Shown piece by piece: positions 1 to 64,000 of a DNA stretch of 64,000 nucleotides. The position numbers and the translations under genes are program-made. Under the pieces are notes generated by a model, which was not told the origin of the DNA, ran no database searches, and saw nothing but the letters and a program-made list of their open reading frames with translations. The number at the start of each line of letters is the position of its first letter. Within the stretch, counting starts at the first letter, position 1. Origin of the DNA: an uncultured archaeon (lineage in GTDB: Archaea; Thermoplasmatota; Thermoplasmata; Thermoplasmatales; Thermoplasmataceae); the NCBI GenBank assembly GCA_000965745.1, contig CP009479.1, positions 816,457-880,456 on the forward strand, read 5' to 3'.

Positions 1-192
1 CGTATCGACAAGGATGCAAGGATAATCTGGGGAGCCTCTATAGATCAGAGCTATGGAGACAAGATAAAGGTTCTCATCCTCCTTACAGGAGTAAGATCAC
101 CCTACATGTTGTCAGGCAGGAACGATGCAAGACGCCTCGGGAAGATGATGGGAGGTTATGTCGACGATATTGGGATCGACATGATATCCTGA
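1..192 (+). CDS. ftsZ: Cell division GTPase FtsZ, C-terminal end (partial)
   Basis: The frame open from base 1 encodes 63 residues ending at TGA 190-192. It contains the late FtsZ stretch IIWGASIDQSYGDKIKVLIL followed by a T-G-V turn, which matches the last strands of the C-terminal domain. FtsZ polymerises with GTP to form the division ring. The gene is cut by the window edge, so the GTP-binding tubulin motif is not visible. The tail after this domain is short, with no obvious long linker to a membrane-anchor peptide. The assignment rests on this short segment only. Confidence 0.72.
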   Translation, partial: RIDKDARIIWGASIDQSYGDKIKVLILLTGVRSPYMLSGRNDARRLGKMMGGYVDDIGIDMIS

Positions 193-262
193 TGCCCTCC
201 CATTTGAATGTGATGCAACTGCAACATCAAACAATTTTTAGCAACATCAGCAATCATAGGTT

Positions 263-916
263 GTGACTCAGGAATCAAGGCTCATTCTGGCCCTCGATGT
301 TTACGGTGTTGAGAAAGCTGAGGATATAGCAAAACAGGCCGAGGGCAGGGTAAGGGCAATTAAAATAAACTGGCCCCTGGTCATGACATCGGGAATCGGC
401 GTCGTCCAAAGGCTGTCAAGATATGCTGAGGTTCTATGCGACCTCAAGATCGCTGACATACCGAACACGAACAGGCTCATAACACAGAAAGTCAATGAAA
501 TGGGGGCATGGGGGATCATAACACACATTTTCACGGGTTCGGATTCCCTGAAGGCGGTTAAGGAGGCTTCCGGCGAAATGAAAGTATTCGGTGTTGTAGC
601 CATGTCTCACCCGGGAGCATCAGAATTTATGCTTGGTTTCAGGGATCGACTGCTGGCGCTTGCGAAGGAAGCCGGATTATTTGGGATAATTGCACCCGGG
701 AACAACTACGAGGTCACAAAGGAATTAAGGTCCAGGGCAGGAACCCTGAAGATAGCATCTCCGGGTGTAGGGGCCCAGGGAGGCAGTGCTTCGGATGCTA
801 TTTTGAGCGGTGCAGACTATATAATTTCGGGCAGAAGCATCTACGAATCTGACAATCCATCAGTAGAGATGGACCTGATTAATGAAGAAATCAAACAAGC
901 GATCGGATTGAAATAA
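263..916 (+). CDS. pyrF: Orotidine 5'-phosphate decarboxylase
   Basis: Decarboxylates OMP to UMP, the last step of de novo pyrimidine synthesis, in the cytoplasm. The 217-aa protein has the family's compact TIM-barrel length. The N-terminal strand LILALDV, a lysine in IKINW and the catalytic D-x-K-x-x-D array in CDLKIADIPNT are all visible. The phosphate-binding loop near the C-terminus reads SPGVGAQGG, followed by IISGRSIYESDNP. The start is GTG 263; no in-frame ATG lies close upstream. It is followed 18 bp later by the S49 peptidase gene on the same strand, so the two are probably co-transcribed. Confidence 0.95.
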   Translation: MTQESRLILALDVYGVEKAEDIAKQAEGRVRAIKINWPLVMTSGIGVVQRLSRYAEVLCDLKIADIPNTNRLITQKVNEMGAWGIITHIFTGSDSLKAVKEASGEMKVFGVVAMSHPGASEFMLGFRDRLLALAKEAGLFGIIAPGNNYEVTKELRSRAGTLKIASPGVGAQGGSASDAILSGADYIISGRSIYESDNPSVEMDLINEEIKQAIGLK

Positions 917-934
917 TAGTGACCGCTAGTATGC

Positions 935-1681
935 ATGATAATCATGTATATAGCTGGTGTTGAACTCAGTGGCCGGATAACGAGAAGAACCGTCAATGAT
1001 TACATTCCGATGCTCAACTACATCAAAAACAAGAACAGGGTCGGTGGCCTCATTCTCGTTCTCAACTCAGAGGGCGGTGATGCAAACGCTTCAGAAATTC
1101 TCTACAATCAGATAAGGGAGATAAAGGAGAAGAAGCCCGTGTACGCCCTGATTGAAGGCATGGGTGCTTCCGGAGCTTACTGGATAGCATCAGCATGCAC
1201 CAAGCTCTTTGCCATGGAAACCTCGCTTGTAGGATCTATCGGTGTGATCAGTTTCTTTCCGAACGTCACTAAATTTCTGGACAAGATAGGCATTTCGGTG
1301 GAAGTAAACAAGATTGGTAATTACAAGGACATGACTTCCCCTTTCAAGGATATGGACCAGGAGTCCAGGGACAAATTCAAGAAGATAATGGAAGCCACAT
1401 TCTCAAAATTCAGGGAGGATGTCATGAAGAACAGGAAGATACCCGAATCGTATCAGGAGGATGTTTTCAACGGTCAGATTTTTGCTTCAAGAGACGCATT
1501 GGAGAATGGGCTGATAGATGAAATCAGCGATATCTCCTCTGTTTCTGAGCAAATGGCAAAGGTACTCTCAATAAAGAGGAAGGTGAAGATGTTCTACCCC
1601 AGAAAGCCATTCATCTCAAGAATGATCACGTCTGAGATGGTGTCGGGCGTCATATCAGACGTCTTCAAAAGGGACCTTTAA
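935..1681 (+). CDS. sppA: SppA-type signal peptide peptidase (S49 family)
   Basis: A 248-aa serine protease of the S49 clan, expected to degrade cleaved signal peptides at the membrane. The nucleophile serine is visible in GMGASGAYW (about residue 79) and the paired lysine in NYKDMTSPF (about residue 131), giving the Ser/Lys dyad. The GSIGV loop typical of the family follows the serine. There is no clear transmembrane helix at the N-terminus, unlike many archaeal SppA proteins, so this form may be soluble or peripheral. ATG 935 gives MIIMYIAG; ATG 944 is an alternative start. It lies directly downstream of pyrF and ends a few bases from the convergent cbiB. Confidence 0.88.
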   Translation: MIIMYIAGVELSGRITRRTVNDYIPMLNYIKNKNRVGGLILVLNSEGGDANASEILYNQIREIKEKKPVYALIEGMGASGAYWIASACTKLFAMETSLVGSIGVISFFPNVTKFLDKIGISVEVNKIGNYKDMTSPFKDMDQESRDKFKKIMEATFSKFREDVMKNRKIPESYQEDVFNGQIFASRDALENGLIDEISDISSVSEQMAKVLSIKRKVKMFYPRKPFISRMITSEMVSGVISDVFKRDL

Positions 1682-1687
1682 GAACAA

Positions 1688-2626
1688 TCAGAGAGAGATG
1701 AGGTAAAGGATTATCATTATGGGCACGACAAAAATAATCAGGAACGAGTATGCGGAAATATAATACACATTTAGTGCTCGCTTGACATCTGCGACAGTAG
1801 GTGAAAATCCGTTCGGGTTGAGTATGTAGTACCCGACTTTTTCGAGCCTGAGATTCAGCGATGTTGCCATTGCACCCATTGTCCAGCCGGTGTTTATGCT
1901 TTCAGGCATTGCCGCTGCGCGGCTCAGTGGTATGCTCTTCACTTTGTAGTTCATGAGCTCTGAACTGAACATGATCAGGAAGGCAGAGATTCTCGCAGGT
2001 ATGTAATTTACAATTGTATGTATAACTGCGGTCGCCCTCCCAAACTCAAAATTTCTGCTGTCCCTGTGGCCAATGACGGCATCAAGGGAATTCAGTATCT
2101 TGGCTACAAACGCGCCTAGCAAGCCAAAAACGGAAAAATAAAGGAGGGGTGAGACAAATCCGTATATGAGCCCCTTGGAAATGGATTCAATTGCTGCAGA
2201 GGCAATCTGCGCTTCTGTCAGGTGCTCTGTATCCCTTCTGACCAGCCTCGTCAGGTAAACCCGCGCCTCCATCAGGCTGCCTTTCTCAAGGGCCTCTATA
2301 ACTGGCTTGACATGCTCTCTTACTGAAGTAAATGAAAATGCGCTCTTAAGTACAATTATGCCAATTATAACATAAACAACCATTATGGGGCTTACAAAAT
2401 GAAGGACAACCCACACTGGCAGGGAATACAGGACAACAATGAAAAGAAGAAAGGCGAAACCTGCAAAGACAAGATTTCCCTTTCTGAAGTACCGGTCAAA
2501 ATAATTTGAGACTCCACGGACAAACATGGACGGCTGCAGGTAAGCTCTTGGCTCCCCGAAAAGGATATCAATCGCGAGTGCCCCTATGAGCATTTCTATT
2601 CCAGTAACTATCCACAGTGTAGACAT
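1688..2626 (-). CDS. cbiB: Adenosylcobinamide-phosphate synthase CbiB/CobD
   Basis: An integral membrane enzyme that attaches the aminopropanol arm to adenosylcobyric acid in B12 synthesis. The 312-aa protein has the family opening IDILFGEPRAYLQP and the hallmark late segment GHRDSRNFEFGRATAV followed by NYIPARISAFL. Several hydrophobic segments are visible (about residues 50-70, 75-95, 155-175, 290-312). ATG 2626 is the clear start. It is isolated here: no other cobalamin biosynthesis gene is adjacent. The window does hold a B12-dependent methylmalonyl-CoA mutase (32893-35029), a possible consumer of the cofactor. Confidence 0.92.
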   Translation of the reverse strand: MSTLWIVTGIEMLIGALAIDILFGEPRAYLQPSMFVRGVSNYFDRYFRKGNLVFAGFAFLLFIVVLYSLPVWVVLHFVSPIMVVYVIIGIIVLKSAFSFTSVREHVKPVIEALEKGSLMEARVYLTRLVRRDTEHLTEAQIASAAIESISKGLIYGFVSPLLYFSVFGLLGAFVAKILNSLDAVIGHRDSRNFEFGRATAVIHTIVNYIPARISAFLIMFSSELMNYKVKSIPLSRAAAMPESINTGWTMGAMATSLNLRLEKVGYYILNPNGFSPTVADVKRALNVYYISAYSFLIIFVVPIMIILYLISL

Positions 2627-2903
2627 TAAGGGTCTCTCTTAAATTGGAAATTTATAATCGCAATAAAAGGTTTGTTCGATGATAGTTGTTTGAGTGCCGG
2701 ATCAAACAATTGTTTCACAATGGTGTGAACAGGCGTTTCAAATTTCCAACACAGCTGTACTTCACAAAAAAGAAAATGAAGCTATATCCGAAATTCTGTT
2801 TCTGTTGTATCGTCTGTGACCGAAACTCCTGCCTCATATTAGTCGAAAGTTATATATTTGATTCCTTGATAAAGGGTCAGAATTTCTATAACGATGTGTT
2901 GCT

Positions 2904-3791
2904 ATGAGTGATCTTCTCCAAGAGTTTGAGCAAAAAAGGGAAGTTATCAGGAAGATAGTCGAAGAGCATGTCCGCAAGAGGGACGAGGCATCTCAGTTCA
3001 GCCATGAACAGGCTGAAGAAAGAGACACCTTAAATGCTAAAGTTCGAGAAATGAGAGACGAAGCTAAGAAGAAAATAGCTGAGAAAAGCGAACTTATCGA
3101 AACTGTCCAGAAGCTTCGTGCAGAAAAAGAGGAACATTACAAGAATCTATCAGAGTTGCGAAAGGAACTCAGAAAGATCAGAGAGACTACTGATATTCAG
3201 GGTATTGACAGCAAAGAGATCAGGATCAAGGAGAAAGAACTCCAGAAACTTGAACTCAAGCAACAGACGACACAGTTGAATAAGACAGAGGAATTGAAGG
3301 TTGTCTCGGAAATCAAGAGGTTCAGCAATGAGATACGCAGGCTCAAGAAACAAAGAGATACCGAATTGCAGAGCAATTCAGTTGTCCGTGAATTGAGCGA
3401 GAAAATTAACGAGGAAAGGCAGAAAGGGGAAGGGCTCAAGAAGGAAATTGAGGAAATCTCCAACAAGATTTCTGCAATCAGCGATGATATCAACACCAGG
3501 CTTCAGGAGCTTGATGAGGTTAGAAAGAACGCTGATACATTCCACGAACAGTTTATCAAATTCAGCCAGGAATCTGAAAAAGAGCATGAAGCGTTCATCA
3601 AAGCCAAGAATGATCTCAGGGACCTTGAAAAAGTCATATCAAGCCTGAGAACCAAGAACAAAACCACGAAGAAGAAAGAGAAAGAGGGAGAACTTCAGAA
3701 GAAAGCCACAACCCTGTTTGACAAATTCAAGAAAGGTGAACAGCTAACTACCGAGGACCTGCTCATTTTACAGAAGGCAGGTTTTCTCTGA
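2904..3791 (+). CDS. Archaeal coiled-coil protein (COG1340 type)
   Basis: A 295-aa protein that is almost entirely charged heptad-like sequence (long E/K/R/L runs), predicted as an extended coiled coil with a short globular tail ending TEDLLILQKAGFL. This matches the uncharacterised archaeal coiled-coil family COG1340, common in euryarchaea, whose function is unknown. A TATA-like element TTATATAT lies near 2849-2856. The stop is followed 6 bp later by the start of the small membrane protein gene, so the two probably form one operon. No enzymatic motif is visible. Confidence 0.8.
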   Translation: MSDLLQEFEQKREVIRKIVEEHVRKRDEASQFSHEQAEERDTLNAKVREMRDEAKKKIAEKSELIETVQKLRAEKEEHYKNLSELRKELRKIRETTDIQGIDSKEIRIKEKELQKLELKQQTTQLNKTEELKVVSEIKRFSNEIRRLKKQRDTELQSNSVVRELSEKINEERQKGEGLKKEIEEISNKISAISDDINTRLQELDEVRKNADTFHEQFIKFSQESEKEHEAFIKAKNDLRDLEKVISSLRTKNKTTKKKEKEGELQKKATTLFDKFKKGEQLTTEDLLILQKAGFL

Positions 3792-3797
3792 GGGCAT

Positions 3798-4181
3798 TTG
3801 ATCCGCAGAGTGGGTCTTGGTCTATTAGTAACTGGCATACTCCTCTACGTCATATTTTCGGCTCTCGGGATAGTCCGTGCTGGAGTTTTCATAATATTCC
3901 CGTTCTTTGTCAGCAATAACGCTCTGTCATTGATACCTTTGGTTTTCATACTGTCCGGCTTTCTTCTCATGTTTACAGCTCCCGCAGAAAGAATAAGCCG
4001 CCAAGGGAAGGAGGAGCAGGAACATTACCCTGAAACCGAAAAAGAGAACAGGAAATTTGGCGGTCTGGTAATGATCGGCCCAATCCCAATCATTTTCGTA
4101 AACGACAGGAAAATAATTTACATCCTTGCAGGAGTCGCAGCAGCTATCCTACTGGTTCTCCTCCTGTATTATCTCAGATGA
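3798..4181 (+). CDS. Small membrane protein, TIGR00304/DUF131 family
   Basis: A 127-aa protein with hydrophobic helices at about residues 5-30, 40-60 and 108-127, separated by a charged loop. The conserved core GGLVMIGPIPIIFV matches the archaeal DUF131/TIGR00304 membrane family of unknown function. The start is TTG 3798, directly after the coiled-coil gene. The last 33 bp overlap the 3' end of the convergent nucleotidyltransferase gene. No function can be assigned from sequence. Confidence 0.78.
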   Translation: MIRRVGLGLLVTGILLYVIFSALGIVRAGVFIIFPFFVSNNALSLIPLVFILSGFLLMFTAPAERISRQGKEEQEHYPETEKENRKFGGLVMIGPIPIIFVNDRKIIYILAGVAAAILLVLLLYYLR

Positions 4182-5249
4182 GAGCGAGACCTGGTAAACC
4201 CTTGAATTGCTCTGGAGATTAAGGCGCGGTGAAAGAACACTCTCATGGATTTCACAGTTTTCTCCTATTGTTGTCTGCCGCATAATTACGGAGCGGTCAA
4301 TGTTGGTTTTATCCTTGACCCTGGAGGAATCCATGAGTATGGAATCTGTTATTTCAACATCGTCCCCGATTGTAACGCCGTCATATATTGCAGACCGCTT
4401 TATGACCGCATTCTTTCCGATGGAGACATTCTCCCCGATATATGTCGGGCCCTCAATAACGGTGTCTGAGTTTCCAGTCCCTATTCTTCTGGACTTGATG
4501 ATAACCTTCCCTTTCGTGTTCTCGCTATTCATCTCAGTTCCGTACTTTTCAGTCATTATCTGGTTGGCCCTGATCATGTCATTGGGCCTTCCCGTATCAA
4601 GCCATGTCCCGCTCCCCACATACCCGTATATTTTCTCACTCTCTTTCAGGAGTTTGGGGAAGAGCTGCTTGGCAAAATCATACTGGATTCCGGACGGGAT
4701 GTGATCAATGACTTCAGGCTCCATTATGTAGACGCCTGCATTTATCAGATTGGAAAAAGTCTCATCCTTGGACGGTTTCTCCAGGAATCTTACAACAAGA
4801 TCATTCTTGAGCTCCACTATTCCAAACTGTGAAGGATCATCAACCGTTGTAAGGCCAATGGTAAGTTTCGACTTCTTTTCCTTATGGAACCTGAGCATGT
4901 CAGAAATATCGAAATCAACAAGCGTATCCCCGCTTCCTATTATTACGGTATCATCAACAAATTCCCTGACCAGCTTCACGCTTCCGGCAGTTCCTGCAGG
5001 CTCTTTTTCCACTGAGAAGAGAATATTCTGGTCCTCGTTCTTGAATTCCAGAACACCCATTATAAGCGACTCAAATTTGTATCCTGTAGTGATGATTACA
5101 TTTTTCACTCCAGCATTGTAATAAGAATTAATTGAGTAGTCTATGCACGGCTTTCCCGCAATAGGAACAAGGGGCTTTGGTATGGAATATGTTATCGGCC
5201 TGAGCCGGGTGCCTTTGCCTCCAGCCATGATTACTGCCTTAAGTGCCAT
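4149..5249 (-). CDS. NDP-sugar pyrophosphorylase (nucleotidyltransferase plus left-handed beta helix)
   Basis: Transfers a nucleotide to a sugar 1-phosphate to make an activated sugar for glycan or lipid synthesis. The N-terminus has the signature MAGGKGTRLRPITYSIPKPL and the metal-binding GSGDTLVDFD. The C-terminal third shows hexapeptide-like repeats (for example IGENVSIGKNAVI, then DGVTIGDDVEI), a left-handed beta helix. The ATG at 5249 (MALKAVIMAGG) is preferred over the upstream in-frame start at 5279 because the domain begins there. Substrate (glucose or mannose 1-phosphate; dTTP, UTP or GTP) cannot be settled. The 3' end overlaps the convergent gene by 33 bp. Confidence 0.9.
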   Translation of the reverse strand: MALKAVIMAGGKGTRLRPITYSIPKPLVPIAGKPCIDYSINSYYNAGVKNVIITTGYKFESLIMGVLEFKNEDQNILFSVEKEPAGTAGSVKLVREFVDDTVIIGSGDTLVDFDISDMLRFHKEKKSKLTIGLTTVDDPSQFGIVELKNDLVVRFLEKPSKDETFSNLINAGVYIMEPEVIDHIPSGIQYDFAKQLFPKLLKESEKIYGYVGSGTWLDTGRPNDMIRANQIMTEKYGTEMNSENTKGKVIIKSRRIGTGNSDTVIEGPTYIGENVSIGKNAVIKRSAIYDGVTIGDDVEITDSILMDSSRVKDKTNIDRSVIMRQTTIGENCEIHESVLSPRLNLQSNSRVYQVSLSSEIIQEENQ

Positions 5250-5400
5250 GGTTAAGAATGCTCCTGAAATTATTAACATTTATTCTCTATGGCCAGATAT
5301 TTCCACCACCCCTACCGGGGGAACCTGGACTCCATGCGAAATGAACCTGTGCAGGCGCACACAAAATAAATAAATCAAAGGTGATATTTACCCGAATTAT

Positions 5401-6588
5401 ATGAACAAGACCATTCTACTGGTTCCATACTGGATTCTGCTTTTCAGTATCGGTTTCGGCTGGTTTATCCTGGCCCCGCTTGTACCCGGGCTAATCTCTG
5501 ATTTCAATGTTTCTGCAGGTATGATCATTCTTCTGATCTCCATCTACGGATACGCCATGGTGGTTCTGGGGCTGTTGTCCGGATTTCTTTCCGCCAAGTT
5601 TACAGCCCGGTTCTCTCTCTCGCTGGCAGGAGCCCTCTCTATTGTGGGACTCGCGGGAAGGGCTTTCTCGACAAATTACGATGAACTCATCATATTTCAG
5701 GTCATAGCTGCTGCAGCTTACCCGCTGGCAATGGCTCCAGTCGGAAGCGTGGCCACTTCCATAAACCAGGACAAATCCCACACAATAGTCGGCATAAGCG
5801 TGGGATCGCTTTTCATGGGAATGGCAATGGGCTCCTTTATCGGCCCCCGGTTATTCACGCAACTTGGGCTGCAGAATACACTCCTCACAACCCTCGTTCT
5901 CTCTGTGGCTGCTATGGCACTCCTTCTTACTGTTGTCGGAAAATATCCTTCAAAATATCAGGGGAAATCTCTCAGGGGCTCTTTTGAGCCGAGCATGGTC
6001 AAGAACTGGTACATAGGCCTTGTAATATCCTCTCTCGCAGTAATGTTCTCTTCCATCGCTTCAGAATCGCTTGTTGATCAGAGTGTTGCAGACGCAATAG
6101 CATACGGCGGCCTTTTCGGAGGGCTATCTTTCCTCGGTTCAGGCCTGGGGGCAATCATTCTGCCGCCGGTATTTGAGAGGTCGGGCACATTGAAGACAGG
6201 TCTGATAGTAACTTCGGTGTTATCGCTTCTTTCAATCTTTGTCCTCGCATATTTCCTGGTTCACTTCTCTATTTTCTATGTTGCAGCATCGGGATTTTTC
6301 CTGTTCGGATTCTTTGGAAACTCATTCTGGGCAATGGCTATGACATCTACTACAAAATACGTGAAAGATCCAGCACAGGCTGGATTTGCCACATCCATGT
6401 TCAGCGTAGCTACAAACCTGGGAGTCGCCTTCATCCCCGTCTTTCTTGGTCCGTTCTTCCTCTCAAACCCGGCAATAGGAATATCAATAGTGGTTCTCAT
6501 GGTGCTCGTCGCATTTGCAATGTCACCCACCCTCAGGGTTGGCCCAGACGATGTACAATCATCATCAGGCGAGGGAGCGGAGGTTTGA
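5401..6588 (+). CDS. MFS transporter
   Basis: A 395-aa protein with about twelve hydrophobic segments and a central loop near residues 180-200, the standard major facilitator layout. The first half contains the helix 2-3 region GLLSGFLSAKFTARFSLSLA. The overall pattern recalls the NarK/CynX-like subgroup, but the substrate cannot be read from sequence. ATG 5401 follows an A/T-rich element near 5366-5375 at a spacing that fits a leaderless transcript. It stands alone between the divergent nucleotidyltransferase gene and an unrecognised gene. Confidence 0.88.
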   Translation: MNKTILLVPYWILLFSIGFGWFILAPLVPGLISDFNVSAGMIILLISIYGYAMVVLGLLSGFLSAKFTARFSLSLAGALSIVGLAGRAFSTNYDELIIFQVIAAAAYPLAMAPVGSVATSINQDKSHTIVGISVGSLFMGMAMGSFIGPRLFTQLGLQNTLLTTLVLSVAAMALLLTVVGKYPSKYQGKSLRGSFEPSMVKNWYIGLVISSLAVMFSSIASESLVDQSVADAIAYGGLFGGLSFLGSGLGAIILPPVFERSGTLKTGLIVTSVLSLLSIFVLAYFLVHFSIFYVAASGFFLFGFFGNSFWAMAMTSTTKYVKDPAQAGFATSMFSVATNLGVAFIPVFLGPFFLSNPAIGISIVVLMVLVAFAMSPTLRVGPDDVQSSSGEGAEV

Positions 6589-6706
6589 TCGCCACCATAT
6601 AGTCATTCCGCCCTTATTTTATCAGGGGCATTCCGGACATTTTCGGTTTTGAGAAATAAGTGCTAATACTACAAAAGAATAAATTTGGTAATGATATATT
6701 CATATA

Positions 6707-8113
6707 ATGTCTAGACTCCATCTCCCCGTATCCTTTGGAAAGAATACCGATCAGTTGCTGGCGATGATAGAAGGCTCAGACCCTTCACAATCCTACGATC
6801 TTCTGGCCAACCTGAAAAATCTTGGAAAAAGTGAAAGCGAGATAGTATCTTTGCTGGCTCTTTCCTCTGCAAAATGGATCGATCATTCGGGCCCATATAT
6901 AGGACACGGAATTCTTAACGCCAATCCTACGCTGAGATCTATTGAGCTTATGGCGGGAGATGATGCTGATCTGCCCTTGCTGCAGATGTCCATGTACGTT
7001 TCCGAACTGATGCGGCACCCTAATTACGGGCCTTACGAAATGCAGCAGATAGAAGGAATAGAGGGCGATTCTGAAACTGAAACAGCCGCCGATTTGTCCA
7101 AGGCAATAAGGTCAGGCAGCAGCAGGTATATGGCCGAGAAACTGTTCACTGGCCTTTATTCACAGGCTGGGAGGAGCACTGGTGAGTACCTTCTCTATGA
7201 AGCTCTTATGCAATATGGTGAGAATGAACACAGACTGCTTCTTCCTTACCACACAATCAAACTGCTGGAAAGGAACAACTGGGAGAACGCAGTCACATGT
7301 CTGAGGCCAACAGTGCAATATCTTTCCGCCAATCCCGACATCTCACATGGGGTCAAGGCAGAGCAGCTTTCCAAGACGGTGGACTTCGGCGAGATAATCA
7401 GCAGGGGGGACGCTTTTGACCAGGAGAATTCCTATGATCTGACGAGAATGCTTCTGAATTCAGTACTGGGCAACGAGATGATAGTCCTTGCGGACTACGC
7501 CAAAAGATCCACGTTGCAGGATATGTACGAGGCAATAGCCCTGTCCAGCACCATACTGCTTCTAAATTCGGACCTTGAACAGCATTCAGTAACGGGGAAA
7601 CATTGCATACTGTCAATGATCAAGGACAGGGATCTTCCTGACAGAATCAAGAAGATAGCACTTCTCTCATCGCTTGAGGGGCCAAGGGCACGCAGGATAA
7701 AAGCGTACATCCTGAAATCGCTGGACGCATATATGAAGGTGCCAGACATTCCGGAGACGGCAAGCGAAGAGGATCTTCTTAGCAGGCTGGAAGGCGAGAT
7801 ACTCAAGGGGCAGCAGGAAAACGCATTCAAGCTTTCAGGAAGTTATGTAAGGTCGGGATACAGCACTGATCGTCTCGCAAAGGCACTCCTTTCTATCTGT
7901 TTCAGGACAGAGAGCCCGTTTGAGTCATTGCACACAAGCAAGATGCTCGTAGGCATGAGGGACGTTACAGTCTCTTCTGAAAGCGATATGAAATGGATTC
8001 ATTTGGCTGCTGCTTCCAGATTCGTAGCAGAAATGGTGAAAAAAGAAAAGGCAGCTTCAAAAACTGCCATGGAATATTACAGGAAATACAGGGAAATAGT
8101 GGGGACAGACTGA
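6707..8113 (+). CDS. Unrecognised 468-aa helical protein
   Basis: I do not recognise the family. The protein is predicted mostly alpha-helical and soluble, with no signal peptide or membrane segment. Histidines stand out: H60 and H67 in WIDHSGPYIGH, one in LLLPYHTIKLLE near residue 180, and a pair in EQHSVTGKH in the second half. Such spaced histidines in a helical repeat could bind a metal or heme, but this is inference. Codon use and GC look like the neighbours, and ATG 6707 is preceded by an A/T-rich promoter-like stretch (TAATGATATATTC region), so it is a real gene. The convergent neighbour is urocanase. Confidence 0.75.
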   Translation: MSRLHLPVSFGKNTDQLLAMIEGSDPSQSYDLLANLKNLGKSESEIVSLLALSSAKWIDHSGPYIGHGILNANPTLRSIELMAGDDADLPLLQMSMYVSELMRHPNYGPYEMQQIEGIEGDSETETAADLSKAIRSGSSRYMAEKLFTGLYSQAGRSTGEYLLYEALMQYGENEHRLLLPYHTIKLLERNNWENAVTCLRPTVQYLSANPDISHGVKAEQLSKTVDFGEIISRGDAFDQENSYDLTRMLLNSVLGNEMIVLADYAKRSTLQDMYEAIALSSTILLLNSDLEQHSVTGKHCILSMIKDRDLPDRIKKIALLSSLEGPRARRIKAYILKSLDAYMKVPDIPETASEEDLLSRLEGEILKGQQENAFKLSGSYVRSGYSTDRLAKALLSICFRTESPFESLHTSKMLVGMRDVTVSSESDMKWIHLAAASRFVAEMVKKEKAASKTAMEYYRKYREIVGTD

Positions 8114-8131
8114 TCGGCTGCTCCTGGCAGA

Positions 8132-9787
8132 TCACCTGAAATATGGTGTCCTGAACTTTACTCCCTTTTCTATGAGTTTTCTCGATCTCTCATATCCTGC
8201 ATCAGCATGCCTTATCACTCCAAGGCCCGGATCAGCGTTAAGAACTCTCTTCATTCTTTCCTCGCTTTCGGAGGTTCCATCCGCAACCATCACGAAACCC
8301 GCATGAATGGCGTTTCCAATTCCGGTTCCACCGCCGTGATGGACTGATACCCATGAAGCCCCTGATATCGCATTAAGAAGTGCATTGAGTATTGGCCAGT
8401 CTGCGATTGCATCGCTTCCATCCTTCATTGCCTCTGTCTCCCTGTATGGTGAGGCCACGGACCCTGTGTCGTGATGATCCCTTCCAATTGCAACCGGAGC
8501 CTTCAGCTCGCCTTTCCTTACCATATCATTTATCATCAGGCCGATAGCCTCCCTCTGCCCGTATTCAGCATAACATATTCTGGCAGGAAGCCCCTGAAAA
8601 CTGACCTTCTCCTTTGCCAGCTTTATCCATTTTACCAGGTGCTTGTCATCAGCAAAATTCCTGATTATGGCATCATCTATCCTGTATATGTCTTCCGGGT
8701 CGCCAGATAGGGCTACCCACCTGAAAGGGCCTGATCCAACGGAAAAAAGGTCCCTTATGTACCCTGGGACATATCCCGGGATTTCAAAGGCATTCTCCAT
8801 GCCTCCTTCCTGGGCCCTCCCTCGCAGGTTGTTACCGTAATCAAACGCAACAGAACCCCTGGACTTGAACCAGAGGATGGCTTTTGCCTCCTTCACTATT
8901 GATTCATAGACCTTCTTCAGGTAACCATCCCTGTCTTTCTTGAAGAAACTGGCCGCAGTCTCCACCGTGTAACCTTCGGGGATGTAACCTACATTAATGT
9001 CGTGGGCCGCCGTCTGATCGGACACTATATCCGGAACTATACCACGCTCCATCAATTCGTTGTAGACGGTCGCCGCATTTCCAAGAACAGCAATGGACAG
9101 GGGCTTTCTTTTGGCAACATACTCATCCTTGAGCTTGAGTGCTTCTTCAAGAGATTCCGCCTGCATGTCCAGGTAATTGTCCCTCAGCCTTCTCCTGATC
9201 TTCTCCTCATCCACCTCTATTATTACAGACACGCCGCCATTCATTGTCACAGCAAGCGGCTGTGCGCCTCCCATCTCCCCAAGTCCTGACGAAAGCAGCC
9301 ACTTCCCGGATAGATCATCCCGGTCAAATTCCTTTCTGGATATGGCAGACAGTGTTTCATAGGTTCCCTGCAGGATGCCCTGTGTCCCGATATAAATCCA
9401 GCTTCCTGCTGTCATCTGCCCGTACATTGTCAGGCCTCTGGCCTCAAGATCCCAGAAAATATCATCGGTTGCCCATTTTGGAACAATCTGGGCATTTGAA
9501 ATTAGAACCCTCGGGCTGCCGGGGGTGGTCCTGAAAATTCCAACCGGTTTTCCGGACTGTACCAGCAGCGTTTCGTCATTTTCAAGATCCTTGAGTGACT
9601 GCACAATCTTGTCATACGCTTCCCAGTTTCTCGCAGCTTTTCCTTTCCCACCGTAAACAATCAGGTTGTCCGGGTCCTTTGCCACCATTGGATCAAGGTT
9701 GTTCATCAGGAGTCTTAGGGCCGCCTCCTGGTGCCATCCTTTGGTGACGAGCCTGGAACCTTTTGGAGCGTGAATTTCTTTGAGCAT
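8132..9787 (-). CDS. hutU: Urocanate hydratase
   Basis: Converts urocanate to imidazolone propionate, the second step of histidine degradation, using NAD+ as electrophile. The 551-aa length is standard. Landmarks include [16 protein letters not shown] near the N-terminus, [15 protein letters not shown] (NAD region) and [16 protein letters not shown] and [18 protein letters not shown] late in the protein. The open frame extends to 10003, but ATG 9787 ([10 protein letters not shown]) is chosen because the family begins there and a TTTAAAA box at 9806-9812 fits a leaderless start. No histidine ammonia-lyase or imidazolonepropionase gene lies nearby. Confidence 0.95.
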
Positions 9788-9850
9788 CAAAACCAAAATA
9801 ATATGTTTAAAAGCAAAATATACTTTCCGCTGATATACGGGTTTTGACAG

Positions 9851-10615
9851 ATGTCTGTGAGATTTGCCTCCTGGAACGTAAATGGAATAAGGGCTGCCAG
9901 CAAGAATGGCCTGGTAGAATTCATCGAGAAATACGAATTTGACGCCATAATGCTGCAGGAAATAAAGGCAGACAAAAAACAGGTCCCCGAGGAACTCCAT
10001 CATTACGGCTATTACGTTGAGGTATTCCCCTCCAGAAAGAAGGGGTATTCAGGCACCATGTGCATGTTCAAGGACAAAGCAGTATCGGTGAAGAACGGGA
10101 TAGGGGACAGGGATTTTGATTCAGAAGGCCGGGTTCAGGTATTGGAGTATGACGGATACTTTCTGGTCAATTCATACTTTCCGAATTCACAGCGTGGACT
10201 GACAAGGCTGGGATACAAGCTTCAGTTCAACGATCTCTTTCTTGAATTCTGCGACGACCTGAGGAAAGAAAAACCTGTCATCATATGCGGCGATTTCAAT
10301 GTGGCACACGAAGACAGAGATATAGCACGGCCTAATGACAACAGGAAAAATGCAGGTTTCACCGAAGAAGAAAGGACATGGATGACAAAGTTTCTCGATT
10401 CAGGATACCTGGACACATTCAGGATGTTTAGCGATGAGGGTGGCCAATACACCTGGTGGACATACAGGTTCAACGCAAGGGAAAGAAATATAGGCTGGAG
10501 GATAGATTATTTCATAGTTTCAGAAGAATTGAAAAATAAGGTGAAGGGTGCTGGTATTTTGCAGGAAGTATCCGGCTCTGATCATGCACCTGTTTTTATG
10601 GAGCTTGAATCCTAG
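9851..10615 (+). CDS. xthA: Exodeoxyribonuclease III (AP endonuclease)
   Basis: A 254-aa Mg-dependent AP endonuclease/3' exonuclease for base-excision repair. Family motifs appear in order: [21 protein letters not shown] (catalytic Glu), [18 protein letters not shown] (catalytic Asp/Asn), [11 protein letters not shown] and [10 protein letters not shown] (terminal Asp/His). ATG 9851 lies about 30 nt downstream of an A/T box near 9815-9822. The gene is divergent from hutU and its last 4 bp overlap the end of the convergent purA. Confidence 0.95.
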
Positions 10616-11895
10616 AGCGGCTTTCTGATAGTCTTGTTCCTGTCAGCACCAAGGGATATGATTTCGACAGGCCTTTTCATCCTGTTCTCTATGTATTCTA
10701 TGTATTCCTTCACTTCTCTGGGCAGGTCTGAATATTCGATCCTCTTTCCATCCTTCCCAATGTCTGAAAGATCTCCCCATGGCTTGAATTCCCTGTAGGA
10801 CACTTTCACCTTTTCAAGGTCATCAAGGCTTCTCGGAATGTATTTTATTTCTTCACCGTCGAGGGAGTATCTCTCGCCAACGTATACCCTGTCCATCTGG
10901 CCAAGCGTGTCAATTTTTGTTATAGCGAGGGTATCAACATCATTTATTCTGATAGCGTATGAAAGCAGGTTCAGATCCAGCCATCCAACTCTCCTTGGCC
11001 TTCCGGTTGTGGTTCCGTACTCATTTCCATAGCCTCTAAGTCTGTCCGCGTCCTCTCCTGAAATCTCAGTCGGGAAGGGTCCTGCACCGACCTTTGATGT
11101 GTATGCCTTTACAACTCCAATCACTCTGTCCACTTTTCTAAAGGGAAAGCCTGAACCGTTGGACAAAGCGCCAGCAAGGGTATTGGAAGAAGTCACAAAC
11201 GGGTACAGTCCGAAATCTATGTCAAGCATAGTTCCCTGTGCACCTTCGAAAAGTATGTTTTCTCCCTTCTCGTACGAATCGAAAATAAAGTCCTCAGTGT
11301 AGTCAAGATACTTAGATATCTCCTTTCCGGCTTTCAGGAGCTTTTCCACCATCCGGAACCGTGCATCATCAGAGTTGAATTCTGAACCTTCCAGGAGTGC
11401 TTTCTTCATTCGGAAAATCGTTTCCACCTTATCGGTAAGAATCTCCCTGTCCAGAAGATCTACCATTCTGACTCCTGTGCGTGCGTACTTGTCCTCATAG
11501 GTAGGACCAATTCCCTGGGCAGTTGTCCCTATCCTAAGCTTGGACCGGATTTCTTCCTCGGCTTTGTCAAGGAATTTATGTAGGGGTGTTACTACGTGGG
11601 CAAGCCTGCTTATCTTGATCTGAACATCCGCGTGGACATGCTTCAATTTATCAATCTCGTCAAGCAGCCCGAACGGATCGATTACCATCCCATTGCCGAG
11701 AATAACGTTCCTGCTCCTCAGAGCTCCTGCGGGTATGAGGTAGAACTTATGGAGTCCCTTGTCGGTAACCACAGTGTGGCCGGCATTGTTCCCGCCGTTG
11801 AATCTCACCACCGTGCTGTACTTCTCACTCAGGTAATCAGTGACTTTCCCCTTCCCTTCATCTCCAAACTGGAGACCTAAAATTACTGTAATCAT
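10612..11895 (-). CDS. purA: Adenylosuccinate synthetase
   Basis: Makes adenylosuccinate from IMP, aspartate and GTP, the first committed step to AMP. The P-loop LGLQFGDEGKGKVTDYL, the IMP-binding FNGGNNAGHTV, and the conserved GIGPTYEDKYARTGVRM and TTTGRPRRVGWLDL are visible. ATG 11895 starts right before the core strand and gives 427 aa. An in-frame GTG at 11913 would add MSVHVV. A strong GGAGGTGA ribosome site lies farther upstream at 11933-11940 and is better placed for a tiny upstream frame than for either of these starts. Confidence 0.95.
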   Translation of the reverse strand: MITVILGLQFGDEGKGKVTDYLSEKYSTVVRFNGGNNAGHTVVTDKGLHKFYLIPAGALRSRNVILGNGMVIDPFGLLDEIDKLKHVHADVQIKISRLAHVVTPLHKFLDKAEEEIRSKLRIGTTAQGIGPTYEDKYARTGVRMVDLLDREILTDKVETIFRMKKALLEGSEFNSDDARFRMVEKLLKAGKEISKYLDYTEDFIFDSYEKGENILFEGAQGTMLDIDFGLYPFVTSSNTLAGALSNGSGFPFRKVDRVIGVVKAYTSKVGAGPFPTEISGEDADRLRGYGNEYGTTTGRPRRVGWLDLNLLSYAIRINDVDTLAITKIDTLGQMDRVYVGERYSLDGEEIKYIPRSLDDLEKVKVSYREFKPWGDLSDIGKDGKRIEYSDLPREVKEYIEYIENRMKRPVEIISLGADRNKTIRKPL

Positions 11896-12125
11896 AACAA
11901 CGTGAACGCTCACCAGAATGAGCTAATCACTCTCACCTCCAACCAATTCATTCCGAAAACCCTTCTCTAATTCGGCAAAAGCATATTATGGTTATCCAAG
12001 TGAAAAATGGATCATGGGAAGGCACATGGCATAATCACGGTACTATGCTCATATTTTGGAGCTCAGTAATATAACAGTATATGAGAAAATTAAAAGTCAT
12101 TGGTCTGCATAACAGGGTGATTCAG

Positions 12126-13343
12126 ATGGCTTATATTGAAGTCAAGGAAAACTCAGAAATTATCGTTCCAGACAATCCAACCATAGGCTACATAGAAGGT
12201 GACGGAATAGGTCCGGATATAAGCAAGGCCACAATATCAGTAATAAATTCCGCCCTGGAATTCTCGTATGAAGGTTCCAGGTCAATAGTATGGGAAAAGG
12301 TATTCGCTGGAGAGGAGGCTTTCGAAAAGACAGGAAAACATCTGCCCCAGGAATCCCTCGATCAGATAAGGAAGTGTGTGGTCGCAATCAAGGGTCCGCT
12401 GACAACACCCATCGGGCAAGGATTCAGGAGCCTGAATGTCGCGCTCAGGCAGTATTTTGACCTTTATGCAAACGTGAGGCCGGTCAAGTACTTCCCCGGA
12501 GTGCCTTCACCTGTAAAAGCCCCGGAAAAAATGAATATGGTCGTATTCAGGGAGAACACAGAGGATGTGTACGCAGGAATAGAATGGAAACACGACTCTT
12601 TGGAAGCGGCTGAGGTAAGGAACTTCCTTTCAAGCAAGCTTGGGGTAAAGCTTACTGATGACACTGGAATAGGGCTGAAACCTATAAGCAGGTTCAGGTC
12701 AAGCAGGCTGGTAAGAAAAGCCATCCAGTATGCAATCAAGAACAACAGGAGAAGTGTAACCCTTGTCCACAAGGGAAACATAATGAAATACACTGAGGGG
12801 GCGTTCAAGGACTGGGGATATGAAGTGGCCTCATCCGAATTCTCCGAAGAAACTGTCACCGAAGAGGACTACATGAAGGACCCAGAACTGTATTCAGGAA
12901 AGATAATTGTGAAAGACAGGATTGCAGACAACATGTTTCAACAGATCCTGACAAGGACGGATGACTACGACATCATTGCAACAACAAACCTTAACGGCGA
13001 CTATCTGTCCGATGCCATGGCAGCTCAGGTTGGAGGCCTTGGCCTCGCGCCTGGAGGAAACATGGGAGATACGCATGCAATCTTTGAGGCAGTTCACGGA
13101 ACAGCTCCAAAATATGCCGGCCTTGATGTTGCGAACCCCACTTCATTGATGCTGTCTGGTGTAATGATGCTACGGCACCTTGGTTGGTCTGAGGCTGCAG
13201 ATGTCACAGAATCAGCAATCATGGAAGCATATTCGGATCAGAAGGTAACACAGGATCTGGCAAGGGTTCTTAACATAAAGGCTCTGAAATGCTCTGAATT
13301 TGCCGAAGAAGTGATCAAGCGCATGAAATCCCCAAAACAGTAA
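12126..13343 (+). CDS. icd: Isocitrate dehydrogenase
   Basis: Oxidises isocitrate to 2-oxoglutarate in the TCA cycle. The protein has GYIEGDGIGPDISKATI at the N-terminus, the substrate loop RSLNVALRQYFDLYANVRPV, the metal-binding NLNGDYLSDAMAAQVGG and the dinucleotide loop EAVHGTAPKYAG. The last form (H-G-T-A-P-K) is typical of NADP-linked bacterial-type enzymes, though the coenzyme is inferred. ATG 12126 is chosen: it has a GGGTGA site five bases upstream and begins MAYIEVKENS. An in-frame ATG at 12081 would add 15 residues. The final length is 405 aa. Confidence 0.93.
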   Translation: MAYIEVKENSEIIVPDNPTIGYIEGDGIGPDISKATISVINSALEFSYEGSRSIVWEKVFAGEEAFEKTGKHLPQESLDQIRKCVVAIKGPLTTPIGQGFRSLNVALRQYFDLYANVRPVKYFPGVPSPVKAPEKMNMVVFRENTEDVYAGIEWKHDSLEAAEVRNFLSSKLGVKLTDDTGIGLKPISRFRSSRLVRKAIQYAIKNNRRSVTLVHKGNIMKYTEGAFKDWGYEVASSEFSEETVTEEDYMKDPELYSGKIIVKDRIADNMFQQILTRTDDYDIIATTNLNGDYLSDAMAAQVGGLGLAPGGNMGDTHAIFEAVHGTAPKYAGLDVANPTSLMLSGVMMLRHLGWSEAADVTESAIMEAYSDQKVTQDLARVLNIKALKCSEFAEEVIKRMKSPKQ

Positions 13344-13385
13344 TAAAAACTGATTCCCCCTTTCACCGGGGGGGTTAAAACCAGT

Positions 13386-14756
13386 TCATCTTTTGAATAT
13401 TGCCAGTTTGATCTCTGTCATTTCTTCAATAGAGAATCTTACGCCTTCCCTCCCAAGCCCACTCTTTTTCATTCCCCCGAAGGGCATGGTATCAACCCTG
13501 AAGTCGGAAGTGTCATTAACAAGGACCGCACCGAAGTCCAGCCTGTCTATGGCGTGCATTGCCAGGTCCATGCTGGCAGTGAAGATACCGGCCTGAAGTC
13601 CATATGAAACGCCGTTGGCAAGTTCCAGAGCTTCCTCCATCGAACTTACACTTTTCAACATCGTTACGGGCCCGAAAATCTCCTTCGTCCACACATCAGA
13701 ACCTGTATCAACATCTTCCAGCACCGTAGGATGCATTACCACTCCTTCTCTACGCCCACCTGCTAGGAGGGAAGCTCCCCCTTTCACGGCATCTTCCACC
13801 AGGGACTCAACTCTCTTTGCTTCTCCTTCCGAAATCATCGGGCCCACATCCGTTTCTGGATTCAGCGGGTCGCCGATCTTGAGCCTGGATGTCAGTTCAA
13901 GAACCCTGTTCTTCAAGTATTCGTAGACATCATCCTTGATCAGAATTCTCTGAGCATGAATGCAGTTCTGCCCCTGCGCCTCGAAGGCTGCATCAACTAC
14001 AAGTTCTGCAGCCTGATCCAGATCCGCATCATTCCAGACTATCACAGGAGAGTTGTTCCCAAGCTCCATTGAGTATTTCTTTATTCCCGACTCCCTGATG
14101 AGCTTGTCCGCGGCCTCCGGCCCCCCCGTGAATGTTACCATCTTGATGTCCTCTGCATTCAGGAAGTACTTCGTGACCTCTCCGCTTCCCGAAGCAAGCA
14201 CTGTCTGCAGTGCATGCTCGGGAAGTCCTGCTTCAACAAGCGCCTCTCTTAGCTTCACTGCGGATTGTGGAGTAAGGGAGGCAGGCTTGTTGATTACGGA
14301 ATTCCCGGCTGCAAGTGCGGGGCCCACTTTGTGCGCCACGAGATTCAGTGGGTCATTGAATGGTGTGACAGCAAACACAGGGCCGATTGGCACTCTTGTG
14401 TAGTATGCAAATCTGTTTATCCCTCTTGGCTCAACATCCAGAGGTATTGTCTCCCCGTATATCCGCTTGGCCTCCTCACCAGATGTGAGCATCGTGAACG
14501 CAGCTCTCCTGACTTCCCCCCTCGCATACTTTATCGGTTTTCCCGCTTCCGAGGAAATTGTCCTGGCAAACTCATCAATCTCCCGTTCAATAATCTTGGA
14601 AGCATCGTAGAGTATTTCATACCTCTCGTAGGCAGGCATTTTCTTCATGGTCTGAAACGCCTCCTTTGCCTTTTCTAAAACGGATTCCGCATCCTTGAGT
14701 GAAGTGTCAGGCAGTTTAACAAATTCCTCCTGGGTATATTTGTTCTTGACAATCAT
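13386..14756 (-). CDS. Aldehyde dehydrogenase, NAD(P)-dependent
   Basis: An aldehyde dehydrogenase superfamily member of about 456 aa. The catalytic cysteine lies in AQGQNCIHAQ, the general-base glutamate in MELGNNSPVIVW, and the late loop EIFGPVTMLK is intact. In Thermoplasma a related enzyme oxidises D-glyceraldehyde in the non-phosphorylative Entner-Doudoroff pathway; lactaldehyde or succinic semialdehyde are alternatives, so the substrate is left open. ATG 14756 (MIVKNKY) is favoured over the open-frame start at 14774, because a GATATATTTC box near 14783-14790 places a leaderless start there. Confidence 0.9.
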   Translation of the reverse strand: MIVKNKYTQEEFVKLPDTSLKDAESVLEKAKEAFQTMKKMPAYERYEILYDASKIIEREIDEFARTISSEAGKPIKYARGEVRRAAFTMLTSGEEAKRIYGETIPLDVEPRGINRFAYYTRVPIGPVFAVTPFNDPLNLVAHKVGPALAAGNSVINKPASLTPQSAVKLREALVEAGLPEHALQTVLASGSGEVTKYFLNAEDIKMVTFTGGPEAADKLIRESGIKKYSMELGNNSPVIVWNDADLDQAAELVVDAAFEAQGQNCIHAQRILIKDDVYEYLKNRVLELTSRLKIGDPLNPETDVGPMISEGEAKRVESLVEDAVKGGASLLAGGRREGVVMHPTVLEDVDTGSDVWTKEIFGPVTMLKSVSSMEEALELANGVSYGLQAGIFTASMDLAMHAIDRLDFGAVLVNDTSDFRVDTMPFGGMKKSGLGREGVRFSIEEMTEIKLAIFKR

Positions 14757-14923
14757 GAATAAGAAATTCAACAAATGAAATATATCTTATTCCATATCTG
14801 TTCGAAAATATGGGTTAAAAACAGGCAAATTTTCGAAGAAATGATGGGCATCCAGCAACACATGAGCCATATTTCCCTTCTTGCAGTATATAGCCGGTAG
14901 ATTGTCTTTCTGGAGCTAAGGGT

Positions 14924-15739
14924 TTATACTATCTCGAGATTAAAAGGCTTCAGAAGGCCCATCTCTGTCGCTTTCTTGTAATAGAGCTCAAGAGCCTTTC
15001 TTCCCTTGTCGCCAAAGTCTACGGATAGATCATTCACATACATCCGGATAAATTTCCTCTCAAGCTCAATATCGGCATACCTCGCATACTTAAGGGAATA
15101 TCTGACCGCATCCGTCTCATTCTCCATGGCATATTTTATTGAGTTTTCAAAATCTTCTTTGTAAAGTTTTGCGTTCTCCTTTCCAAGGGATTTCTTTATT
15201 GCGTTGAATCCAAGGGGTATCGGGAGATCGCCAGCGTATTTTTTCCACTCTTCATACAGGTCCAGTACCTTAATGAGCCCCTTATCCTGGAAAGTTAGCT
15301 GTTCGTCATGAATTATTATCCCGGCATCTATCTCCCCCGAAAGAACTGCTTCGGGTATCTTGTCAAATCTCATTTCCTTGTATTCTTTTGCCCCTTTTCC
15401 AAACATTCTGTACAGGAGGTAAGCAGATGTGAATTTTCCCGGGATTCCGATTACTGCATCATTGAAATCCACGTCCTTCCTGGAAACGACGATGGGCCCG
15501 TAGCTTATGCCGAAACTCGCTCCGGAACTTGTAAGGTAGTATTTGTCGTTTACTGCGGCATACCCGTTTGCTGATATTGCAGTAACATCATAGAGTGAAT
15601 CAACTGATTCCTTGTTCAGGGTCTCTATATCTTTTACGACCTGATCGTAATCAAAGTTGCATTTGATCTTCCCCTCGAACATTGCGTAAAACATGAATGA
15701 ATCGTCTGGATCCGGAGTATGGGCGACTACTAGCTTCAT
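14924..15739 (-). CDS. mqnD: 1,4-dihydroxy-6-naphthoate synthase (MqnD, futalosine pathway)
   Basis: Cleaves cyclic dehypoxanthine futalosine to dihydroxynaphthoate in the alternative menaquinone pathway. The 271-aa protein has a periplasmic-binding-protein fold. Family signatures are HTPDPDDSFMFYAMFEGKI at the N-terminus, DVTAISANGYAAV, SSGASFGISYGPIVVSRK and the late IPLGFNAIKKSLG. A menaquinone-type quinone agrees with the UbiB-like kinase gene at 36541-38121. ATG 15739 is used; GTG 15745 is two codons upstream. No other mqn gene is adjacent, so the pathway appears scattered. Confidence 0.88.
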   Translation of the reverse strand: MKLVVAHTPDPDDSFMFYAMFEGKIKCNFDYDQVVKDIETLNKESVDSLYDVTAISANGYAAVNDKYYLTSSGASFGISYGPIVVSRKDVDFNDAVIGIPGKFTSAYLLYRMFGKGAKEYKEMRFDKIPEAVLSGEIDAGIIIHDEQLTFQDKGLIKVLDLYEEWKKYAGDLPIPLGFNAIKKSLGKENAKLYKEDFENSIKYAMENETDAVRYSLKYARYADIELERKFIRMYVNDLSVDFGDKGRKALELYYKKATEMGLLKPFNLEIV

Positions 15740-15863
15740 CGACACTCTATCTTCACATGCTACAAAATGGTTTCACATTAATCTTTCAGTGTGTGAAAGG
15801 CTACCGAAATTCCAGACATTTTTATAATCCTGTGTGATGCTATTCCTCTCTTTCGGTGATTCT

Positions 15864-16799
15864 ATGGAGAGAATTGTTGTAGCTCTTGGAGGAAACGCAC
15901 TGCTCCACAAAGGAGATCCGTTTTCGTTTGAAATCCAGCTTGACCGCGCTACCCAGGCCTTTGAGAACCTTTACAGGCTTATATCTGAGAATGAAGTAGT
16001 GATAACCCATGGAAACGGACCGCAGGTAGGAAATATTCTTCTCCAGAACGAATATTCGTCCAAGGTTGCCAACCCAATGCCCCTTCATAGCTGTGGATCT
16101 ATGTCCCAGGGGCTGATAGGGGAGGTGCTCACTCTCGCATATGACAGGGTGAAGTTTGCAAGGGGAGTATCCAAGGAAATGGCCATGATACTGACACGGT
16201 CAGTTGTGAATGAGGCTGATCCGGCGTTTAAGAACCCATCAAAGCCTGTTGGGTCATTCTACACAGAGGCAGAAGCCTCAAGGATGAAGGAAGAGCGTGG
16301 ATGGGCCGTCAGGGAAGAGCAGGGAAAGGGATGGAGAAGGATAGTTCCATCACCGGTTCCTGTTGACATACTCGAAAAATCAGCTATACTCGCACTGCTT
16401 GCAGACGGTTTCCTGCCTGTCTGCACCGGAGGTGGTGGCATCCCGGTTGTCAGGCATGAAACATCGTACTTTGGGGCTGATGCAGTGATCGACAAGGATC
16501 TTGCGTCATCTGTACTGGCCACAATAATAGGGGCAGGATCACTCATGATCCTCACCGACGTGGATGGTGCGTATCTGAATTACGGAAGCCCTGATCAACA
16601 GCACATTGGAAAGGTTAAATTGTCGGAGCTGAAGGAATTCAGGGGCCGCGGGGAATTTTCCAGCGGAAGCATGGGCCCTAAGATAGACGCGGTTATCAGA
16701 TTTGTCGAAAAAGGGGGTAAAAGAGCCCTGATAACATCACTGGAAAATGCCCATCAGGGAATGAAGGGGCAAAGTGGTACAATAGTTGTTCCAGATTGA
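15864..16799 (+). CDS. arcC: Carbamate kinase
   Basis: Interconverts carbamoyl phosphate plus ADP with ATP and carbamate, either in arginine or citrulline fermentation or to supply carbamoyl phosphate. The 311-aa protein shows IVVALGGNALL, the HGNGPQVGN loop, and TGGGGIPVVR and FGADAVIDKDLAS in the C-terminal half, all typical. ATG 15864 begins MERIVVALGG and is preferred to the upstream in-frame ATG at 15834. Its stop is two bases from the end of the convergent phosphoribosyltransferase gene. No ornithine carbamoyltransferase or arginine deiminase gene is nearby. Confidence 0.93.
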   Translation: MERIVVALGGNALLHKGDPFSFEIQLDRATQAFENLYRLISENEVVITHGNGPQVGNILLQNEYSSKVANPMPLHSCGSMSQGLIGEVLTLAYDRVKFARGVSKEMAMILTRSVVNEADPAFKNPSKPVGSFYTEAEASRMKEERGWAVREEQGKGWRRIVPSPVPVDILEKSAILALLADGFLPVCTGGGGIPVVRHETSYFGADAVIDKDLASSVLATIIGAGSLMILTDVDGAYLNYGSPDQQHIGKVKLSELKEFRGRGEFSSGSMGPKIDAVIRFVEKGGKRALITSLENAHQGMKGQSGTIVVPD

Positions 16800-16801
16800 A
16801 T

Positions 16802-17449
16802 TCAGGTCTGCCTTGCCCACTTGCCATTCATAAGAGTTACCTTGTCAACCTTCTGAAACTCTTCCATCAGCCCTTGGAGATTTATCCCATTGGTATTCAG
16901 CTGGTAATCAGTTTCCAGTGTCGTTTTCAACTCATTGGTATCCATCGGCTTGACAAGTGATCGGCCTACCAGGTTGTCAAGGTCCTCATATATGTTCCAG
17001 GGAAAGATAAACCAGGTCCATGCCTTTTCCTCAATCGCCTCGGCATAGTAGTCAGGCAAAAATCCTGATCTTGTGATATGGAGCATTGTTGCAGTCTTGA
17101 GAGATTCAGGTTTGAGGGACTTGACATGTTCTGAAGCTATTCTAAGGCTCTCTCCTGTATCGGTGATATCATCAACTACGAGCACTCTCTTTCCTTCAAG
17201 GGTCCCGTTGAGACTGTCCTTCAGGGTTGCTTCGCCGTCTTTTGTTGCGGTTATTCCCCAATGCTCTGTCTTGACTGAAAGCAAATCCTTGATCCACATC
17301 CTGTCTGAAAGAATTCTTGCAGGAACAAGACCACCTCTGGCAATTCCAATAATTGTATCGGGAACGTAATCTTCCATGACCTTGTGCCTGATCCTGTCAC
17401 ACCAGTTCTCTATGTCCGTCCAACTGACAATCTTTGCTCTGAATTGCAT
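16802..17449 (-). CDS. Purine-type phosphoribosyltransferase (COG2236)
   Basis: A 215-aa type I phosphoribosyltransferase. The PRPP loop reads VLVVDDITDTGESL, and IGIARGGLVPARIL earlier is the usual PPi-binding part. It resembles the archaeal COG2236 group annotated as hypoxanthine or xanthine-guanine phosphoribosyltransferase; the base is not determinable. The C-terminal 60 residues after the core look like a small extra helical part. The gene is transcribed towards arcC and stops two bases away from it. Confidence 0.85.
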   Translation of the reverse strand: MQFRAKIVSWTDIENWCDRIRHKVMEDYVPDTIIGIARGGLVPARILSDRMWIKDLLSVKTEHWGITATKDGEATLKDSLNGTLEGKRVLVVDDITDTGESLRIASEHVKSLKPESLKTATMLHITRSGFLPDYYAEAIEEKAWTWFIFPWNIYEDLDNLVGRSLVKPMDTNELKTTLETDYQLNTNGINLQGLMEEFQKVDKVTLMNGKWARQT

Positions 17450-17532
17450 TATTTTACCGGTGACTTATGTTGTTACAAGTCTTAATCATTTCGCAGGTAG
17501 CAAAAGTGAACTCTCTCAGGCAAAGCAGGTCA

Positions 17533-18186
17533 CTACTGCTTTTCCCACGAAAGATCATCCTTGAGCTTCCAGAGGTACAAAGAAGCGACTGAGCAATACG
17601 GATGCCAATTCTCCGAAATTCTTTCTATCGTTTCACGGTCCGGCTTGTCCTTGAGATGGTATATTGTTCTTATCGAGTTGATCACTCCAAGGTCTTCATG
17701 CGGGAGGACATCTGTTCTGCCAAGCGAAAAAATTAGGACCATCTTAGCGGTCCATGTCCCAACTCCTTTAATTCTAACCAGCTGGCTTATTATCTCCTCA
17801 TCCGTCATTCTGTTAAAGTGGTTGGAGCTTATCGAGCCATCAAGAATACACTCAGCAACATTCCTTATGTAAGATATCTTCTGCTTCGAAATTCCGCAGG
17901 ATCTAACTTCATCATCATTGAGCCCAAGGAGGGCATATGGCGTGACATATCCACCTGGAAAGAGGGACACAAATCGCTTAATTATTGAGTCTGCCGCTTT
18001 AGGGGTGAGTTGCTGGGAAAGAACTGATTCCACCAGGCTGAAGAAAAGGTCCTCATTGGGCGAGAATTCAAGCACTCCAAGCTTTTCAATTATCTTACCA
18101 AGCCTTTCATCCACCTCCGATAGATGTTTGGCAGCTTTCTGGAAAACACTGTTTAGCTTGAGTGAAAGAGGCGAGTTGAATGACAT
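17533..18186 (-). CDS. DNA-3-methyladenine glycosylase, HhH-GPD (AlkA-like)
   Basis: A base-excision repair glycosylase that removes alkylated purines. The 217-aa protein has the helix-hairpin-helix IKGVGTWTAKM followed by the catalytic aspartate in LPHEDLGVINSI, as in the AlkA/MAG1 group rather than the endonuclease III group. No Fe-S cysteine cluster is present at the C-terminus. The N-terminal part VLSQQLTPKAADSIIKRF is also typical. It could accept other damaged bases, but the family call is firm. Confidence 0.88.
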   Translation of the reverse strand: MSFNSPLSLKLNSVFQKAAKHLSEVDERLGKIIEKLGVLEFSPNEDLFFSLVESVLSQQLTPKAADSIIKRFVSLFPGGYVTPYALLGLNDDEVRSCGISKQKISYIRNVAECILDGSISSNHFNRMTDEEIISQLVRIKGVGTWTAKMVLIFSLGRTDVLPHEDLGVINSIRTIYHLKDKPDRETIERISENWHPYCSVASLYLWKLKDDLSWEKQ

Positions 18187-18337
18187 GCTTTCACTTGATG
18201 CGTATCAGAAATTTATCTTTGACGCGAAAACGTGACTCTTCATTTTTATGGCGACCTGGCAGCCAAACTAATTCTGGAACGCAATTTTCAACCATTCTCT
18301 GCGAAACCTTTATTACTGCTGTACGGGTATACTTCCC

Positions 18338-19168
18338 ATGACGGGATTGGACATTTTTCTTATCGTTATTCTTGTCATTGTATTGTTGATTCTTATTTCC
18401 GGAATACACATTCTCCGGGAATGGGAACGGGCTCCAGTTTTGACACTGGGGAGGTTTTCCGGCCTAAAGGGCCCAGGAGTAGTCTATGTCTGGCCTATTA
18501 TCTCAAAGATGCCTCTGAAACTCAGCACAAGAATTCAGGCGGTCTCATTCAAGACAGAGGCAACATTTACACAGGATAACGTACCACTGAATGCGGACGC
18601 TGTGATGTACTTTCAGGTGATAGACCCTCAGAAGGCTTTCCTTAACATAGAGAATTATGTTACGGGAACAAACCTCTCTGCTCAGACAACGCTCAGAGAA
18701 GTGCTTGGAAAATCAACATTCGATGAGGTGCTTTCCGAAAGGGAGAAGATCGGTGAAGCTGCAAGGGAGATTATCGACGAAAAGACAGAGCACTGGGGCG
18801 TTAAAGTTTCATCAGTCGAAATCAGGGATGTAATAGTGCCATCACAGCTGCAGGAAGCAATGTCGAGGCAGGCATCAGCTGAAAGGGAGAGGAGATCCCG
18901 TGTAACCTTGGCTATAGCTGAGGTAGAGGCTGCTCAGAAAATGGTTGATGCAGCCAACCAGTACAAGGACAATCCTATTGCATTCCAGTTGAGATGGATG
19001 AACATACTCTATGAAATCGGCCTTGAAGGAAAAGGTACTCTGATGATGATACCAGCCCATACACCTGAAGTCGGTGCAATGGAACCCCTCGCGCAACTTG
19101 GCCTCCAGGGAATTACCGACAGGTCAAAACTCAAGGGCGGCGATTCAGGCTCTTCGCAACAGAAATAA
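18338..19168 (+). CDS. SPFH/stomatin-family membrane protein (slipin)
   Basis: A 276-aa band-7 protein with one N-terminal transmembrane helix (about residues 5-28). The SPFH domain follows, with GPGVVYVWPII, VPLNADAVMYFQVIDPQKA and SQTTLR-like core strands, then a coiled region SAERERRSRVTLAIAEVEAAQ. Such proteins form membrane rings and often pair with NfeD proteases, but no nfeD gene is next to it. ATG 18338 gives MTGLDIFLIV. The last 38 bp overlap the end of the convergent ksgA gene. Confidence 0.88.
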   Translation: MTGLDIFLIVILVIVLLILISGIHILREWERAPVLTLGRFSGLKGPGVVYVWPIISKMPLKLSTRIQAVSFKTEATFTQDNVPLNADAVMYFQVIDPQKAFLNIENYVTGTNLSAQTTLREVLGKSTFDEVLSEREKIGEAAREIIDEKTEHWGVKVSSVEIRDVIVPSQLQEAMSRQASAERERRSRVTLAIAEVEAAQKMVDAANQYKDNPIAFQLRWMNILYEIGLEGKGTLMMIPAHTPEVGAMEPLAQLGLQGITDRSKLKGGDSGSSQQK

Positions 19169-19880
19169 AGTCATCAAGAGTTAGCTCCCCAGGGCGTTTT
19201 TCTTTTAACCCTTCGGGGCACTCCTTTATCACTGTGCCAACCATTTTTCTTCTATTTGAAAAGAGTTTTACTAGGATATCATCGAGAAGTTTCGGTTCGA
19301 TTCCAAGCTCAACTCTCTTTGGCTTTAGAATTATGACAGCTGAGTCAACTTTTGGAACCGGATTGAAGTCGTCCCTGCTGACTATGCGGACAATCTTCGT
19401 ATCAAAGCGGTAAGAGCAGTTTACGGACAGCCTTGAATATCCCTCTTGCCCGGGCAAGGCTATCATTCTCTCGGCAAAGTCTTTCTGAACCATTAGCACA
19501 GCGTGCTCAAATTCGAACCTGGAAAGGCTGAAAATAATGTCCGAGGAAATGTGGTACGGTATATTCCCTATGATTCGGTCGTATTTTCCGGGCTCGATAT
19601 CAAGAAAACTTCTTTTTATTATCCTGAGTCTGCCAATTTCCAGGTATTTGCTGAACCTTTGGCTCAGAAACTCGACAAATCTTCCGTCAGGCTCAACACA
19701 ATCCAGATTAACATCCTTCTCAAGGAGGAGTTCCGTCAGAACACCTTCGCCCCCACCTATCTCCAGGACCCTGCAGTCCGGAAAAACATCAAGTGATCTG
19801 ACTTCAAATTCTGCAATACTTACATTCTTGAGAAGAACCTGGCCAAATCTCTTTGAAAAAAGTCTGCGGTCAGTCTTCAT
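19131..19880 (-). CDS. ksgA: 16S rRNA dimethyladenosine transferase KsgA/Dim1
   Basis: Dimethylates two adjacent adenosines in the 3' helix of small-subunit rRNA using S-adenosylmethionine. The 249-aa protein has the SAM motif LEIGGGEGVLTELLL and the adenine-binding catalytic motif NIPYHISSDII. The late NPVPKVDSAVIILKP is also diagnostic. It is the last gene of the minus-strand superoperon; its ATG overlaps the DUF655 stop as ATGA, suggesting translational coupling. The 3' end overlaps the convergent stomatin gene by 38 bp. Confidence 0.95.
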   Translation of the reverse strand: MKTDRRLFSKRFGQVLLKNVSIAEFEVRSLDVFPDCRVLEIGGGEGVLTELLLEKDVNLDCVEPDGRFVEFLSQRFSKYLEIGRLRIIKRSFLDIEPGKYDRIIGNIPYHISSDIIFSLSRFEFEHAVLMVQKDFAERMIALPGQEGYSRLSVNCSYRFDTKIVRIVSRDDFNPVPKVDSAVIILKPKRVELGIEPKLLDDILVKLFSNRRKMVGTVIKECPEGLKEKRPGELTLDDFISVAKSLNRRP

Positions 19881-20425
19881 TTCGCTACGAAGAGTTTGTG
19901 TTTCTCGGACCGATCTTCCAGTTCCTCAACGATTCTCCCGGATATCATCCTGAGTGGGTTGTGTACAGTCTTGACCCTTTCAGTAAGTTCCCCGAATGAA
20001 TCAAAAAGCTTCTTCTTCCTCTCGTCCACAATATTCCACATGGTCTTATTTCCCAATCCCGGGAGAAGCTCTAGGCTGTGAAGTCTGGCATTGATTGGCT
20101 GAGCATCATTGAAAAAACCCACGAATCTTGCCTCATTTTCCTTTATGATGTTCTCAAGAACGTAGGGCAGTTCATTCATTGCTGCGTTTGTAAGTTCCCT
20201 GTATGCAATCCTTCTTTTGACCGAGAGTACCTTTTCCCTCATCTCGGGACTCTTGCCAATGTATATTCTTTCTCCTACTGCGACAACAACATTGCTTTTT
20301 GGGATTACCTCCAGGAGCTTGAACTCAACTTCCCCTACAACTATCATTAGCGGGGTCTTTTTGTAAACCTTGTCCTCAGTCCTTCCCTGGGGCAGGTAGT
20401 CTAACACATAGGCGTACTCTTCCAA
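19877..20425 (-). CDS. DUF655 predicted nucleic-acid-binding protein (COG1491)
   Basis: A 182-aa archaeal protein with an N-terminal OB-like part (YVLDYLPQGR, then GEVEFKLLEVIP) and a C-terminal helix-hairpin-helix segment LHSLELLPGLGNKTMWNIV. It is the DUF655 family, always near rpoF and ksgA in euryarchaea and thought to bind RNA or DNA; exact role unknown. The start appears to be TTG 20425 (MEEYAYV), since no ATG lies in the right position. It overlaps ksgA by four bases and follows rpoF by 23 bp. Confidence 0.87.
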   Translation of the reverse strand: MEEYAYVLDYLPQGRTEDKVYKKTPLMIVVGEVEFKLLEVIPKSNVVVAVGERIYIGKSPEMREKVLSVKRRIAYRELTNAAMNELPYVLENIIKENEARFVGFFNDAQPINARLHSLELLPGLGNKTMWNIVDERKKKLFDSFGELTERVKTVHNPLRMISGRIVEELEDRSEKHKLFVAK

Positions 20426-20448
20426 AATTATTAACCTCTTTATATAAA

Positions 20449-20754
20449 TTAGTCGCTTGTAAAATAATCTATCAGGTTATTTAAATCTTTTTCAGAAAGC
20501 ATAAGGTTGTACGACGAAAGTATTGCTGTCATTTCTTCTTTGGTTTTTGGTTTGAGATCTATAAGTTTTATCGCTGCATTTATTGGTAAATCTGCAACTG
20601 CCTCAACTTCCTCCATTACTTTTGCAATGCTCTTGCGGCCATATCTGTTAAGCAGTTCCGTGTACTGGAGGTTTTCCTTCTCTATCTCGTTGGGTTCCTC
20701 CTTTTCGGAAAGAATCTTGAAAGCTTCGGCAACAGTGATGAATTTTCTTTTCAT
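20449..20754 (-). CDS. rpoF: RNA polymerase subunit F (Rpb4)
   Basis: A 101-aa Rpb4-type subunit that pairs with RpoE (Rpb7) to form the stalk of archaeal RNA polymerase. Typical elements are FITVAEAFKIL at the start and the HRDC-like LPINAAIKLIDLKPKTKEEM near the C-terminus. It follows the eL21 gene with TAATG start/stop overlap, which suggests coupling. The order eL21, rpoF, DUF655, ksgA is the conserved euryarchaeal arrangement and supports the call. Confidence 0.92.
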   Translation of the reverse strand: MKRKFITVAEAFKILSEKEEPNEIEKENLQYTELLNRYGRKSIAKVMEEVEAVADLPINAAIKLIDLKPKTKEEMTAILSSYNLMLSEKDLNNLIDYFTSD

Positions 20755-21053
20755 TATTTACCTTCTATCCTTTTCAAGTGCACGGGGGCAGAAAGAATAT
20801 TCTTGGTTACCCCTCCCACCTTCACTGTAACCAAATAGCAATTTCCTTGCATTCTGGAGATTCTTCCAGTGTATCCCTGAAAAGAGTGGTGAGGCATGCC
20901 ATCATGTACTGACGGTTCTATATCTATCGCTGCCAATTCTCCAACTTCGAATTTCTGCATTAATCTGTTAACCGAAGGCATGCCCTTTTCCTTGATTGAT
21001 TTGGTCATTTTCTTTCTTGACCCTGATCTTGGGCCGTGTGACATTCTGGCCAT
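20754..21053 (-). CDS. rpl21e: Ribosomal protein eL21
   Basis: A 99-aa large-subunit ribosomal protein. The N-terminus is basic ([18 protein letters not shown]) and the body has [20 protein letters not shown] then [20 protein letters not shown], the classic eL21 signature. ATG 21053 is preceded by a GAGGT ribosome site just inside the end of pus10. It is tightly packed between pus10 and rpoF. Confidence 0.96.
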
Positions 21054-21055
21054 AG

Positions 21056-22225
21056 TTATTTACCTCTGTTGATTTCAACGACATCGAGCTCAGCAACCGC
21101 CAAACTCTCACCATACTCTGAGGAGAGGCTCGGATTTGTTCTCTGGTTGTCGCCATTTACTAGTTCCTTGATATACATACCAGACTCGGCCTTTAAGAGT
21201 AGTGTTGCAGTTTTTCCCGTTACCTGTTCAATGGCTGACTCTCTTATCGATCTCTCTCTTATAAGATCTGCTCTCCTGACAGCCACTCTTAATGGCGTTC
21301 TCTGATAAATAACTTTTCCCGTGATATTCTGTAAAGCCGTTTGAAGGCGTTCTCCATCGAGATCATTGCCTGAATGGACAACAACTCTGTATGTCTTGTC
21401 AAAAGTTGTGCTCTTTACCTCCTTGACTCTATCCTTTGAACAAAATTCAAGTCCTCTTACAGAAACACCACTCCCAGCCATGTTGATGGTTTTTTCGAGG
21501 GCTCCCAAGTTCAGGTCCCTCTTCTTCGGCCTCGAAATCTCAAGGACAAAATCCCTCCCTTCTCCTAACATTCTTACATCCACATCTTCCCGTCCTGCCG
21601 CATGAAGAAAGAAATTCTCTCCATGGGATGCTTCTGAAACGGGCTCTCCAATGTAATATTCTACTGATTCATTGTTTTCAGGCTTGTGAATCCACCTTGT
21701 CTGGGGAAGGTCTCTCCTGAATTTGTTGTACCTGCCGCATATGTATATGCTCCGTATGTCTGTTTTGGCAAAGTCATACCTGGTATCCACAATCACGGTC
21801 AGGTCCGGTTCACTGAAGCTAACTTCCTTTCCAGTGATTTCAGAGAAGTGCTTGCCAAACTCCCTGTTGAATTCTTTCTTTATGCTTTCTCCTCTGGACC
21901 CGAATATTGATTGAATTTCTTCCTCTCTTATAATTACGGATTTTTCAAATACAGACCCGATGAGAAATGAGTTGTATTCAACCCCTTCAATCTCATCCAT
22001 CACTATGCTCATGTATTTTTCAAACTCGTCAAACACTCCATTGCAAAGAGGGCACTCATTGCTGTCCGTTATTGATAACGTCGCTTCCGGATGAAGCGAT
22101 TTTATTGTAAAAAGTAACATCTGCCCCCGCTGAACATTGTCAAGGGACTCGCCAACGGAGGCAAAAACCCGTCCAAGACACCTTGTGCAGATACCCAGAT
22201 CAGATAATGCGATTAGATCAGGCAT
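21056..22225 (-). CDS. pus10: tRNA pseudouridine synthase Pus10
   Basis: Makes pseudouridine 54/55 in archaeal tRNAs. The N-terminal THUMP-like region begins with a zinc site: [12 protein letters not shown] and a second pair in [10 protein letters not shown]. The catalytic aspartate lies in [20 protein letters not shown]. The C-terminal part [17 protein letters not shown] is also typical. ATG 22225 is five bases after the rpoP stop and gives 389 aa; an upstream TTG in the same frame would overlap rpoP. In some archaea pus10 sits in this same ribosomal/rpoF cluster. Confidence 0.93.
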
Positions 22226-22229
22226 CTGA

Positions 22230-22361
22230 CTATCTTGCAACGACGTCCTTTGTTATGTTTGGCCTCTCTTTAACAAATACCCTGGATCCGCATTCACACT
22301 CAATCTCTGCAGTACCGAATGACTTCTCCAGCGGTCTCTTGCATCTGATACACTTATACAT
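22230..22361 (-). CDS. rpoP: RNA polymerase subunit P (Rpb12)
   Basis: A 43-aa protein below usual ORF-length cut-offs. It begins [16 protein letters not shown] and continues with a second zinc pair in [16 protein letters not shown], the zinc ribbon of archaeal RpoP/Rpb12. Its ATG (22359-22361) overlaps the end of the eL43 gene by 8 bp, and its stop is followed after five bases by the pus10 ATG. The gene order eL43-rpoP-pus10 supports the assignment. Confidence 0.95.
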
Positions 22362-22611
22362 CCTTGTGCATCTCCTCAATTATTTTCTGCGAGTATTCAG
22401 GCGTATAAGAACCACCAGCGAATTTGTAGTCGCAGTGCCTGCACTGCCATATTCCCGATGCTATTCTCCTGACCTTTTTCTGTTTGCATGAAGGGCAAAC
22501 ATACTTCGCAGTCTTGAGTTTGTATATCTCGTTCCAGGCCTTCCTTACAGTAACACCGTATCTGGGACCGAATCTCCCTGCGGCGCCAACCTTTACAGTT
22601 CTTCTTGCCAT
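22354..22611 (-). CDS. rpl43e: Ribosomal protein eL43 (L37Ae)
   Basis: An 85-aa zinc-ribbon ribosomal protein. It begins [19 protein letters not shown] and has the four zinc cysteines in [13 protein letters not shown] and [13 protein letters not shown]. The start at 22611 is used because the family begins MARRT; the frame opens three codons earlier. It starts just after the rrp42 stop, separated by a TCACC-side GGTGA-type ribosome site, and overlaps rpoP by 8 bp. Confidence 0.96.
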
Positions 22612-22616
22612 GGTGA

Positions 22617-23399
22617 TCACTTGAAGTATTTATCTCGAAGTTGTGCACCGATATTGCTGGACAACTTTATAGCTTTTCGGATATCTTCAAGGTCTAGGGA
22701 TCCTGTGTCACCTTTCTGCATAGCTCTTATGTGGCCATCCTCCGTGGTGGATACTGTAAGCCTGACTGATCCGAGCTGTTCTTCTTCAAGATCGGGATCA
22801 CAAACAAGCTCATCGCCTATCTTTACCATGGTAACGGCCACCGGAGTGTTCTTTACAGGGAGGGGAAAGTCCTTTCCGCCTTCTTTTGATGCGGGAACAA
22901 TGGCACTCCTGAGTGCTGCAAGTGCTCCGTACGAACAGGCGTCTATCAGGTTGCCGTCAAAATCGATAACATCTATGTCGATGAAGACTATCCAAACCTT
23001 CTTTCCAGCTTCTATCACTAGATTTTCTACGTCTAACATCTTGCTTTCTCTGATCCCTCTGTCTACAACTCTGGCAATCTCTATTGAGGTCTCGTTTGGA
23101 GGTCCTGCTTCAAAAGTCGGGAACGCCATTGGAAGGAGCTCGACATTGGTAGTCATTACTCCCTTGTTCGGGGTGTCCGGGAATGGCTCCCCTGTTTCAA
23201 TTTTTACACCTGCAAGTATTCTTGTCTTCCCGAGCTGGACAAGGGCTGACCCTTGGGCCCTCGGCACATATCCGGTCTGTATACTGAGTTCTCTGCATTC
23301 ATCCGGCTTTCTTCCGTCGGCCCTTACTCCTTCCTTAAGTTTGCTGACTATGTAACTTCTTTTGATTTCAGAAAGTATTCCTGCTGCGTCTTTCGGCAT
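22617..23399 (-). CDS. rrp42: Exosome complex subunit Rrp42
   Basis: The inactive RNase PH-like subunit of the archaeal exosome ring, pairing with Rrp41. The 260-aa protein has [20 protein letters not shown], then [27 protein letters not shown], and the late DLVCDP-like segment [17 protein letters not shown], characteristic of Rrp42. ATG 23399 follows the rrp41 TAA directly, with a GGTGGTGA ribosome site inside the end of rrp41. Confidence 0.96.
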
Positions 23400-24140
23400 T
23401 TATTCACCACCTTCCTCTATTTCAGCAACAAAACGTGTAGACAGAGCCTCTCTCTGAATCTCGTTGATCCTCTTTGTTGCAGTAAGGATCATCTCGGTGG
23501 CCTGATCGAACTCCTCGACCGAAAGGTCTCCGTCCATCTGGAGCAGGACAACCTTGCCTGACTTTGAGAGTACTGCCATAGGAAGGTCGGCTTGCCCGAA
23601 GTTGTCTTCTTCCTTTGAAAGGTCCAGGACTACTTTTCCTTCAACTTTCCCCGCGGTGCAGCCGACAACAAAATCCTTCATCGGTATCCCGGCAGAAGCC
23701 ACAGCAACAGTCGCCGCTGTAAGCCCGGCTATTCTCGTTCCTGCGTCAGCCTGAAGAACCTCAATGAAAACATCTATCTGAGTTCTTGGAAACTGCTCGA
23801 CCATTATCGCTTGATCCAGTGCTTCCGATATGACCTTGGAGATCTCGATTGACCTTCTGTCAGGACCCGGCCTCTTTCTCTCGTCGACTGAGAATGCAGC
23901 CATGTTGTACCTGGCTTTCACGATAGCCTTGTTTATGTTCTGCGTGTGCTTCGGGTATGCTTCTCTAGGGCCGTACACCGCCACAAGTATCTTGTTGCCG
24001 CCCCACTCTATATATGCGGACCCGTCTGCTCTGTTCAGAACTCCAGTCTCAATCTTGATCGGCCTCAGCTCTTCATTAGTTCTGCCATCAAGCCTGCGGC
24101 CGTCTTTCGTCAATAATTTAATATCACTCGCTGTTCCCAA
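23400..24140 (-). CDS. rrp41: Exosome complex subunit Rrp41 (catalytic)
   Basis: The phosphorolytic subunit of the exosome, which degrades RNA 3' to 5' with phosphate. The protein has DGRRLDGRTNEELRPIKIETG, the phosphate/RNA-binding arginines in FSVDERKRPGPDRRS, and AGLTAATVAVASAGIPMKD. The open frame begins at GTG 24149, but the preferred start is TTG 24140 (MGTASDIKLL), because AGGTGAT lies at the right distance and longer forms overlap rrp4 more. The 3' end abuts rrp42. Confidence 0.95.
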   Translation of the reverse strand: MGTASDIKLLTKDGRRLDGRTNEELRPIKIETGVLNRADGSAYIEWGGNKILVAVYGPREAYPKHTQNINKAIVKARYNMAAFSVDERKRPGPDRRSIEISKVISEALDQAIMVEQFPRTQIDVFIEVLQADAGTRIAGLTAATVAVASAGIPMKDFVVGCTAGKVEGKVVLDLSKEEDNFGQADLPMAVLSKSGKVVLLQMDGDLSVEEFDQATEMILTATKRINEIQREALSTRFVAEIEEGGE

Positions 24141-24813
24141 TATTATCACCTACTTTTGTCTTTAAATACTCATCCACTCTATCTGTTAGACCCACTGTGT
24201 GGGCTTCTTTCTCTACCATTTTAATAGCCGAAATGGCTATCATAACATTTTCTGGGGTGCCGTCAACCCATATGAGCCCGTTCTGACCCACTATTATCCT
24301 GGTCTGGGTTGCATCCTTTATCATATTAACCATCGATCCGCCTTTTCCAATTATTCTTGGAACCTTTGGAGCAGAAATTCCCGTGATATGCCCCCCTTCC
24401 AGTTTTCTCAGGCCCACGTCCTTGAGTGTTACCCAGCTCTCCTTGATCTCGTTCAGGGACATGACCTTTGCATATACGTAATCTCCAAGGTTCAGATACC
24501 TCTGCAGGTCTCCTGACTGTGTCCTCCACGGAGTATCATTCATGTGAAGCAATGAATGGTACGATGAATTTAGATCAATTGTCCACATGGAGGGCCCTAT
24601 TTCGATTACCTTCCCTATTACCTTGTCGCCTTTTCTAGGAAAATACGGTCCAGAAAAAGGAACTACGTCTACATACTGGTCGCCCTTCTGTACGACACCA
24701 AAATACTCTGAACAGTATTTATCGTCGGCACACTTATAGACCCCGTTTCTGGGCTTCAAGCCCTCAGGTTCTATTGAATCTCCGGGCATTATAATTTGCC
24801 TTATCTTACTCAT
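24124..24813 (-). CDS. rrp4: Exosome RNA-binding subunit Rrp4
   Basis: The S1/KH cap subunit of the archaeal exosome. The 229-aa protein has an N-terminal domain (MPGDSIEPEGLKPRNGVYKC), an S1 domain with KVIGKVIEIGPSMWTIDL and GDYVYAKVMSLNE, and a KH domain with PRIIGKGGSMVNMIKDAT. ATG 24813 is preceded by AGGTGATTCA, a strong ribosome site. A 287-bp gap separates it from the SBDS gene upstream, unusual in this otherwise packed operon. Its stop lies about 14 bp inside the preferred rrp41 start. Confidence 0.95.
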   Translation of the reverse strand: MSKIRQIIMPGDSIEPEGLKPRNGVYKCADDKYCSEYFGVVQKGDQYVDVVPFSGPYFPRKGDKVIGKVIEIGPSMWTIDLNSSYHSLLHMNDTPWRTQSGDLQRYLNLGDYVYAKVMSLNEIKESWVTLKDVGLRKLEGGHITGISAPKVPRIIGKGGSMVNMIKDATQTRIIVGQNGLIWVDGTPENVMIAISAIKMVEKEAHTVGLTDRVDEYLKTKVGDNIGNSE

Positions 24814-25100
24814 TGAATCACCTTGAAGCTAAGAAGAAAAATCAAGGCAAGGACCGGTTAAGCCCTTTTCAAAGTGAAACCCTATAACATTAGGCTTCAG
24901 CAAATACCTATACCATACAGGCCGGAAACCAAAATTACCGGAAACGCTCACCTGATTGTCTCTCTTCACTTCCACTCTTTGCTGAACAGATAATTATTAA
25001 ATATATAATGATTCCCTGCGACTAATCAGATCGTACAAATGCACCGGGCTGGAACTGGATCTCAGATTTCAAGACTGTGGGTGAAAGACTGAATTGAACC
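24814..25100 (-). other. Spacer between SBDS and rrp4 with an internal A/T box
   Basis: No convincing protein frame is present. On the minus strand an A/T-rich element (ATTATATATTTAATAATT, near 24990-25007) could act as a promoter for rrp4 and downstream genes, with a leader of about 160 nt. No tRNA or other known RNA structure was recognised. In related archaea SBDS and rrp4 are usually almost adjacent, so the gap could be a second promoter region or hold a small RNA; this is inference. Confidence 0.4.
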
Positions 25101-25808
25101 TCATATCTTGCTTCTGTCCTTCAGAATTTTTATCTCGGCCCCGTCCTTTGCCTTTCTTGTTATGGAATCCATTATTTCGCCTTGCATTCCGGAAGGGATT
25201 TCGAGGAGACCTACCCAGGAACCGTCACTGCCCCATTCTTCCTTGATTATGTAACCACTCTTAGCAAGGTCCCCATATACTTTTCCGTAAGCCTCTCCAA
25301 TAAGCTTTACCGCCATCTTTGTTTTTTCAAACCTGATAGGTATTATGGGCCTGAGTGCTTTCAGAACCATATCTACCTGTTCATTGGCGGTTTTGAATGG
25401 GTCCACGTGAACCTTGGCGTCCTCCATCGCCTGAGAAATCCTGGCAGGGGGGTGTGGGGCGTTAGTCTGGGGATTAATGCTCTCCCTTGAGATTATTTCC
25501 ACTATCTGTTTCCTCCTTTTCTCGTACATGGCACGCCTCTGGTCAGTCGTAAGCTGAATCTGCCCCTTCTTCACAATCTCGGTGGCAACGGCAGAAATGT
25601 CTGTGGTGCCAAATACTTCTTTAATGGCATCGTCCCCAATTTTCTCGCCCTTTCTGGCATCTTTGAAAACCTGCTCTAGTGCGAGATCATTTTCAACGTC
25701 AATTTTGCCTGCCCTTATTCTATCCGTTGAATCCGGGTCGACGAGAATCTCGAACTTGTGACCGTGTGACTCCAGTCGGGCAACGATGGAATCCTCTACT
25801 CTGACCAT
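25101..25808 (-). CDS. SBDS ribosome maturation protein
   Basis: A 235-aa homolog of the Shwachman-Bodian-Diamond protein, which releases the anti-association factor aIF6 from the large ribosomal subunit. The N-terminal domain has VARLESHGHKFEILVDPD, then the motif KGEKIGDDAIKEVFGTTD. The middle helical domain has INPQTNAPHPPARISQAMED, and the C-terminal domain is ferredoxin-like. It sits where expected, upstream of the exosome genes in the superoperon. Confidence 0.95.
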   Translation of the reverse strand: MVRVEDSIVARLESHGHKFEILVDPDSTDRIRAGKIDVENDLALEQVFKDARKGEKIGDDAIKEVFGTTDISAVATEIVKKGQIQLTTDQRRAMYEKRRKQIVEIISRESINPQTNAPHPPARISQAMEDAKVHVDPFKTANEQVDMVLKALRPIIPIRFEKTKMAVKLIGEAYGKVYGDLAKSGYIIKEEWGSDGSWVGLLEIPSGMQGEIMDSITRKAKDGAEIKILKDRSKI

Positions 25809-25844
25809 ACTCTATAATCAGGTATAAAAATAAAAACAATTTCA

Positions 25845-26126
25845 TTACTCCTTCTCGCTTGTCCCTTCGACTCTCGAGATGGGATGTTTACGCCGGTACC
25901 ATTTCCTGAGTGCAAACAATGCCCACACTCCCTCAATTATCCCAAAGGGCCATGTACCAGACAACCAACCGTAAATGGAGGCTCCGAAGGAGGATATGCC
26001 AAAAATGAATGTGTATACCGTTCCCCTCTCCTCAGCAACATATGAAACCATCATCACAGTAACAGCCGCGGCACCGAATGCGTTGAGTGTACTTAGAAAA
26101 ACCATGAATCTGAAAACGGTATTCAC
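25845..26126 (-). CDS. Small two- to three-helix membrane protein
   Basis: A 93-aa protein with hydrophobic stretches at about residues 7-28, 36-52 and 57-70, then a basic, polar tail RKWYRRKHPISRVEG. The helix pair ending GIIEGVWALFALRKWYRR resembles small archaeal and bacterial membrane proteins of unknown role. The open frame starts at GTG 26126; ATG 26105 (MVFLSTLN) is an alternative. It lies between psmA and SBDS on the same strand, where those two are often adjacent in other archaea. Confidence 0.6.
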   Translation of the reverse strand: MNTVFRFMVFLSTLNAFGAAAVTVMMVSYVAEERGTVYTFIFGISSFGASIYGWLSGTWPFGIIEGVWALFALRKWYRRKHPISRVEGTSEKE

Positions 26127-26272
26127 AAAAAAATTGTCGTTTGGACAGAAGATAACCTGCAGTTCTAAAGCTTTACATCAGTATAATATTCAAGATACTT
26201 TTATTCAAAAATACTGTATAAAATAAAAAAAATTAACTACTCAAGAAGAAATGGAAAGATTGTTACCCGATC

Positions 26273-26974
26273 TTAAAGAAACTTTGCAACTTCTTCAGCC
26301 GAATATACTTTGAATTTCTGCCCTTCAGCAATTGAAGCCACTTCTGGAGACCTGAATTCAGAGTCTTCCTCAACTGATGCCTTCAGCGCCTTGATTGCAA
26401 GTGCTATTGCATCCTTCTCCGAAAGATCATCTTTGTACTCCTTCTCCAGGAAGTTTGTAACAGCCTCCTTGCCAGCCCCTATAGCAACGGCCTTGTACTC
26501 GTTGATAGTACCTGCAGGATCACAGTCAAACAGTCTCTGTCCTATACCGTCATAACCTGCAAAGATCATGGACACACCATAGGGTCTTACCCCGCCGAAC
26601 TGCGTATATTGCTGCATTTGGTCTGCAACCTTCTTTACGAGGTTCTCCATGTTGACCAGAGAGCCGTATGTTATCTTCTCCTGCTGTGTGCCTATTCTTG
26701 CAAAATCAATAAGAACCCGTGCATCTGCAACCAGGCCAGAGGTTACCGCAGCGACGTAGTCGTCGATAAGCTGAATCTTTTCTAGTGAGTTGCGTTCAAC
26801 CAGTTTGCTTCTTATCTTTTTGTCTGAGATTAAAGCCACACCGTTTTTGAACTTAATACCTAAGGCAGTAGAGCCCTTTTTAACTGCTTCCCTGGCATAT
26901 TCAACTTGGAATAGCCGTCCGTCGGGAGAGAAGACTGTAATGGCTCTGTCATATGCCATCTGTCCCTGTTGCAT
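26273..26974 (-). CDS. psmA: Proteasome alpha subunit
   Basis: A 233-aa 20S proteasome alpha subunit forming the outer gating rings. It begins [20 protein letters not shown], identical in style to the Thermoplasma acidophilum protein, followed by [19 protein letters not shown] and [16 protein letters not shown]. The C-terminal half is equally conserved. ATG 26974 has an AAAAGGTGA ribosome site (26981-26989) and a CCTTTATAG box (27009-27017) upstream. It is the first gene of the minus-strand cluster towards SBDS and the exosome. Confidence 0.97.
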
Positions 26975-26980
26975 TTGGTT

Positions 26981-27017
26981 TCACCTTTTGTCCAATAGGT
27001 CATTTAAGCTATAAAGG
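26981..27017 (-). promoter_or_regulatory. psmA promoter and ribosome binding site
   Basis: Reading the minus strand, CCTTTATAG (27009-27017) is a TATA-like box and AAAAGGTGA (26981-26989) is a ribosome site seven bases before the psmA ATG. This is one of the genes in the window with a short leader rather than a leaderless arrangement. Confidence 0.55.
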
Positions 27018-27149
27018 TTTTCTCGCTTCTACGTAAACAATGACATTACTTAACAATCCCATTAGTTACAATCTCACTAGTCTGGGAAGTCCAGTGAGCA
27101 CAGAAAAATAAAATACTCTTTGTATCTGTTTGATTAGAGGGAATATCGT

Positions 27150-28337
27150 TTGCTTCCATATTGCAGAAAATGCAAGGGGTACACAAAGAAGTGCACCCTT
27201 GACTCATGTCCGATGCTGAACATTAAGGTTAAAGCGTCAGGCAATCTTCCCATCGGAACTGGCCAGATAGCTTCCTTTACTCCTCCGGGCATTTTCATCG
27301 GGACATATAATTACCCTAACGTTTTTGCCGGTCCCCTTGCGGTAGCAGACCCTGAGGCGGGATATCCCTCTGGCAAGGAGTACGGGAAGACCATTGAGGA
27401 TGTAATTTCCCTCAACAACAATGTGTACCGTGCTTCTCAGAAGACAAGAGTCAAGGATATGGGGGCAGGATTCACCATTTCATTGCAGGAATCTACGATG
27501 TCTTTGGACTTTGTTGACATGGAACTGGATGTAGCGAGGCATCTTCATGCTACCACCGATATGGACAGAATTTCAGAGGCCCCAATGAGATCAATGGTAG
27601 AGCTCAACTCAATGAAGATTACATCCAACCCCAGGATTCCTAGAAGGGTTGACTATTTCCATGGAGACACTGACCTCAAAGCTGAGGACGCCGTATGGGC
27701 ACTTTACAAATCCGGGTTAGGCATCACATACCTAGAAGGAGTCCTTTCATCGGGGTCGCTTGGAATAGGGAGGAGAAGAAGGCTGGTTCCAACCAGATGG
27801 TCAATAACCGCTGTAGATGATATTATCTACAGGAACATGAAACAGGAGATCATTGACTTGCCAATAATTCCCGGGATAGAGGTATTCAAAAAATCATACC
27901 TTGGAAATGATTTCACAATTGTCCTGCTTCCATACTCCATGGCATATGAAATGCAGGAGATGTGGAACAGCGGTTTTTCAGCCACCAATAAAAATGTGAG
28001 TATAGATCATGAGTTCATGGAGGGGAGGAAGAAATATGCCAGCAATGTCGGGGGGGCTTATTACGCGGCCAGACTTGCAGTGTTTGAATACCTCACGCGG
28101 ATACGGAGGCAGGCCTCAGTCATAGTCCTCCGGACCATCGGAAGTGAATATTACACCCCACTGGGCGTATGGCTCGTCAGGGAGACTGTCAGGGATGCAT
28201 TTAAGACCAGGCCTGCCAAATATGCTTCAGTTGAGGATCTGGTCAGGAATGAACCCACAGGAATAAAAAACTGGCACGGCTTGTCCAAAGTTCTCAGGAA
28301 CACCTATGTTCAGAAGAGCATATTCGAGTATATCTGA
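27150..28337 (+). CDS. Nre-family DNA repair protein
   Basis: A 395-aa archaeal Nre protein (COG1602), implicated in DNA repair after crosslinks in haloarchaea. The N-terminus has clustered cysteines (YCRKCKGYTKKCTLDSCP), a likely metal site. The family segments GIFIGTYNYPNVFAGPL and SSGSLGIGRRRRLVPTRWSI are visible. The C-terminus QKSIFEYI resembles a PCNA-interacting box, as in other Nre proteins. The start is TTG 27150; an in-frame TAG lies shortly upstream and no ATG fits. It is followed with no gap by the TIM-barrel hydrolase gene. Confidence 0.9.
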   Translation: MLPYCRKCKGYTKKCTLDSCPMLNIKVKASGNLPIGTGQIASFTPPGIFIGTYNYPNVFAGPLAVADPEAGYPSGKEYGKTIEDVISLNNNVYRASQKTRVKDMGAGFTISLQESTMSLDFVDMELDVARHLHATTDMDRISEAPMRSMVELNSMKITSNPRIPRRVDYFHGDTDLKAEDAVWALYKSGLGITYLEGVLSSGSLGIGRRRRLVPTRWSITAVDDIIYRNMKQEIIDLPIIPGIEVFKKSYLGNDFTIVLLPYSMAYEMQEMWNSGFSATNKNVSIDHEFMEGRKKYASNVGGAYYAARLAVFEYLTRIRRQASVIVLRTIGSEYYTPLGVWLVRETVRDAFKTRPAKYASVEDLVRNEPTGIKNWHGLSKVLRNTYVQKSIFEYI

Positions 28338-29180
28338 GTGAATATCATGGAGTTATGGGACATTATTTTCGACAACCACATGCATCTGAGGGAAGACGGG
28401 TATAACATAGAAGCCGCAAGACAGTTTGAACACAGTGGGGGCACAGCATTCAACCTGGTGAATCTTCCAAATCACGAATTACCTGCGGCAGATTACTATG
28501 AGAACGTTTACCGCAAAACCTTGAAACTCGCGGAAATGGTCAGGCGCGAAACCGGAGTGAAGGTTGCCGTTACACTGGGACCGTACCCCCTGGACTATCT
28601 TCATTTCTCAAGCCATGTAGGGAACATCAAAGAGTTCATCCTTTCCGGAATTGACAGAGCCGTGGATCTCATACTGAAAGGGGAGGCCGATGCTCTGGGG
28701 GAAATAGGAAGGCCTCATTTCGTGACCGATGAGAAGACAGTTGAGGACGCAAATGACATTCTAGAATACGCTATGGAAAAATGCTCAGACCAGGACATTC
28801 CAATAATACTCCACACGGAGGATCTGACTGGAGATTCCTATAAAGAACTGGGTGAAATGGCTCGGAAGGCGGGATTCGACACTGGCAAACTCATAAAGCA
28901 CCACGCGCATCCGAAAGATTTCTCCATCGACAGCATTCTGCTGAAATCTGTCCTGGCAACCAGGAAGAATGTGAGGGAGTCATTAATCATGAGCAGGGGA
29001 TTTTTCCTGGAAACTGATTACGTTGACGACAGGTCCAAGCCAGGGAAAGTGATTCCAGCAGATTCTGTGCCTAAAAGGGCCTTGATGATAAAGAACCAGT
29101 ATGATGACTGGGAAGATATTTTTGAATCAATCTTCAGGGATATTCCAGTTTCAGTATTCGGAGAAGACACGTTATTCTGA
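28338..29180 (+). CDS. TatD-like metal-dependent hydrolase (COG1099)
   Basis: A 280-aa TIM-barrel amidohydrolase-type protein. Metal-ligand candidates are the DNHMHLRED motif near the N-terminus, E in ALGEIGRPHF, the histidine in IILHTEDL and H-x-H in KHHAHPKD; the terminal FGEDTLF ends the barrel. The reaction is unknown; relatives of the TatD group are DNases or other hydrolases. GTG 28338 or ATG 28347 may start it; either is within nine bases of the Nre stop, so the two genes are co-transcribed and may share a DNA-repair role, by inference. Confidence 0.82.
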   Translation: MNIMELWDIIFDNHMHLREDGYNIEAARQFEHSGGTAFNLVNLPNHELPAADYYENVYRKTLKLAEMVRRETGVKVAVTLGPYPLDYLHFSSHVGNIKEFILSGIDRAVDLILKGEADALGEIGRPHFVTDEKTVEDANDILEYAMEKCSDQDIPIILHTEDLTGDSYKELGEMARKAGFDTGKLIKHHAHPKDFSIDSILLKSVLATRKNVRESLIMSRGFFLETDYVDDRSKPGKVIPADSVPKRALMIKNQYDDWEDIFESIFRDIPVSVFGEDTLF

Positions 29181-29237
29181 AAGGAATGTTGCCAACAGGT
29201 GAAACAAATTTAATAATTCAAACGCATATAAAACAGA

Positions 29238-29897
29238 ATGACTCTCACCCCCGCTCAGATCGATCACATAGCTAACGATCTAAAATCCTTGATAAGAGTG
29301 GAGAAGAAGTCAAAAAAGGTAAAAAAACTCGATGGCGGCTTCTACAAAGGTGTAGTCGATGCTCTGGAGACTCTCAGGTCAGAATCGGAGAAGCATTTGA
29401 AAAACCAGGATATTTCGAGCTACATAAACATCAACAACAGGATCCAGGACATTGAGAGGGATTTCAAGGACTTTTTCCAGAGGCGCTTCAGCAAGATGGC
29501 AATCCTCTCCCTCTACGAGCTCGACTCGGACCTCATGAACTCACTCACCGGGGAGGAGAGGGAATTTGTGATCAGGCTTCATAACATGATGCAGGATGAA
29601 TTCAACAGGCTTCTTCTGAAAGAGAGAGTGGCCCACGAAGAGGAGGTCGAAGAGCCCGAATTGCAGCCCGCAGATGAGAAAGAGGAACCAGTTCGGCAGC
29701 AAGAGATCCGTGAGACCCACGAGCAGGCTGCAGAAAAGAAGTTCATCCTCGTTAGAATCGTGGGGGATCAGCCTCCTATCGCCCAACCTGAAAGAGATTA
29801 CTATCTTCATGACAACGATCTCGTATATCTACCCGAGAATTTCGCTGAACTTCTAGTTAAGCGCAAGACTGCTGTCAAGGTTAACATCAGGATATAA
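29238..29897 (+). CDS. Archaeal GINS complex subunit Gins51 (GINS15)
   Basis: A 219-aa replication protein that binds MCM helicase with other GINS subunits. The helical A domain occupies about residues 1-125 (MTLTPAQIDHIANDL, KDFFQRRFSKMA). A charged linker follows, and the small B domain lies at the C-terminus (RIVGDQPPIAQPERDYYLHD, then DLVYLPENFAELLVKR). The A-linker-B order is that of archaeal Gins51/15. CATATAAAAC lies just upstream of ATG 29238. It shares the repair/replication neighbourhood with the Nre gene. Confidence 0.87.
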   Translation: MTLTPAQIDHIANDLKSLIRVEKKSKKVKKLDGGFYKGVVDALETLRSESEKHLKNQDISSYININNRIQDIERDFKDFFQRRFSKMAILSLYELDSDLMNSLTGEEREFVIRLHNMMQDEFNRLLLKERVAHEEEVEEPELQPADEKEEPVRQQEIRETHEQAAEKKFILVRIVGDQPPIAQPERDYYLHDNDLVYLPENFAELLVKRKTAVKVNIRI

Positions 29898-30663
29898 CCA
29901 TGGGAACGAAGGGTGTTGCATCACTCATGCCATAACCCAGTCCACGATCAGGAGAGCTATAATAATAGGATATTGTACTTCCACAATGAATCAATAGCCA
30001 AATGGATGAAGAATGCCTGAATATCAGTTTTTGCACACTCTGTTTGTATCTCTCTCTTACTATATTATTATAATCATGGTGTTCCAATTCCACGATGGCT
30101 CGCGTCAAGTACCGGCACAATTGGTGATGCTTATTATGTAACCACTATGCCTACCAAGTGCAGTTTATCACTGATCGGTTCGGGTGAGAATAATCATGGG
30201 ACATCAGGAGATGATAGGAAACAGAGGAAGGTAACTAATTTTTCATTGTTTTCTTCCTGCAGGAATGCACTACGAAACTTCTCATTACCATTAATCGCCT
30301 CAAGATGGCTAAAGAGAGGGATGAGCGCGATTACCAAACAAATGACGAAACAAGAAAGAGAGAGTGCAGTTCGTGGTGCAAATGCTGTCCGGACGGAGAG
30401 TACTGGATCCGACCCACTGGAACTTAGCACCTTGGGGGCGTTAACATGCAGAATGTTGGACAGGGCCTTCTTTATTGTATTCTTTATAGAACAAAACATG
30501 AAGAATCCACATTTAATCGGTGAACATCGCTTTTGACCTGAAATTCAAATCAAGTGGACAGTGGTTAAACATGTGAGGCGCACTTCTATCCTGCACACTC
30601 TTTGAGTTATGCAACTCAGGTTCAGTAGTGCAAAGCTTAAATCTGCAGTCGCATAGGGGGATT
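29898..30663. other. Gene-poor interval before RNase P RNA
   Basis: No gene can be supported in this 766-bp stretch. Short frames exist on both strands (30147-30536 plus; 30194-30499 and 29887-30120 minus), but their translations lack recognisable motifs and they overlap each other. The only useful element is an A/T-rich GCTTAAATC near 30635-30643, at the right distance to be the RNase P RNA promoter. The stretch may be decayed coding sequence. Confidence 0.45.
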
Positions 30664-30967
30664 CAGGAAAAGCCCGAGGGCAACTAACGCTTGCAAAAGT
30701 GAGGAAAGTCCCCCCTCCTCGGCAGAATTCAGCCTGTGCAAGCAGGTGTTCTGAGAGGGATGGTCAAGGGAAAAGAAATAAACGGATTCCGGTGAAGAGT
30801 GACTCGAAGAGAAGACGTTTCCGGAAGTGCCGATGGGAACCCTTCCTGGATGGAGAAAGTCTAAACGGGCCCTGTGAATCTGCCGTGAGGGCCGGGTAAG
30901 ACGAATAGTCGAATGTTGCCAACCCTTGTTGGGTGAACAGAAGGGGGCTTACTCCGGGCATTTCCAA
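30664..30967 (+). ncRNA. rnpB: RNase P RNA
   Basis: Catalytic RNA that trims the 5' leader of pre-tRNA. The CR-I motif GAGGAAAGTCC lies at 30701-30711 and the matching CR-V ACAGAAGGGGGCTTACT at 30937-30953, which pair as helix P4. The central AAACGGG element is near 30862-30868. The ends pair as GGAAA (30666-30670) with TTTCC (30961-30965) and GCCCG (30672-30676) with CGGGC (30955-30959), giving P1/P2 with a single A opposed on each side. Length about 304 nt fits an archaeal type A RNA. The convergent regulator gene stops five bases beyond. Confidence 0.93.
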
Positions 30968-30971
30968 TATT

Positions 30972-31607
30972 TTATCTTCTTGGGAATCTAACCACGAATC
31001 TGCATGCCCGAGATCCTGCCACAACGCGGTGTGTAGACTCTACATCTGCCTCAAGGACATTTGTAAACAGCTCATTTTCAGCCTTGCAAGCCTCGCCATA
31101 TTTTTGTGAAATAGCCAGTATTGGGCAGTTGTACTCAGTTATCTCAAAAGTGCTCTCATCAAGCTGCCTCCACTCAGACATGTAGCCCTCGTGGTCCCTC
31201 AAGGATGTTAGTTTCTTGATCTTGTCCCTTTCGGAGTACTTTCTAAGAGTCTCCCTGTATTCAGGCAGCTTCTTCTCAGTTCTCAGATGAAGAATGTTCC
31301 CCACATATTCTCGCCCGAATATGTTGTCAACGTAGTCCATGGTATCTGTAACAATATCCTCGTAACCTTTCTGGAAAGAATTGTTTCCCTTCTCTGAAAG
31401 TGAAAAATAACACTTCGGCCTCCCTCTGCCGGAAGGAATGTACCTCCTCCTGACGAGTTCATCTTTCTCAAGGTTTCCAAGATGCTTCAGGGCGGCCACC
31501 TTTGAAATATCGAATTCCTTGCCAATCTCTTCAAGAGTAGCTTCGCTATTTCTTTTCAGGAAGTGTACAATTCCAGTCTTTGTAGAAGGTATCTCCTTTC
31601 CGCCCAT
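30972..31607 (-). CDS. SufR-like winged-helix regulator with Cys cluster
   Basis: A 211-aa transcription factor. An N-terminal winged helix (EATLEEIGKEFDISKVAALK, then GRGRPKCYFSLSEKG) is followed by a sensor domain. Three late cysteines in NCPILAI, GEACKAEN and GSRACRF have the spacing seen in SufR, an Fe-S-sensing repressor of Fe-S assembly genes. Here no suf gene is adjacent; the divergent neighbour is the small Cys/His protein gene. The Fe-S sensing role is inferred from the cysteines. ATG 31607 is the start. Confidence 0.82.
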   Translation of the reverse strand: MGGKEIPSTKTGIVHFLKRNSEATLEEIGKEFDISKVAALKHLGNLEKDELVRRRYIPSGRGRPKCYFSLSEKGNNSFQKGYEDIVTDTMDYVDNIFGREYVGNILHLRTEKKLPEYRETLRKYSERDKIKKLTSLRDHEGYMSEWRQLDESTFEITEYNCPILAISQKYGEACKAENELFTNVLEADVESTHRVVAGSRACRFVVRFPRR

Positions 31608-31765
31608 TTATTTAACATTATGTACTGATATTATAATTATTCGCTAAGTATTCTGATTTCAGGTTTTGATATCACTTTCATTCCTGAATAAATTAACATT
31701 GAGAAATACGAAAATGTTAGATAAAAAAAATATTAAGCATAAACCAATAGTATGTTGGATACCAT

Positions 31766-31957
31766 ATGTCTGAAAAAACCTGCCAGGTAAAAGGCTGCTC
31801 AGAAATGAGTTTCAAAACAGTGGACGCATCGCTTGCGAAAAAAGTTCTGTCTGTGGAGGAGGACAAGACAAAAGTGCACCTCTGCAAGGCACACTATAAA
31901 GAATACAAGAAAGGAACCAAGAAGGATAGGGAAATTCAAAGAATGGACTGGGTCTGA
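31766..31957 (+). CDS. Small Cys/His-rich protein
   Basis: A 63-aa basic protein. Two cysteines near the N-terminus (TCQVKGCSEM) and C-x2-H in HLCKAHYKEYKKG suggest a single zinc-binding site. The rest is charged and helical. I do not recognise a family. It has an ATG at 31766, is divergent from the SufR-like gene, and ends 16 bp before the glycosyltransferase start, so it may be co-transcribed with it. Confidence 0.62.
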   Translation: MSEKTCQVKGCSEMSFKTVDASLAKKVLSVEEDKTKVHLCKAHYKEYKKGTKKDREIQRMDWV

Positions 31958-31973
31958 TTCAGGGTTACGATCA

Positions 31974-32795
31974 ATGCCGGACTCCGAGCTAGGTATTTCT
32001 GTTGTTATTACTACTTACAATGAGGGACGCTATCTTAAGGATTTACTGGACAGTTTCGTGAAACAGCAGGGTCCAATGGAGGTACTTCTTGTTGACTCCA
32101 TGAGTACCGATGAGACGGAGAGCGTTGTAAGAGAGTTCCAGAACAAGCATAACTTCCTGAGGTACATCAGGCAGCAATGCTCAAGGGGGGAAGGCAGAAA
32201 CATTGGTGTGAAAAACGCAAGTTATGATCACGTTCTCTTTACTGATGGGGATGCTATAGCAAACCCGTTCTGGTTAAGAAAAATGAGGGAGACATTCAGG
32301 GAAGGCTACGATGTGGTAGCCGGAAAAACAATTCAGATGGGATATGAACCATTTGAGAAGCTTGGAAGAGTGGAGCTTTATTTTGAAGATTTCGAGGTTA
32401 CGTCCCCCTCTGTCAATCTTGGCTACTCAAAGAAACTCTTTCAGGAAATAGGTGGCTTTGACGTGAATTTCATAACTGCAGAAGACATAGACCTCAACAT
32501 CCGGGCAGTCAAGGCCGGGGGCAAGATCGGCTTCTGCGAGGACTGCATCATTTACCACCGCACGAGGAGCACATTTGTTGGATTCATAGAACAGGCCTTC
32601 TGGAACGGATTCGGAAGAAAGCAATTGAACAATAAGCATCTGGATGTCTGGTCCCACTTCAGATTCTCTGAAATTTTCAAGCCTGACGTCATAAACTTCT
32701 GGTATGTTGTGAGGGCAGCAACTGCTTTGCTAGGGTATACGACCTGCAAGCTCTTTGGCGATGATTTTGCAAAGCGCAGGGCGTCCGGATCCTGA
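31974..32795 (+). CDS. Family 2 glycosyltransferase
   Basis: A 273-aa GT-A fold glycosyltransferase. The nucleotide-sugar part begins ISVVITTYNEGRYL, the metal-binding motif is FTDGDAIANP, and the acceptor-side motif is TAEDIDLNIRAVKAGG. A Trp/aromatic-rich C-terminus (FIEQAFWNGFGRKQ, then NFWYVVRAATALLGY) may associate with the membrane. The open frame begins at 31833, but that part overlaps the preceding gene in another frame; ATG 31974 begins MPDSELGISVV and is chosen. The sugar and acceptor are unknown. Confidence 0.87.
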   Translation: MPDSELGISVVITTYNEGRYLKDLLDSFVKQQGPMEVLLVDSMSTDETESVVREFQNKHNFLRYIRQQCSRGEGRNIGVKNASYDHVLFTDGDAIANPFWLRKMRETFREGYDVVAGKTIQMGYEPFEKLGRVELYFEDFEVTSPSVNLGYSKKLFQEIGGFDVNFITAEDIDLNIRAVKAGGKIGFCEDCIIYHRTRSTFVGFIEQAFWNGFGRKQLNNKHLDVWSHFRFSEIFKPDVINFWYVVRAATALLGYTTCKLFGDDFAKRRASGS

Positions 32796-32862
32796 TCTCC
32801 ACGGAACACGCATCCGGGACTTCATCATTAAAGCCTTTATAAGATCGGAAAAAACCGCAAAC

Positions 32863-32870
32863 ATATAAAT
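32863..32870 (+). promoter_or_regulatory. TATA box of the methylmalonyl-CoA mutase operon
   Basis: ATATAAAT is centred about 27 nt upstream of the ATG at 32893, which predicts a leaderless transcript beginning at or next to the start codon. This spacing also argues for ATG 32893 as the true start. Confidence 0.6.
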
Positions 32871-32892
32871 CCGCAAATTCACTCATGATTTG

Positions 32893-34614
32893 ATGGACAA
32901 AGTGGACGGGGATTATTGGAAAAAGAAGATTGAGAAACTTCAAAACGACAATCCCGGGAACAATCCCGAATATTCCAGATGGAAGGAGAGTACTCTTGAA
33001 CCATGGAATAAGAAGACCAACTTACAGGAAAAAGAATACATAAATTCATCAGATATCAGCATTAAAGAACTCTATAACAGCGGAGACCTTAGGAAGGGCC
33101 AGGAAGAAACCTATCTTGGCTCTCCAGGGGAATATCCGTTTACGAGGGGAATCTATCCTAACATGTACAGGGGCCGCCCCTGGACGATGAGAATGTTTTC
33201 AGGATTCGGCACTCCCGGCGACACCAACTCCAGGCTCAAGTACCTTATTTCTCACGGCGAGTCCGGGCTCAGCATTGCCTTTGACATGCCAACTCTTTAC
33301 GGCTATGACTGCGACAGCAAAAGGGCAGACGGGGAGATCGGAAGGTGCGGTGTAAACGTATCATCACTCAGAGACATGGAGGATATATTTGACGGAATAG
33401 ATCTTGGAAAAGTCAGCACCTCAATGACAATAAACGCTCCAGCAGCTGTTCTCACTGCTATGTACATTGCTGTTGCGAAGAAGCAGGGGGTGCCGCTGGA
33501 CAAGATCGCAGGAACTGTTCAGGCAGACATACTGAAGGAATACATCGCACAGAAGGAGTGGATATATCCGCCCGAAGCACACTTGAGGCTGATAAGAGAC
33601 ATGATGGTCTATTGCACAGAAAACACCCCAAAGTGGAACTACATAAGCATTTCAGGCTATCACATACGGGAAGCAGGTTCAAGTGCTGTCCAGGAACTGG
33701 CGTTCACACTAGCTGACGGATTCTATTATGCAGAAATGGGAAAGAAAGCAGGGCTCGACATTGACAAATTTGCGCAAAGGCTCTCTTTCTTCTTCAACTC
33801 CTCAATCAACTTCTTTGAGGAGATAGCAAAGTTGAGAGCAGCGAGAAGGATCTGGGCAACCGTCATGAAGGAACGCTACGGCGCAAAAAGTGAAAGGAGC
33901 ATGATGCTCAGGTTCCACACGCAGACCTCAGGGTACTCACTGACCTGGCAGCAGCCCCTGAACAATATCATAAGGACCACGATCGAAGCAATGGCAGCAG
34001 TTCTCGGAGGTACACAGAGCCTGCATACAAATTCATATGATGAAGCGTGGGCACTCCCATCCGAAGAGGCTGTTAAAATAGCTCTAAGAACACAGCAGAT
34101 AATCGATGAGGAATCAGGCATGGCCGATACCATCGATCCTCTTGGCGGATCATACTATATGGAATGGCTCACCAACAAACTTGAGGAGGAGGCATACAAA
34201 TATTTCGACGAGATAGAAAAAATGGGCGGCATCCTTGAGGCAGTCAAGAAGGGTTATATCCAGAGGGAAATAGCCAAGACTTCATACAGAAGGCAGACCA
34301 GGCTCGAAGAGGGGAAAGAAGTCATGGTCGGAGTTAACAAACACGCTGAGGAGGAAGAGCAGCCCATAAGCTATCTCAAGATTAGCCCGAAGGCCCAGGA
34401 CGACCAGATCGAGAAACTGAGGAAGGTTAAGAAAGCCAGGAACGAAAATGAGGTCAAGAAAGCGCTTAAAGATTTGGAGAAGGCCATGCTGGACGAGGAA
34501 GTGAATGTGATGCCATACATCATAAAAGCTGTTGAAGAATACGCGACACTTGAAGAAATATCAAACGTAGGGAGGAAGGTCTTTGGCGGATGGAAAGAAC
34601 CAGTCATTGTTTAA
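32893..34614 (+). CDS. mcmA1: Methylmalonyl-CoA mutase, catalytic (large) subunit
   Basis: Interconverts methylmalonyl-CoA and succinyl-CoA with adenosylcobalamin. The 573-aa protein has the family stretch YPFTRGIYPNMYRGRPWTMR and FSGFGTPGDTNSRLKYLI, then FDMPTLYGYDCDS, GTVQADILKEYIAQKEWIYP and NSYDEAWALPSEEAVKIALR. The B12-binding domain is missing and is supplied by the next gene, the two-gene archaeal arrangement. ATG 32893 is preferred over TTG 32890. The 3' end overlaps the small-subunit gene by 32 bp. Confidence 0.95.
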   Translation: MDKVDGDYWKKKIEKLQNDNPGNNPEYSRWKESTLEPWNKKTNLQEKEYINSSDISIKELYNSGDLRKGQEETYLGSPGEYPFTRGIYPNMYRGRPWTMRMFSGFGTPGDTNSRLKYLISHGESGLSIAFDMPTLYGYDCDSKRADGEIGRCGVNVSSLRDMEDIFDGIDLGKVSTSMTINAPAAVLTAMYIAVAKKQGVPLDKIAGTVQADILKEYIAQKEWIYPPEAHLRLIRDMMVYCTENTPKWNYISISGYHIREAGSSAVQELAFTLADGFYYAEMGKKAGLDIDKFAQRLSFFFNSSINFFEEIAKLRAARRIWATVMKERYGAKSERSMMLRFHTQTSGYSLTWQQPLNNIIRTTIEAMAAVLGGTQSLHTNSYDEAWALPSEEAVKIALRTQQIIDEESGMADTIDPLGGSYYMEWLTNKLEEEAYKYFDEIEKMGGILEAVKKGYIQREIAKTSYRRQTRLEEGKEVMVGVNKHAEEEEQPISYLKISPKAQDDQIEKLRKVKKARNENEVKKALKDLEKAMLDEEVNVMPYIIKAVEEYATLEEISNVGRKVFGGWKEPVIV

Positions 34615-35029
34615 GGGCAGGCCGATAAAAATATTGTTGGCCAAGCCAGGCATTGACGGTCATGACCGTGGGATACTCGTCCTCGCAAAAGCTTTCAGGG
34701 ACGCTGGAATGGAAGTTCTTTACGCAGGGCTCCTCCCAACCCCTGAAGAGGTTGTAGAAACCGCAGTAAACGAGGATGTTGACGTCATCGCCCTCAGCCT
34801 CCTAAATGGTGCGCACATGACCGTATTCAAGAAAGTGGCCGATTTTCTGAAGGAGAAGAACATAAACGATATTTCAGTGGTTGGAGGTGGCACCATACCC
34901 GACCCTGACAAGTCAAAGCTTGAAGAGATGGGGATAACGGGCAATTTTGGTCCGGGAACTACACTGTCTGTGATAATTGACCATGTTACAAAACGGGCAG
35001 CGGAAGCAAGAGAGTTGAAGATGCTCTAG
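34583..35029 (+). CDS. mcmA2: Methylmalonyl-CoA mutase, cobalamin-binding subunit
   Basis: The 148-aa separate B12-binding half of the mutase. The cobalamin motif D-x-H-x-x-G reads GIDGHDRG, followed by the paired S-L and G-G-G segments (VIALSLLNGAHM, VVGGGTIPD). The start appears to be TTG 34583 inside the end of the large-subunit gene; a later TTG at 34607 is possible. The MeaB gene begins three bases after its stop. A methylmalonyl-CoA epimerase gene is not present nearby. Confidence 0.93.
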   Translation: MADGKNQSLFKGRPIKILLAKPGIDGHDRGILVLAKAFRDAGMEVLYAGLLPTPEEVVETAVNEDVDVIALSLLNGAHMTVFKKVADFLKEKNINDISVVGGGTIPDPDKSKLEEMGITGNFGPGTTLSVIIDHVTKRAAEARELKML

Positions 35030-35032
35030 CAG

Positions 35033-35995
35033 GTGCTGCTGTTGAATACTGATAGAATTGTAAGTGGAGTTCTGGCAGGGGAAAAGCAGAGCATTGCAAG
35101 GGCCATATCGGTAGTGGAGGATCCCAGGCTGTCCCCGGAATCCAGGCAGATCATCAAGGGGATCTACAACCACACGGGAAAGGCCCATGTTCTAGGAATT
35201 ACCGGTCCACCCGGAATAGGGAAGAGCACAATGATCGGCATGCTTTCAAAGATGCTGTCCCAGAAAGGGCACTCAGTTGCAGTTCTTGCGGTAGACGCAT
35301 CAAGCCCCTTTACAGGCGGCTCTCTTCTTGGAAACCGGATCAGGATGCAGGAGTCTCTCTCCAAATTTGGAGTATACATGCGCAGCCTTGCAAACAGGGG
35401 TCTGAGCGGTGGACTTTCAAGATCGGTCTGGGATTCCGTTATGGTACTCGACGCTGCTGGGTTTGATTTTATCATCATTGAGACTGTCGGGGCAGGTCAG
35501 GCCGACCTGGATGTAGTATATCTCGCCGACACTATTGTTGTTGTCCTTGCCCCGGGCCTAGGGGACCAGATACAGGCAATCAAGTCCGGCATCATGGAAA
35601 TAGCTGATATCTACATAGTTAACAAGATGGACAGGGAGGGCAGTTACATAGCCCTCAAGGATATAGAGGAGTTCCTTGCCTATTCAGTCCAGGGAGAATG
35701 GAAGGTTCCGGTGATAGGAACAAATTCCCTGACCGGCGAGGGGTATGAAGAGTATATCTCCAGGATAATAAGCCACAGGGATTTCACAGGAAAAGACAGC
35801 AGGACAAGGCTGAGAAGATACAGGTACGAACTGAAGCTCGCCCTGGAGGATGAGATGAAACAGAAGATAGACAGTGAAATAAGAAGGCTCGTCAACGAAA
35901 ATGCCATAGAGGACATGATGTCGTCCAGGACTGACCCATATACTGCTGCTGAGTCTATCCTCGAAGACCTGCTCTCATCAGACAGTGCCGATTGA
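35033..35995 (+). CDS. meaB: MeaB/ArgK GTPase, mutase chaperone
   Basis: A 320-aa G3E GTPase that protects and reloads methylmalonyl-CoA mutase with its cofactor. The P-loop is GITGPPGIGKSTM, the switch region includes DASSPFTGGSLLGNRIRM, the G3 motif is IIETVGAGQADLDV, and the specificity motif is VNKMDREGSY. Start is GTG 35033 (MLLLNTDRI), with TTG 35042 as an alternative. It completes the mutase operon, so the three genes should act on the same complex. Confidence 0.94.
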   Translation: MLLLNTDRIVSGVLAGEKQSIARAISVVEDPRLSPESRQIIKGIYNHTGKAHVLGITGPPGIGKSTMIGMLSKMLSQKGHSVAVLAVDASSPFTGGSLLGNRIRMQESLSKFGVYMRSLANRGLSGGLSRSVWDSVMVLDAAGFDFIIIETVGAGQADLDVVYLADTIVVVLAPGLGDQIQAIKSGIMEIADIYIVNKMDREGSYIALKDIEEFLAYSVQGEWKVPVIGTNSLTGEGYEEYISRIISHRDFTGKDSRTRLRRYRYELKLALEDEMKQKIDSEIRRLVNENAIEDMMSSRTDPYTAAESILEDLLSSDSAD

Positions 35996-36093
35996 TCTGG
36001 AACCCTGCCAAACCTTTCCGCTGTGTGAAGAAATGAAATCAGTGAAACAGGGCGGGAACGGATATTCTTGACCAGTTTAAAACTGCAATAAGG

Positions 36094-36100
36094 TTATATA
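36094..36100 (+). promoter_or_regulatory. TATA box of the Hsp20 gene
   Basis: TTATATA is centred 24 nt upstream of the ATG at 36121, predicting a leaderless mRNA. The preceding sequence AATAAGG is purine-rich and could be the TFB recognition element. Confidence 0.65.
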
Positions 36101-36120
36101 AGTTTTAGACATTTTTTATT

Positions 36121-36510
36121 ATGGCAGATATGTACGGTCCTCTGAGATATTTTACTTCAGAAATGGTAAAGAACCTTGGTGACAGGGCCAAGGAAGTAAT
36201 GACATTCATGTACCCGCCGGTCACTGTTTATGAAGAAGGCGGCGAGCTTGTAGTAGAGGCGGACCTACCCGGTTTTGACAAGAAGGATGTGAAGGTGAGG
36301 CTGGAGAAAACCTCACTCTCGATAAGTGCCTCACGAACTCTTGAGAAGAAGGGAATGGTCTTTATGGATCAGAGACCAGAGGAAGTGTCCAAAAGAATAA
36401 AGCTTCCGATGGAAGTTGACCAGGACGCTGCATTCTCGGCCAAGTACCTGAACGGTGTCTTGACAATCAAGATACCCGTAAAGGGATCAAGGTCAATAAA
36501 GGTAGAATAA
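36121..36510 (+). CDS. Small heat-shock protein Hsp20
   Basis: A 129-aa alpha-crystallin-type chaperone. The core domain starts at about residue 37 (PPVTVYEEGGELVVEADLPG), continues through DVKVRLEKTSLSISAS, and ends with the G-V-L-T-I motif (LNGVLTIKIPV) needed for oligomer formation. It has its own well-placed TATA box and stands alone, consistent with stress regulation; the convergent gene is the UbiB-like kinase. Confidence 0.94.
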   Translation: MADMYGPLRYFTSEMVKNLGDRAKEVMTFMYPPVTVYEEGGELVVEADLPGFDKKDVKVRLEKTSLSISASRTLEKKGMVFMDQRPEEVSKRIKLPMEVDQDAAFSAKYLNGVLTIKIPVKGSRSIKVE

Positions 36511-36540
36511 GAACTCGGCCCCACCAGCCAATACAACTTT

Positions 36541-38121
36541 TTATTTTCTCGTCATAAGAACAGCGAAAGCTATCAGGTCAGCGACAATGACAATGTATGA
36601 AATAATAGGGTGAAGATTCATCACATAAATTGACCCGAGCAGTATGAACCCCAGGAAGAGGGAGCCAGGCACCTTGTTTGAAGTTTTCTGCTGTTGAGGG
36701 GCTTCAATATCCTCTAGCCTTCTCTTGAGCATTGGAATGACGTCCAGCCCTTTCTCTATGGAGACTGCTGCCCTTTTTACAAATTCAGACATCTGCTTCC
36801 TGTACAGCTCATCCAGGAGGCCTTCCCTGTAAAGCAACTCCCTCATGACCCTCACAAACTTGAACTCAGGATCAAGCGTCTTGCATATACCTTCAAGAAG
36901 TGAGGACATTCTCATGTAAAGGACAAGCGATCTCGGGAGTCGGAAAGGAAACTCGAAAATAACGCCATTTGCGATCTCCATGAGCTCCCTTATTTCCGCA
37001 TCGTTTGCGCTTCTTCCAGATAGGCTCGTCATGGCAATTTCTATGCTTCTTCTTATCACACCTCTGTTTGCTGCGGGGGAGAGTGCATTAAGGCTCAACA
37101 GAGCATCTATTATGAGTTCCGGATCCTTCTTCATAAGCCCGTCATAGAGGGACAGAAGGGAGAATCTTGTCTCATCATCTAGGTTTCCGACCATTCCAAA
37201 ATCGTATAGAATGATCCTTCCCTCCGGAGTAACCGAGATGTTTCCGGGATGGGGATCAGCATGAAATATATCGTCCCTTAGCAGCATGCGCATAAATGCC
37301 AGATCCACCCTGAATGCAAGGTCCTGCATATCCACATTGTTCTTCTTCAGGCCTTCTATGTCCGTGATCTTTGTGCCTATGATATATTCCGTGACCATTA
37401 CTTCCTTTCCGGAGATCTCATTTATGACGCGGGGAATCAGGGCGTCTTCTCTTTTCAGCAGGTTTTCCCTTATCCTGTTCGAGTTCTCTGCCTCTTTCCT
37501 GTAGTCTATCTCGTCGTATATCCTGCCCTTGAAATCGATGATTACGTTGCTAACGCTGATATAAAGGAAATTCTCTATCCGCCTTCTAAGGAGTTTGAGA
37601 AGACGGCTGATGACCTCCAGATCCCTCTTGAGTATGAACTCTATCCTCGGCCTGTTTACCTTAACTGCCACATTCTGACCCTTGTACTTTGCAAGATAGA
37701 CCTGGCCCAGGGAAGCACCGGATATGGCCTCCTCGTTGAACTCCTCGAAGACATCATCTATCTTTCCGAGGTTTCTCTCGATAATCTCCTTTGCATGGGA
37801 AAATGGGGCTGGAGGAACACGATCCTGCAACTGCTCAAAAGATGCAATGTACTCCTTAGGAAGCAGGTCTGGCCTCGCTGACAGGACCTGGCCCAGTTTA
37901 ATGAACGTGGGTCCTAGAGAAAAAAAAGTTTCCACAGCTCTTTGCCCATTTCTTTCCCTCATCGTGCTCCAAGCTGCTTCTTCGTTCTCTTCACGAGCCC
38001 TTCTCCTGTCTTTCAAATAACGCCTGATGATCGGTGCCAGCTTCAGGAAAACACGCAATTCCTGTCGCCTCAAGCCTTTGAAAGGATCGTTACTGTCAGG
38101 CATTCTGCTCCCTATCCGCAT
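36541..38121 (-). CDS. ABC1/AarF/UbiB-family atypical kinase
   Basis: A 526-aa protein-kinase-like ATPase, in bacteria and mitochondria needed for quinone synthesis. The family-specific K-x-G-Q motif is FIKLGQVLSARPDLLPKEY, followed by the ATP-binding lysine in VAVKVNRP, the catalytic HADPHPGNI and metal-binding LYDFGMVG. The C-terminus ends in two hydrophobic segments (about residues 485-520), typical membrane anchors. The organism's menaquinone synthesis (mqnD at 14924-15739) gives a plausible context. Substrate unknown. Confidence 0.93.
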   Translation of the reverse strand: MRIGSRMPDSNDPFKGLRRQELRVFLKLAPIIRRYLKDRRRAREENEEAAWSTMRERNGQRAVETFFSLGPTFIKLGQVLSARPDLLPKEYIASFEQLQDRVPPAPFSHAKEIIERNLGKIDDVFEEFNEEAISGASLGQVYLAKYKGQNVAVKVNRPRIEFILKRDLEVISRLLKLLRRRIENFLYISVSNVIIDFKGRIYDEIDYRKEAENSNRIRENLLKREDALIPRVINEISGKEVMVTEYIIGTKITDIEGLKKNNVDMQDLAFRVDLAFMRMLLRDDIFHADPHPGNISVTPEGRIILYDFGMVGNLDDETRFSLLSLYDGLMKKDPELIIDALLSLNALSPAANRGVIRRSIEIAMTSLSGRSANDAEIRELMEIANGVIFEFPFRLPRSLVLYMRMSSLLEGICKTLDPEFKFVRVMRELLYREGLLDELYRKQMSEFVKRAAVSIEKGLDVIPMLKRRLEDIEAPQQQKTSNKVPGSLFLGFILLGSIYVMNLHPIISYIVIVADLIAFAVLMTRK

Positions 38122-38202
38122 TTTTTATAATAATTGATCCAAAAAGGTGTAATAATTTCGCGAATAATCCACTCGACGCACTGCATGTCCTTCAGCTCCT
38201 GC

Positions 38203-38544
38203 CTACTGCGATTCTGCAAGGCTTGACAGGAACTCCCTGACCTTCTCTTCTTTGAAGTACCCTGTCTTTTTTCCAACAAGTGCACCATCATGGAACCCCA
38301 AAAGAGCAGGGAGGGCTCGAACACCAAATCTTTCGTACACTTCGGGAGACTGATCTGCGTTCACCCTCATAATCCGGTATTCTGAAAAATCTCCATGCGA
38401 AATGACCCTTTGGAGCACCTCGATCATGAGCTCGCACGGATAGCACCATGGGGCCCACAGATCAATAACCGCAAATTTGTGCCTTTCAACTGTCTCCATG
38501 GCTGTTTTAAGGCCAACATCAGGAATATACTCTGTATTCGTCAC
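38203..38544 (-). CDS. Thioredoxin-like protein
   Basis: A 113-aa thioredoxin fold protein with the redox motif WAPWCYPCELM. The cis-proline region is GVRALPALLGFHDG. The dipeptide between the cysteines (YP) differs from classic GP, so its redox potential and partners may differ. Start is GTG 38544. It is upstream of the UbiB-like gene on the same strand, with an 81-bp gap. Confidence 0.88.
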   Translation of the reverse strand: MTNTEYIPDVGLKTAMETVERHKFAVIDLWAPWCYPCELMIEVLQRVISHGDFSEYRIMRVNADQSPEVYERFGVRALPALLGFHDGALVGKKTGYFKEEKVREFLSSLAESQ

Positions 38545-38609
38545 TCTCTATCAGATCAGTGTAGAAGAAGATCAGGCAGAATTAAAAGAGATCGTTCTGG
38601 TAAGGCTAA

Positions 38610-39110
38610 CTACCAGTAGTCTTTGTTGACGAAATCGTCGTAAAGCTCTGCGATGTAGTTTTTGTTGTTCAGCTGATTGTCCGCCAGAGTCTTGAGAACG
38701 CCTGAAACTTTGGCATCACTATATTCGTTCGACATCAGCTCCAGCACATTGTGAATGTCGTTAGACATCTTCATGGCCTTCAGGAGCACACTTTTCATAT
38801 CATTGGCATTAACATCCGCCAAGTCCTGGGTAACCAGATGATCAAGCATTTCGAAGCTTCTGGCATCAGACGGTTCCTGCACCTCTTCAAATTCTCCTTT
38901 GTCCAGGGCATCCCTTATCATTACCAGATCTCTCTCTTCGTTTTCCAGAAGAGTCTCGAGCATCATTCTCACATGATCCACGCTGGATTCTTCATACAGT
39001 TCCCTGTACCTGTCCACCATCTTCTCCTTAAGGCCGAATGCTTTTTTCAGAAGATTTTCCCTAACTTCTCCAGATTCTTTTCCAGATATTGTCGAATTGG
39101 CTTTTGTCAC
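38610..39110 (-). CDS. Ferritin-like four-helix protein lacking clear metal ligands
   Basis: A 166-aa helical protein. The layout of four long helices (KKAFGLKEKMVDRYRELYEE, LETLLENEERDLVMIRDAL, and LLKAMKMSNDIHNVLELMSN, LADNQLNNKNYIAELYDDF) resembles rubrerythrin/ferritin-like bundles. The canonical E-x-x-H pairs are not visible: the second position reads DNQLNNKNY. It may be a degenerate or structural relative. The start GTG 39110 is chosen because AGGAGGAAGTCA lies just upstream; the open frame begins at 39140. It is adjacent to the mobile unit, whose left boundary is about 94 bp away. Confidence 0.65.
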   Translation of the reverse strand: MTKANSTISGKESGEVRENLLKKAFGLKEKMVDRYRELYEESSVDHVRMMLETLLENEERDLVMIRDALDKGEFEEVQEPSDARSFEMLDHLVTQDLADVNANDMKSVLLKAMKMSNDIHNVLELMSNEYSDAKVSGVLKTLADNQLNNKNYIAELYDDFVNKDYW

Positions 39111-39195
39111 TGACTTCCTCCTAACATAAATTATAACCAATCAAGCTTATAACCTTTGCCATGCGCCTTATACAGAGGTGAACGCCTTTTAAACC

Positions 39196-39203
39196 AGAAA
39201 ATG
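39196..39203. repeat. Left target-site duplication, AGAAAATG
   Basis: Eight bases immediately outside the left inverted end of the mobile unit. The same AGAAAATG lies directly outside the right end at 42140-42147. A perfect 8-bp duplication is strong evidence that the whole 39204-42139 segment inserted as one unit. Confidence 0.8.
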
Positions 39204-39225
39204 GAGACTGTCAATTGTTAGTTGA
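39204..39225 (+). repeat. Left terminal inverted repeat of the mobile unit
   Basis: Begins GAGACTGTCAATTG and ends GTTGA. It pairs with the reverse complement of 42118-42139 at 16 of 22 positions, with conserved TGTCAA and GTTGA blocks. It also pairs with the internal copy (13 of 22). Confidence 0.72.
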
Positions 39226-39268
39226 AATTCTGTGATTTCCAGTCTCTCGACCGCAATCATGAAACATA

Positions 39269-40469
39269 ATGAGTACATCACATTCCATGCGGATACGCCG
39301 GATCCCAGGCATATCTAGGGTCGTTATTACAACAAACCTTGATGACTATTCCGGTGATCATCCATCCTCGCCTCTCAGGCTGGAAGATCAGCCCACAAAT
39401 ATCAGGTTCAGCAGTGACGGCACTCCCATACTGCACTACAGGGACCCTATCTGTCCCAGATGCTTCTCCAGGGATGTCTCAAGGAACGGTACATACATGA
39501 GGGAAGTGCAGGGCCACAGTGTGAAGATACAGAAATACATCTGCAATGCCTGCTCCTTCTCCTTCGAGGCAAGGCCTCCGGGATACGGGTACGGAAAGCA
39601 TATCCCTGAGGATCTGAGGGAAAAGACCATGAAATCTCGCGTGCTCTCATCCCTCAGGAAGGCTGCACAGATGTGCGGCATATTCCTCGGAACATCAGTT
39701 TCACACGAGTCGGTGAGGACATCTGTACCTGACATGCCTTTCCGGCATGAAAGGGAATCCTCAGGATATTTCTCATACGACGAGCAGTACGTGAAGATCA
39801 ACGGCCAGAGAAGATACAGGTTCCTACTCAAGGATACTGTCACTGGTGAGTTTCATGAGGACATCCTGCTGGATCTGGGTGAGGATTCCACCACCTCATT
39901 CATCCTTGACGCACTCAGGAGATTCTCCATTGGTTCTGAGATAACAGTGACAACAGACGCTTATCACTACGAGGACGCATTCAGGAATGTCTCCCGGCAA
40001 CTTCACATAAGAGTTAGGAGGCAGAGGTGCCTCTTCCACCTCCTCAAGGACCTGAGGAAGAAGGCATATGATTCAGGCAGGAAGGATGAGCTGACTTCAG
40101 CACTGGGTCTCATAAATTACACGTTCTTCCAGACTCCTGAGAACCTGGAGAAGCTTGGAAAAAATGCGGAGCCTGTCAAGAGGAAGGTCTCAGGAAAGTC
40201 TGAAAAGGAGGCGACATTCATTCTCCTTGGTCTTGTGAGGGATCTCTATTCCGGCGATCCTGTCATAGGTAAATTTCTGAAGCAGATAAGGAAGAACAGG
40301 AGGGAGATATTCTGGTATCTCGAAGATCGGAAGGTCAACAGAACAAACAACGTTGCCGAGCATCATTTCCCCCAGAGATCTGAACCTCCTTAAGAGGAGG
40401 TTCAAGACCGATGATGGACTGCTCAGGACATCCTACTGGTACCACCGGTACTCATCAACCGGAAGTTGA
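39269..40469 (+). pseudogene. DDE transposase with a late frameshift
   Basis: The uninterrupted frame (39269-40393) gives 374 aa. An N-terminal zinc ribbon has CPRC (residues 62-65) and CNAC (92-95). Candidate catalytic residues are D171 in FSYDEQYV, D230 in VTTDAYHYED and E364 in NNVAEHHF. After HHF the frame ends SEPP. Removing one C from the run CCCCC at 40369-40373 restores a tail PRDLNLLKRRFKTDDG and onwards to TGA 40467-40469, the likely original C-terminus. The enzyme could be inactivated, use +1 frameshifting, or the run could be a sequencing error. Because the catalytic triad precedes the shift, partial function is possible. Confidence 0.75.
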
Positions 40470-40476
40470 CGACGTC
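40455..40476 (-). repeat. Internal copy of the right inverted end
   Basis: Reverse-complement reading begins GACGTCGTCAACTTCC. It is 19 of 22 identical to the outer right end (42118-42139) and in the same orientation. It overlaps the last codons and stop of both the transposase continuation frame and the small passenger gene. The flank beyond (CCCTTTTG) does not match AGAAAATG. Confidence 0.7.
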
Positions 40477-40850
40477 CCCTTTTGAAAGAACTTGTATACT
40501 AACGAATAATTGATTAACGATGCAGGCCAGAATGCTATTAACCTGCTGCCATCAACAATCCCTACAAGAAAGAGGAGTATTGGAATTATCTGAAGAGTAA
40601 TCGCCATCCACTTTATTCTAATTCCAAGAAGCCAAAGTACAGGGATCAGGAGCAGGAAAAATGACATGAATATGTTATATCTTAATGTTGCAGCTCCATT
40701 AATTGGATCAGAGTAATACATTCGTTGAGAATAGAATGCCAAAATAGTTGCAATTATTGATATGATTGCAATTAGATTCCATACCAGGTTGCTTCGAAAG
40801 TGGGAGCGCCTTAATCCCTTAACCTCATCTTTTTCCATTTCTAACACCAT
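40455..40850 (-). CDS. Passenger gene: small four-helix membrane protein
   Basis: A 131-aa protein with hydrophobic helices at about residues 22-42, 58-78, 82-100 and 103-120, and a basic N-terminal segment. No family recognised. ATG 40848-40850 overlaps the stop of the upstream exported-protein gene as TGATG, so translation is probably coupled. The last residues (about TSSTSG) are encoded by the internal inverted-end copy, so the C-terminus was set or altered by the element. An immunity or membrane partner role for the exported protein is inference. Confidence 0.65.
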   Translation of the reverse strand: MVLEMEKDEVKGLRRSHFRSNLVWNLIAIISIIATILAFYSQRMYYSDPINGAATLRYNIFMSFFLLLIPVLWLLGIRIKWMAITLQIIPILLFLVGIVDGSRLIAFWPASLINYSLVYKFFQKGTSSTSG

Positions 40851-42061
40851 CAAAGTATGTTTTGCGTATATTGCTCGTCGTAGTTATTTGACACATATTG
40901 GTTATAAAGGACACTTGAGGACCATGTGTCCCAACTAGCAGTAACACCGTTCCAATATTTAATGGTGTTACTGATGTAAACATGGCCATTCCCCTGATTA
41001 TTTATAGTGACAACTATGTTTGGGAAAGCCTCCCAGTATGTATATCCTTGGAACGGAAATTGAGCATACAGTTCGATGTAATAGGATGAAGTTGCAGAAG
41101 TAGAACTATGCTGGTAACTATCCGTGATTATGGTCGGGTAAGAATATTCCCAGTAGTAATAATCAAGAGAATAATAATTATCATTGGCTCCACTCACATA
41201 GCTTCCACCTTGTCCACTCCAAGTCACAGCCAGTGATGCAGTAGCATCCCACAAATGTATACCTGGCACTACAGTGTGATCCCATTCAGGAAGTGTTCCT
41301 GTTACGGAAGTTCCAAAATTAGAACCTCCGCCGCCACCTGGTGGGGTGGGCGCCAGTGGGGAATTAACAACGAAGTTAGTACTCTTAGCGTTAGATGAAA
41401 CAATACCCTGCCCGCTCGCAGGCAAGAACTGTGGTGCGAATAAGTAGGCCATTGTGGGATCATAATTAATTGAGGCAAAGAATTGACTGAATCCTGATGA
41501 GGCAGTCTTATGCACAGTCAGAATGTTAAGGTTACCAGTTTTTGAATGTAGCAAGCTCATATATACGTAATCAATAAGATTGTCCTTTGAATGAGATATC
41601 ACTGTCGCATACAAAACCCCATTCGACATATAATCAGGAATCTTGGATGAATTGTAATATGACGATTGATTCTTAAATGACTCAAATTGACGCACCTGAA
41701 ATGTGGAATGAGAGTATCTAGACGTACCGTTGTTTGTCAACGTTGAACTCAAAGTCACGTTGTTTTTATCAGATAAATTGTAAGATACTATTGTGTGAAC
41801 AAGATATGTTGTGCTATCATTTGAATCACCCATTGTTATCCTATAGCTAACTTGAGCCGTCAATTGAATACCTGATGTCAGGTTTGTCAAATTGCTATTA
41901 TTACCGGAGATAGCAGAGGTTACCAACGCAGGTTGAGAATTTACGTCTGCCGTGTTTGTAATAGCCGAATTGTTGTGATACGATGTTATAATTGCAAAAG
42001 ATGCACCGATCATCACTGAAGAGAGAAGAAGAGAAACCATAATTTTTATTTTATGGCTCAT
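40850..42061 (-). CDS. Passenger gene: exported, Asn-glycosylation-rich protein
   Basis: A 403-aa protein of unknown family. The N-terminus KIKIMVSLLLSSVMIGASFAI is a signal peptide or anchor. The first half has many N-x-S/T sequons (NNSNLTNLTSG, NNVTLSSTLTNNGTSR). A glycine linker (PTPPGGGGGSNFG) joins it to an aromatic-rich second domain with many Tyr and Trp residues (DNYYSLDYYYWEYSY). The open frame extends to 42121, but ATG 42061 (MSHKIK) follows the A/T tract at 42083-42099 and matches the signal peptide. Base composition is visibly more A/T-rich than the surrounding genes, which supports transfer. Confidence 0.7.
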   Translation of the reverse strand: MSHKIKIMVSLLLSSVMIGASFAIITSYHNNSAITNTADVNSQPALVTSAISGNNSNLTNLTSGIQLTAQVSYRITMGDSNDSTTYLVHTIVSYNLSDKNNVTLSSTLTNNGTSRYSHSTFQVRQFESFKNQSSYYNSSKIPDYMSNGVLYATVISHSKDNLIDYVYMSLLHSKTGNLNILTVHKTASSGFSQFFASINYDPTMAYLFAPQFLPASGQGIVSSNAKSTNFVVNSPLAPTPPGGGGGSNFGTSVTGTLPEWDHTVVPGIHLWDATASLAVTWSGQGGSYVSGANDNYYSLDYYYWEYSYPTIITDSYQHSSTSATSSYYIELYAQFPFQGYTYWEAFPNIVVTINNQGNGHVYISNTIKYWNGVTASWDTWSSSVLYNQYVSNNYDEQYTQNIL

Positions 42062-42082
42062 TAAATTAATAACCAAGTTCTG

Positions 42083-42099
42083 TATATATATATATATAT
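42083..42099. promoter_or_regulatory. Alternating TATA tract at the right end of the unit
   Basis: A run of TATATATA repeats that reads as a TATA box in both directions. Leftward it sits about 25-30 nt before the passenger gene ATG at 42061. Rightward it could drive transcription out of the element through the inverted end into rpe (start 42184). Bidirectional use is inference. Confidence 0.5.
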
Positions 42100-42117
42100 T
42101 TCTATCTTGCGTAATCA

Positions 42118-42139
42118 TCAACCAGAAGTTGACAATGTC
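42118..42139 (-). repeat. Right terminal inverted repeat of the mobile unit
   Basis: Read on the minus strand it begins GACATTGTCAACTTC and ends GTTGA. It pairs with the left end and is bounded outside by AGAAAATG (42140-42147), the right copy of the target duplication. Confidence 0.72.
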
Positions 42140-42147
42140 AGAAAATG
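42140..42147. repeat. Right target-site duplication, AGAAAATG
   Basis: Identical to 39196-39203. It lies 37 bp before the rpe start codon, so the insertion landed in the rpe upstream region. Confidence 0.8.
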
Positions 42148-42183
42148 CAAAAATGGTTAAGAGAAGTTTCCATCAGGTCTTGC

Positions 42184-42828
42184 ATGCTGGTTTCACCATC
42201 GATTATCTCTTCAGACCTGAGGGTGTTGCAGAACCAGATTGAAGAATGCGAAAGGCATGGGGCTGCATCATTCCATCTTGATGTGATGGACGGACACTTT
42301 GTTCCCAACCTGACAATGGGCCCTGACATAGTAAAAGCAGTTAGAAAATCTACAGAACTGCCGTTAGAGGTGCATCTCATGATTGACAGGCCAGACAGAT
42401 ACTACACCAAGTTTGCAGAATCTGGCTCTGATATCCTCCTCATACATTACGAATCTCCAGTCAATCTGAGGGGCCTTTTCAACAACATGAAGAATGAAGG
42501 CTTGAAGTATGGCCTCGTCATCAATCCCGGGACAGAATTCAGGGAGGTCTCTGATCTTCTCGATGGAACGGAAATTCTCCTGATAATGTCAGTGCATCCC
42601 GGGTTCTCTGGCCAGAAATTCATTGACGTGACTGACAAAATATCGGAAGCATCAGCCTTCATCAAGGACAACGGGCTGGGCACGAAGATAGAAGTGGACG
42701 GTGGAATCAACCTTGAGACTGGAAAAAAATCGGCCAAGGCCGGAGCGGATATCCTGGTGTCTGCATCCTACATATTCTCTGGAACCATAAAAGAAAGAAT
42801 AGGGAGCCTTAAAAGACTCACCAGGTGA
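42184..42828 (+). CDS. rpe: Ribulose-phosphate 3-epimerase
   Basis: Interconverts ribulose 5-phosphate and xylulose 5-phosphate in the pentose phosphate network. The TIM-barrel protein shows SPSIISSDL, the metal-binding HLDVMDGHFVPNLTMGP, PLEVHLMIDRPD, MSVHPGFSGQKFI and the phosphate loop EVDGGINLETGKK. ATG 42184 (MLVSPSIIS) gives 214 aa and begins at the first barrel strand. The open frame reaches 42145, inside the target duplication, but that part looks like upstream sequence. The insertion separates the gene from the pre-insertion upstream A/T sequence near 39186-39194. Confidence 0.93.
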   Translation: MLVSPSIISSDLRVLQNQIEECERHGAASFHLDVMDGHFVPNLTMGPDIVKAVRKSTELPLEVHLMIDRPDRYYTKFAESGSDILLIHYESPVNLRGLFNNMKNEGLKYGLVINPGTEFREVSDLLDGTEILLIMSVHPGFSGQKFIDVTDKISEASAFIKDNGLGTKIEVDGGINLETGKKSAKAGADILVSASYIFSGTIKERIGSLKRLTR

Positions 42829-42829
42829 A

Positions 42830-43807
42830 TCAGGCCTCCAGTATCAGCCTGCCGTCCTTGACTTTCGGGAAATAGTCCAGGGCTTCTTTTATGTCGGCGA
42901 GCTTGAAGCGCTTTGCCACTCTCACCTTGAGACCCTTCCTGGCTGTGATGTCAGCGAGGTCGAGAAGCTCCTTTCTGGACCCACCTGTTGAACCAATTAT
43001 TGTCCGTTCTGCAGTATACAGGGCGGCTATGTCAACCTCAGCCTCTTTGCCGGTCAGCACTCCGAACGTCACCAGGCTGCCTCCGGCAGAGAGGTGGCTC
43101 AGGGAATCCTTCCAGAATTTTTGCCCCAGTGAATTCATGACAATATCCACTTTCAGGTTTTCGGGCACGCTGTCTGGATCGTAAACTTCAGAAGCGCCAT
43201 AATCCTTTACCCACTCCTTTCTTGATACGGCATGGACTTCCATGCCGAAATGTGACGCAAGCTGTGTGGCAAAAATACCGGTGTTTCCGGAAGCGCCATA
43301 TATCAGGATCCTTTTCTCATGGCTCGCTCCTGCTCTAATGAGGGCATGGTAAGCAGTCAGGCCACCTATGGGCAGGCTGACTGCCACATCAGGGTCCATT
43401 CCCTGCGGCATCTTAAACAGGTTATCCTCGTTTATGTTGAACTCTTCTGCATACCCGCCGTTTGATACCACTCCCCAGAGACCTCCGTTTGTGCACATGT
43501 ATTCTCTTGAAGTGAGGCACATATCACAGTTTCCGCAGAAAATTCTCGGGTAGATTATGACTTTGTCCCCTTTCCTGATGCGCTTTCCATCGGACTTTGC
43601 TACACCCATTACTTCTGAGCCTGGTATGTGAGGAAAAGGGGCGAGGCTGTAAACTACCTTTCCGGCCACTACGTTGTAGTCTATGGGGTTCATTCCCGCT
43701 CTTTCGAATCCGACTCTTATCTCTCCCTTTCCGGGTTCAGGCACATTTACATCCTCGAATTTCAGGTTCTCCTTTCCAAGAGGCTTGTATACAACAGCAC
43801 CTTTCAT
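42830..43807 (-). CDS. MDR-family oxidoreductase with structural zinc site
   Basis: A 325-aa medium-chain dehydrogenase/reductase. The structural-zinc loop has four cysteines (FCGNCDMCLTSREYMC) and the nucleotide-binding loop is YGASGNTGIFATQLA. The usual catalytic zinc cysteine is absent: the motif reads AGMNPIDYNVV, as in quinone or enoyl reductases. It may reduce a C=C bond (for example an acryloyl-CoA or quinone) rather than an alcohol. ATG 43807. The stop is next to the convergent rpe end. Confidence 0.86.
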   Translation of the reverse strand: MKGAVVYKPLGKENLKFEDVNVPEPGKGEIRVGFERAGMNPIDYNVVAGKVVYSLAPFPHIPGSEVMGVAKSDGKRIRKGDKVIIYPRIFCGNCDMCLTSREYMCTNGGLWGVVSNGGYAEEFNINEDNLFKMPQGMDPDVAVSLPIGGLTAYHALIRAGASHEKRILIYGASGNTGIFATQLASHFGMEVHAVSRKEWVKDYGASEVYDPDSVPENLKVDIVMNSLGQKFWKDSLSHLSAGGSLVTFGVLTGKEAEVDIAALYTAERTIIGSTGGSRKELLDLADITARKGLKVRVAKRFKLADIKEALDYFPKVKDGRLILEA

Positions 43808-43876
43808 ACCTTAAGATGTCAGCATTATTCTAAAGTCTAGCTGTTTTCTTTTTGAACCGGAAAGACAGCAAAATAC

Positions 43877-43885
43877 TTATTTAAA
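43877..43885 (+). promoter_or_regulatory. TATA box of xerA
   Basis: TTATTTAAA is centred about 23 nt upstream of TTG 43904. It supports that TTG as a leaderless start, since no ATG is in frame nearby. Confidence 0.5.
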
Positions 43886-43903
43886 CAAACATTGGAATAG
43901 AAG

Positions 43904-44755
43904 TTGAGTTCTGCCTCTGACGAATTGTATGAAAAATTCCAGTCGTATCTGACAGGCGAAAGGAAGAGCAGGTACACTGTCAGGCAGTACTCCTACATGG
44001 CAAAGGGATTCCTGTCTTTCCTGAACAAGCCTCTCGCCGCAGTCGATGAGGATGACATAGATGAATACAAGAACCACCTCGTTTCAGTAAAGAACTATTC
44101 CAAGGCCAGCCAGCACCTGGCCATAAATGCCGTGAAGCTCCTTCTCAAGTCGAACAGAATAAACCCGCCTATGAACCTGACAGCTCCAAGAAGGTCAAGA
44201 AAAATGCCGGTTTATCTCTCCCAGAGGGAAGCTTCAGCACTTCTCGAACATTCAAGCGTAGACCATAGAATAAATGCCATCATAAACACTCTTATTTACA
44301 CGGGCATAAGGGTCGGCGAACTTTGTGCTCTCGATCTTGACGACATTGATCTGGACGAGAATATAGTTCGCATCAGGAGCGGGAAGGGGGACAAGGGACG
44401 AATAGTAGTGATTCCAGACGAATGCAAAGCATCTCTTGAAAAACATCTCGAGTACAGGAGACGACTACGCCCTGCAACTAAAGCATTATTTGTGAGCAAC
44501 AAGAGATCGAGATATGACACATCATCAATAGAAAGAATAGTGAGGGAACTTTCCCGGACAGCTGGAATAAAGAAGAAAGTGACACCTCACGTTCTTAGGC
44601 ACACATTCGCAACAACCGTTATGAGAAATGGCGGTGATATACGTTTCATACAGGAGCTTCTGGGTCATGCAAGCGTTGCAACCACCCAGATTTACACCCA
44701 CATAGATGAAAACACACTCAAAGAGATGTATAACAGGCACAGACCGAGATTCTAG
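43904..44755 (+). CDS. xerA: Tyrosine recombinase XerA
   Basis: A 283-aa site-specific recombinase of the archaeal Xer type, resolving chromosome dimers at dif. An N-terminal SAM-like core-binding domain (about 1-95) precedes the catalytic domain. The active-site set is visible: R in GIRVGEL, H-x-x-R in HVLRHTFATT, H in LLGHASVATT and the nucleophile Y in TQIYTHIDE. The Thermoplasma homolog is known to act as a Xer recombinase. TTG 43904 is the start, supported by the TATA box. Not part of the mobile unit, though close to it. Confidence 0.93.
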   Translation: MSSASDELYEKFQSYLTGERKSRYTVRQYSYMAKGFLSFLNKPLAAVDEDDIDEYKNHLVSVKNYSKASQHLAINAVKLLLKSNRINPPMNLTAPRRSRKMPVYLSQREASALLEHSSVDHRINAIINTLIYTGIRVGELCALDLDDIDLDENIVRIRSGKGDKGRIVVIPDECKASLEKHLEYRRRLRPATKALFVSNKRSRYDTSSIERIVRELSRTAGIKKKVTPHVLRHTFATTVMRNGGDIRFIQELLGHASVATTQIYTHIDENTLKEMYNRHRPRF

Positions 44756-45783
44756 TTCTGCCTCTGGATTATATAGTCAGCAAACCATTCAAGAAATCCT
44801 TTGATTTCAGAATTTCCGTCCATCTTCCTCACATAGTCCTTGCTTCTTGAAACGAGTTTTCTCATCACGTCCCTGGAATAATCAAGAGACCCGGTCGATT
44901 TCACCAGTTCCTGGAGCCTTCTGAAATCGTTGTCAGAAACGTTCCCGGATGCAAGGCATTTTCTGATGAACTCCCTTTCACTGTCTCCCGACCTCTCCAT
45001 AGCCTTGATCATGAGAAGGGTCTTCTTTCCCTCGTTAACATCGCCCTTTATCGATTTGCCAGTCTGCTTCTCTTCACCGAAGAGCCCAAGTATGTCATCA
45101 TGAAGCTGAAAGGCAACACCGAGGAGGTAGCCGTAGTGGCTGAGATAGGAGAAGTCCTTCTTAGTCCCGCTTAGCAATGCACCAAGGACAAGCGGACCCT
45201 CAATCGTGTACTTGGCGGTCTTCCAGAGGTGAAGGCGCATCAGGTCGTTCTGGACGAAGGAATCATGGATGGAGGAGTAAACGTCCAGGAGCTGGCCGTA
45301 TCCTGTAGTCTCTATTATTCTGGACAACTCGACACTGGCCTTGAGGGTTTCCTCGCTCCCGAAACCCGCATCAAAAAGCGCCTGGTGGGAATAGCTGTCT
45401 GCAAGGTCTCCTGCAACAATTGCGAGGTTCTCAGACAATCTTTGAGCATCATCATGTGTAAGGTTCAGCCTGTTTCTTATATCCACATGGAAGCTTGGCA
45501 TTCCTCTCCTCAAATCGCTCTGGTCCATGATATCGTCGTGTATAAGGAGATAGGTCTGAGTCAACTCCATAGAAATGGACGCTTTGACTATCTTGTCGTT
45601 CTCATCTGCAAACAGGTTATGGCCAAGTACCATAAGTATGGGCCTCAGCCTTTTGCCGCCTCTCAGGGTGAAATCCCTTATGGTTTCCACAACGGTGGAG
45701 GTAAGGGAATCCCAGTTGCTGGACATCTTATTCCTGAAGAAATCCTCAAGCTGAAGATCGATCTTCTCCTTTGTTCTTAACAT
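44752..45783 (-). CDS. Polyprenyl (geranylgeranyl-type) diphosphate synthase
   Basis: A short-chain trans-prenyl synthase making the precursor for archaeal lipids. The first aspartate motif is LLIHDDIMDQSDLRRG and the second FQLHDDILGLFGEE; GGKRLRPILMVL lies at the start of the core. The product length is not determinable, though GGPP is expected for ether lipids. The open frame begins at 45837, but a TATA element at 45841-45850 would place transcription start near 45818, so ATG 45783 (MLRTKEKID) is preferred. GTG 45804 is possible. Confidence 0.9.
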   Translation of the reverse strand: MLRTKEKIDLQLEDFFRNKMSSNWDSLTSTVVETIRDFTLRGGKRLRPILMVLGHNLFADENDKIVKASISMELTQTYLLIHDDIMDQSDLRRGMPSFHVDIRNRLNLTHDDAQRLSENLAIVAGDLADSYSHQALFDAGFGSEETLKASVELSRIIETTGYGQLLDVYSSIHDSFVQNDLMRLHLWKTAKYTIEGPLVLGALLSGTKKDFSYLSHYGYLLGVAFQLHDDILGLFGEEKQTGKSIKGDVNEGKKTLLMIKAMERSGDSEREFIRKCLASGNVSDNDFRRLQELVKSTGSLDYSRDVMRKLVSRSKDYVRKMDGNSEIKGFLEWFADYIIQRQN

Positions 45784-45840
45784 GAAGGTTTTGTAGTCTT
45801 CCACTTGGATCACTGACTTATGATAGGTGCGTAACATGCC

Positions 45841-45850
45841 TATATATATT
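45841..45850. promoter_or_regulatory. Shared divergent TATA element
   Basis: TATATATATT lies between the divergent prenyl synthase and RNase HII genes and can be read in both directions. Rightward it is about 29 nt upstream of GTG 45874. Leftward it sits before the prenyl synthase leader. Confidence 0.5.
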
Positions 45851-45873
45851 AAGATTCTTTGTAATACGGATTA

Positions 45874-46554
45874 GTGCCAGCACGGCATGAAGCAAGTGTT
45901 TTTATGACATCACAACCAGGCAGGAAAAGTGTGGCCTGCGGGATAGACGAGGCCGGACGCGGCCCTGTATTAGGGCCTATGGTGATATCTCTGGTCTGTG
46001 CTGATGCGGATGTACTGCGGGAACTCAGGGTGCGGGATTCCAAGACGCTGTCAAGGAGCAGAAGGGAAACACTTTACACCAGAATCCTAAGCGTGGCGAA
46101 CAGGGTTGAGCACACAATCATCTCAGTTGAGGAGATAAATGACCTGATGAATGAGAAGACACTCAACGAAATAGAGCTGCAATTTGCCGTAAAGCTCGCT
46201 GGACTAGCGGATGGTGAGATAGTTGTCGACTGCTTTGATGTCAATGAGAACAGGGCATCAGAAAGAATGTCGCGCGAATCCGGGAAAACAGTAAGGTGCA
46301 TCCACAAAGCTGACAGGGATTACCCTGCAGTTTCAGCAGCCTCCATAGTTTCAAAGGTGATCAGGGACAGGGAGATTGACAGGATCAAGGAAAAGTATGG
46401 AGAGATCGGCTCCGGCTACCCGGCCGATCCTGTTACAAGGGATTTCATAGAGAGGGCAATGACCCAAGGGCTCGACATAAGCCAGATAATAAGGACCCAC
46501 TGGGACACAGTAAGGCAGATCCGGGAAAAAGTCCGAACCTCAAAACTGTACTGA
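45874..46554 (+). CDS. rnhB: Ribonuclease HII
   Basis: Cleaves RNA in RNA-DNA hybrids at ribonucleotides. The catalytic motif ACGIDEAGRGPVLGPMV supplies the first Asp-Glu pair; VRDSKTLSRSRR follows. The later acidic residues are in GEIVVDCFDVNE and KADRDYPAVSAASIVSKVIRD. GTG 45874 gives 226 aa and fits a leaderless start relative to the TATA element; ATG 45904 (MTSQPGRKS) is the alternative. Confidence 0.93.
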   Translation: MPARHEASVFMTSQPGRKSVACGIDEAGRGPVLGPMVISLVCADADVLRELRVRDSKTLSRSRRETLYTRILSVANRVEHTIISVEEINDLMNEKTLNEIELQFAVKLAGLADGEIVVDCFDVNENRASERMSRESGKTVRCIHKADRDYPAVSAASIVSKVIRDREIDRIKEKYGEIGSGYPADPVTRDFIERAMTQGLDISQIIRTHWDTVRQIREKVRTSKLY

Positions 46555-46598
46555 CTGTTTGATCAACATTAGCTTAGTACTATAGTTAAAATTAAAAT

Positions 46599-46649
46599 AT
46601 GGCGTACGACTGCGAGAAATGTGCCAAGCAATTTCCAACCTACAGATAA
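46599..46649 (+). other. Tiny upstream frame with a C2H2-finger-like start
   Basis: ATG 46599 opens a 16-codon frame reading MAYDCEKCAKQFPTYR then TAA. Y-x-C-x-x-C-x-K-x-F is the first half of a classic C2H2 zinc finger. The histidine half is missing after the stop. It overlaps the GTG start (46621) of the TPR gene in another frame and ends eight bases before its ATG 46657. It could be a leader peptide or a truncated finger; expression is unknown. Confidence 0.35.
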
Positions 46650-47319
46650 AGATGAAATGGCAGATGACTACAATGAAAGGGGCATTTCATATTTCAACCT
46701 GAAAAAGTACCCTGAAGCTATCGAGCAGTTCACAAAAGCCATAAAGGTAGTTAACAACGAACCTGACTATTATTTCAACAGGGGACTGGCCTATTATTCC
46801 ATGAAGATACTTGACCAGGCGATCAAGGACTACCAGAAATCCGTCGAGATATATCCCGATCACGCAGATTATTACAATGCACTAGGAGCTGCACTGGAGG
46901 ATGCCGGAAGGCTCGAAGAGGCACTGGAGCAGTTCAACAAGGCCATAAAGCTTGAGGGAGATGTTCCCGATTACTACTACAACAGGGGAAACCTCTACTG
47001 GAAAATGGACAATATGGAAGACGCCCTCAAGGATTTCAACAAGTGTGTCAGGCTGAACTCAACCGACCAGATATTCATATACAGAAGGCACGAGCTGCTT
47101 GTTGCAATGGAAAGGTATGATCAGGCGCTTGCAGACCTGGATGAGGCTCTGAAACTGGTTCCTGAGAATTACAATTACTATATTGCAAAATCTGAAATTT
47201 ATGAAAAAATGGCCAAGTACAAGGACGCGGTAAGAGAGATAGAGGAAGCCCAGAAGTTCCTGCCTGAGCCTGAGGCCCTGTCTCCAAAAAAGGCTGAGCT
47301 TGAAGAAAAAATGGAGTAA
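46621..47319 (+). CDS. TPR-repeat protein
   Basis: A 232-aa protein made of about six tetratricopeptide repeats. Repeat cores are visible as ERGISYFNLKKYPEAIEQFT, NRGLAYYSMKILDQAIKDY, ALGAALEDAGRLEEALEQFN, NRGNLYWKMDNMEDALKDFN and AMERYDQALADLDEALKLV. TPR superhelices bind partner proteins; the partner is unknown. GTG 46621 starts the open frame; ATG 46657 (MADDYNERG) begins exactly at the first repeat and may be the true start. Confidence 0.88.
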   Translation: MPSNFQPTDKDEMADDYNERGISYFNLKKYPEAIEQFTKAIKVVNNEPDYYFNRGLAYYSMKILDQAIKDYQKSVEIYPDHADYYNALGAALEDAGRLEEALEQFNKAIKLEGDVPDYYYNRGNLYWKMDNMEDALKDFNKCVRLNSTDQIFIYRRHELLVAMERYDQALADLDEALKLVPENYNYYIAKSEIYEKMAKYKDAVREIEEAQKFLPEPEALSPKKAELEEKME

Positions 47320-47344
47320 TGCCTGCAGGCATTCCCATCGGTCT

Positions 47345-48297
47345 CTAATTTTTCCAATCTAGTAATACTGAAGTCCTGCTGTCATAAAGAAGAGGGGTAA
47401 CCTTGCCCTCAATCACGAAATTCTTTGCGTCCGCAGTTTCAGAAATTTCCCTGATCTCAGGATACTTTGAGATCATCACCCACAATTTGTCCGGGATCGT
47501 AACCATTATCTGGTTGCCCTTAAGTATGTGGGGAATCTCGACTTTTCCAATACTTTCCTTTATGAGATCCAGCTCAGTCTGCCCGCTCTCCCCGGATTGC
47601 CCAAGGAGGAGCCTTAAGACACTGTTTGATATCAGTAGAAGTGGTGTGGACACATAACCTGCTCAAATCAGTTTTTCCTTGGTTTTGAAAACGTCCTCAA
47701 GTACCTGTCCTGACTTCGACCGGTCTCCGGGTTTCATCTTTTCTGATCTCTTGCCGTGGGACAGTTCGTGATCGGTTAGAAGTTCATTTCCGAGAAGCAA
47801 TTCAAATTTTCTGACGTTTTCTTTTTCCTCCTCTTTCATGTACGCCTCGACACCGCCTTTTCTCAATGAAAAATCGTGAACAAATCGCTTTAATGGAAGA
47901 ATTCTCTTCTCATCCTCAGGAGGGGGAATTCCGTTTCCTGACCACTCACTCTACAAACCTGAAACTCTTGAAGGGGCAGCATTTTACCCTCATTATTTCC
48001 CATCTTGGAATCACCTCTTGGGATGGCTCCGAATCCTTCCGGAGCATCTCCCGTTGACAGCAGGCCGGACGCCTCGTCCCACCCTTCTTTCATCTTCCCG
48101 AACTCTTCAGGTTCGTGCTCATAAAGGAGCCTCATAAACTCGCCAAAGTGCGTTATCTCTTCCTTCGCTATGTCTTCATGGGCCTTCTTGAATGCCCCGT
48201 CCGGAATAAGGCTGGACTGCTGTTCATAGAAGTTAATGGCGTCTAGCTCTGCAGCAAGCGCAAGCCTTATGGAGCGCGTAATTTCTTCAGGGCTCAT
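47345..48297 (-). pseudogene. Broken ferritin-like/encapsulin fusion gene
   Basis: The first part (48297 down to about 48010) encodes an encapsulated-ferritin domain with ligands E17 and the E47-x-x-H50 motif (AKEEITHFGEF), the spacing known for EncFtn. The fusion order resembles Pyrococcus encapsulin. The shell part is broken. Restoring one base in the 5-base C/G run at 47922-47926 joins the first frame to EDEKRILPLKRFVHDFSL and onwards. An in-frame TGA at 47663-47665 then splits off the C-terminal shell domain (GKVEIPHILKGNQIMVTIPD, and DAKNFVIEGKVTPLLYDSR), which aligns with the end of HK97-type encapsulins. Restored length is about 317 aa. Encapsulin identity is by remembered family alignment. 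Confidence 0.72.
47890..48297 (-). CDS. Encapsulated-ferritin-like domain (intact part of the broken fusion)
   Basis: This frame of 135 aa still encodes a complete ferritin-like helical hairpin (residues about 4-75: LALAAELDAINFYEQQ, AKEEITHFGEFMRLLYEHEP). The predicted ferroxidase ligands E17, E47 and H50 are retained. The remaining residues run into the shell-protein N-terminus and end after the frameshift. A ribosome-like GAGGTGATTCC precedes an internal ATG near residue 99, where a separate shell gene could once have started. If expressed, the ferritin part may be functional without a shell. Confidence 0.6.
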   Translation of the reverse strand: MSPEEITRSIRLALAAELDAINFYEQQSSLIPDGAFKKAHEDIAKEEITHFGEFMRLLYEHEPEEFGKMKEGWDEASGLLSTGDAPEGFGAIPRGDSKMGNNEGKMLPLQEFQVCRVSGQETEFPLLRMRREFFH

Positions 48298-48510
48298 CTT
48301 TTCCTTTCTTGAAAGCTCACTCGGATCCTTAGAATAACACCAACAACCACATTTTCATAATCTTAATTCGTATTAACGGTCTTCGGACAGCCTGATTATG
48401 GCACAAAACAGCTACCTTTATCCCAATGGGTGGTTTGAAGTTCTCCAGCCAAATTCACGCAGGAATTACGATATAAATTTATAACTGCATAGTTTACTAA
48501 AATTGATATT

Positions 48511-50373
48511 TTGAACATTCCTTACGAACTCAGAGATTACCAGAAGAAAACCATAGATTTCATCACAAGGTCAATTTCAAGCAACGTTGGCGCAGCCGTA
48601 GAATCGCCCACGGGATCCGGAAAGACACTCATGGGCCTGATCTCAGCAATGAAATATGTTGAGTCAAACCCCGGTTGCAAGATCCTTTATCTTACGCGGA
48701 CAAACTCTCAGCAGGAACAGGTTATAACGGAACTCAGGGAGATCAACCGCACCTTCAGAATAAAAGCGCTCCCATTTCAGGGCCGTGGAAATTTGTGCAC
48801 ACTCTATCATGAAATTGAAGGAAATGATGAATTCAATTCCGAAAGTCTTTCAAAGTTCTGCTCTGCCAGGAAAAAGAAGGTCATGGCAGGAAACCAGAAG
48901 GCATGCAGGTTCTTCAATGAGAAGGTGAAGTCCGAGGAAACTTCAGAGAAGATATTTTCAGAACTTCCGACTGCAGAGCAGCTTTACAGGTACGGGATTA
49001 AGAACGTCGTCTGCCCGTACGAGTCCCTGAAGTCGGCGATGACAAAGTCAGATGTCGTGGTGGCCCCATATGCATTTTTCCTTAATGTTCCAGTGGCCGA
49101 GAGGTTCCTTAACCACTGGGGCGTAACGAGAGACAATCTTGTAGTGGTTATGGATGAAGCACATAATCTTCCTGATCTGGCTAGGGAGGTTTCATCGTTT
49201 GAAATATCAGTCAACCAGATAAACATGGCAGAAAAGGAAGCGGTCGAGTTCGGGGACATAGAGCTTATGCCAAGGGTACGCGCATCAGACTTCACGGAGA
49301 TGATCAGGTCAGGCATGCTCAGCCTCGTTGATGACAGGCTCGAAGGAAGGGAAGATACGCGAATCAGATTTGACGAGTTCAGGGAGTATGTAATGATGAC
49401 AAACTCCGTGAACAGTGAAAAATTCAGGAATCTTATTGTGTATCTCAGCATCCTCGGCGAAGATATCCTGTCCAAGAAAGAGAACGAGGGGAAAGTTCCA
49501 AGGTCAAGGGTAAACGCCCTTGCGGAGCGACTGCAGATGTGGGAGGACGTGGACGACGATCGCTATGTTGCTATCCTCTCTAACAGAAAAAACGGCTCTA
49601 TTGAAGCGTTCTGCCTTGACCCCTCCCTGATCCTCTCTCCCCTGAAGGAGTCCAAGACCATACACATGTCAGGAACGCTTGAACCGGTTGAGATATACAA
49701 GAATGTGACTGGGTTCCAGTCCATAAAGCACAGATCAATCCCTTACATGTTCCCCGACGAGAGAAGGTCTGTGATTTACTATGAAGGTGTTACTACCAAA
49801 TTTGACGAGTTTGACCGCAATGAGGTGACAAAGATGAGAGACCTCATCTCGGAGCTTGTCAATACAGTAAAGAGGAACAGCATCGTATTCTTCCCTTCGT
49901 ACAGCACTCTCGACAAAGTGGCAGAAGCTGGATTCGATTTCCCGTACCTATCGGAGAAGAGGGGATCATCCCAGGTGGAGTCCATGGACATGGTAAGGAA
50001 ATTCAGGAAAGGTGGAAAGCCGATTCTTGCTGTTGCAGGAGGGAAACTGTCAGAAGGAATGAATTTCCCGGGGAAGGAACTGGAAATGGTAATAATTGCA
50101 GGGATACCTTATCCCAGGCCCGATGCCCGTCAACGTTCAGTCTACGGCTACTATGAACATCTCTACAGGAGAGGGTGGGAATATTCTGTCACTTTCCCCA
50201 CGCTTATCAAGCTGAAACAGGAAATAGGGCGCCTTATAAGGACTGAGGAAGACACTGGCATGGCGGTCATACTGGATAAGCGAGCCTCGTATTTCAGGAG
50301 CTACATACCGTTCATGATGCTCAGTGAAGATCCTGTACGAGACGCATTCAAATTTTTTAACAGATTCGAATAG
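48511..50373 (+). CDS. XPD/Rad3 DNA helicase
   Basis: A 620-aa 5'-3' Fe-S helicase of superfamily 2, for nucleotide-excision repair. The Walker A motif is VESPTGSGKTLMGL, the DEAH box VVVMDEAHNLPDLAREV. The four Fe-S cysteines are in NLCTLYHEI, KFCSARKK, KACRFFNE and VVCPYESLK. The late motifs GGKLSEGMNFPGKELEMVII and QEIGRLIRTEEDTG are typical of XPD. The Thermoplasma XPD is a model enzyme. The start is TTG 48511 (MNIPYELRDYQ), preceded by A/T-rich GATATAAATTTATA. Confidence 0.95.
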   Translation: MNIPYELRDYQKKTIDFITRSISSNVGAAVESPTGSGKTLMGLISAMKYVESNPGCKILYLTRTNSQQEQVITELREINRTFRIKALPFQGRGNLCTLYHEIEGNDEFNSESLSKFCSARKKKVMAGNQKACRFFNEKVKSEETSEKIFSELPTAEQLYRYGIKNVVCPYESLKSAMTKSDVVVAPYAFFLNVPVAERFLNHWGVTRDNLVVVMDEAHNLPDLAREVSSFEISVNQINMAEKEAVEFGDIELMPRVRASDFTEMIRSGMLSLVDDRLEGREDTRIRFDEFREYVMMTNSVNSEKFRNLIVYLSILGEDILSKKENEGKVPRSRVNALAERLQMWEDVDDDRYVAILSNRKNGSIEAFCLDPSLILSPLKESKTIHMSGTLEPVEIYKNVTGFQSIKHRSIPYMFPDERRSVIYYEGVTTKFDEFDRNEVTKMRDLISELVNTVKRNSIVFFPSYSTLDKVAEAGFDFPYLSEKRGSSQVESMDMVRKFRKGGKPILAVAGGKLSEGMNFPGKELEMVIIAGIPYPRPDARQRSVYGYYEHLYRRGWEYSVTFPTLIKLKQEIGRLIRTEEDTGMAVILDKRASYFRSYIPFMMLSEDPVRDAFKFFNRFE

Positions 50374-51464
50374 TGCAGTATTAGGTGTTATCATAGGTAT
50401 AATAGCTGGACTGGGCTCACTTGCTCTTTACTACGCAATAGAAATGGTGACAAATCTGTTTTTCACAGGAGTGGACTGGCCTGACTCTCCCCGATCCTGG
50501 AGGTGAGGGAGGTTCCCTTAACTGCTCTTTCGGGCACTATGGGAGACTGTTAATACCGGTTTCAACAGTTGCCGGAGGCCTGATCTCTGCTTTCACTGTA
50601 TACCGGTTCGCCCCGGAGACAGAGGGCCATGGGACAGACGCGGCAATAGCAGCTGTCCACAGGAGCACCAAGATCAAACCCCAGATACCGAGTGTAAAGC
50701 TTCTGTCATCAGCAGTCACCATAGGGACCGGCGGAAGTGGAGGAAAGGAAGGCCCTGCCGCCCTGATTGCTTCCGGATACGGCTCTTTTGTTGCAGATGT
50801 TTTCCACATGAGCGATCATGACTGAAGAATTGCCATGGCTGCAGGCATAGGTGCTGGCATTGGCAGCACTTTCCTTGCCCCTTTCGGTGGAGCCTTGCTC
50901 AGCACAGAAATACTCTACAAACAGGATTTTGAAGCTGAAGCACTGATTCCTTCACCACAGCCATCGCATACTTTGTTTCAGGCACTGGCAACACCATTTA
51001 CAGGGCACAGTATCTGAACAGGGCTGCCTCTCCTGCGCACAGGCTGGAATACCCGAAGCCGGTAATGGAGGAAGTAGCCGTCTATGATGCAATGGAAAGG
51101 AATTATGGAAGAGTCTCACCAGAAATGGGTATGAGGGAAGCCCTCATCATTCTTCATTCCACCAGGACCAAGGGTGTTGTGGTTAAGAGAGATGGGGAGC
51201 TTGAGGGATACCTCTCCCTTGAAGACGATAAATATGGCATGGATCTCTACGGCATCTCAGTAAGCGACATCACGTCAAGGGACCCACTGACCATTTCCAA
51301 GGATGAAAACATAAACGTGTCATTGAATCTGCTGACAAAATCCACTTCCGGAAAGCTTATCGTAGTGGAAGAAGACCTTCCAGGGAACTCTCGTGTTTGG
51401 GGACGTTGCAGAAGCATACAACAGGGAGATCAGACTGATCAAGTCCAGGCTCATGGCGGAATAG
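50366..51464 (+). pseudogene. ClC chloride channel-CBS gene, decayed
   Basis: Fragments in several frames restore a ClC channel with a CBS-domain tail. The first helix reads VLGVIIGIIAGLGSLALYYA; after a frameshift comes LTLPDPGGEGGSLNCSFG, then the selectivity-filter region GTGGSGGKEGPAALIASGYG. An in-frame TGA interrupts SDHD-RIAMAAGIGAGIGS, where CGA to TGA is the likely change. FGGALLSTEILYKQDFEAEA follows, then another frameshift. The second half of the channel is largely deleted, fusing directly to the CBS domain (SPAHRLEYPKPVMEEV, 51065 onwards). A last frameshift near 51380 alters the C-terminus; the restored end is TAG 51462-51464. Confidence 0.85.
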
Positions 51465-51549
51465 TCGCGAATATGCAATAATATGGCGCCGTTTTGCCAA
51501 AAATGGCAAAATAGTAATACCTTGAATTGCAATATGAAAGAATACTGTA

Positions 51550-52008
51550 ATGGCACTGAAGAGCGAGGATATTGGCAAGATCAGGAACGCTGAAATCTCA
51601 GATATCGAGAGAGTGGTTGAAATTGCAAACTCGTCTCTTACTGAGTATTACACCACAAATCTGATGATGGATCTGTATCATTCCTGGAGGGATGCCTTCA
51701 TGGTTTACACCCTCAACGATCGCATCATAGGTTTCATAGCAGGGGGAAAATTCTCAAGGACTGAGGCACGCATACTTCTCCTTGCGGTTGAAGAAAAGTT
51801 CAGGCATCTGGGAATCGGTAAAGCCTTGATGAATGATTTCATTGATTTGTGCAGGATGCACAACATAATGAGTATAAGGCTTGAGGTGAGGACCGACAAC
51901 ACAGAAGCAATTCATTTCTACCAGAAATACGGGTTCTCCACTATATCCACAATAAGGGCCTACTACAGTGACTCATCAGACGCCTATCTTATGTGGAAAT
52001 TAATATAA
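51550..52008 (+). CDS. GNAT acetyltransferase, RimI/NatA-type
   Basis: A 152-aa N-acetyltransferase resembling the archaeal N-terminal amino-acid acetylase (Ard1/RimI). Acetyl-CoA binding motif A is LAVEEKFRHLGIGKALMNDF, with motif B EVRTDNTEAIHFYQKYGFS. The C-terminal YYSDSSDAYLMWKLI is also typical. ATG 51550 follows the ClC remnant; the convergent gene is MAT, nine bases beyond the stop. Confidence 0.9.
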   Translation: MALKSEDIGKIRNAEISDIERVVEIANSSLTEYYTTNLMMDLYHSWRDAFMVYTLNDRIIGFIAGGKFSRTEARILLLAVEEKFRHLGIGKALMNDFIDLCRMHNIMSIRLEVRTDNTEAIHFYQKYGFSTISTIRAYYSDSSDAYLMWKLI

Positions 52009-52017
52009 AAAAGGGAT

Positions 52018-53220
52018 TTAGAATACAGACAGCTTGCCGTCAACAAACATCTGTGTGAGGTCTGTTATGTGTGCAAGTCTTTCATCTGCAATTCTTCTTA
52101 TGTTGTTCTTGTGCTTTGACTCGTCCACGCCATCTGCATATATTGCATGAATGCTTGCCACGTGCGGGTCATCGATCGGCCTTCCGATCTGGGACACGAT
52201 CCTGACAAGAACCTCTTCCACATCATTGCCTGTTTCCTTGACAATGTCCTGTGCTATTAGGTTTGAAAGAACATTGTAGAGCTTTCCGACGTGTGTTACA
52301 GGATTCTTTCCTGCAGCGGCTTCCATACTCATCGCTCTGTATGGCGTGATAATGCCGTTTACTCTGTTTCCTCTTCCAACTGACCCGTCATCCCCGTTCT
52401 CCATGGAAAGGCCAGTGACTGTGAGATAGGTCGCCGATTTTTCATCGCCCTCTTCATCCGCTGTGTTAACGAATACATTTACATCCTTGTCCGTGAACTT
52501 GACAGCATTGTCTTTCACCATGTTCATGAGCTCTTCCTTGATGGAGAAATACTCTTTTCTGTCCTTGACGTATTTGTCCACATAAGCTGCAGCTATGGTC
52601 AGGTTTATTGTATCTTTCTGCCTGAACCCCATTACCTTCACATCGTATCCAATCGCGGGCAACTTGCTCTTAAGGGCCCCATTCACATAGTTTTCGGTTT
52701 CAAGGACAAGCCTCTCTGTATCACTGTAGGGCGCGAAACCGACGCCGAATGAAGTATCATTTGCCCTCAGCTTTGAAGTGTCATACACATCAATAAGATC
52801 TATTGAGCCGTGGCCAATTCTGGAATCTATCATTATGTCGGAGTCAAGGTCAAGGTGCTTGAAATTGGAAGAAAGGTAGCTCTTGGTTGCTTTTATTGCA
52901 AGAGACTTGAAAGGTATCCTGTCCTTCCCGACTGTTGTAGTAGCCCTACCGCTCAACAGAATATATGTCGGCTCAAGAACAACACCGCCGCCAAACTTAG
53001 GTGCTGACTGACCTCCCACGACCTCTACCTGGTCTGTGTTATGGTGAAGTATCCTTCCATATTCTTTGAGGTAATATTTGCTGAGTTCTCTGCTTACTGC
53101 TTCTGCAATGCCATCAGAGACACTATCCGGGTGACCTTTTCCCTTTCTTTCTACTATTTCGACCTCTTTTTTCGCTGTTGGAATCTGACACAGTGTTTCT
53201 ACTGAAATGTTTCTAGCCAT
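52018..53220 (-). CDS. Archaeal S-adenosylmethionine synthetase
   Basis: Makes S-adenosylmethionine from ATP and methionine; archaeal-type MAT (COG1812), unlike bacterial MetK in sequence. The protein has [20 protein letters not shown] near the N-terminus, [20 protein letters not shown], and [20 protein letters not shown] late. ATG 53220 gives 400 aa; an in-frame start seven codons earlier is possible (53241). It is upstream-flanked by the zinc-ribbon gene on the same strand. Confidence 0.95.
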
Positions 53221-53397
53221 TGTGCTTCCTCTTCCGTTCATATTTAAAGAATATTAAATCTTTTGTTGTCGTCTTTGTGAAAATTACCCATATCATAAAA
53301 ATATTACTAATGGTAATACAATGTGTGACAAGGTCTTTCAAGCAGTGTGTCCGGTAATAATTACAGTATTATTCAGGAGAATATTGCCCGGGCATTA

Positions 53398-53652
53398 TTA
53401 GCTGCTGGGTTCGGGCCCATATTCCGGAAGATCGGAAAGGCTCATGTCCGGGTGTTTCTCCCTCCATTCCTCCTCATGCATCTTGCCCTGTGGCCTGACC
53501 TGGTCAAAGGCTTTTTTTCCGCATATCGGGCACTTGAAATAAAGCTCCGCGAAAATATGTGGCCTCAGAATGTCAGATGCCCTGAATTCATGCAAAAATT
53601 CATTGCTGCAGGAAGAACACCTGATCTTCCAGATATGAACCATTCTTTCCAT
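53398..53652 (-). CDS. Small zinc-ribbon protein
   Basis: An 84-aa protein with two C-x-x-C knuckles (RCSSCSNEF near residue 12 and KCPICGKKAF near 41), consistent with a zinc ribbon. The C-terminus is charged and proline-rich (HPDMSLSDLPEYGPE). No family name can be given. ATG 53652 starts it; the A/T-rich region to the right may carry its promoter, divergent from purH. It may regulate or accompany a neighbour, but there is no evidence for which. Confidence 0.68.
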   Translation of the reverse strand: MERMVHIWKIRCSSCSNEFLHEFRASDILRPHIFAELYFKCPICGKKAFDQVRPQGKMHEEEWREKHPDMSLSDLPEYGPEPSS

Positions 53653-53722
53653 TATTATATAACAACGAGGAGTTTATTAATATTACTTCGGCCGCAGTTC
53701 CCGGCGGGGGCGGGATAAGTCA

Positions 53723-53730
53723 TTTTAATA
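53723..53730 (+). promoter_or_regulatory. TATA box of purH
   Basis: TTTTAATA is about 27 nt upstream of the purH ATG at 53754, predicting a leaderless transcript. Confidence 0.5.
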
Positions 53731-53753
53731 TTGGAAAGGCACATTACTTTACG

Positions 53754-55256
53754 ATGAAGGTTTTCATTAGCGTCTTCGACAAAACTGGCCTTGTACAATT
53801 CATAAAAGGAATTTCAAACCACCTGGACGAGATATATTCCACCGGGGGGAGCTACAAGCACCTCAAGGAAAATGGAATCGACGTGAGGAACAGTTCGGAA
53901 CTCACCGGTTTTGGAGAAATACTTGGGGGGAGGGTCAAGACACTGCATCCGAAGGTCTTTTCCGGAATCCTTTCAAACAGGGACCAGAAGAGCAGAGAGG
54001 AAACTGACAGCATTGGCGCACCCGAGTTTGACATGGTAGTGGTTAATTACTATCCTTTCGAAAAGGCAGCATCAAGCGGAAACCTCGACGAAATGATCGA
54101 AAATATTGACATAGGGGGGGTCTCACTCGTAAGGGCAGCTGCAAAGAACTACAGGAATGTGATCGTGCTCACCGACCCCTCACATTACAAAGTAGTGTCG
54201 GAAGAACTGTCACAGATGGGCTCAATCTCCATGAGGACAAGGGAGATGCTTGCCATGAGGGCAATGGCGAGGACAGCTGAGTATGACGTGAATATATACA
54301 ACTCGCTCTACAGGAAGCTGAACAACACAGTTCCTGAGGAACTTTTCCTGCATTACAAGGGGAAGGAGGAGCTCAGGTATGGGGAAAACCCGGACCAGAA
54401 GGGATACCTTTTCTCTGACGGAAGCAGGAATGGCATTGCAAACGCTGAGCAGTTGAACGGGAAGCAGCTTTCATACAACAACCTTGTTGATGCTGATGCA
54501 GCCTTTGAGACAGCACTTGAATTCGATGAGACAACCGCGGTTGTGGTAAAACATAACACTCCATGCGGAGTGTCTTCAGGAAACACACTTGCGGAAGCAC
54601 TGAGGAAGGCAATCGACGCTGACAGTGAGTCTGCATACGGTTCAGTGATTGCACTGAACCGCAAGGTTGACATGGCTACGCTTGACGAGATGAAAAAGCG
54701 CTTCATAGAGGTGCTTATTGCACCGGATTATGATGAAGATGCACTGGAGCGCCTTAGAACCAGGAAGAACTTGAGAGTCCTGAAGGTTCCGTTCATCAGG
54801 GACGATTCCCTCAGGTACAAGGCCATCTCAAACGGAATAGTTGCCCAGACTCCTTTAAGGTCAGATTTTGGCACGCCCATACTCAAGACCAAGAAAGAAG
54901 CAGGCAAGGATGTCATGCGGGATATGGAGTTTGCCTGGAAGGTTGTAGCGCACTGCAGGAGCAATGCAATCGTTCTTGCGAAGGACAGGACCACGGTCGG
55001 AATCGGCGGAGGCCAGACATCCAGGATTGAGGCAATGAGAATAGCAACCGCAAAGGCAGGAGAAAAGGCAAGGGGGGCAGTCCTGGCATCAGACGCATAC
55101 TTCCCGTTTTCGGATAATGTGGAACTTGCTGCAGAGAGCGGCGTGTCGGCTATCATTCAACCCGGAGGCTCAATCAGGGACGAGGAAGTTATAGACGCCT
55201 CTGACAGGCTTGGCGTGCCTCTTTACTTCACGGAAAAGAGAGTCTTCCTACACTGA
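53754..55256 (+). CDS. purH: Bifunctional AICAR formyltransferase/IMP cyclohydrolase
   Basis: Catalyses the last two steps of IMP synthesis. The 500-aa protein has the IMP cyclohydrolase motif GGRVKTLHPKVFSGIL near the N-terminus and formyltransferase motifs VVKHNTPCGVSSGN, SNAIVLAKDRTTVGIGGGQT and ASDAYFPFSDNVELAAESGV. The bacterial bifunctional form is used, whereas many archaea use PurP and PurO instead. ATG 53754 has a well-placed TATA box. With purA (10612-11895) it links IMP to AMP. Confidence 0.96.
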   Translation: MKVFISVFDKTGLVQFIKGISNHLDEIYSTGGSYKHLKENGIDVRNSSELTGFGEILGGRVKTLHPKVFSGILSNRDQKSREETDSIGAPEFDMVVVNYYPFEKAASSGNLDEMIENIDIGGVSLVRAAAKNYRNVIVLTDPSHYKVVSEELSQMGSISMRTREMLAMRAMARTAEYDVNIYNSLYRKLNNTVPEELFLHYKGKEELRYGENPDQKGYLFSDGSRNGIANAEQLNGKQLSYNNLVDADAAFETALEFDETTAVVVKHNTPCGVSSGNTLAEALRKAIDADSESAYGSVIALNRKVDMATLDEMKKRFIEVLIAPDYDEDALERLRTRKNLRVLKVPFIRDDSLRYKAISNGIVAQTPLRSDFGTPILKTKKEAGKDVMRDMEFAWKVVAHCRSNAIVLAKDRTTVGIGGGQTSRIEAMRIATAKAGEKARGAVLASDAYFPFSDNVELAAESGVSAIIQPGGSIRDEEVIDASDRLGVPLYFTEKRVFLH

Positions 55257-55336
55257 GGAGATGCCTCTTTTCCCAAATGGGAACACAATTCTTCCCACCC
55301 GGTAAATGGTTTTAAGGGTTCCCGGATTGTCAAAAC

Positions 55337-56266
55337 ATGGATTATGTCACTCTTGGAAAATCTGACCTGAAGGTACCAGTCGTAGGTTTTGGTGCCTGGC
55401 AGGCAGGAAAATCTGGCTGGGGGGAAGACTACACGGATGAGGACAGCATCAAGGCAATCAGGTACTCTCTGGACCATGGGGTAAATTTCATCGATACCGC
55501 AGAAGTCTATGGCTACGGCCATTCTGAAGAGGTTGTGGCAAAGGCAATGGAAGGTTATGCCCGTGATGACGTTGTCATTGCAACCAAGGTAGCAGGATAC
55601 CACTTTCGTTACAAGGACGTGATCAAGGCAGCAGAGAACAGCCTTAAGAGGCTGAATACCGATTATATTGACCTGTACCAGCTTCACTGGCCGGACAACT
55701 ACACCCCTGTCGGAGAGACGATGTCTGCAATGGAGCAGCTGGTCAAAGAAGGAAAAATCAGGAACATAGGGCTGTGCAACTTCCCAAGGCCACTTGTAGA
55801 GGAGATATACGCCAAGAAGAGCCCTGACCTGCCCATTGTATCAAACCAGATGAGATACAATATGATTCAGAGAGAGGTTGAGGGTGAACTGTATCCCTAT
55901 ATGAAGCAGAAGGGAATCAGCATGATTGCATGGAGCCCCATTGCCAAAGGTCTTCTTACCGGCAAGTACAACGAAGGAAATATTCCCGGTGATGAAATAA
56001 GGAAAGGAGATGCCCTTTTCACGAAGGATAACCTGAAAAGGCTTACCGGCCTGTTGAACGAGATCAGCGAGATTTCGGAAAAGCACGGAAAAACAATGGC
56101 ACAGGTTTCTTTGAACTATCTCATTTCCAAGGAAGCGATTGTGATACCGGGGGCAAAAAATGTCAAACAGGCAGAGGAAAACATGGGTGCTGCTGGCTGG
56201 AAACTGTCCAAATCGGAAGTCGATTCACTGGACAGGGCTTCAGACGTGGAACTCACATATTCCTAG
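55337..56266 (+). CDS. Aldo/keto reductase
   Basis: A 309-aa NADPH-dependent reductase. The active-site tetrad is visible: D and Y in FIDTAEVYGYGHSEE, K in IATKVAGYHF and H in YQLHWPDNY. The cofactor loop near the C-terminus is VIPGAKNVKQAEENMGA. Substrate unknown. TTTTAAG at 55310-55316 is about 24 nt before ATG 55337. The stop overlaps the end of the convergent protease gene by four bases. Confidence 0.92.
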   Translation: MDYVTLGKSDLKVPVVGFGAWQAGKSGWGEDYTDEDSIKAIRYSLDHGVNFIDTAEVYGYGHSEEVVAKAMEGYARDDVVIATKVAGYHFRYKDVIKAAENSLKRLNTDYIDLYQLHWPDNYTPVGETMSAMEQLVKEGKIRNIGLCNFPRPLVEEIYAKKSPDLPIVSNQMRYNMIQREVEGELYPYMKQKGISMIAWSPIAKGLLTGKYNEGNIPGDEIRKGDALFTKDNLKRLTGLLNEISEISEKHGKTMAQVSLNYLISKEAIVIPGAKNVKQAEENMGAAGWKLSKSEVDSLDRASDVELTYS

Positions 56267-57141
56267 AAAACGTTGAACATGAGGTAGGCAGCGAGAAATC
56301 CCAGTATAACACCTGAATTTATGAAAGGCAGGCCAGGGGCCGGCTTCTTCACAAGGTCGGAGAAGAGAAGTATCATTCCGATGATCCCTCCCAGGAGTGG
56401 TAGCAGTATGAACCAGATCATATGGTCCCTTCCGAACATTGCGGAGGAAACAACCATTATGCTTGGAAGGGCGACATCACCAAATCCAAGCATCAATGCC
56501 CTCCTCTCCCCTTCCTGGTCTATCCTCACGTCCTCAAGTTTCACACCTCTCTTTGTAGGCATAACAAAAAGGAGGGGGAGTGACTCATTGATGGCTACCT
56601 CTGCCAGGCTTACCATGTGCTTCGTCTTGTAAACTGAGATATAATCATACACGGCAAAGGCAATAAGGAAAATTACTGCCGCCCATATGCCTACTATGAC
56701 ACCCCATATGGCAGAGACCCCGGCTGAAAGGAAGAATCCGGCCAGGTTGGTAACAAACCAGTTGTTCCTGAATATCAGGAAGTAGGCATAAATCAGGGGC
56801 GCTGCTATTATTATGATGTAATACTGGAGATACGTGTTGGCTATCACTGTTCCGACTATAAGGAACACGTAGAACACAACATAAATGATAAGAAACAGGA
56901 ATATTGCCCTCATTATCCGCATTTTCTTCTTCTTTGCAAGATAGAGGATAAAAAACGTCACAGCTATGGCAAACACCATGTAAACAAGGACAGTACTGAT
57001 CCCGGTTGTCGGCGTGGTATTTGAGAAGCCCGCATTCTGCTGTATCAATATGGTCGCAAGGAATATTGCAAAGAGGGAAGAGAGGACAAATAGGACAAGT
57101 GTGGAAATCTCAGGAACTCTTAGCCTTATCAGACTTCTCAC
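56263..57141 (-). CDS. Presenilin-like intramembrane aspartyl protease
   Basis: An archaeal presenilin/signal-peptide-peptidase homolog (A22/COG3389). The catalytic aspartates lie in the motifs AVYDYISVYKTKH (Y-D) and LGFGDVALPSIMV (G-x-G-D), and PAPGLPFINSG is the PAL-like motif. About nine membrane helices are predicted. The open frame extends to 57225 inside topA, but those residues are not membrane-like; GTG 57141 (VRSLIRLRVPEIS) is the best start. It overlaps the topA end by 32 bp, suggesting coupled expression. Confidence 0.87.
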   Translation of the reverse strand: MRSLIRLRVPEISTLVLFVLSSLFAIFLATILIQQNAGFSNTTPTTGISTVLVYMVFAIAVTFFILYLAKKKKMRIMRAIFLFLIIYVVFYVFLIVGTVIANTYLQYYIIIIAAPLIYAYFLIFRNNWFVTNLAGFFLSAGVSAIWGVIVGIWAAVIFLIAFAVYDYISVYKTKHMVSLAEVAINESLPLLFVMPTKRGVKLEDVRIDQEGERRALMLGFGDVALPSIMVVSSAMFGRDHMIWFILLPLLGGIIGMILLFSDLVKKPAPGLPFINSGVILGFLAAYLMFNVF

Positions 57142-59428
57142 CTTTCTTGTCTGTTTTTTTCTTGTTGAACTCACAATCCATCTTGGGGCAGAATTTCCAC
57201 TTTCTCCTGCTCCTGGTAGCGACAATCAGCGGAGACCCGCAATGCTCGCACTTCTCTCCTGTTGCAGAAAGTAATCCCATCTGGGGAAGTGGGTAGGTCA
57301 CAGTGCAGTCCGGGTAGTTCGAGCAGCCAAGGAACCTCTTTCCATACCTGGACTGCCTGACAACAAGGTTTCCCCCGTCAGATGGGCATGAGCCGAAGTT
57401 GTCCTTCCTCTTGTTGAACTCACAGGATGGATCGATGCACCTGTAATCCGGGGACTGTCCTCTCCTGATGGCTTTAATCTGCGGCAACGAACAGACAGGG
57501 CATTCCTTGTCTGTAAGCTGGATAAGGATCCGTGCAGGAGCCTTGAAATCTATCTTGCAGGTGTCATCCTCGCACTTCAGCCTTGAGAATGACCTTTCCT
57601 TAATGTGGAGTATATTCTTTCCTTTGTGAATTGGGCATTCCCCTATGGGTGAACCCATTCTGAGGTGCTCCCTGATAGTATCCTTTATGACCGATTCATT
57701 CTTCTTGAGATCGTTCAGCACATTGTGGAGCATTTTCCTGGACAGATCGACAACCTCTGTTTTCTTTATCTCGCTGTTTGCGATCTTGTCCATGTCAACT
57801 TCCAGGGCAGCAGTCATTTCCGGCTCGGCTATCTGGGACTCCACCGTGAGTATTGACTTGATTAGGCCTATACCTAGGGGTGTCGGCCTGACAGGGTTCC
57901 CCTCTATAAAACCCCTGTTCTGGAGTTTGGCAATAATGTCATGCCGCGTGCTCTTGGTTCCTAGATTCAGATCCTCCATCTTCTTGAGGAGCGAAGACAC
58001 ATCGTATCTCCTGGGCGGTTTCGTGAAATCCTCATTCTTCTGCCAGTCTCTGGCCTCAACCTCCTCTCCCTCTTCAAGATCGGGGTGGAAATTCTCCTTG
58101 GGGTGGTAATACGTGTAGATGCTCAGCCACCCTTTCTTCGTTATCCTCACGCCCTTGGTCAGGAAATTATAGTCTGCGACCCTGATGGTTGCCTCCTTGA
58201 TCTCCCTCCCGCCTTCCTCGTAAAGTGTCGCGAGAAACCTCTTGGTGACAAGCTCGTAGACTTTTGCGTAGTCACCTTTCAGGGCACCTTTCTTAGCAGC
58301 TCCCGTAGGGTAGATCGGAGGATGGTCTGTTGCCTCTGTCCTCCCTCTGGAAGGCCTGATCTTTTCCTGTGAAAGGACCATGTCAACCTCCTTTGAAAAC
58401 TCTGTTTCCTTGAGCTTGTTAAGAACACTCTTGAGATTTATTGACCTCTGGTAAACGGTGTTGTCAGTTCTCGGGTAACTGATCAGACCCCTCATGTAAA
58501 GTGATTCCGCTATATTCATCGCCTTCGCAGGGGCAATCTGGATCCTGGAAGCCTCCCTTAGAAACTCGGTAGTGTTGAAGGGGGGAGGCCTGCCTATACG
58601 CTCATTTCTCTTTTCGAACTGAATTACTGATCCGTTCCTTCCGTTAATGGAATTGAATATCTTTTCGGCCTCCTCTTCATCGAATATGTCCCCGCCCTCA
58701 TACTCTCCGGTAAAATCGCCCTCCTTATGGAAGACTACCTGTACCTTCCAGAATTGCTGCGGGACGAAGGAGTTGATTTCCAGTTCTCTGTTTACAATGA
58801 GGCCGAGGGTGGGGGTCTGAACCCTTCCGACTGAGAGGAAATCCTTTCCGTACCTGTTTGAGACAACAGATATGAACCTTGTTAGGACTGCCCCCCACAT
58901 CAGGTCTATCTCTTCCCTTGCGGAAGCTGAGTCTGCAAGGTTATAATCAACCTCGATGAGGTCATCAAACGCGCTTGTGATCTCATCCTTGGTGAGTGCA
59001 CTGAACTTGGCCCTTCTGATGCTGGGTGTAGTCTTGCTTTTCTTCTGTGCATCCTTTATGATGTCCAGGGCTTCCACCCCGATGAGTTCTCCCTCCCTGT
59101 CATAGTCGGTTGCGACTACAACTGTATCAACATCCTTGGAAAGGGCCTGAAGGGTGTTTACTGCATTCCTGTTCTTGGAAACATGGATTATGTCCGCATC
59201 TATCAGTTCACTGAAGTCTACAGACTTCCAGTCCTTCATGGTCTCCGGAAAATTGATCTCAACAATATGGCCGCTTAGAGGGATTAGATAGTAATGTACC
59301 CCATCTTTCTCGAACTCTATATAACTCATTCCCTTGGGCCTTTTCTGCTTTGAGGAGCCTTCCGACAGGAAGTAGGCAATCCTTCTGCCGGCATCAGCCT
59401 TCTCTGCAATTATGATCTTATTGGACAA
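57110..59428 (-). CDS. topA: DNA topoisomerase I (type IA)
   Basis: Relaxes negatively supercoiled DNA by single-strand passage. The 772-aa protein has a TOPRIM domain (IIAEKADAGRRIAYFL, then VVATDYDREGELIGVEALD), the catalytic tyrosine in LISYPRTDNTVYQ, and several C-terminal zinc fingers (CPVCSLPQ, CPSDGGN, CSNYPDC, CEHCGSP). The start is TTG 59428 (MSNKIIIAEK). The 3' end overlaps the presenilin-like gene. Confidence 0.95.
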   Translation of the reverse strand: MSNKIIIAEKADAGRRIAYFLSEGSSKQKRPKGMSYIEFEKDGVHYYLIPLSGHIVEINFPETMKDWKSVDFSELIDADIIHVSKNRNAVNTLQALSKDVDTVVVATDYDREGELIGVEALDIIKDAQKKSKTTPSIRRAKFSALTKDEITSAFDDLIEVDYNLADSASAREEIDLMWGAVLTRFISVVSNRYGKDFLSVGRVQTPTLGLIVNRELEINSFVPQQFWKVQVVFHKEGDFTGEYEGGDIFDEEEAEKIFNSINGRNGSVIQFEKRNERIGRPPPFNTTEFLREASRIQIAPAKAMNIAESLYMRGLISYPRTDNTVYQRSINLKSVLNKLKETEFSKEVDMVLSQEKIRPSRGRTEATDHPPIYPTGAAKKGALKGDYAKVYELVTKRFLATLYEEGGREIKEATIRVADYNFLTKGVRITKKGWLSIYTYYHPKENFHPDLEEGEEVEARDWQKNEDFTKPPRRYDVSSLLKKMEDLNLGTKSTRHDIIAKLQNRGFIEGNPVRPTPLGIGLIKSILTVESQIAEPEMTAALEVDMDKIANSEIKKTEVVDLSRKMLHNVLNDLKKNESVIKDTIREHLRMGSPIGECPIHKGKNILHIKERSFSRLKCEDDTCKIDFKAPARILIQLTDKECPVCSLPQIKAIRRGQSPDYRCIDPSCEFNKRKDNFGSCPSDGGNLVVRQSRYGKRFLGCSNYPDCTVTYPLPQMGLLSATGEKCEHCGSPLIVATRSRRKWKFCPKMDCEFNKKKTDKKGEKSDKAKSS

Positions 59429-59517
59429 TTCGTTCCCTCAATACTGGTGGAGTAGGTAGAATCAACATATCTTATATATTTTTACACATAAAACCACAGC
59501 GCAGCCAATGGCCCATA

Positions 59518-60480
59518 TCACTTGAAAAGCTCCCTGACCTGCTCATCTGGTGAGTTCCCTCCCGTAATAATCAAGGCTATTTTCTTCCCCTTTATCTTTT
59601 CCTTCATCTTAAGTGCCGCCGCTATGGAGGATGAAGATGCAGATTCCGGGATGATGTGGGCCTTCTCAGCTACAAGCCTCATGGACACCTTTATGTCATT
59701 ATCGCTGACGAGTGTAAATTCATCGAGGTGCCTTCTCATGATCTTCTGGGTGAATTCATAACCTTCGGCGGTTGAAAGGCCTTCAGCATATGTCCTGTTT
59801 TCAGCCTCAACTATTCTTCCCTCCTTCCACGAAAGGAAGGCTGCCGGGGAACTTTCAGACTGGACTCCGATAACTTCAATTCCGGAATTAACAGCCTTTG
59901 CCACTATGGAAGCGCCGCTCGCACCGCTACCTCCACCTACAGGCACTATTATGGCATCTATGTCCGGCACTTCCTCGAGAACCTCGAGTGTGAGGGTACC
60001 AACTCCCGCGACAAGATCGGGCTCGTTTGCCGAATGTATGTACCTGTACCCCTCTTCTCTTGAAAGTGACTCTGCGTATATTCTTGCATCATCAAATCTG
60101 GGGCCATGGAAAATTATCTCACCTCCAAGGCTCCTCGTTGCCTGAACCTTTTCCGGGTTTGACCCCTCAGGCATTACAACCATGGCATGGGTCCCGAACA
60201 GCCTTGAAGCATAAGACACTCCTTGGGAGAAATTTCCAGTGGATGCTGCTATCACACCTTTCCTCCTCTCTTCGGCACTCAGTTTTGAAATAAGGTAGGT
60301 GGCGCCCCTCACCTTGAAAGAACCAGTCGGGAGCATGTTTTCGAGCTTCAGGTAAGTTTGAGCTCCCAGTTCCGAATCCAGGGCGGGGAAGTTGACCAGT
60401 GGGCTTGGAGGAAAATATCTGCGCAGCACCTTTCTCGCAAGCATTACATCATTCAGTTTCGGGACCATGTAGTCAGGCAT
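59518..60480 (-). CDS. Fold-type II PLP enzyme, threonine dehydratase-like (no ACT domain)
   Basis: A 320-aa PLP enzyme. The Schiff-base lysine is in GSFKVRGATYLIS, the substrate loop in AASTGNFSQGVSYAS, and the PLP-phosphate loop GGGSGASGASIV. It lacks the ACT domain seen in the paralog at 62641-63873, so it is a catabolic-type dehydratase or a serine racemase-like enzyme. ATG 60480 is used. It lies between topA and the divergent methyltransferase gene. Confidence 0.87.
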   Translation of the reverse strand: MPDYMVPKLNDVMLARKVLRRYFPPSPLVNFPALDSELGAQTYLKLENMLPTGSFKVRGATYLISKLSAEERRKGVIAASTGNFSQGVSYASRLFGTHAMVVMPEGSNPEKVQATRSLGGEIIFHGPRFDDARIYAESLSREEGYRYIHSANEPDLVAGVGTLTLEVLEEVPDIDAIIVPVGGGSGASGASIVAKAVNSGIEVIGVQSESSPAAFLSWKEGRIVEAENRTYAEGLSTAEGYEFTQKIMRRHLDEFTLVSDNDIKVSMRLVAEKAHIIPESASSSSIAAALKMKEKIKGKKIALIITGGNSPDEQVRELFK

Positions 60481-60624
60481 GTTACACGCATATAGGAGTA
60501 AGTGAATTTAAAGTATTCAAATAATACAAAGAGGCGTTTGGCCTGAACCGAAAACAGGCAAACTATTTGAGCCAAATAGGAATGCATTGCCAGTAATCTC
60601 CTGTTCCGGCTGAAGAAATTAGAT

Positions 60625-61191
60625 ATGAACATGAACGGCAAACTGAATATTGAAACTTGCAAAGGGGTATATGAGCCCGCAGAAGACAGCTATCTTATGA
60701 TCAAAACTGCCAGCTGCGGTAAGAAGGTACTAGAAGTTGGTTCAGGAAGCGGAATCGTGTCAGTGCACTGTGCCATGCTTGGATCAGAGGTTGATGCGGT
60801 TGACATTAATGGACAGGCGGTTGAGTGCACCATTAATAATGCCAGGAAAAATGGGGTGGAAGTTAACACTTTTGTTTCAGACCTGTTCAATGAAGTGGAA
60901 ATCGGGATAAAATATGATACTATCATCTTCAATCCGCCTTATCTTCCGACAGACGACAATATTCCGGGAAGTGAGCAATGGGATGGTGGTCCTGACGGAT
61001 TCAGGCTGGTTCGCCTATTCCTGAGGGAAGCGCCCGTCCGTCTTTCAGACCGTGGTGAAATATATCTTATTCTTTCAACGCTTACCGACATTGAGGGCCT
61101 GAAAGAGGAATTTTCACATCTCAGATTTGAGGAAGCCGGAAGTTCCAGCTTCTTCTTTGAAAAGATTTTAGTCTTGAGAATCACTTCATAG
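60625..61191 (+). CDS. HemK/PrmC-like methyltransferase
   Basis: A 188-aa SAM-dependent methyltransferase. The SAM motif is VLEVGSGSGIVSVH and the substrate motif IIFNPPYLPTDDN (N-P-P-Y), typical of glutamine or N6-adenine modifiers. In archaea the group is thought to methylate the glutamine of release factor aRF1 (Mtq2-type); this is inferred. ATG 60625. It is 42 bp before the DRG-type GTPase gene, so a translation-related operon is plausible. Confidence 0.88.
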   Translation: MNMNGKLNIETCKGVYEPAEDSYLMIKTASCGKKVLEVGSGSGIVSVHCAMLGSEVDAVDINGQAVECTINNARKNGVEVNTFVSDLFNEVEIGIKYDTIIFNPPYLPTDDNIPGSEQWDGGPDGFRLVRLFLREAPVRLSDRGEIYLILSTLTDIEGLKEEFSHLRFEEAGSSSFFFEKILVLRITS

Positions 61192-61233
61192 GGCAGCTTC
61201 GGAATACAGTGAACATGAATCTGGAAGGAAAAC

Positions 61234-62322
61234 ATGGGCGGCATTGAAGACAGGATAAAGGATATCGAGGAAGAACTCAAGAAAACTGAGTACAATAAGG
61301 CTACAGAGCACCACATCGGTATTCTTAAGGCTAAGCTTGCAAAGCTTCAGGCCGAGGCGAATGAGAGGCATGGCAGCGGAGGCGGAGGGTTTGCAATACC
61401 AAAGTCCGGAGACGCAACAATTGCGCTCGTAGGATTTCCCAGCGTTGGAAAGAGCAGCCTCCTGAACGCTATGACCGGGACGGAGAGCAAAGTTGGAAGC
61501 TTTGCCTTCACGACCCTTAAGGTCATCCCCGGAACGCTTGACTACAGGGGTGCACAAATACAGATTCTCGATCTGCCAGGAATCATTGAAAATGCAGCTC
61601 TTGGATCAGGCAGGGGGCGCGAAGTCCTGAGCATGGTCAGATCTGCAGATCTGATACTCATCATTACCGACACTGATATGAAAGGCATAGACAGGATCGT
61701 TTCAGAGCTGGAGAAGGTGGGAATTGTAGTAAACAGGCGAAAGAAGAACATTGCAATGAAGAAGGCAAATAAAGGTGGAATAAAGATCCACAAGCCCAAG
61801 AACGTTAAAATTGACAATGGAGAAATTAAGGCGGTCATCAAAGAATTCAAGATAACAAATGCAGACCTTTACATCAGGGAGAACGTCACAATGGAAGATA
61901 TCATAGATTTTCTTAGCGGGAACAGGGTCTATGCAAAATCTCTAGTGGTGGTGAACAAGATTGATATACCCCACGACACCAGAAAGGTGAAAAGGGAATC
62001 CGCAAAGTACCCAAGGGTAGTGAAGGTTTCAGCCTCAACTGGTGTTGGGGTGGAGGAACTCAAAGAGAAGATCTACGACGAGCTGGATCTTGTAAGGGTG
62101 TATCTAAGGAAGAAATCAGGCGATGTTGATTTTGAAAGACCGCTCGTTCTGACCCGTGGTGCCACAGTTCGCGAAGTCTGCAGGCGAGTGAGCAGGGAGA
62201 TGCTCAGGTCGTTCAGGTATGCATTGCTGACTCGGAACAACAACAAGGTTATTGACCAGCGTGTCGGCCTGGATTATGATATTGAGGATGAGGACATCGT
62301 TACAATAGTCAGCAGGAACTGA
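61234..62322 (+). CDS. DRG-family GTPase
   Basis: A 362-aa developmentally-regulated-GTP-binding-protein homolog, linked to ribosomes and translation. An N-terminal helical hairpin (EDRIKDIEEELKKTEYNKA) precedes the G domain with G1 GFPSVGKSSLL, G3 LDLPGIIENAA and G4 VVNKIDIPHD. A TGS domain ends the protein (LVLTRGATVREVCRRVSREM). ATG 61234. Acylphosphatase follows 43 bp later. Confidence 0.94.
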   Translation: MGGIEDRIKDIEEELKKTEYNKATEHHIGILKAKLAKLQAEANERHGSGGGGFAIPKSGDATIALVGFPSVGKSSLLNAMTGTESKVGSFAFTTLKVIPGTLDYRGAQIQILDLPGIIENAALGSGRGREVLSMVRSADLILIITDTDMKGIDRIVSELEKVGIVVNRRKKNIAMKKANKGGIKIHKPKNVKIDNGEIKAVIKEFKITNADLYIRENVTMEDIIDFLSGNRVYAKSLVVVNKIDIPHDTRKVKRESAKYPRVVKVSASTGVGVEELKEKIYDELDLVRVYLRKKSGDVDFERPLVLTRGATVREVCRRVSREMLRSFRYALLTRNNNKVIDQRVGLDYDIEDEDIVTIVSRN

Positions 62323-62365
62323 CGGATCGTTACTATTTTAATTCATAAGGCATACTCAGCATCGT

Positions 62366-62638
62366 ATGCCTTTAACCAAGAGAGTCAGATTTTACGGAAG
62401 GGTTCAGGGCGTTTACTTCAGGAGGCGCACAAGGGATGCTGCTTCTGAGTACGGTGTGTCCGGATGGGTGAAGAACTTGCCGGATGGGTCCGTAGAAGCA
62501 GAGTTATCCGGTGATACAGATAAGGTTCAGAGGCTGATAGACTACTGCCAGAACGAGATGCCTGTGGCAAGAGTAGACAGGGTGGAAATTACTGACATGG
62601 GCTATATTGACCACATCGGTTTCAAGATCAAATACTGA
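62366..62638 (+). CDS. Acylphosphatase
   Basis: A 90-aa enzyme hydrolysing acyl phosphates such as acetyl phosphate. The conserved FYGRVQGVYFRRRTRDAA has the substrate arginine, and VSGWVKNLPDGSVEAEL has the catalytic asparagine. Length is that of the family. A TATTTTAATTC box about 30 nt upstream of ATG 62366 suggests its own promoter. Confidence 0.95.
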   Translation: MPLTKRVRFYGRVQGVYFRRRTRDAASEYGVSGWVKNLPDGSVEAELSGDTDKVQRLIDYCQNEMPVARVDRVEITDMGYIDHIGFKIKY

Positions 62639-62640
62639 CT

Positions 62641-63873
62641 TCAGAAATCAGAAGAAGTGAGCACATCGAACTTGTACCCTATTTCCCTTAGCTTCCCGAG
62701 GAGTTCGGAAAGATGATCCTGTCCCCTCAGGCTGAGAGTGAACATGATGCTCTGAAAGCCTATGGGCGTATCCTGGATCAGGTTGTCTACCTCGGCGTGG
62801 AATATGTTCGCGCCAGTCCCCGAAATGGCTGCACTGATCTTCTGCAGCGTCCCCGGCTTGTCCGGTATCTTGCACATGATCCTTACCAGCTCAGAGTTGT
62901 TTTCAAGGCTTTTGAATATTATTTTTGAGAGCAGTAGGAAGTTTATGTTTCCTCCTGAAAGAATAACTGCGACGTTCTTTCCTGCCACGTTAACCTTACC
63001 CTCCATTATGGCAGCAAATCCGGCAGCCCCGGATGGCTCAACTAGGGTCTTGTTTCTTTCCAGAAGCTTGAACAATGCCTTTGCAATCCCTTCTTCAGTT
63101 ACGGTTACTACTTCATCCACATATTTCATTGCAACTTTGAGATTGAGCTCTCCAGGATACTTCACCGTTATCCCGTCCGCTATGCTGTCATAGCTCACCT
63201 TTGGGACAAGTTTCCCCTCGAGCATGGACAGGCGCATTGAATCTGACAGTTCGGACTGCACTCCTATGATCCTGACGTCTTTTTTGAGGTATTTTGCGCC
63301 GAGCGCAACCCCTGCTATGAGACCTCCTCCTCCGACAGGCACTACTATGGTGTCGACATCTGGGAGGTCTTCGAGAATCTCCAGGCCTATTGTAGCCTGC
63401 CCTGATATGATGGCAGGATCATTGAATGCTTCTATGAATACCCTATTCTCATTCTGTGCGATCTCATCAGCCTTTTCCCTGGCCTCCGCGTAGTCGCTTC
63501 CATGCAGGATGACCTTAGCCCCGTAGCCAAGTACAGCGTTTGCTTTAGCGGGTGTTGCAAACTCCGGCATCACAATTTTCGCGTCTATACCGTTCACCAT
63601 TGCAGAATATGCAAGCCCCTGTGCGTGATTCCCGGCACTGGCAGTGGTCACCCCCCTCTTTTTCTCCTCTTCTGTAAGATTTGAAATCCTGTACATGGCC
63701 CCTCTTGTTTTGAAAGAGCCCGTCTTCTGCAGGTTTTCCATCTTGAAATGAATATTGCCGGAATAGGTCTTGCTCATAGTGCTTGAATAAAAAAGAGGGG
63801 TTCTGTTTATCTTCCCCTTCAGGTATTCCTGCGCCTTTCTTATATCATCCAGTGTCGGGATCTCGCCTTCCAT
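62641..63873 (-). CDS. ilvA: Threonine ammonia-lyase with ACT domain
   Basis: A 410-aa PLP enzyme that deaminates threonine to 2-oxobutyrate. The PLP lysine is in GSFKTRGAMYRIS, the loop ASAGNHAQGLAYSA, and PLP-phosphate loop GGGGLIAGVALG. A C-terminal ACT domain (about residue 335 onwards: RIMCKIPDKPGTLQKIS, then GANIFHAEVDN) is a regulatory amino-acid site. It may feed isoleucine synthesis or serve catabolism. ATG 63873 (MEGEIPTLDD) is chosen over the open-frame start at 63897. The stop abuts acylphosphatase convergently. Confidence 0.93.
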   Translation of the reverse strand: MEGEIPTLDDIRKAQEYLKGKINRTPLFYSSTMSKTYSGNIHFKMENLQKTGSFKTRGAMYRISNLTEEEKKRGVTTASAGNHAQGLAYSAMVNGIDAKIVMPEFATPAKANAVLGYGAKVILHGSDYAEAREKADEIAQNENRVFIEAFNDPAIISGQATIGLEILEDLPDVDTIVVPVGGGGLIAGVALGAKYLKKDVRIIGVQSELSDSMRLSMLEGKLVPKVSYDSIADGITVKYPGELNLKVAMKYVDEVVTVTEEGIAKALFKLLERNKTLVEPSGAAGFAAIMEGKVNVAGKNVAVILSGGNINFLLLSKIIFKSLENNSELVRIMCKIPDKPGTLQKISAAISGTGANIFHAEVDNLIQDTPIGFQSIMFTLSLRGQDHLSELLGKLREIGYKFDVLTSSDF

Positions 63874-63936
63874 CAGAAACACTCCAATGAATCCCACATG
63901 GTGAAAAAAGGGCTATGAATTTTTCGCACAAAGTCT

Positions 63937-64000
63937 TCAGAATAGACCAGTGATCTCACCATTTTCATCTACGTCTATCCCCTCGGCGGATGGGTGGGTT
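63937..64000 (-). CDS. Partial C-terminal end of an unidentified gene
   Basis: Reading the minus strand from the window edge, an open frame of 20 residues ends THPSAEGIDVDENGEITGLF then TGA at 63937-63939. The composition looks coding, and the stop is 64 bp before the threonine ammonia-lyase start. Too little is visible to name it. Confidence 0.4.
   Translation of the reverse strand, partial: THPSAEGIDVDENGEITGLF

Follow-up and report, generated by a model that had tools for sequence, protein, structure and literature searches.

The locus described here lies in the chromosome of an acid-loving archaeon, within a 64-kb stretch of DNA that was analysed as a whole and that we refer to as the window. 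Between positions 39204 and 42139 the window holds a 2936-bp (2.9-kb) segment bounded by related inverted ends, the left one, GAGACTGTCAATTGTTAGTTGA, agreeing at 16 of 22 positions with the reverse complement of the outer right one, GACATTGTCAACTTCTGGTTGA. A perfect 8-bp direct duplication, AGAAAATG, abuts both predicted termini to the base. From left to right the segment consists of an insertion sequence (IS), made up of a left end, a transposase gene and an inner right end, followed by a complete operon of two genes, here called the passengers, and an outer right end (Table 1). The outer ends, the duplication and the contents, namely a DDE transposase and two opposite-strand genes unrelated to transposition, had been recognised in an earlier, sequence-only reading of this DNA and are all borne out by the present analysis; the inner right end and a one-base frameshift in the transposase gene had been overlooked.

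Table 1. Features of the 2.9-kb unit and its flanks (positions in the window)
Position	Strand	Feature	Basis
39196..39203	.	Left copy of the target-site duplication, AGAAAATG	Sequence; 8/8 pair with 42140-42147
39204..39226	+	Left end of the IS, GAGACTGTCAATTGTTAGTTGAA, of the 'beta' subgroup type (relatives G009, G014)	End profile
39269..40393	+	ORF of the DDE transposase, with a zinc ribbon at the N-terminus and a frameshift near 40384	Profile, alignment, structure model
40448..40476	-	Inner right end, GACGTCGTCAACTTCCGGTTGATGAGTAC, the ordinary end of a 1273-bp IS, without a matching duplication	
40455..40850	-	Passenger gene 2, encoding a four-helix membrane protein of 131 aa that has no known family	
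40850..42061	-	Passenger gene 1, 403-aa secreted protein, no known family	
42083..42100	-	TATA-like run located between gene 1 and the outer end, 20-40 bp ahead of the start codon of gene 1	Sequence
42111..42139	-	Outer right end, GACATTGTCAACTTCTGGTTGATGATTAC, with canonical terminus GACATTGTC	End profile and comparison
42140..42147	.	Right copy of the target-site duplication, AGAAAATG	Sequence

The transposase is recognisable as a DDE enzyme from three residues, D171, D230 and E364, that are invariant in an alignment of nine transposases, and from a predicted structure that matches retroviral-integrase folds in Foldseek, the overall confidence of the model being moderate (mean pLDDT 70). Its frameshift is due to one extra C (gaaCctcc, where the related copy at C1:336 kb of the same genome has gaactcc), which falls after the catalytic E, removes ~25 conserved C-terminal residues and lets the shifted frame run on to a stop at 40467-40469. 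No curated family cut-off was reached in NCBIfam, where the nearest models are those of ISH6, IS1, the IS1/IS1595 zinc ribbon, IS66 and IS6, and the IS66 DDE domain of Pfam was reached marginally (23.3 bits against a cut-off of 23.1). A link to the IS1595 group, which had been raised in the sequence-only reading, did not extend beyond the N-terminal zinc ribbon; the match is to a ribbon model common to IS1 and IS1595, and no IS1595 DDE model is among the Pfam hits. Membership in IS6 was rejected on a score of 25 bits against a cut-off of 125 and on the spacing between the second D and the E, which is ~34 residues in IS6 and 134 residues, with an inserted helical segment, in the window protein. 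The ISH6 family (p-MULT 2, Mutator-like transposases) resembles the window element in being archaeal, in making 8-bp duplications and in encoding a DDE transposase, and the ISH6 model is matched by all nine aligned transposases (best E 4.5e-11). The window transposase nonetheless stays far below the ISH6 cut-off (16.9 bits against 240), and none of the eight duplications of its own family fits the ISH6 target motif, AANATNTT (PMC3942029), so that this assignment was rejected as well. As judged by the NCBIfam and Pfam models, the transposase family is apparently unclassified, with ISH6 and IS1 as the nearest groups.

Matches to this IS family occur in 31 of 77 genomes of the same archaeal family, and a single scan of GTDB contigs with the transposase returned four loci only, none of them near-identical. 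The host genome, a single contig of 2.23 Mb, contains a related IS of the 'alpha' subgroup in two full, nearly identical copies, with intact transposases of 399 aa (C1:319654-320921) that have 45% protein identity to the window transposase, as well as a partial copy close to the window's own type (beta) and several right-end remnants. One of these remnants, at L101:1501-1522 (G000 C1:342360-342381), is a lone right end with no duplication and no left end nearby, situated directly downstream of a molybdenum-hydroxylase-like gene cluster (CO/xanthine dehydrogenase type); another, of the alpha IS, lies inside a membrane-protein ORF at L020:2189-3223 (G000 C1:705853 region) and contributes to the C-terminal half of the encoded protein. 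By pairing ends and flanks we found seven passenger-free copies, in this and related genomes, with perfect 8-bp duplications. Six are simple copies of 1263-1291 bp (L002, L026/L053, L027, L029, L032 and L043). The seventh (G296 C72, L158:4945-7916, 2972 bp, duplication 8/8) was considered as a second passenger unit and rejected, since it carries no passengers and is enlarged by an unrelated IS nested in its transposase gene, with a 496-aa transposase of its own and ends GAGACTGTGTGAAAATTATT. With all seven copies at 8/8, a duplication of 8 bp is the rule for the family, whose eight duplications are AGAAAATG, AAAATAAG, GGTTCTTG, ATAGTTTA, CCTAAATG, GTAAAAAG, TAAAAATC and AATGTTAC. The host genome has no second copy of the 2.9-kb unit, and no relative examined carries the passengers within an IS; recurrence of the unit at several sites was not found. 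A similar layout in G014 (C6, L066:5404-9310) was also rejected as a second unit, as it is without a target duplication. There, a beta-type left end and an internally deleted transposase gene are followed by a gene that encodes, on the opposite strand, a secreted protein of 903 aa and then by a C-terminal transposase remnant of 225 bp with a right end, and both C-terminal remnants of the transposase begin at the same base.

The presence of two right ends in the unit is central to its interpretation. A 22-position profile built from the ends of the family gave 42139(-), 39204(+) and 40476(-) as its top three matches across the whole window, and in a scan with the 29-bp right end nothing besides the inner and outer right ends, which are identical to each other at 25 of 29 positions, matched above 18/29. 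Paired with the inner right end, the left end delimits 1273 bp, an ordinary IS length, and the flanks match at 2 of 8 positions only; paired with the outer right end it delimits 2936 bp and the flanks match at all eight, for which the probability by chance, with the ends fixed in advance, is p ~1.6e-5. The outer end also keeps the canonical terminus, GACATTGTC, whereas the inner end departs from it and reads GACGTCGTC. We infer that the outer right end is the one that was used in the last transposition. The two subgroups are intermixed at this locus. The left end (84/97 identical to the G009 copy over its first 97 bp) and most of the transposase gene are of the beta type, whereas the final 53 bp before the inner terminus of the IS (47/51) and the outer right end (26/29 to the alpha copies) are of the alpha type; from this joining of a beta-type body to alpha-type right ends, recombination has probably taken place between ends of different copies. 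The earlier interpretation, that of an IS with genes inside it, is incomplete because the internal right end turns the structure into one of an IS and adjacent genes, delimited by an alternative right end.

Comparison with related genomes provides a second line of evidence. In 11 relatives the divergent neighbour (the homologue of 38610-39140) and rpe are separated by 113-281 bp between matches, with neither IS nor passengers, and the corresponding gap in the window measures 102 bp once the unit is removed. The emptiness of the locus in these relatives marks all of the 2.9 kb as inserted DNA, without recourse to the duplication. The sequence-only reading had called for an empty site with a single AGAAAATG next to rpe; the emptiness of the locus was confirmed, and a base-exact site was not seen among the relatives, all of which are from other genera and have intergenic DNA too diverged to align. 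It had also named two outcomes that would tell against an insertion of the whole unit, the occurrence of the passengers at this locus without the transposase and a coincidental 8-bp match. No relative has the passengers at the rpe locus, and the match is both improbable by chance and of the family's own duplication length. That the unit was inserted as a whole is thus supported by the duplication at the outer end only, by the 8-bp rule of the family and by the empty locus. The unit ends ~45 bp upstream of the rpe start (42140-42184) and parts rpe from DNA once common with the divergent neighbour, and the rpe promoter may have been lost or changed through the insertion.

The passenger genes are compactly arranged, the start of gene 2 overlapping the stop of gene 1 (TGATG), and the TATA-like run ahead of gene 1 is, from the layout of archaeal promoters, likely the promoter of the operon. 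The gene 1 protein has an N-terminal hydrophobic signal, a Gly-rich linker (PPGGGGG) and a beta-rich C-terminal domain. The last six residues and the stop codon of gene 2 are supplied by the inner right end, so that the IS abuts the 3' end of the operon. At 0.38, the G+C content of the passenger block is below that of the IS part (0.49) and of the flanks (0.46), which indicates that the block is probably of separate origin. Relatives of gene 1 were found in G015, G291 and G282, each followed by a gene for a four-helix protein of 119-145 aa (with overlap of the two genes in G291 and G282), and no IS ends were found near these pairs. Since the same gene order occurs without an IS in three relatives, the passengers constitute a genuine host module. 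The module is rare, with gene 1 matched in 3 of 250 genomes of the class, in one of them marginally, and the four-helix membrane proteins of the pairs share only weak similarity. The host genome of the unit encodes, at L174:3679-4086 (G000 C1:359 kb), a protein distantly paralogous (30%) to the passenger membrane protein, with no gene 1 homologue recognised beside it. Searches of Pfam (above cut-off), PHROGs and PADLOC gave no known domain for either passenger, gene 1 had no PDB match, and a structure model of passenger 1 from two sequences was too poor to use (mean pLDDT 34). A virus or plasmid origin was rejected, as gene 1 has no relatives in viral contigs or plasmids in addition to its lack of a PHROGs match, and a defence role was rejected in light of the PADLOC result, the one weak match (E 0.007) being to a membrane protein of a relative.

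It is likely, in our judgement, that the IS and the operon moved as one unit, whether or not by way of a compound transposon. An archaeal DDE IS would have mobilised an adjoining operon by combining its left end with an alternative right end beyond the operon. The junction at which the inner right end adjoins the 3' end of passenger gene 2 is observed, and its formation is placed first in a presumed order of events. A short right end of the same family, also observed in the sequence, stood just upstream of the operon promoter and is probably a remnant of a second IS copy. The transposase would then have paired the left end with the outer end, and all 2.9 kb would have entered the interval that separates rpe from its divergent neighbour, with duplication of 8 bp, a step deduced from the duplication and from the empty locus in relatives. 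The altered terminus of the inner end, as opposed to the canonical one of the outer end, may be why the outer end was used. Counting against movement as one unit are the occurrence of the unit as a single copy in its genome, the divergence of the intergenic DNA in the relatives, among which no base-exact empty site was seen, the shortness of the outer right end (29 bp) and the frameshifted transposase. The frameshift would have been acquired since the insertion and, because of it, further movement of the window copy may need the help of the two related intact chromosomal copies.

Of the known mechanisms, the closest is that of ISEcp1-type units of bacteria (IS1380 family), which mobilise neighbouring genes by use of an alternative right end. 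In these units a left end, a transposase, an inner right end, adjacent genes and a second right end are surrounded by a single duplication, and the IS's own inner right end is kept inside. In the window, too, the inner end is retained and the duplication lies at the second end. An ISEcp1 unit with blaCTX-M-15, for example, moved from a plasmid to the chromosome, where it used another right end than it had previously and was flanked by a 5-bp repeat (PMC4048246). Unlike ISEcp1, the window unit has an unrelated transposase (with no IS1380-family match, only ISH6, IS1, IS66, IS6 and similar), a duplication of 8 rather than 5 bp, an archaeal host, an outer end that is a near-perfect family end, and passengers encoded on the opposite strand, none of them a resistance gene. 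From its sequence, it appears to work like the ISEcp1 units and is not one of them. In the broad sense the unit also belongs with the transporter ISs (tIS), IS-like elements that carry genes unrelated to transposition, such as those of the IS1595 group or ISDsp3 in the IS6 family (PMC3129680, PMC7986276), for it has two unrelated genes between duplication-bounding ends. It differs from these examples in the position of its passengers, which follow a recognisable inner right end and are external to a complete IS, and in its transposase, which is neither of the IS1595 nor of the IS6 type.

Compound transposons and IS26 pseudo-compound transposons share with this locus an operon between IS-derived ends in direct orientation. 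The unit is not a compound transposon in its present form, as there is one IS body and, on the other side, 29 bp of an IS end. It is possible, though we are doubtful, that it is what remains of one, in a sub-version of the favoured account whereby two IS copies of the same orientation flanked the operon and moved with it, the right copy then being lost save for its last 29 bp. The outer end does keep the tail of the transposase frame (SSTRS-stop as compared to SSTGS-stop) along with its alpha match of 26/29, and right-end remnants exist elsewhere in the genome (C1:342381, C1:705853), but a second copy is wholly absent upstream of those 29 bp, and the sub-version differs from the favoured account only in the timing of that copy's loss. 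Less likely than movement as one unit, and improbable in its own right, is a history in which the AGAAAATG duplication dates from the initial insertion of a simple IS, recombination at its right end subsequently brought in the operon together with the extra right end, and the passengers never travelled with the IS. Direct copies of the right end flank the passenger block, right ends appear to recombine, as seen from the alpha-type last 53 bp on an otherwise beta-type IS part, and the G014 gene enclosed by two transposase remnants with the same start base, and no duplication, could be read in the same way. A recent integration, however, would give identical right ends, and those observed differ at 4 of 29 positions; the canonical terminus is at the outer rather than the inner end, and an additional, unseen circular intermediate is required. 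That the IS and host genes inserted separately between 8-mers that match by coincidence is very improbable because AGAAAATG, although not rare (5 occurrences per strand of the window), abuts both termini to the base, at the chance of ~1.6e-5 given above, and has the family's own duplication length, and because the locus is empty in the 11 relatives.

Transposons that carry genes in this way are common among bacteria. According to a survey of integrated elements of archaea published in 2019, no composite DNA transposon carrying passenger genes had been detected in archaea (PMC6563490). With movement as one unit as the preferred reading, the locus is a well-bounded archaeal case of adjacent genes moved by an IS, provisionally the first, and its nested right ends offer a concrete mechanism. 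Further additions are a 1.27-kb IS family, found in Thermoplasmata, that makes 8-bp duplications and is apparently unclassified, and a rare, hitherto undescribed module of two genes. As the underlying principle is familiar from bacteria, the locus is notable rather than revolutionary. The secreted protein and its small membrane partner could, as a guess from their architecture, be a toxin-immunity pair. It is a long shot that the unit serves to spread them as an antagonism module, captured via the alternative right end; if this were true, the bacterial route of gene capture by ISs would also work in archaea.
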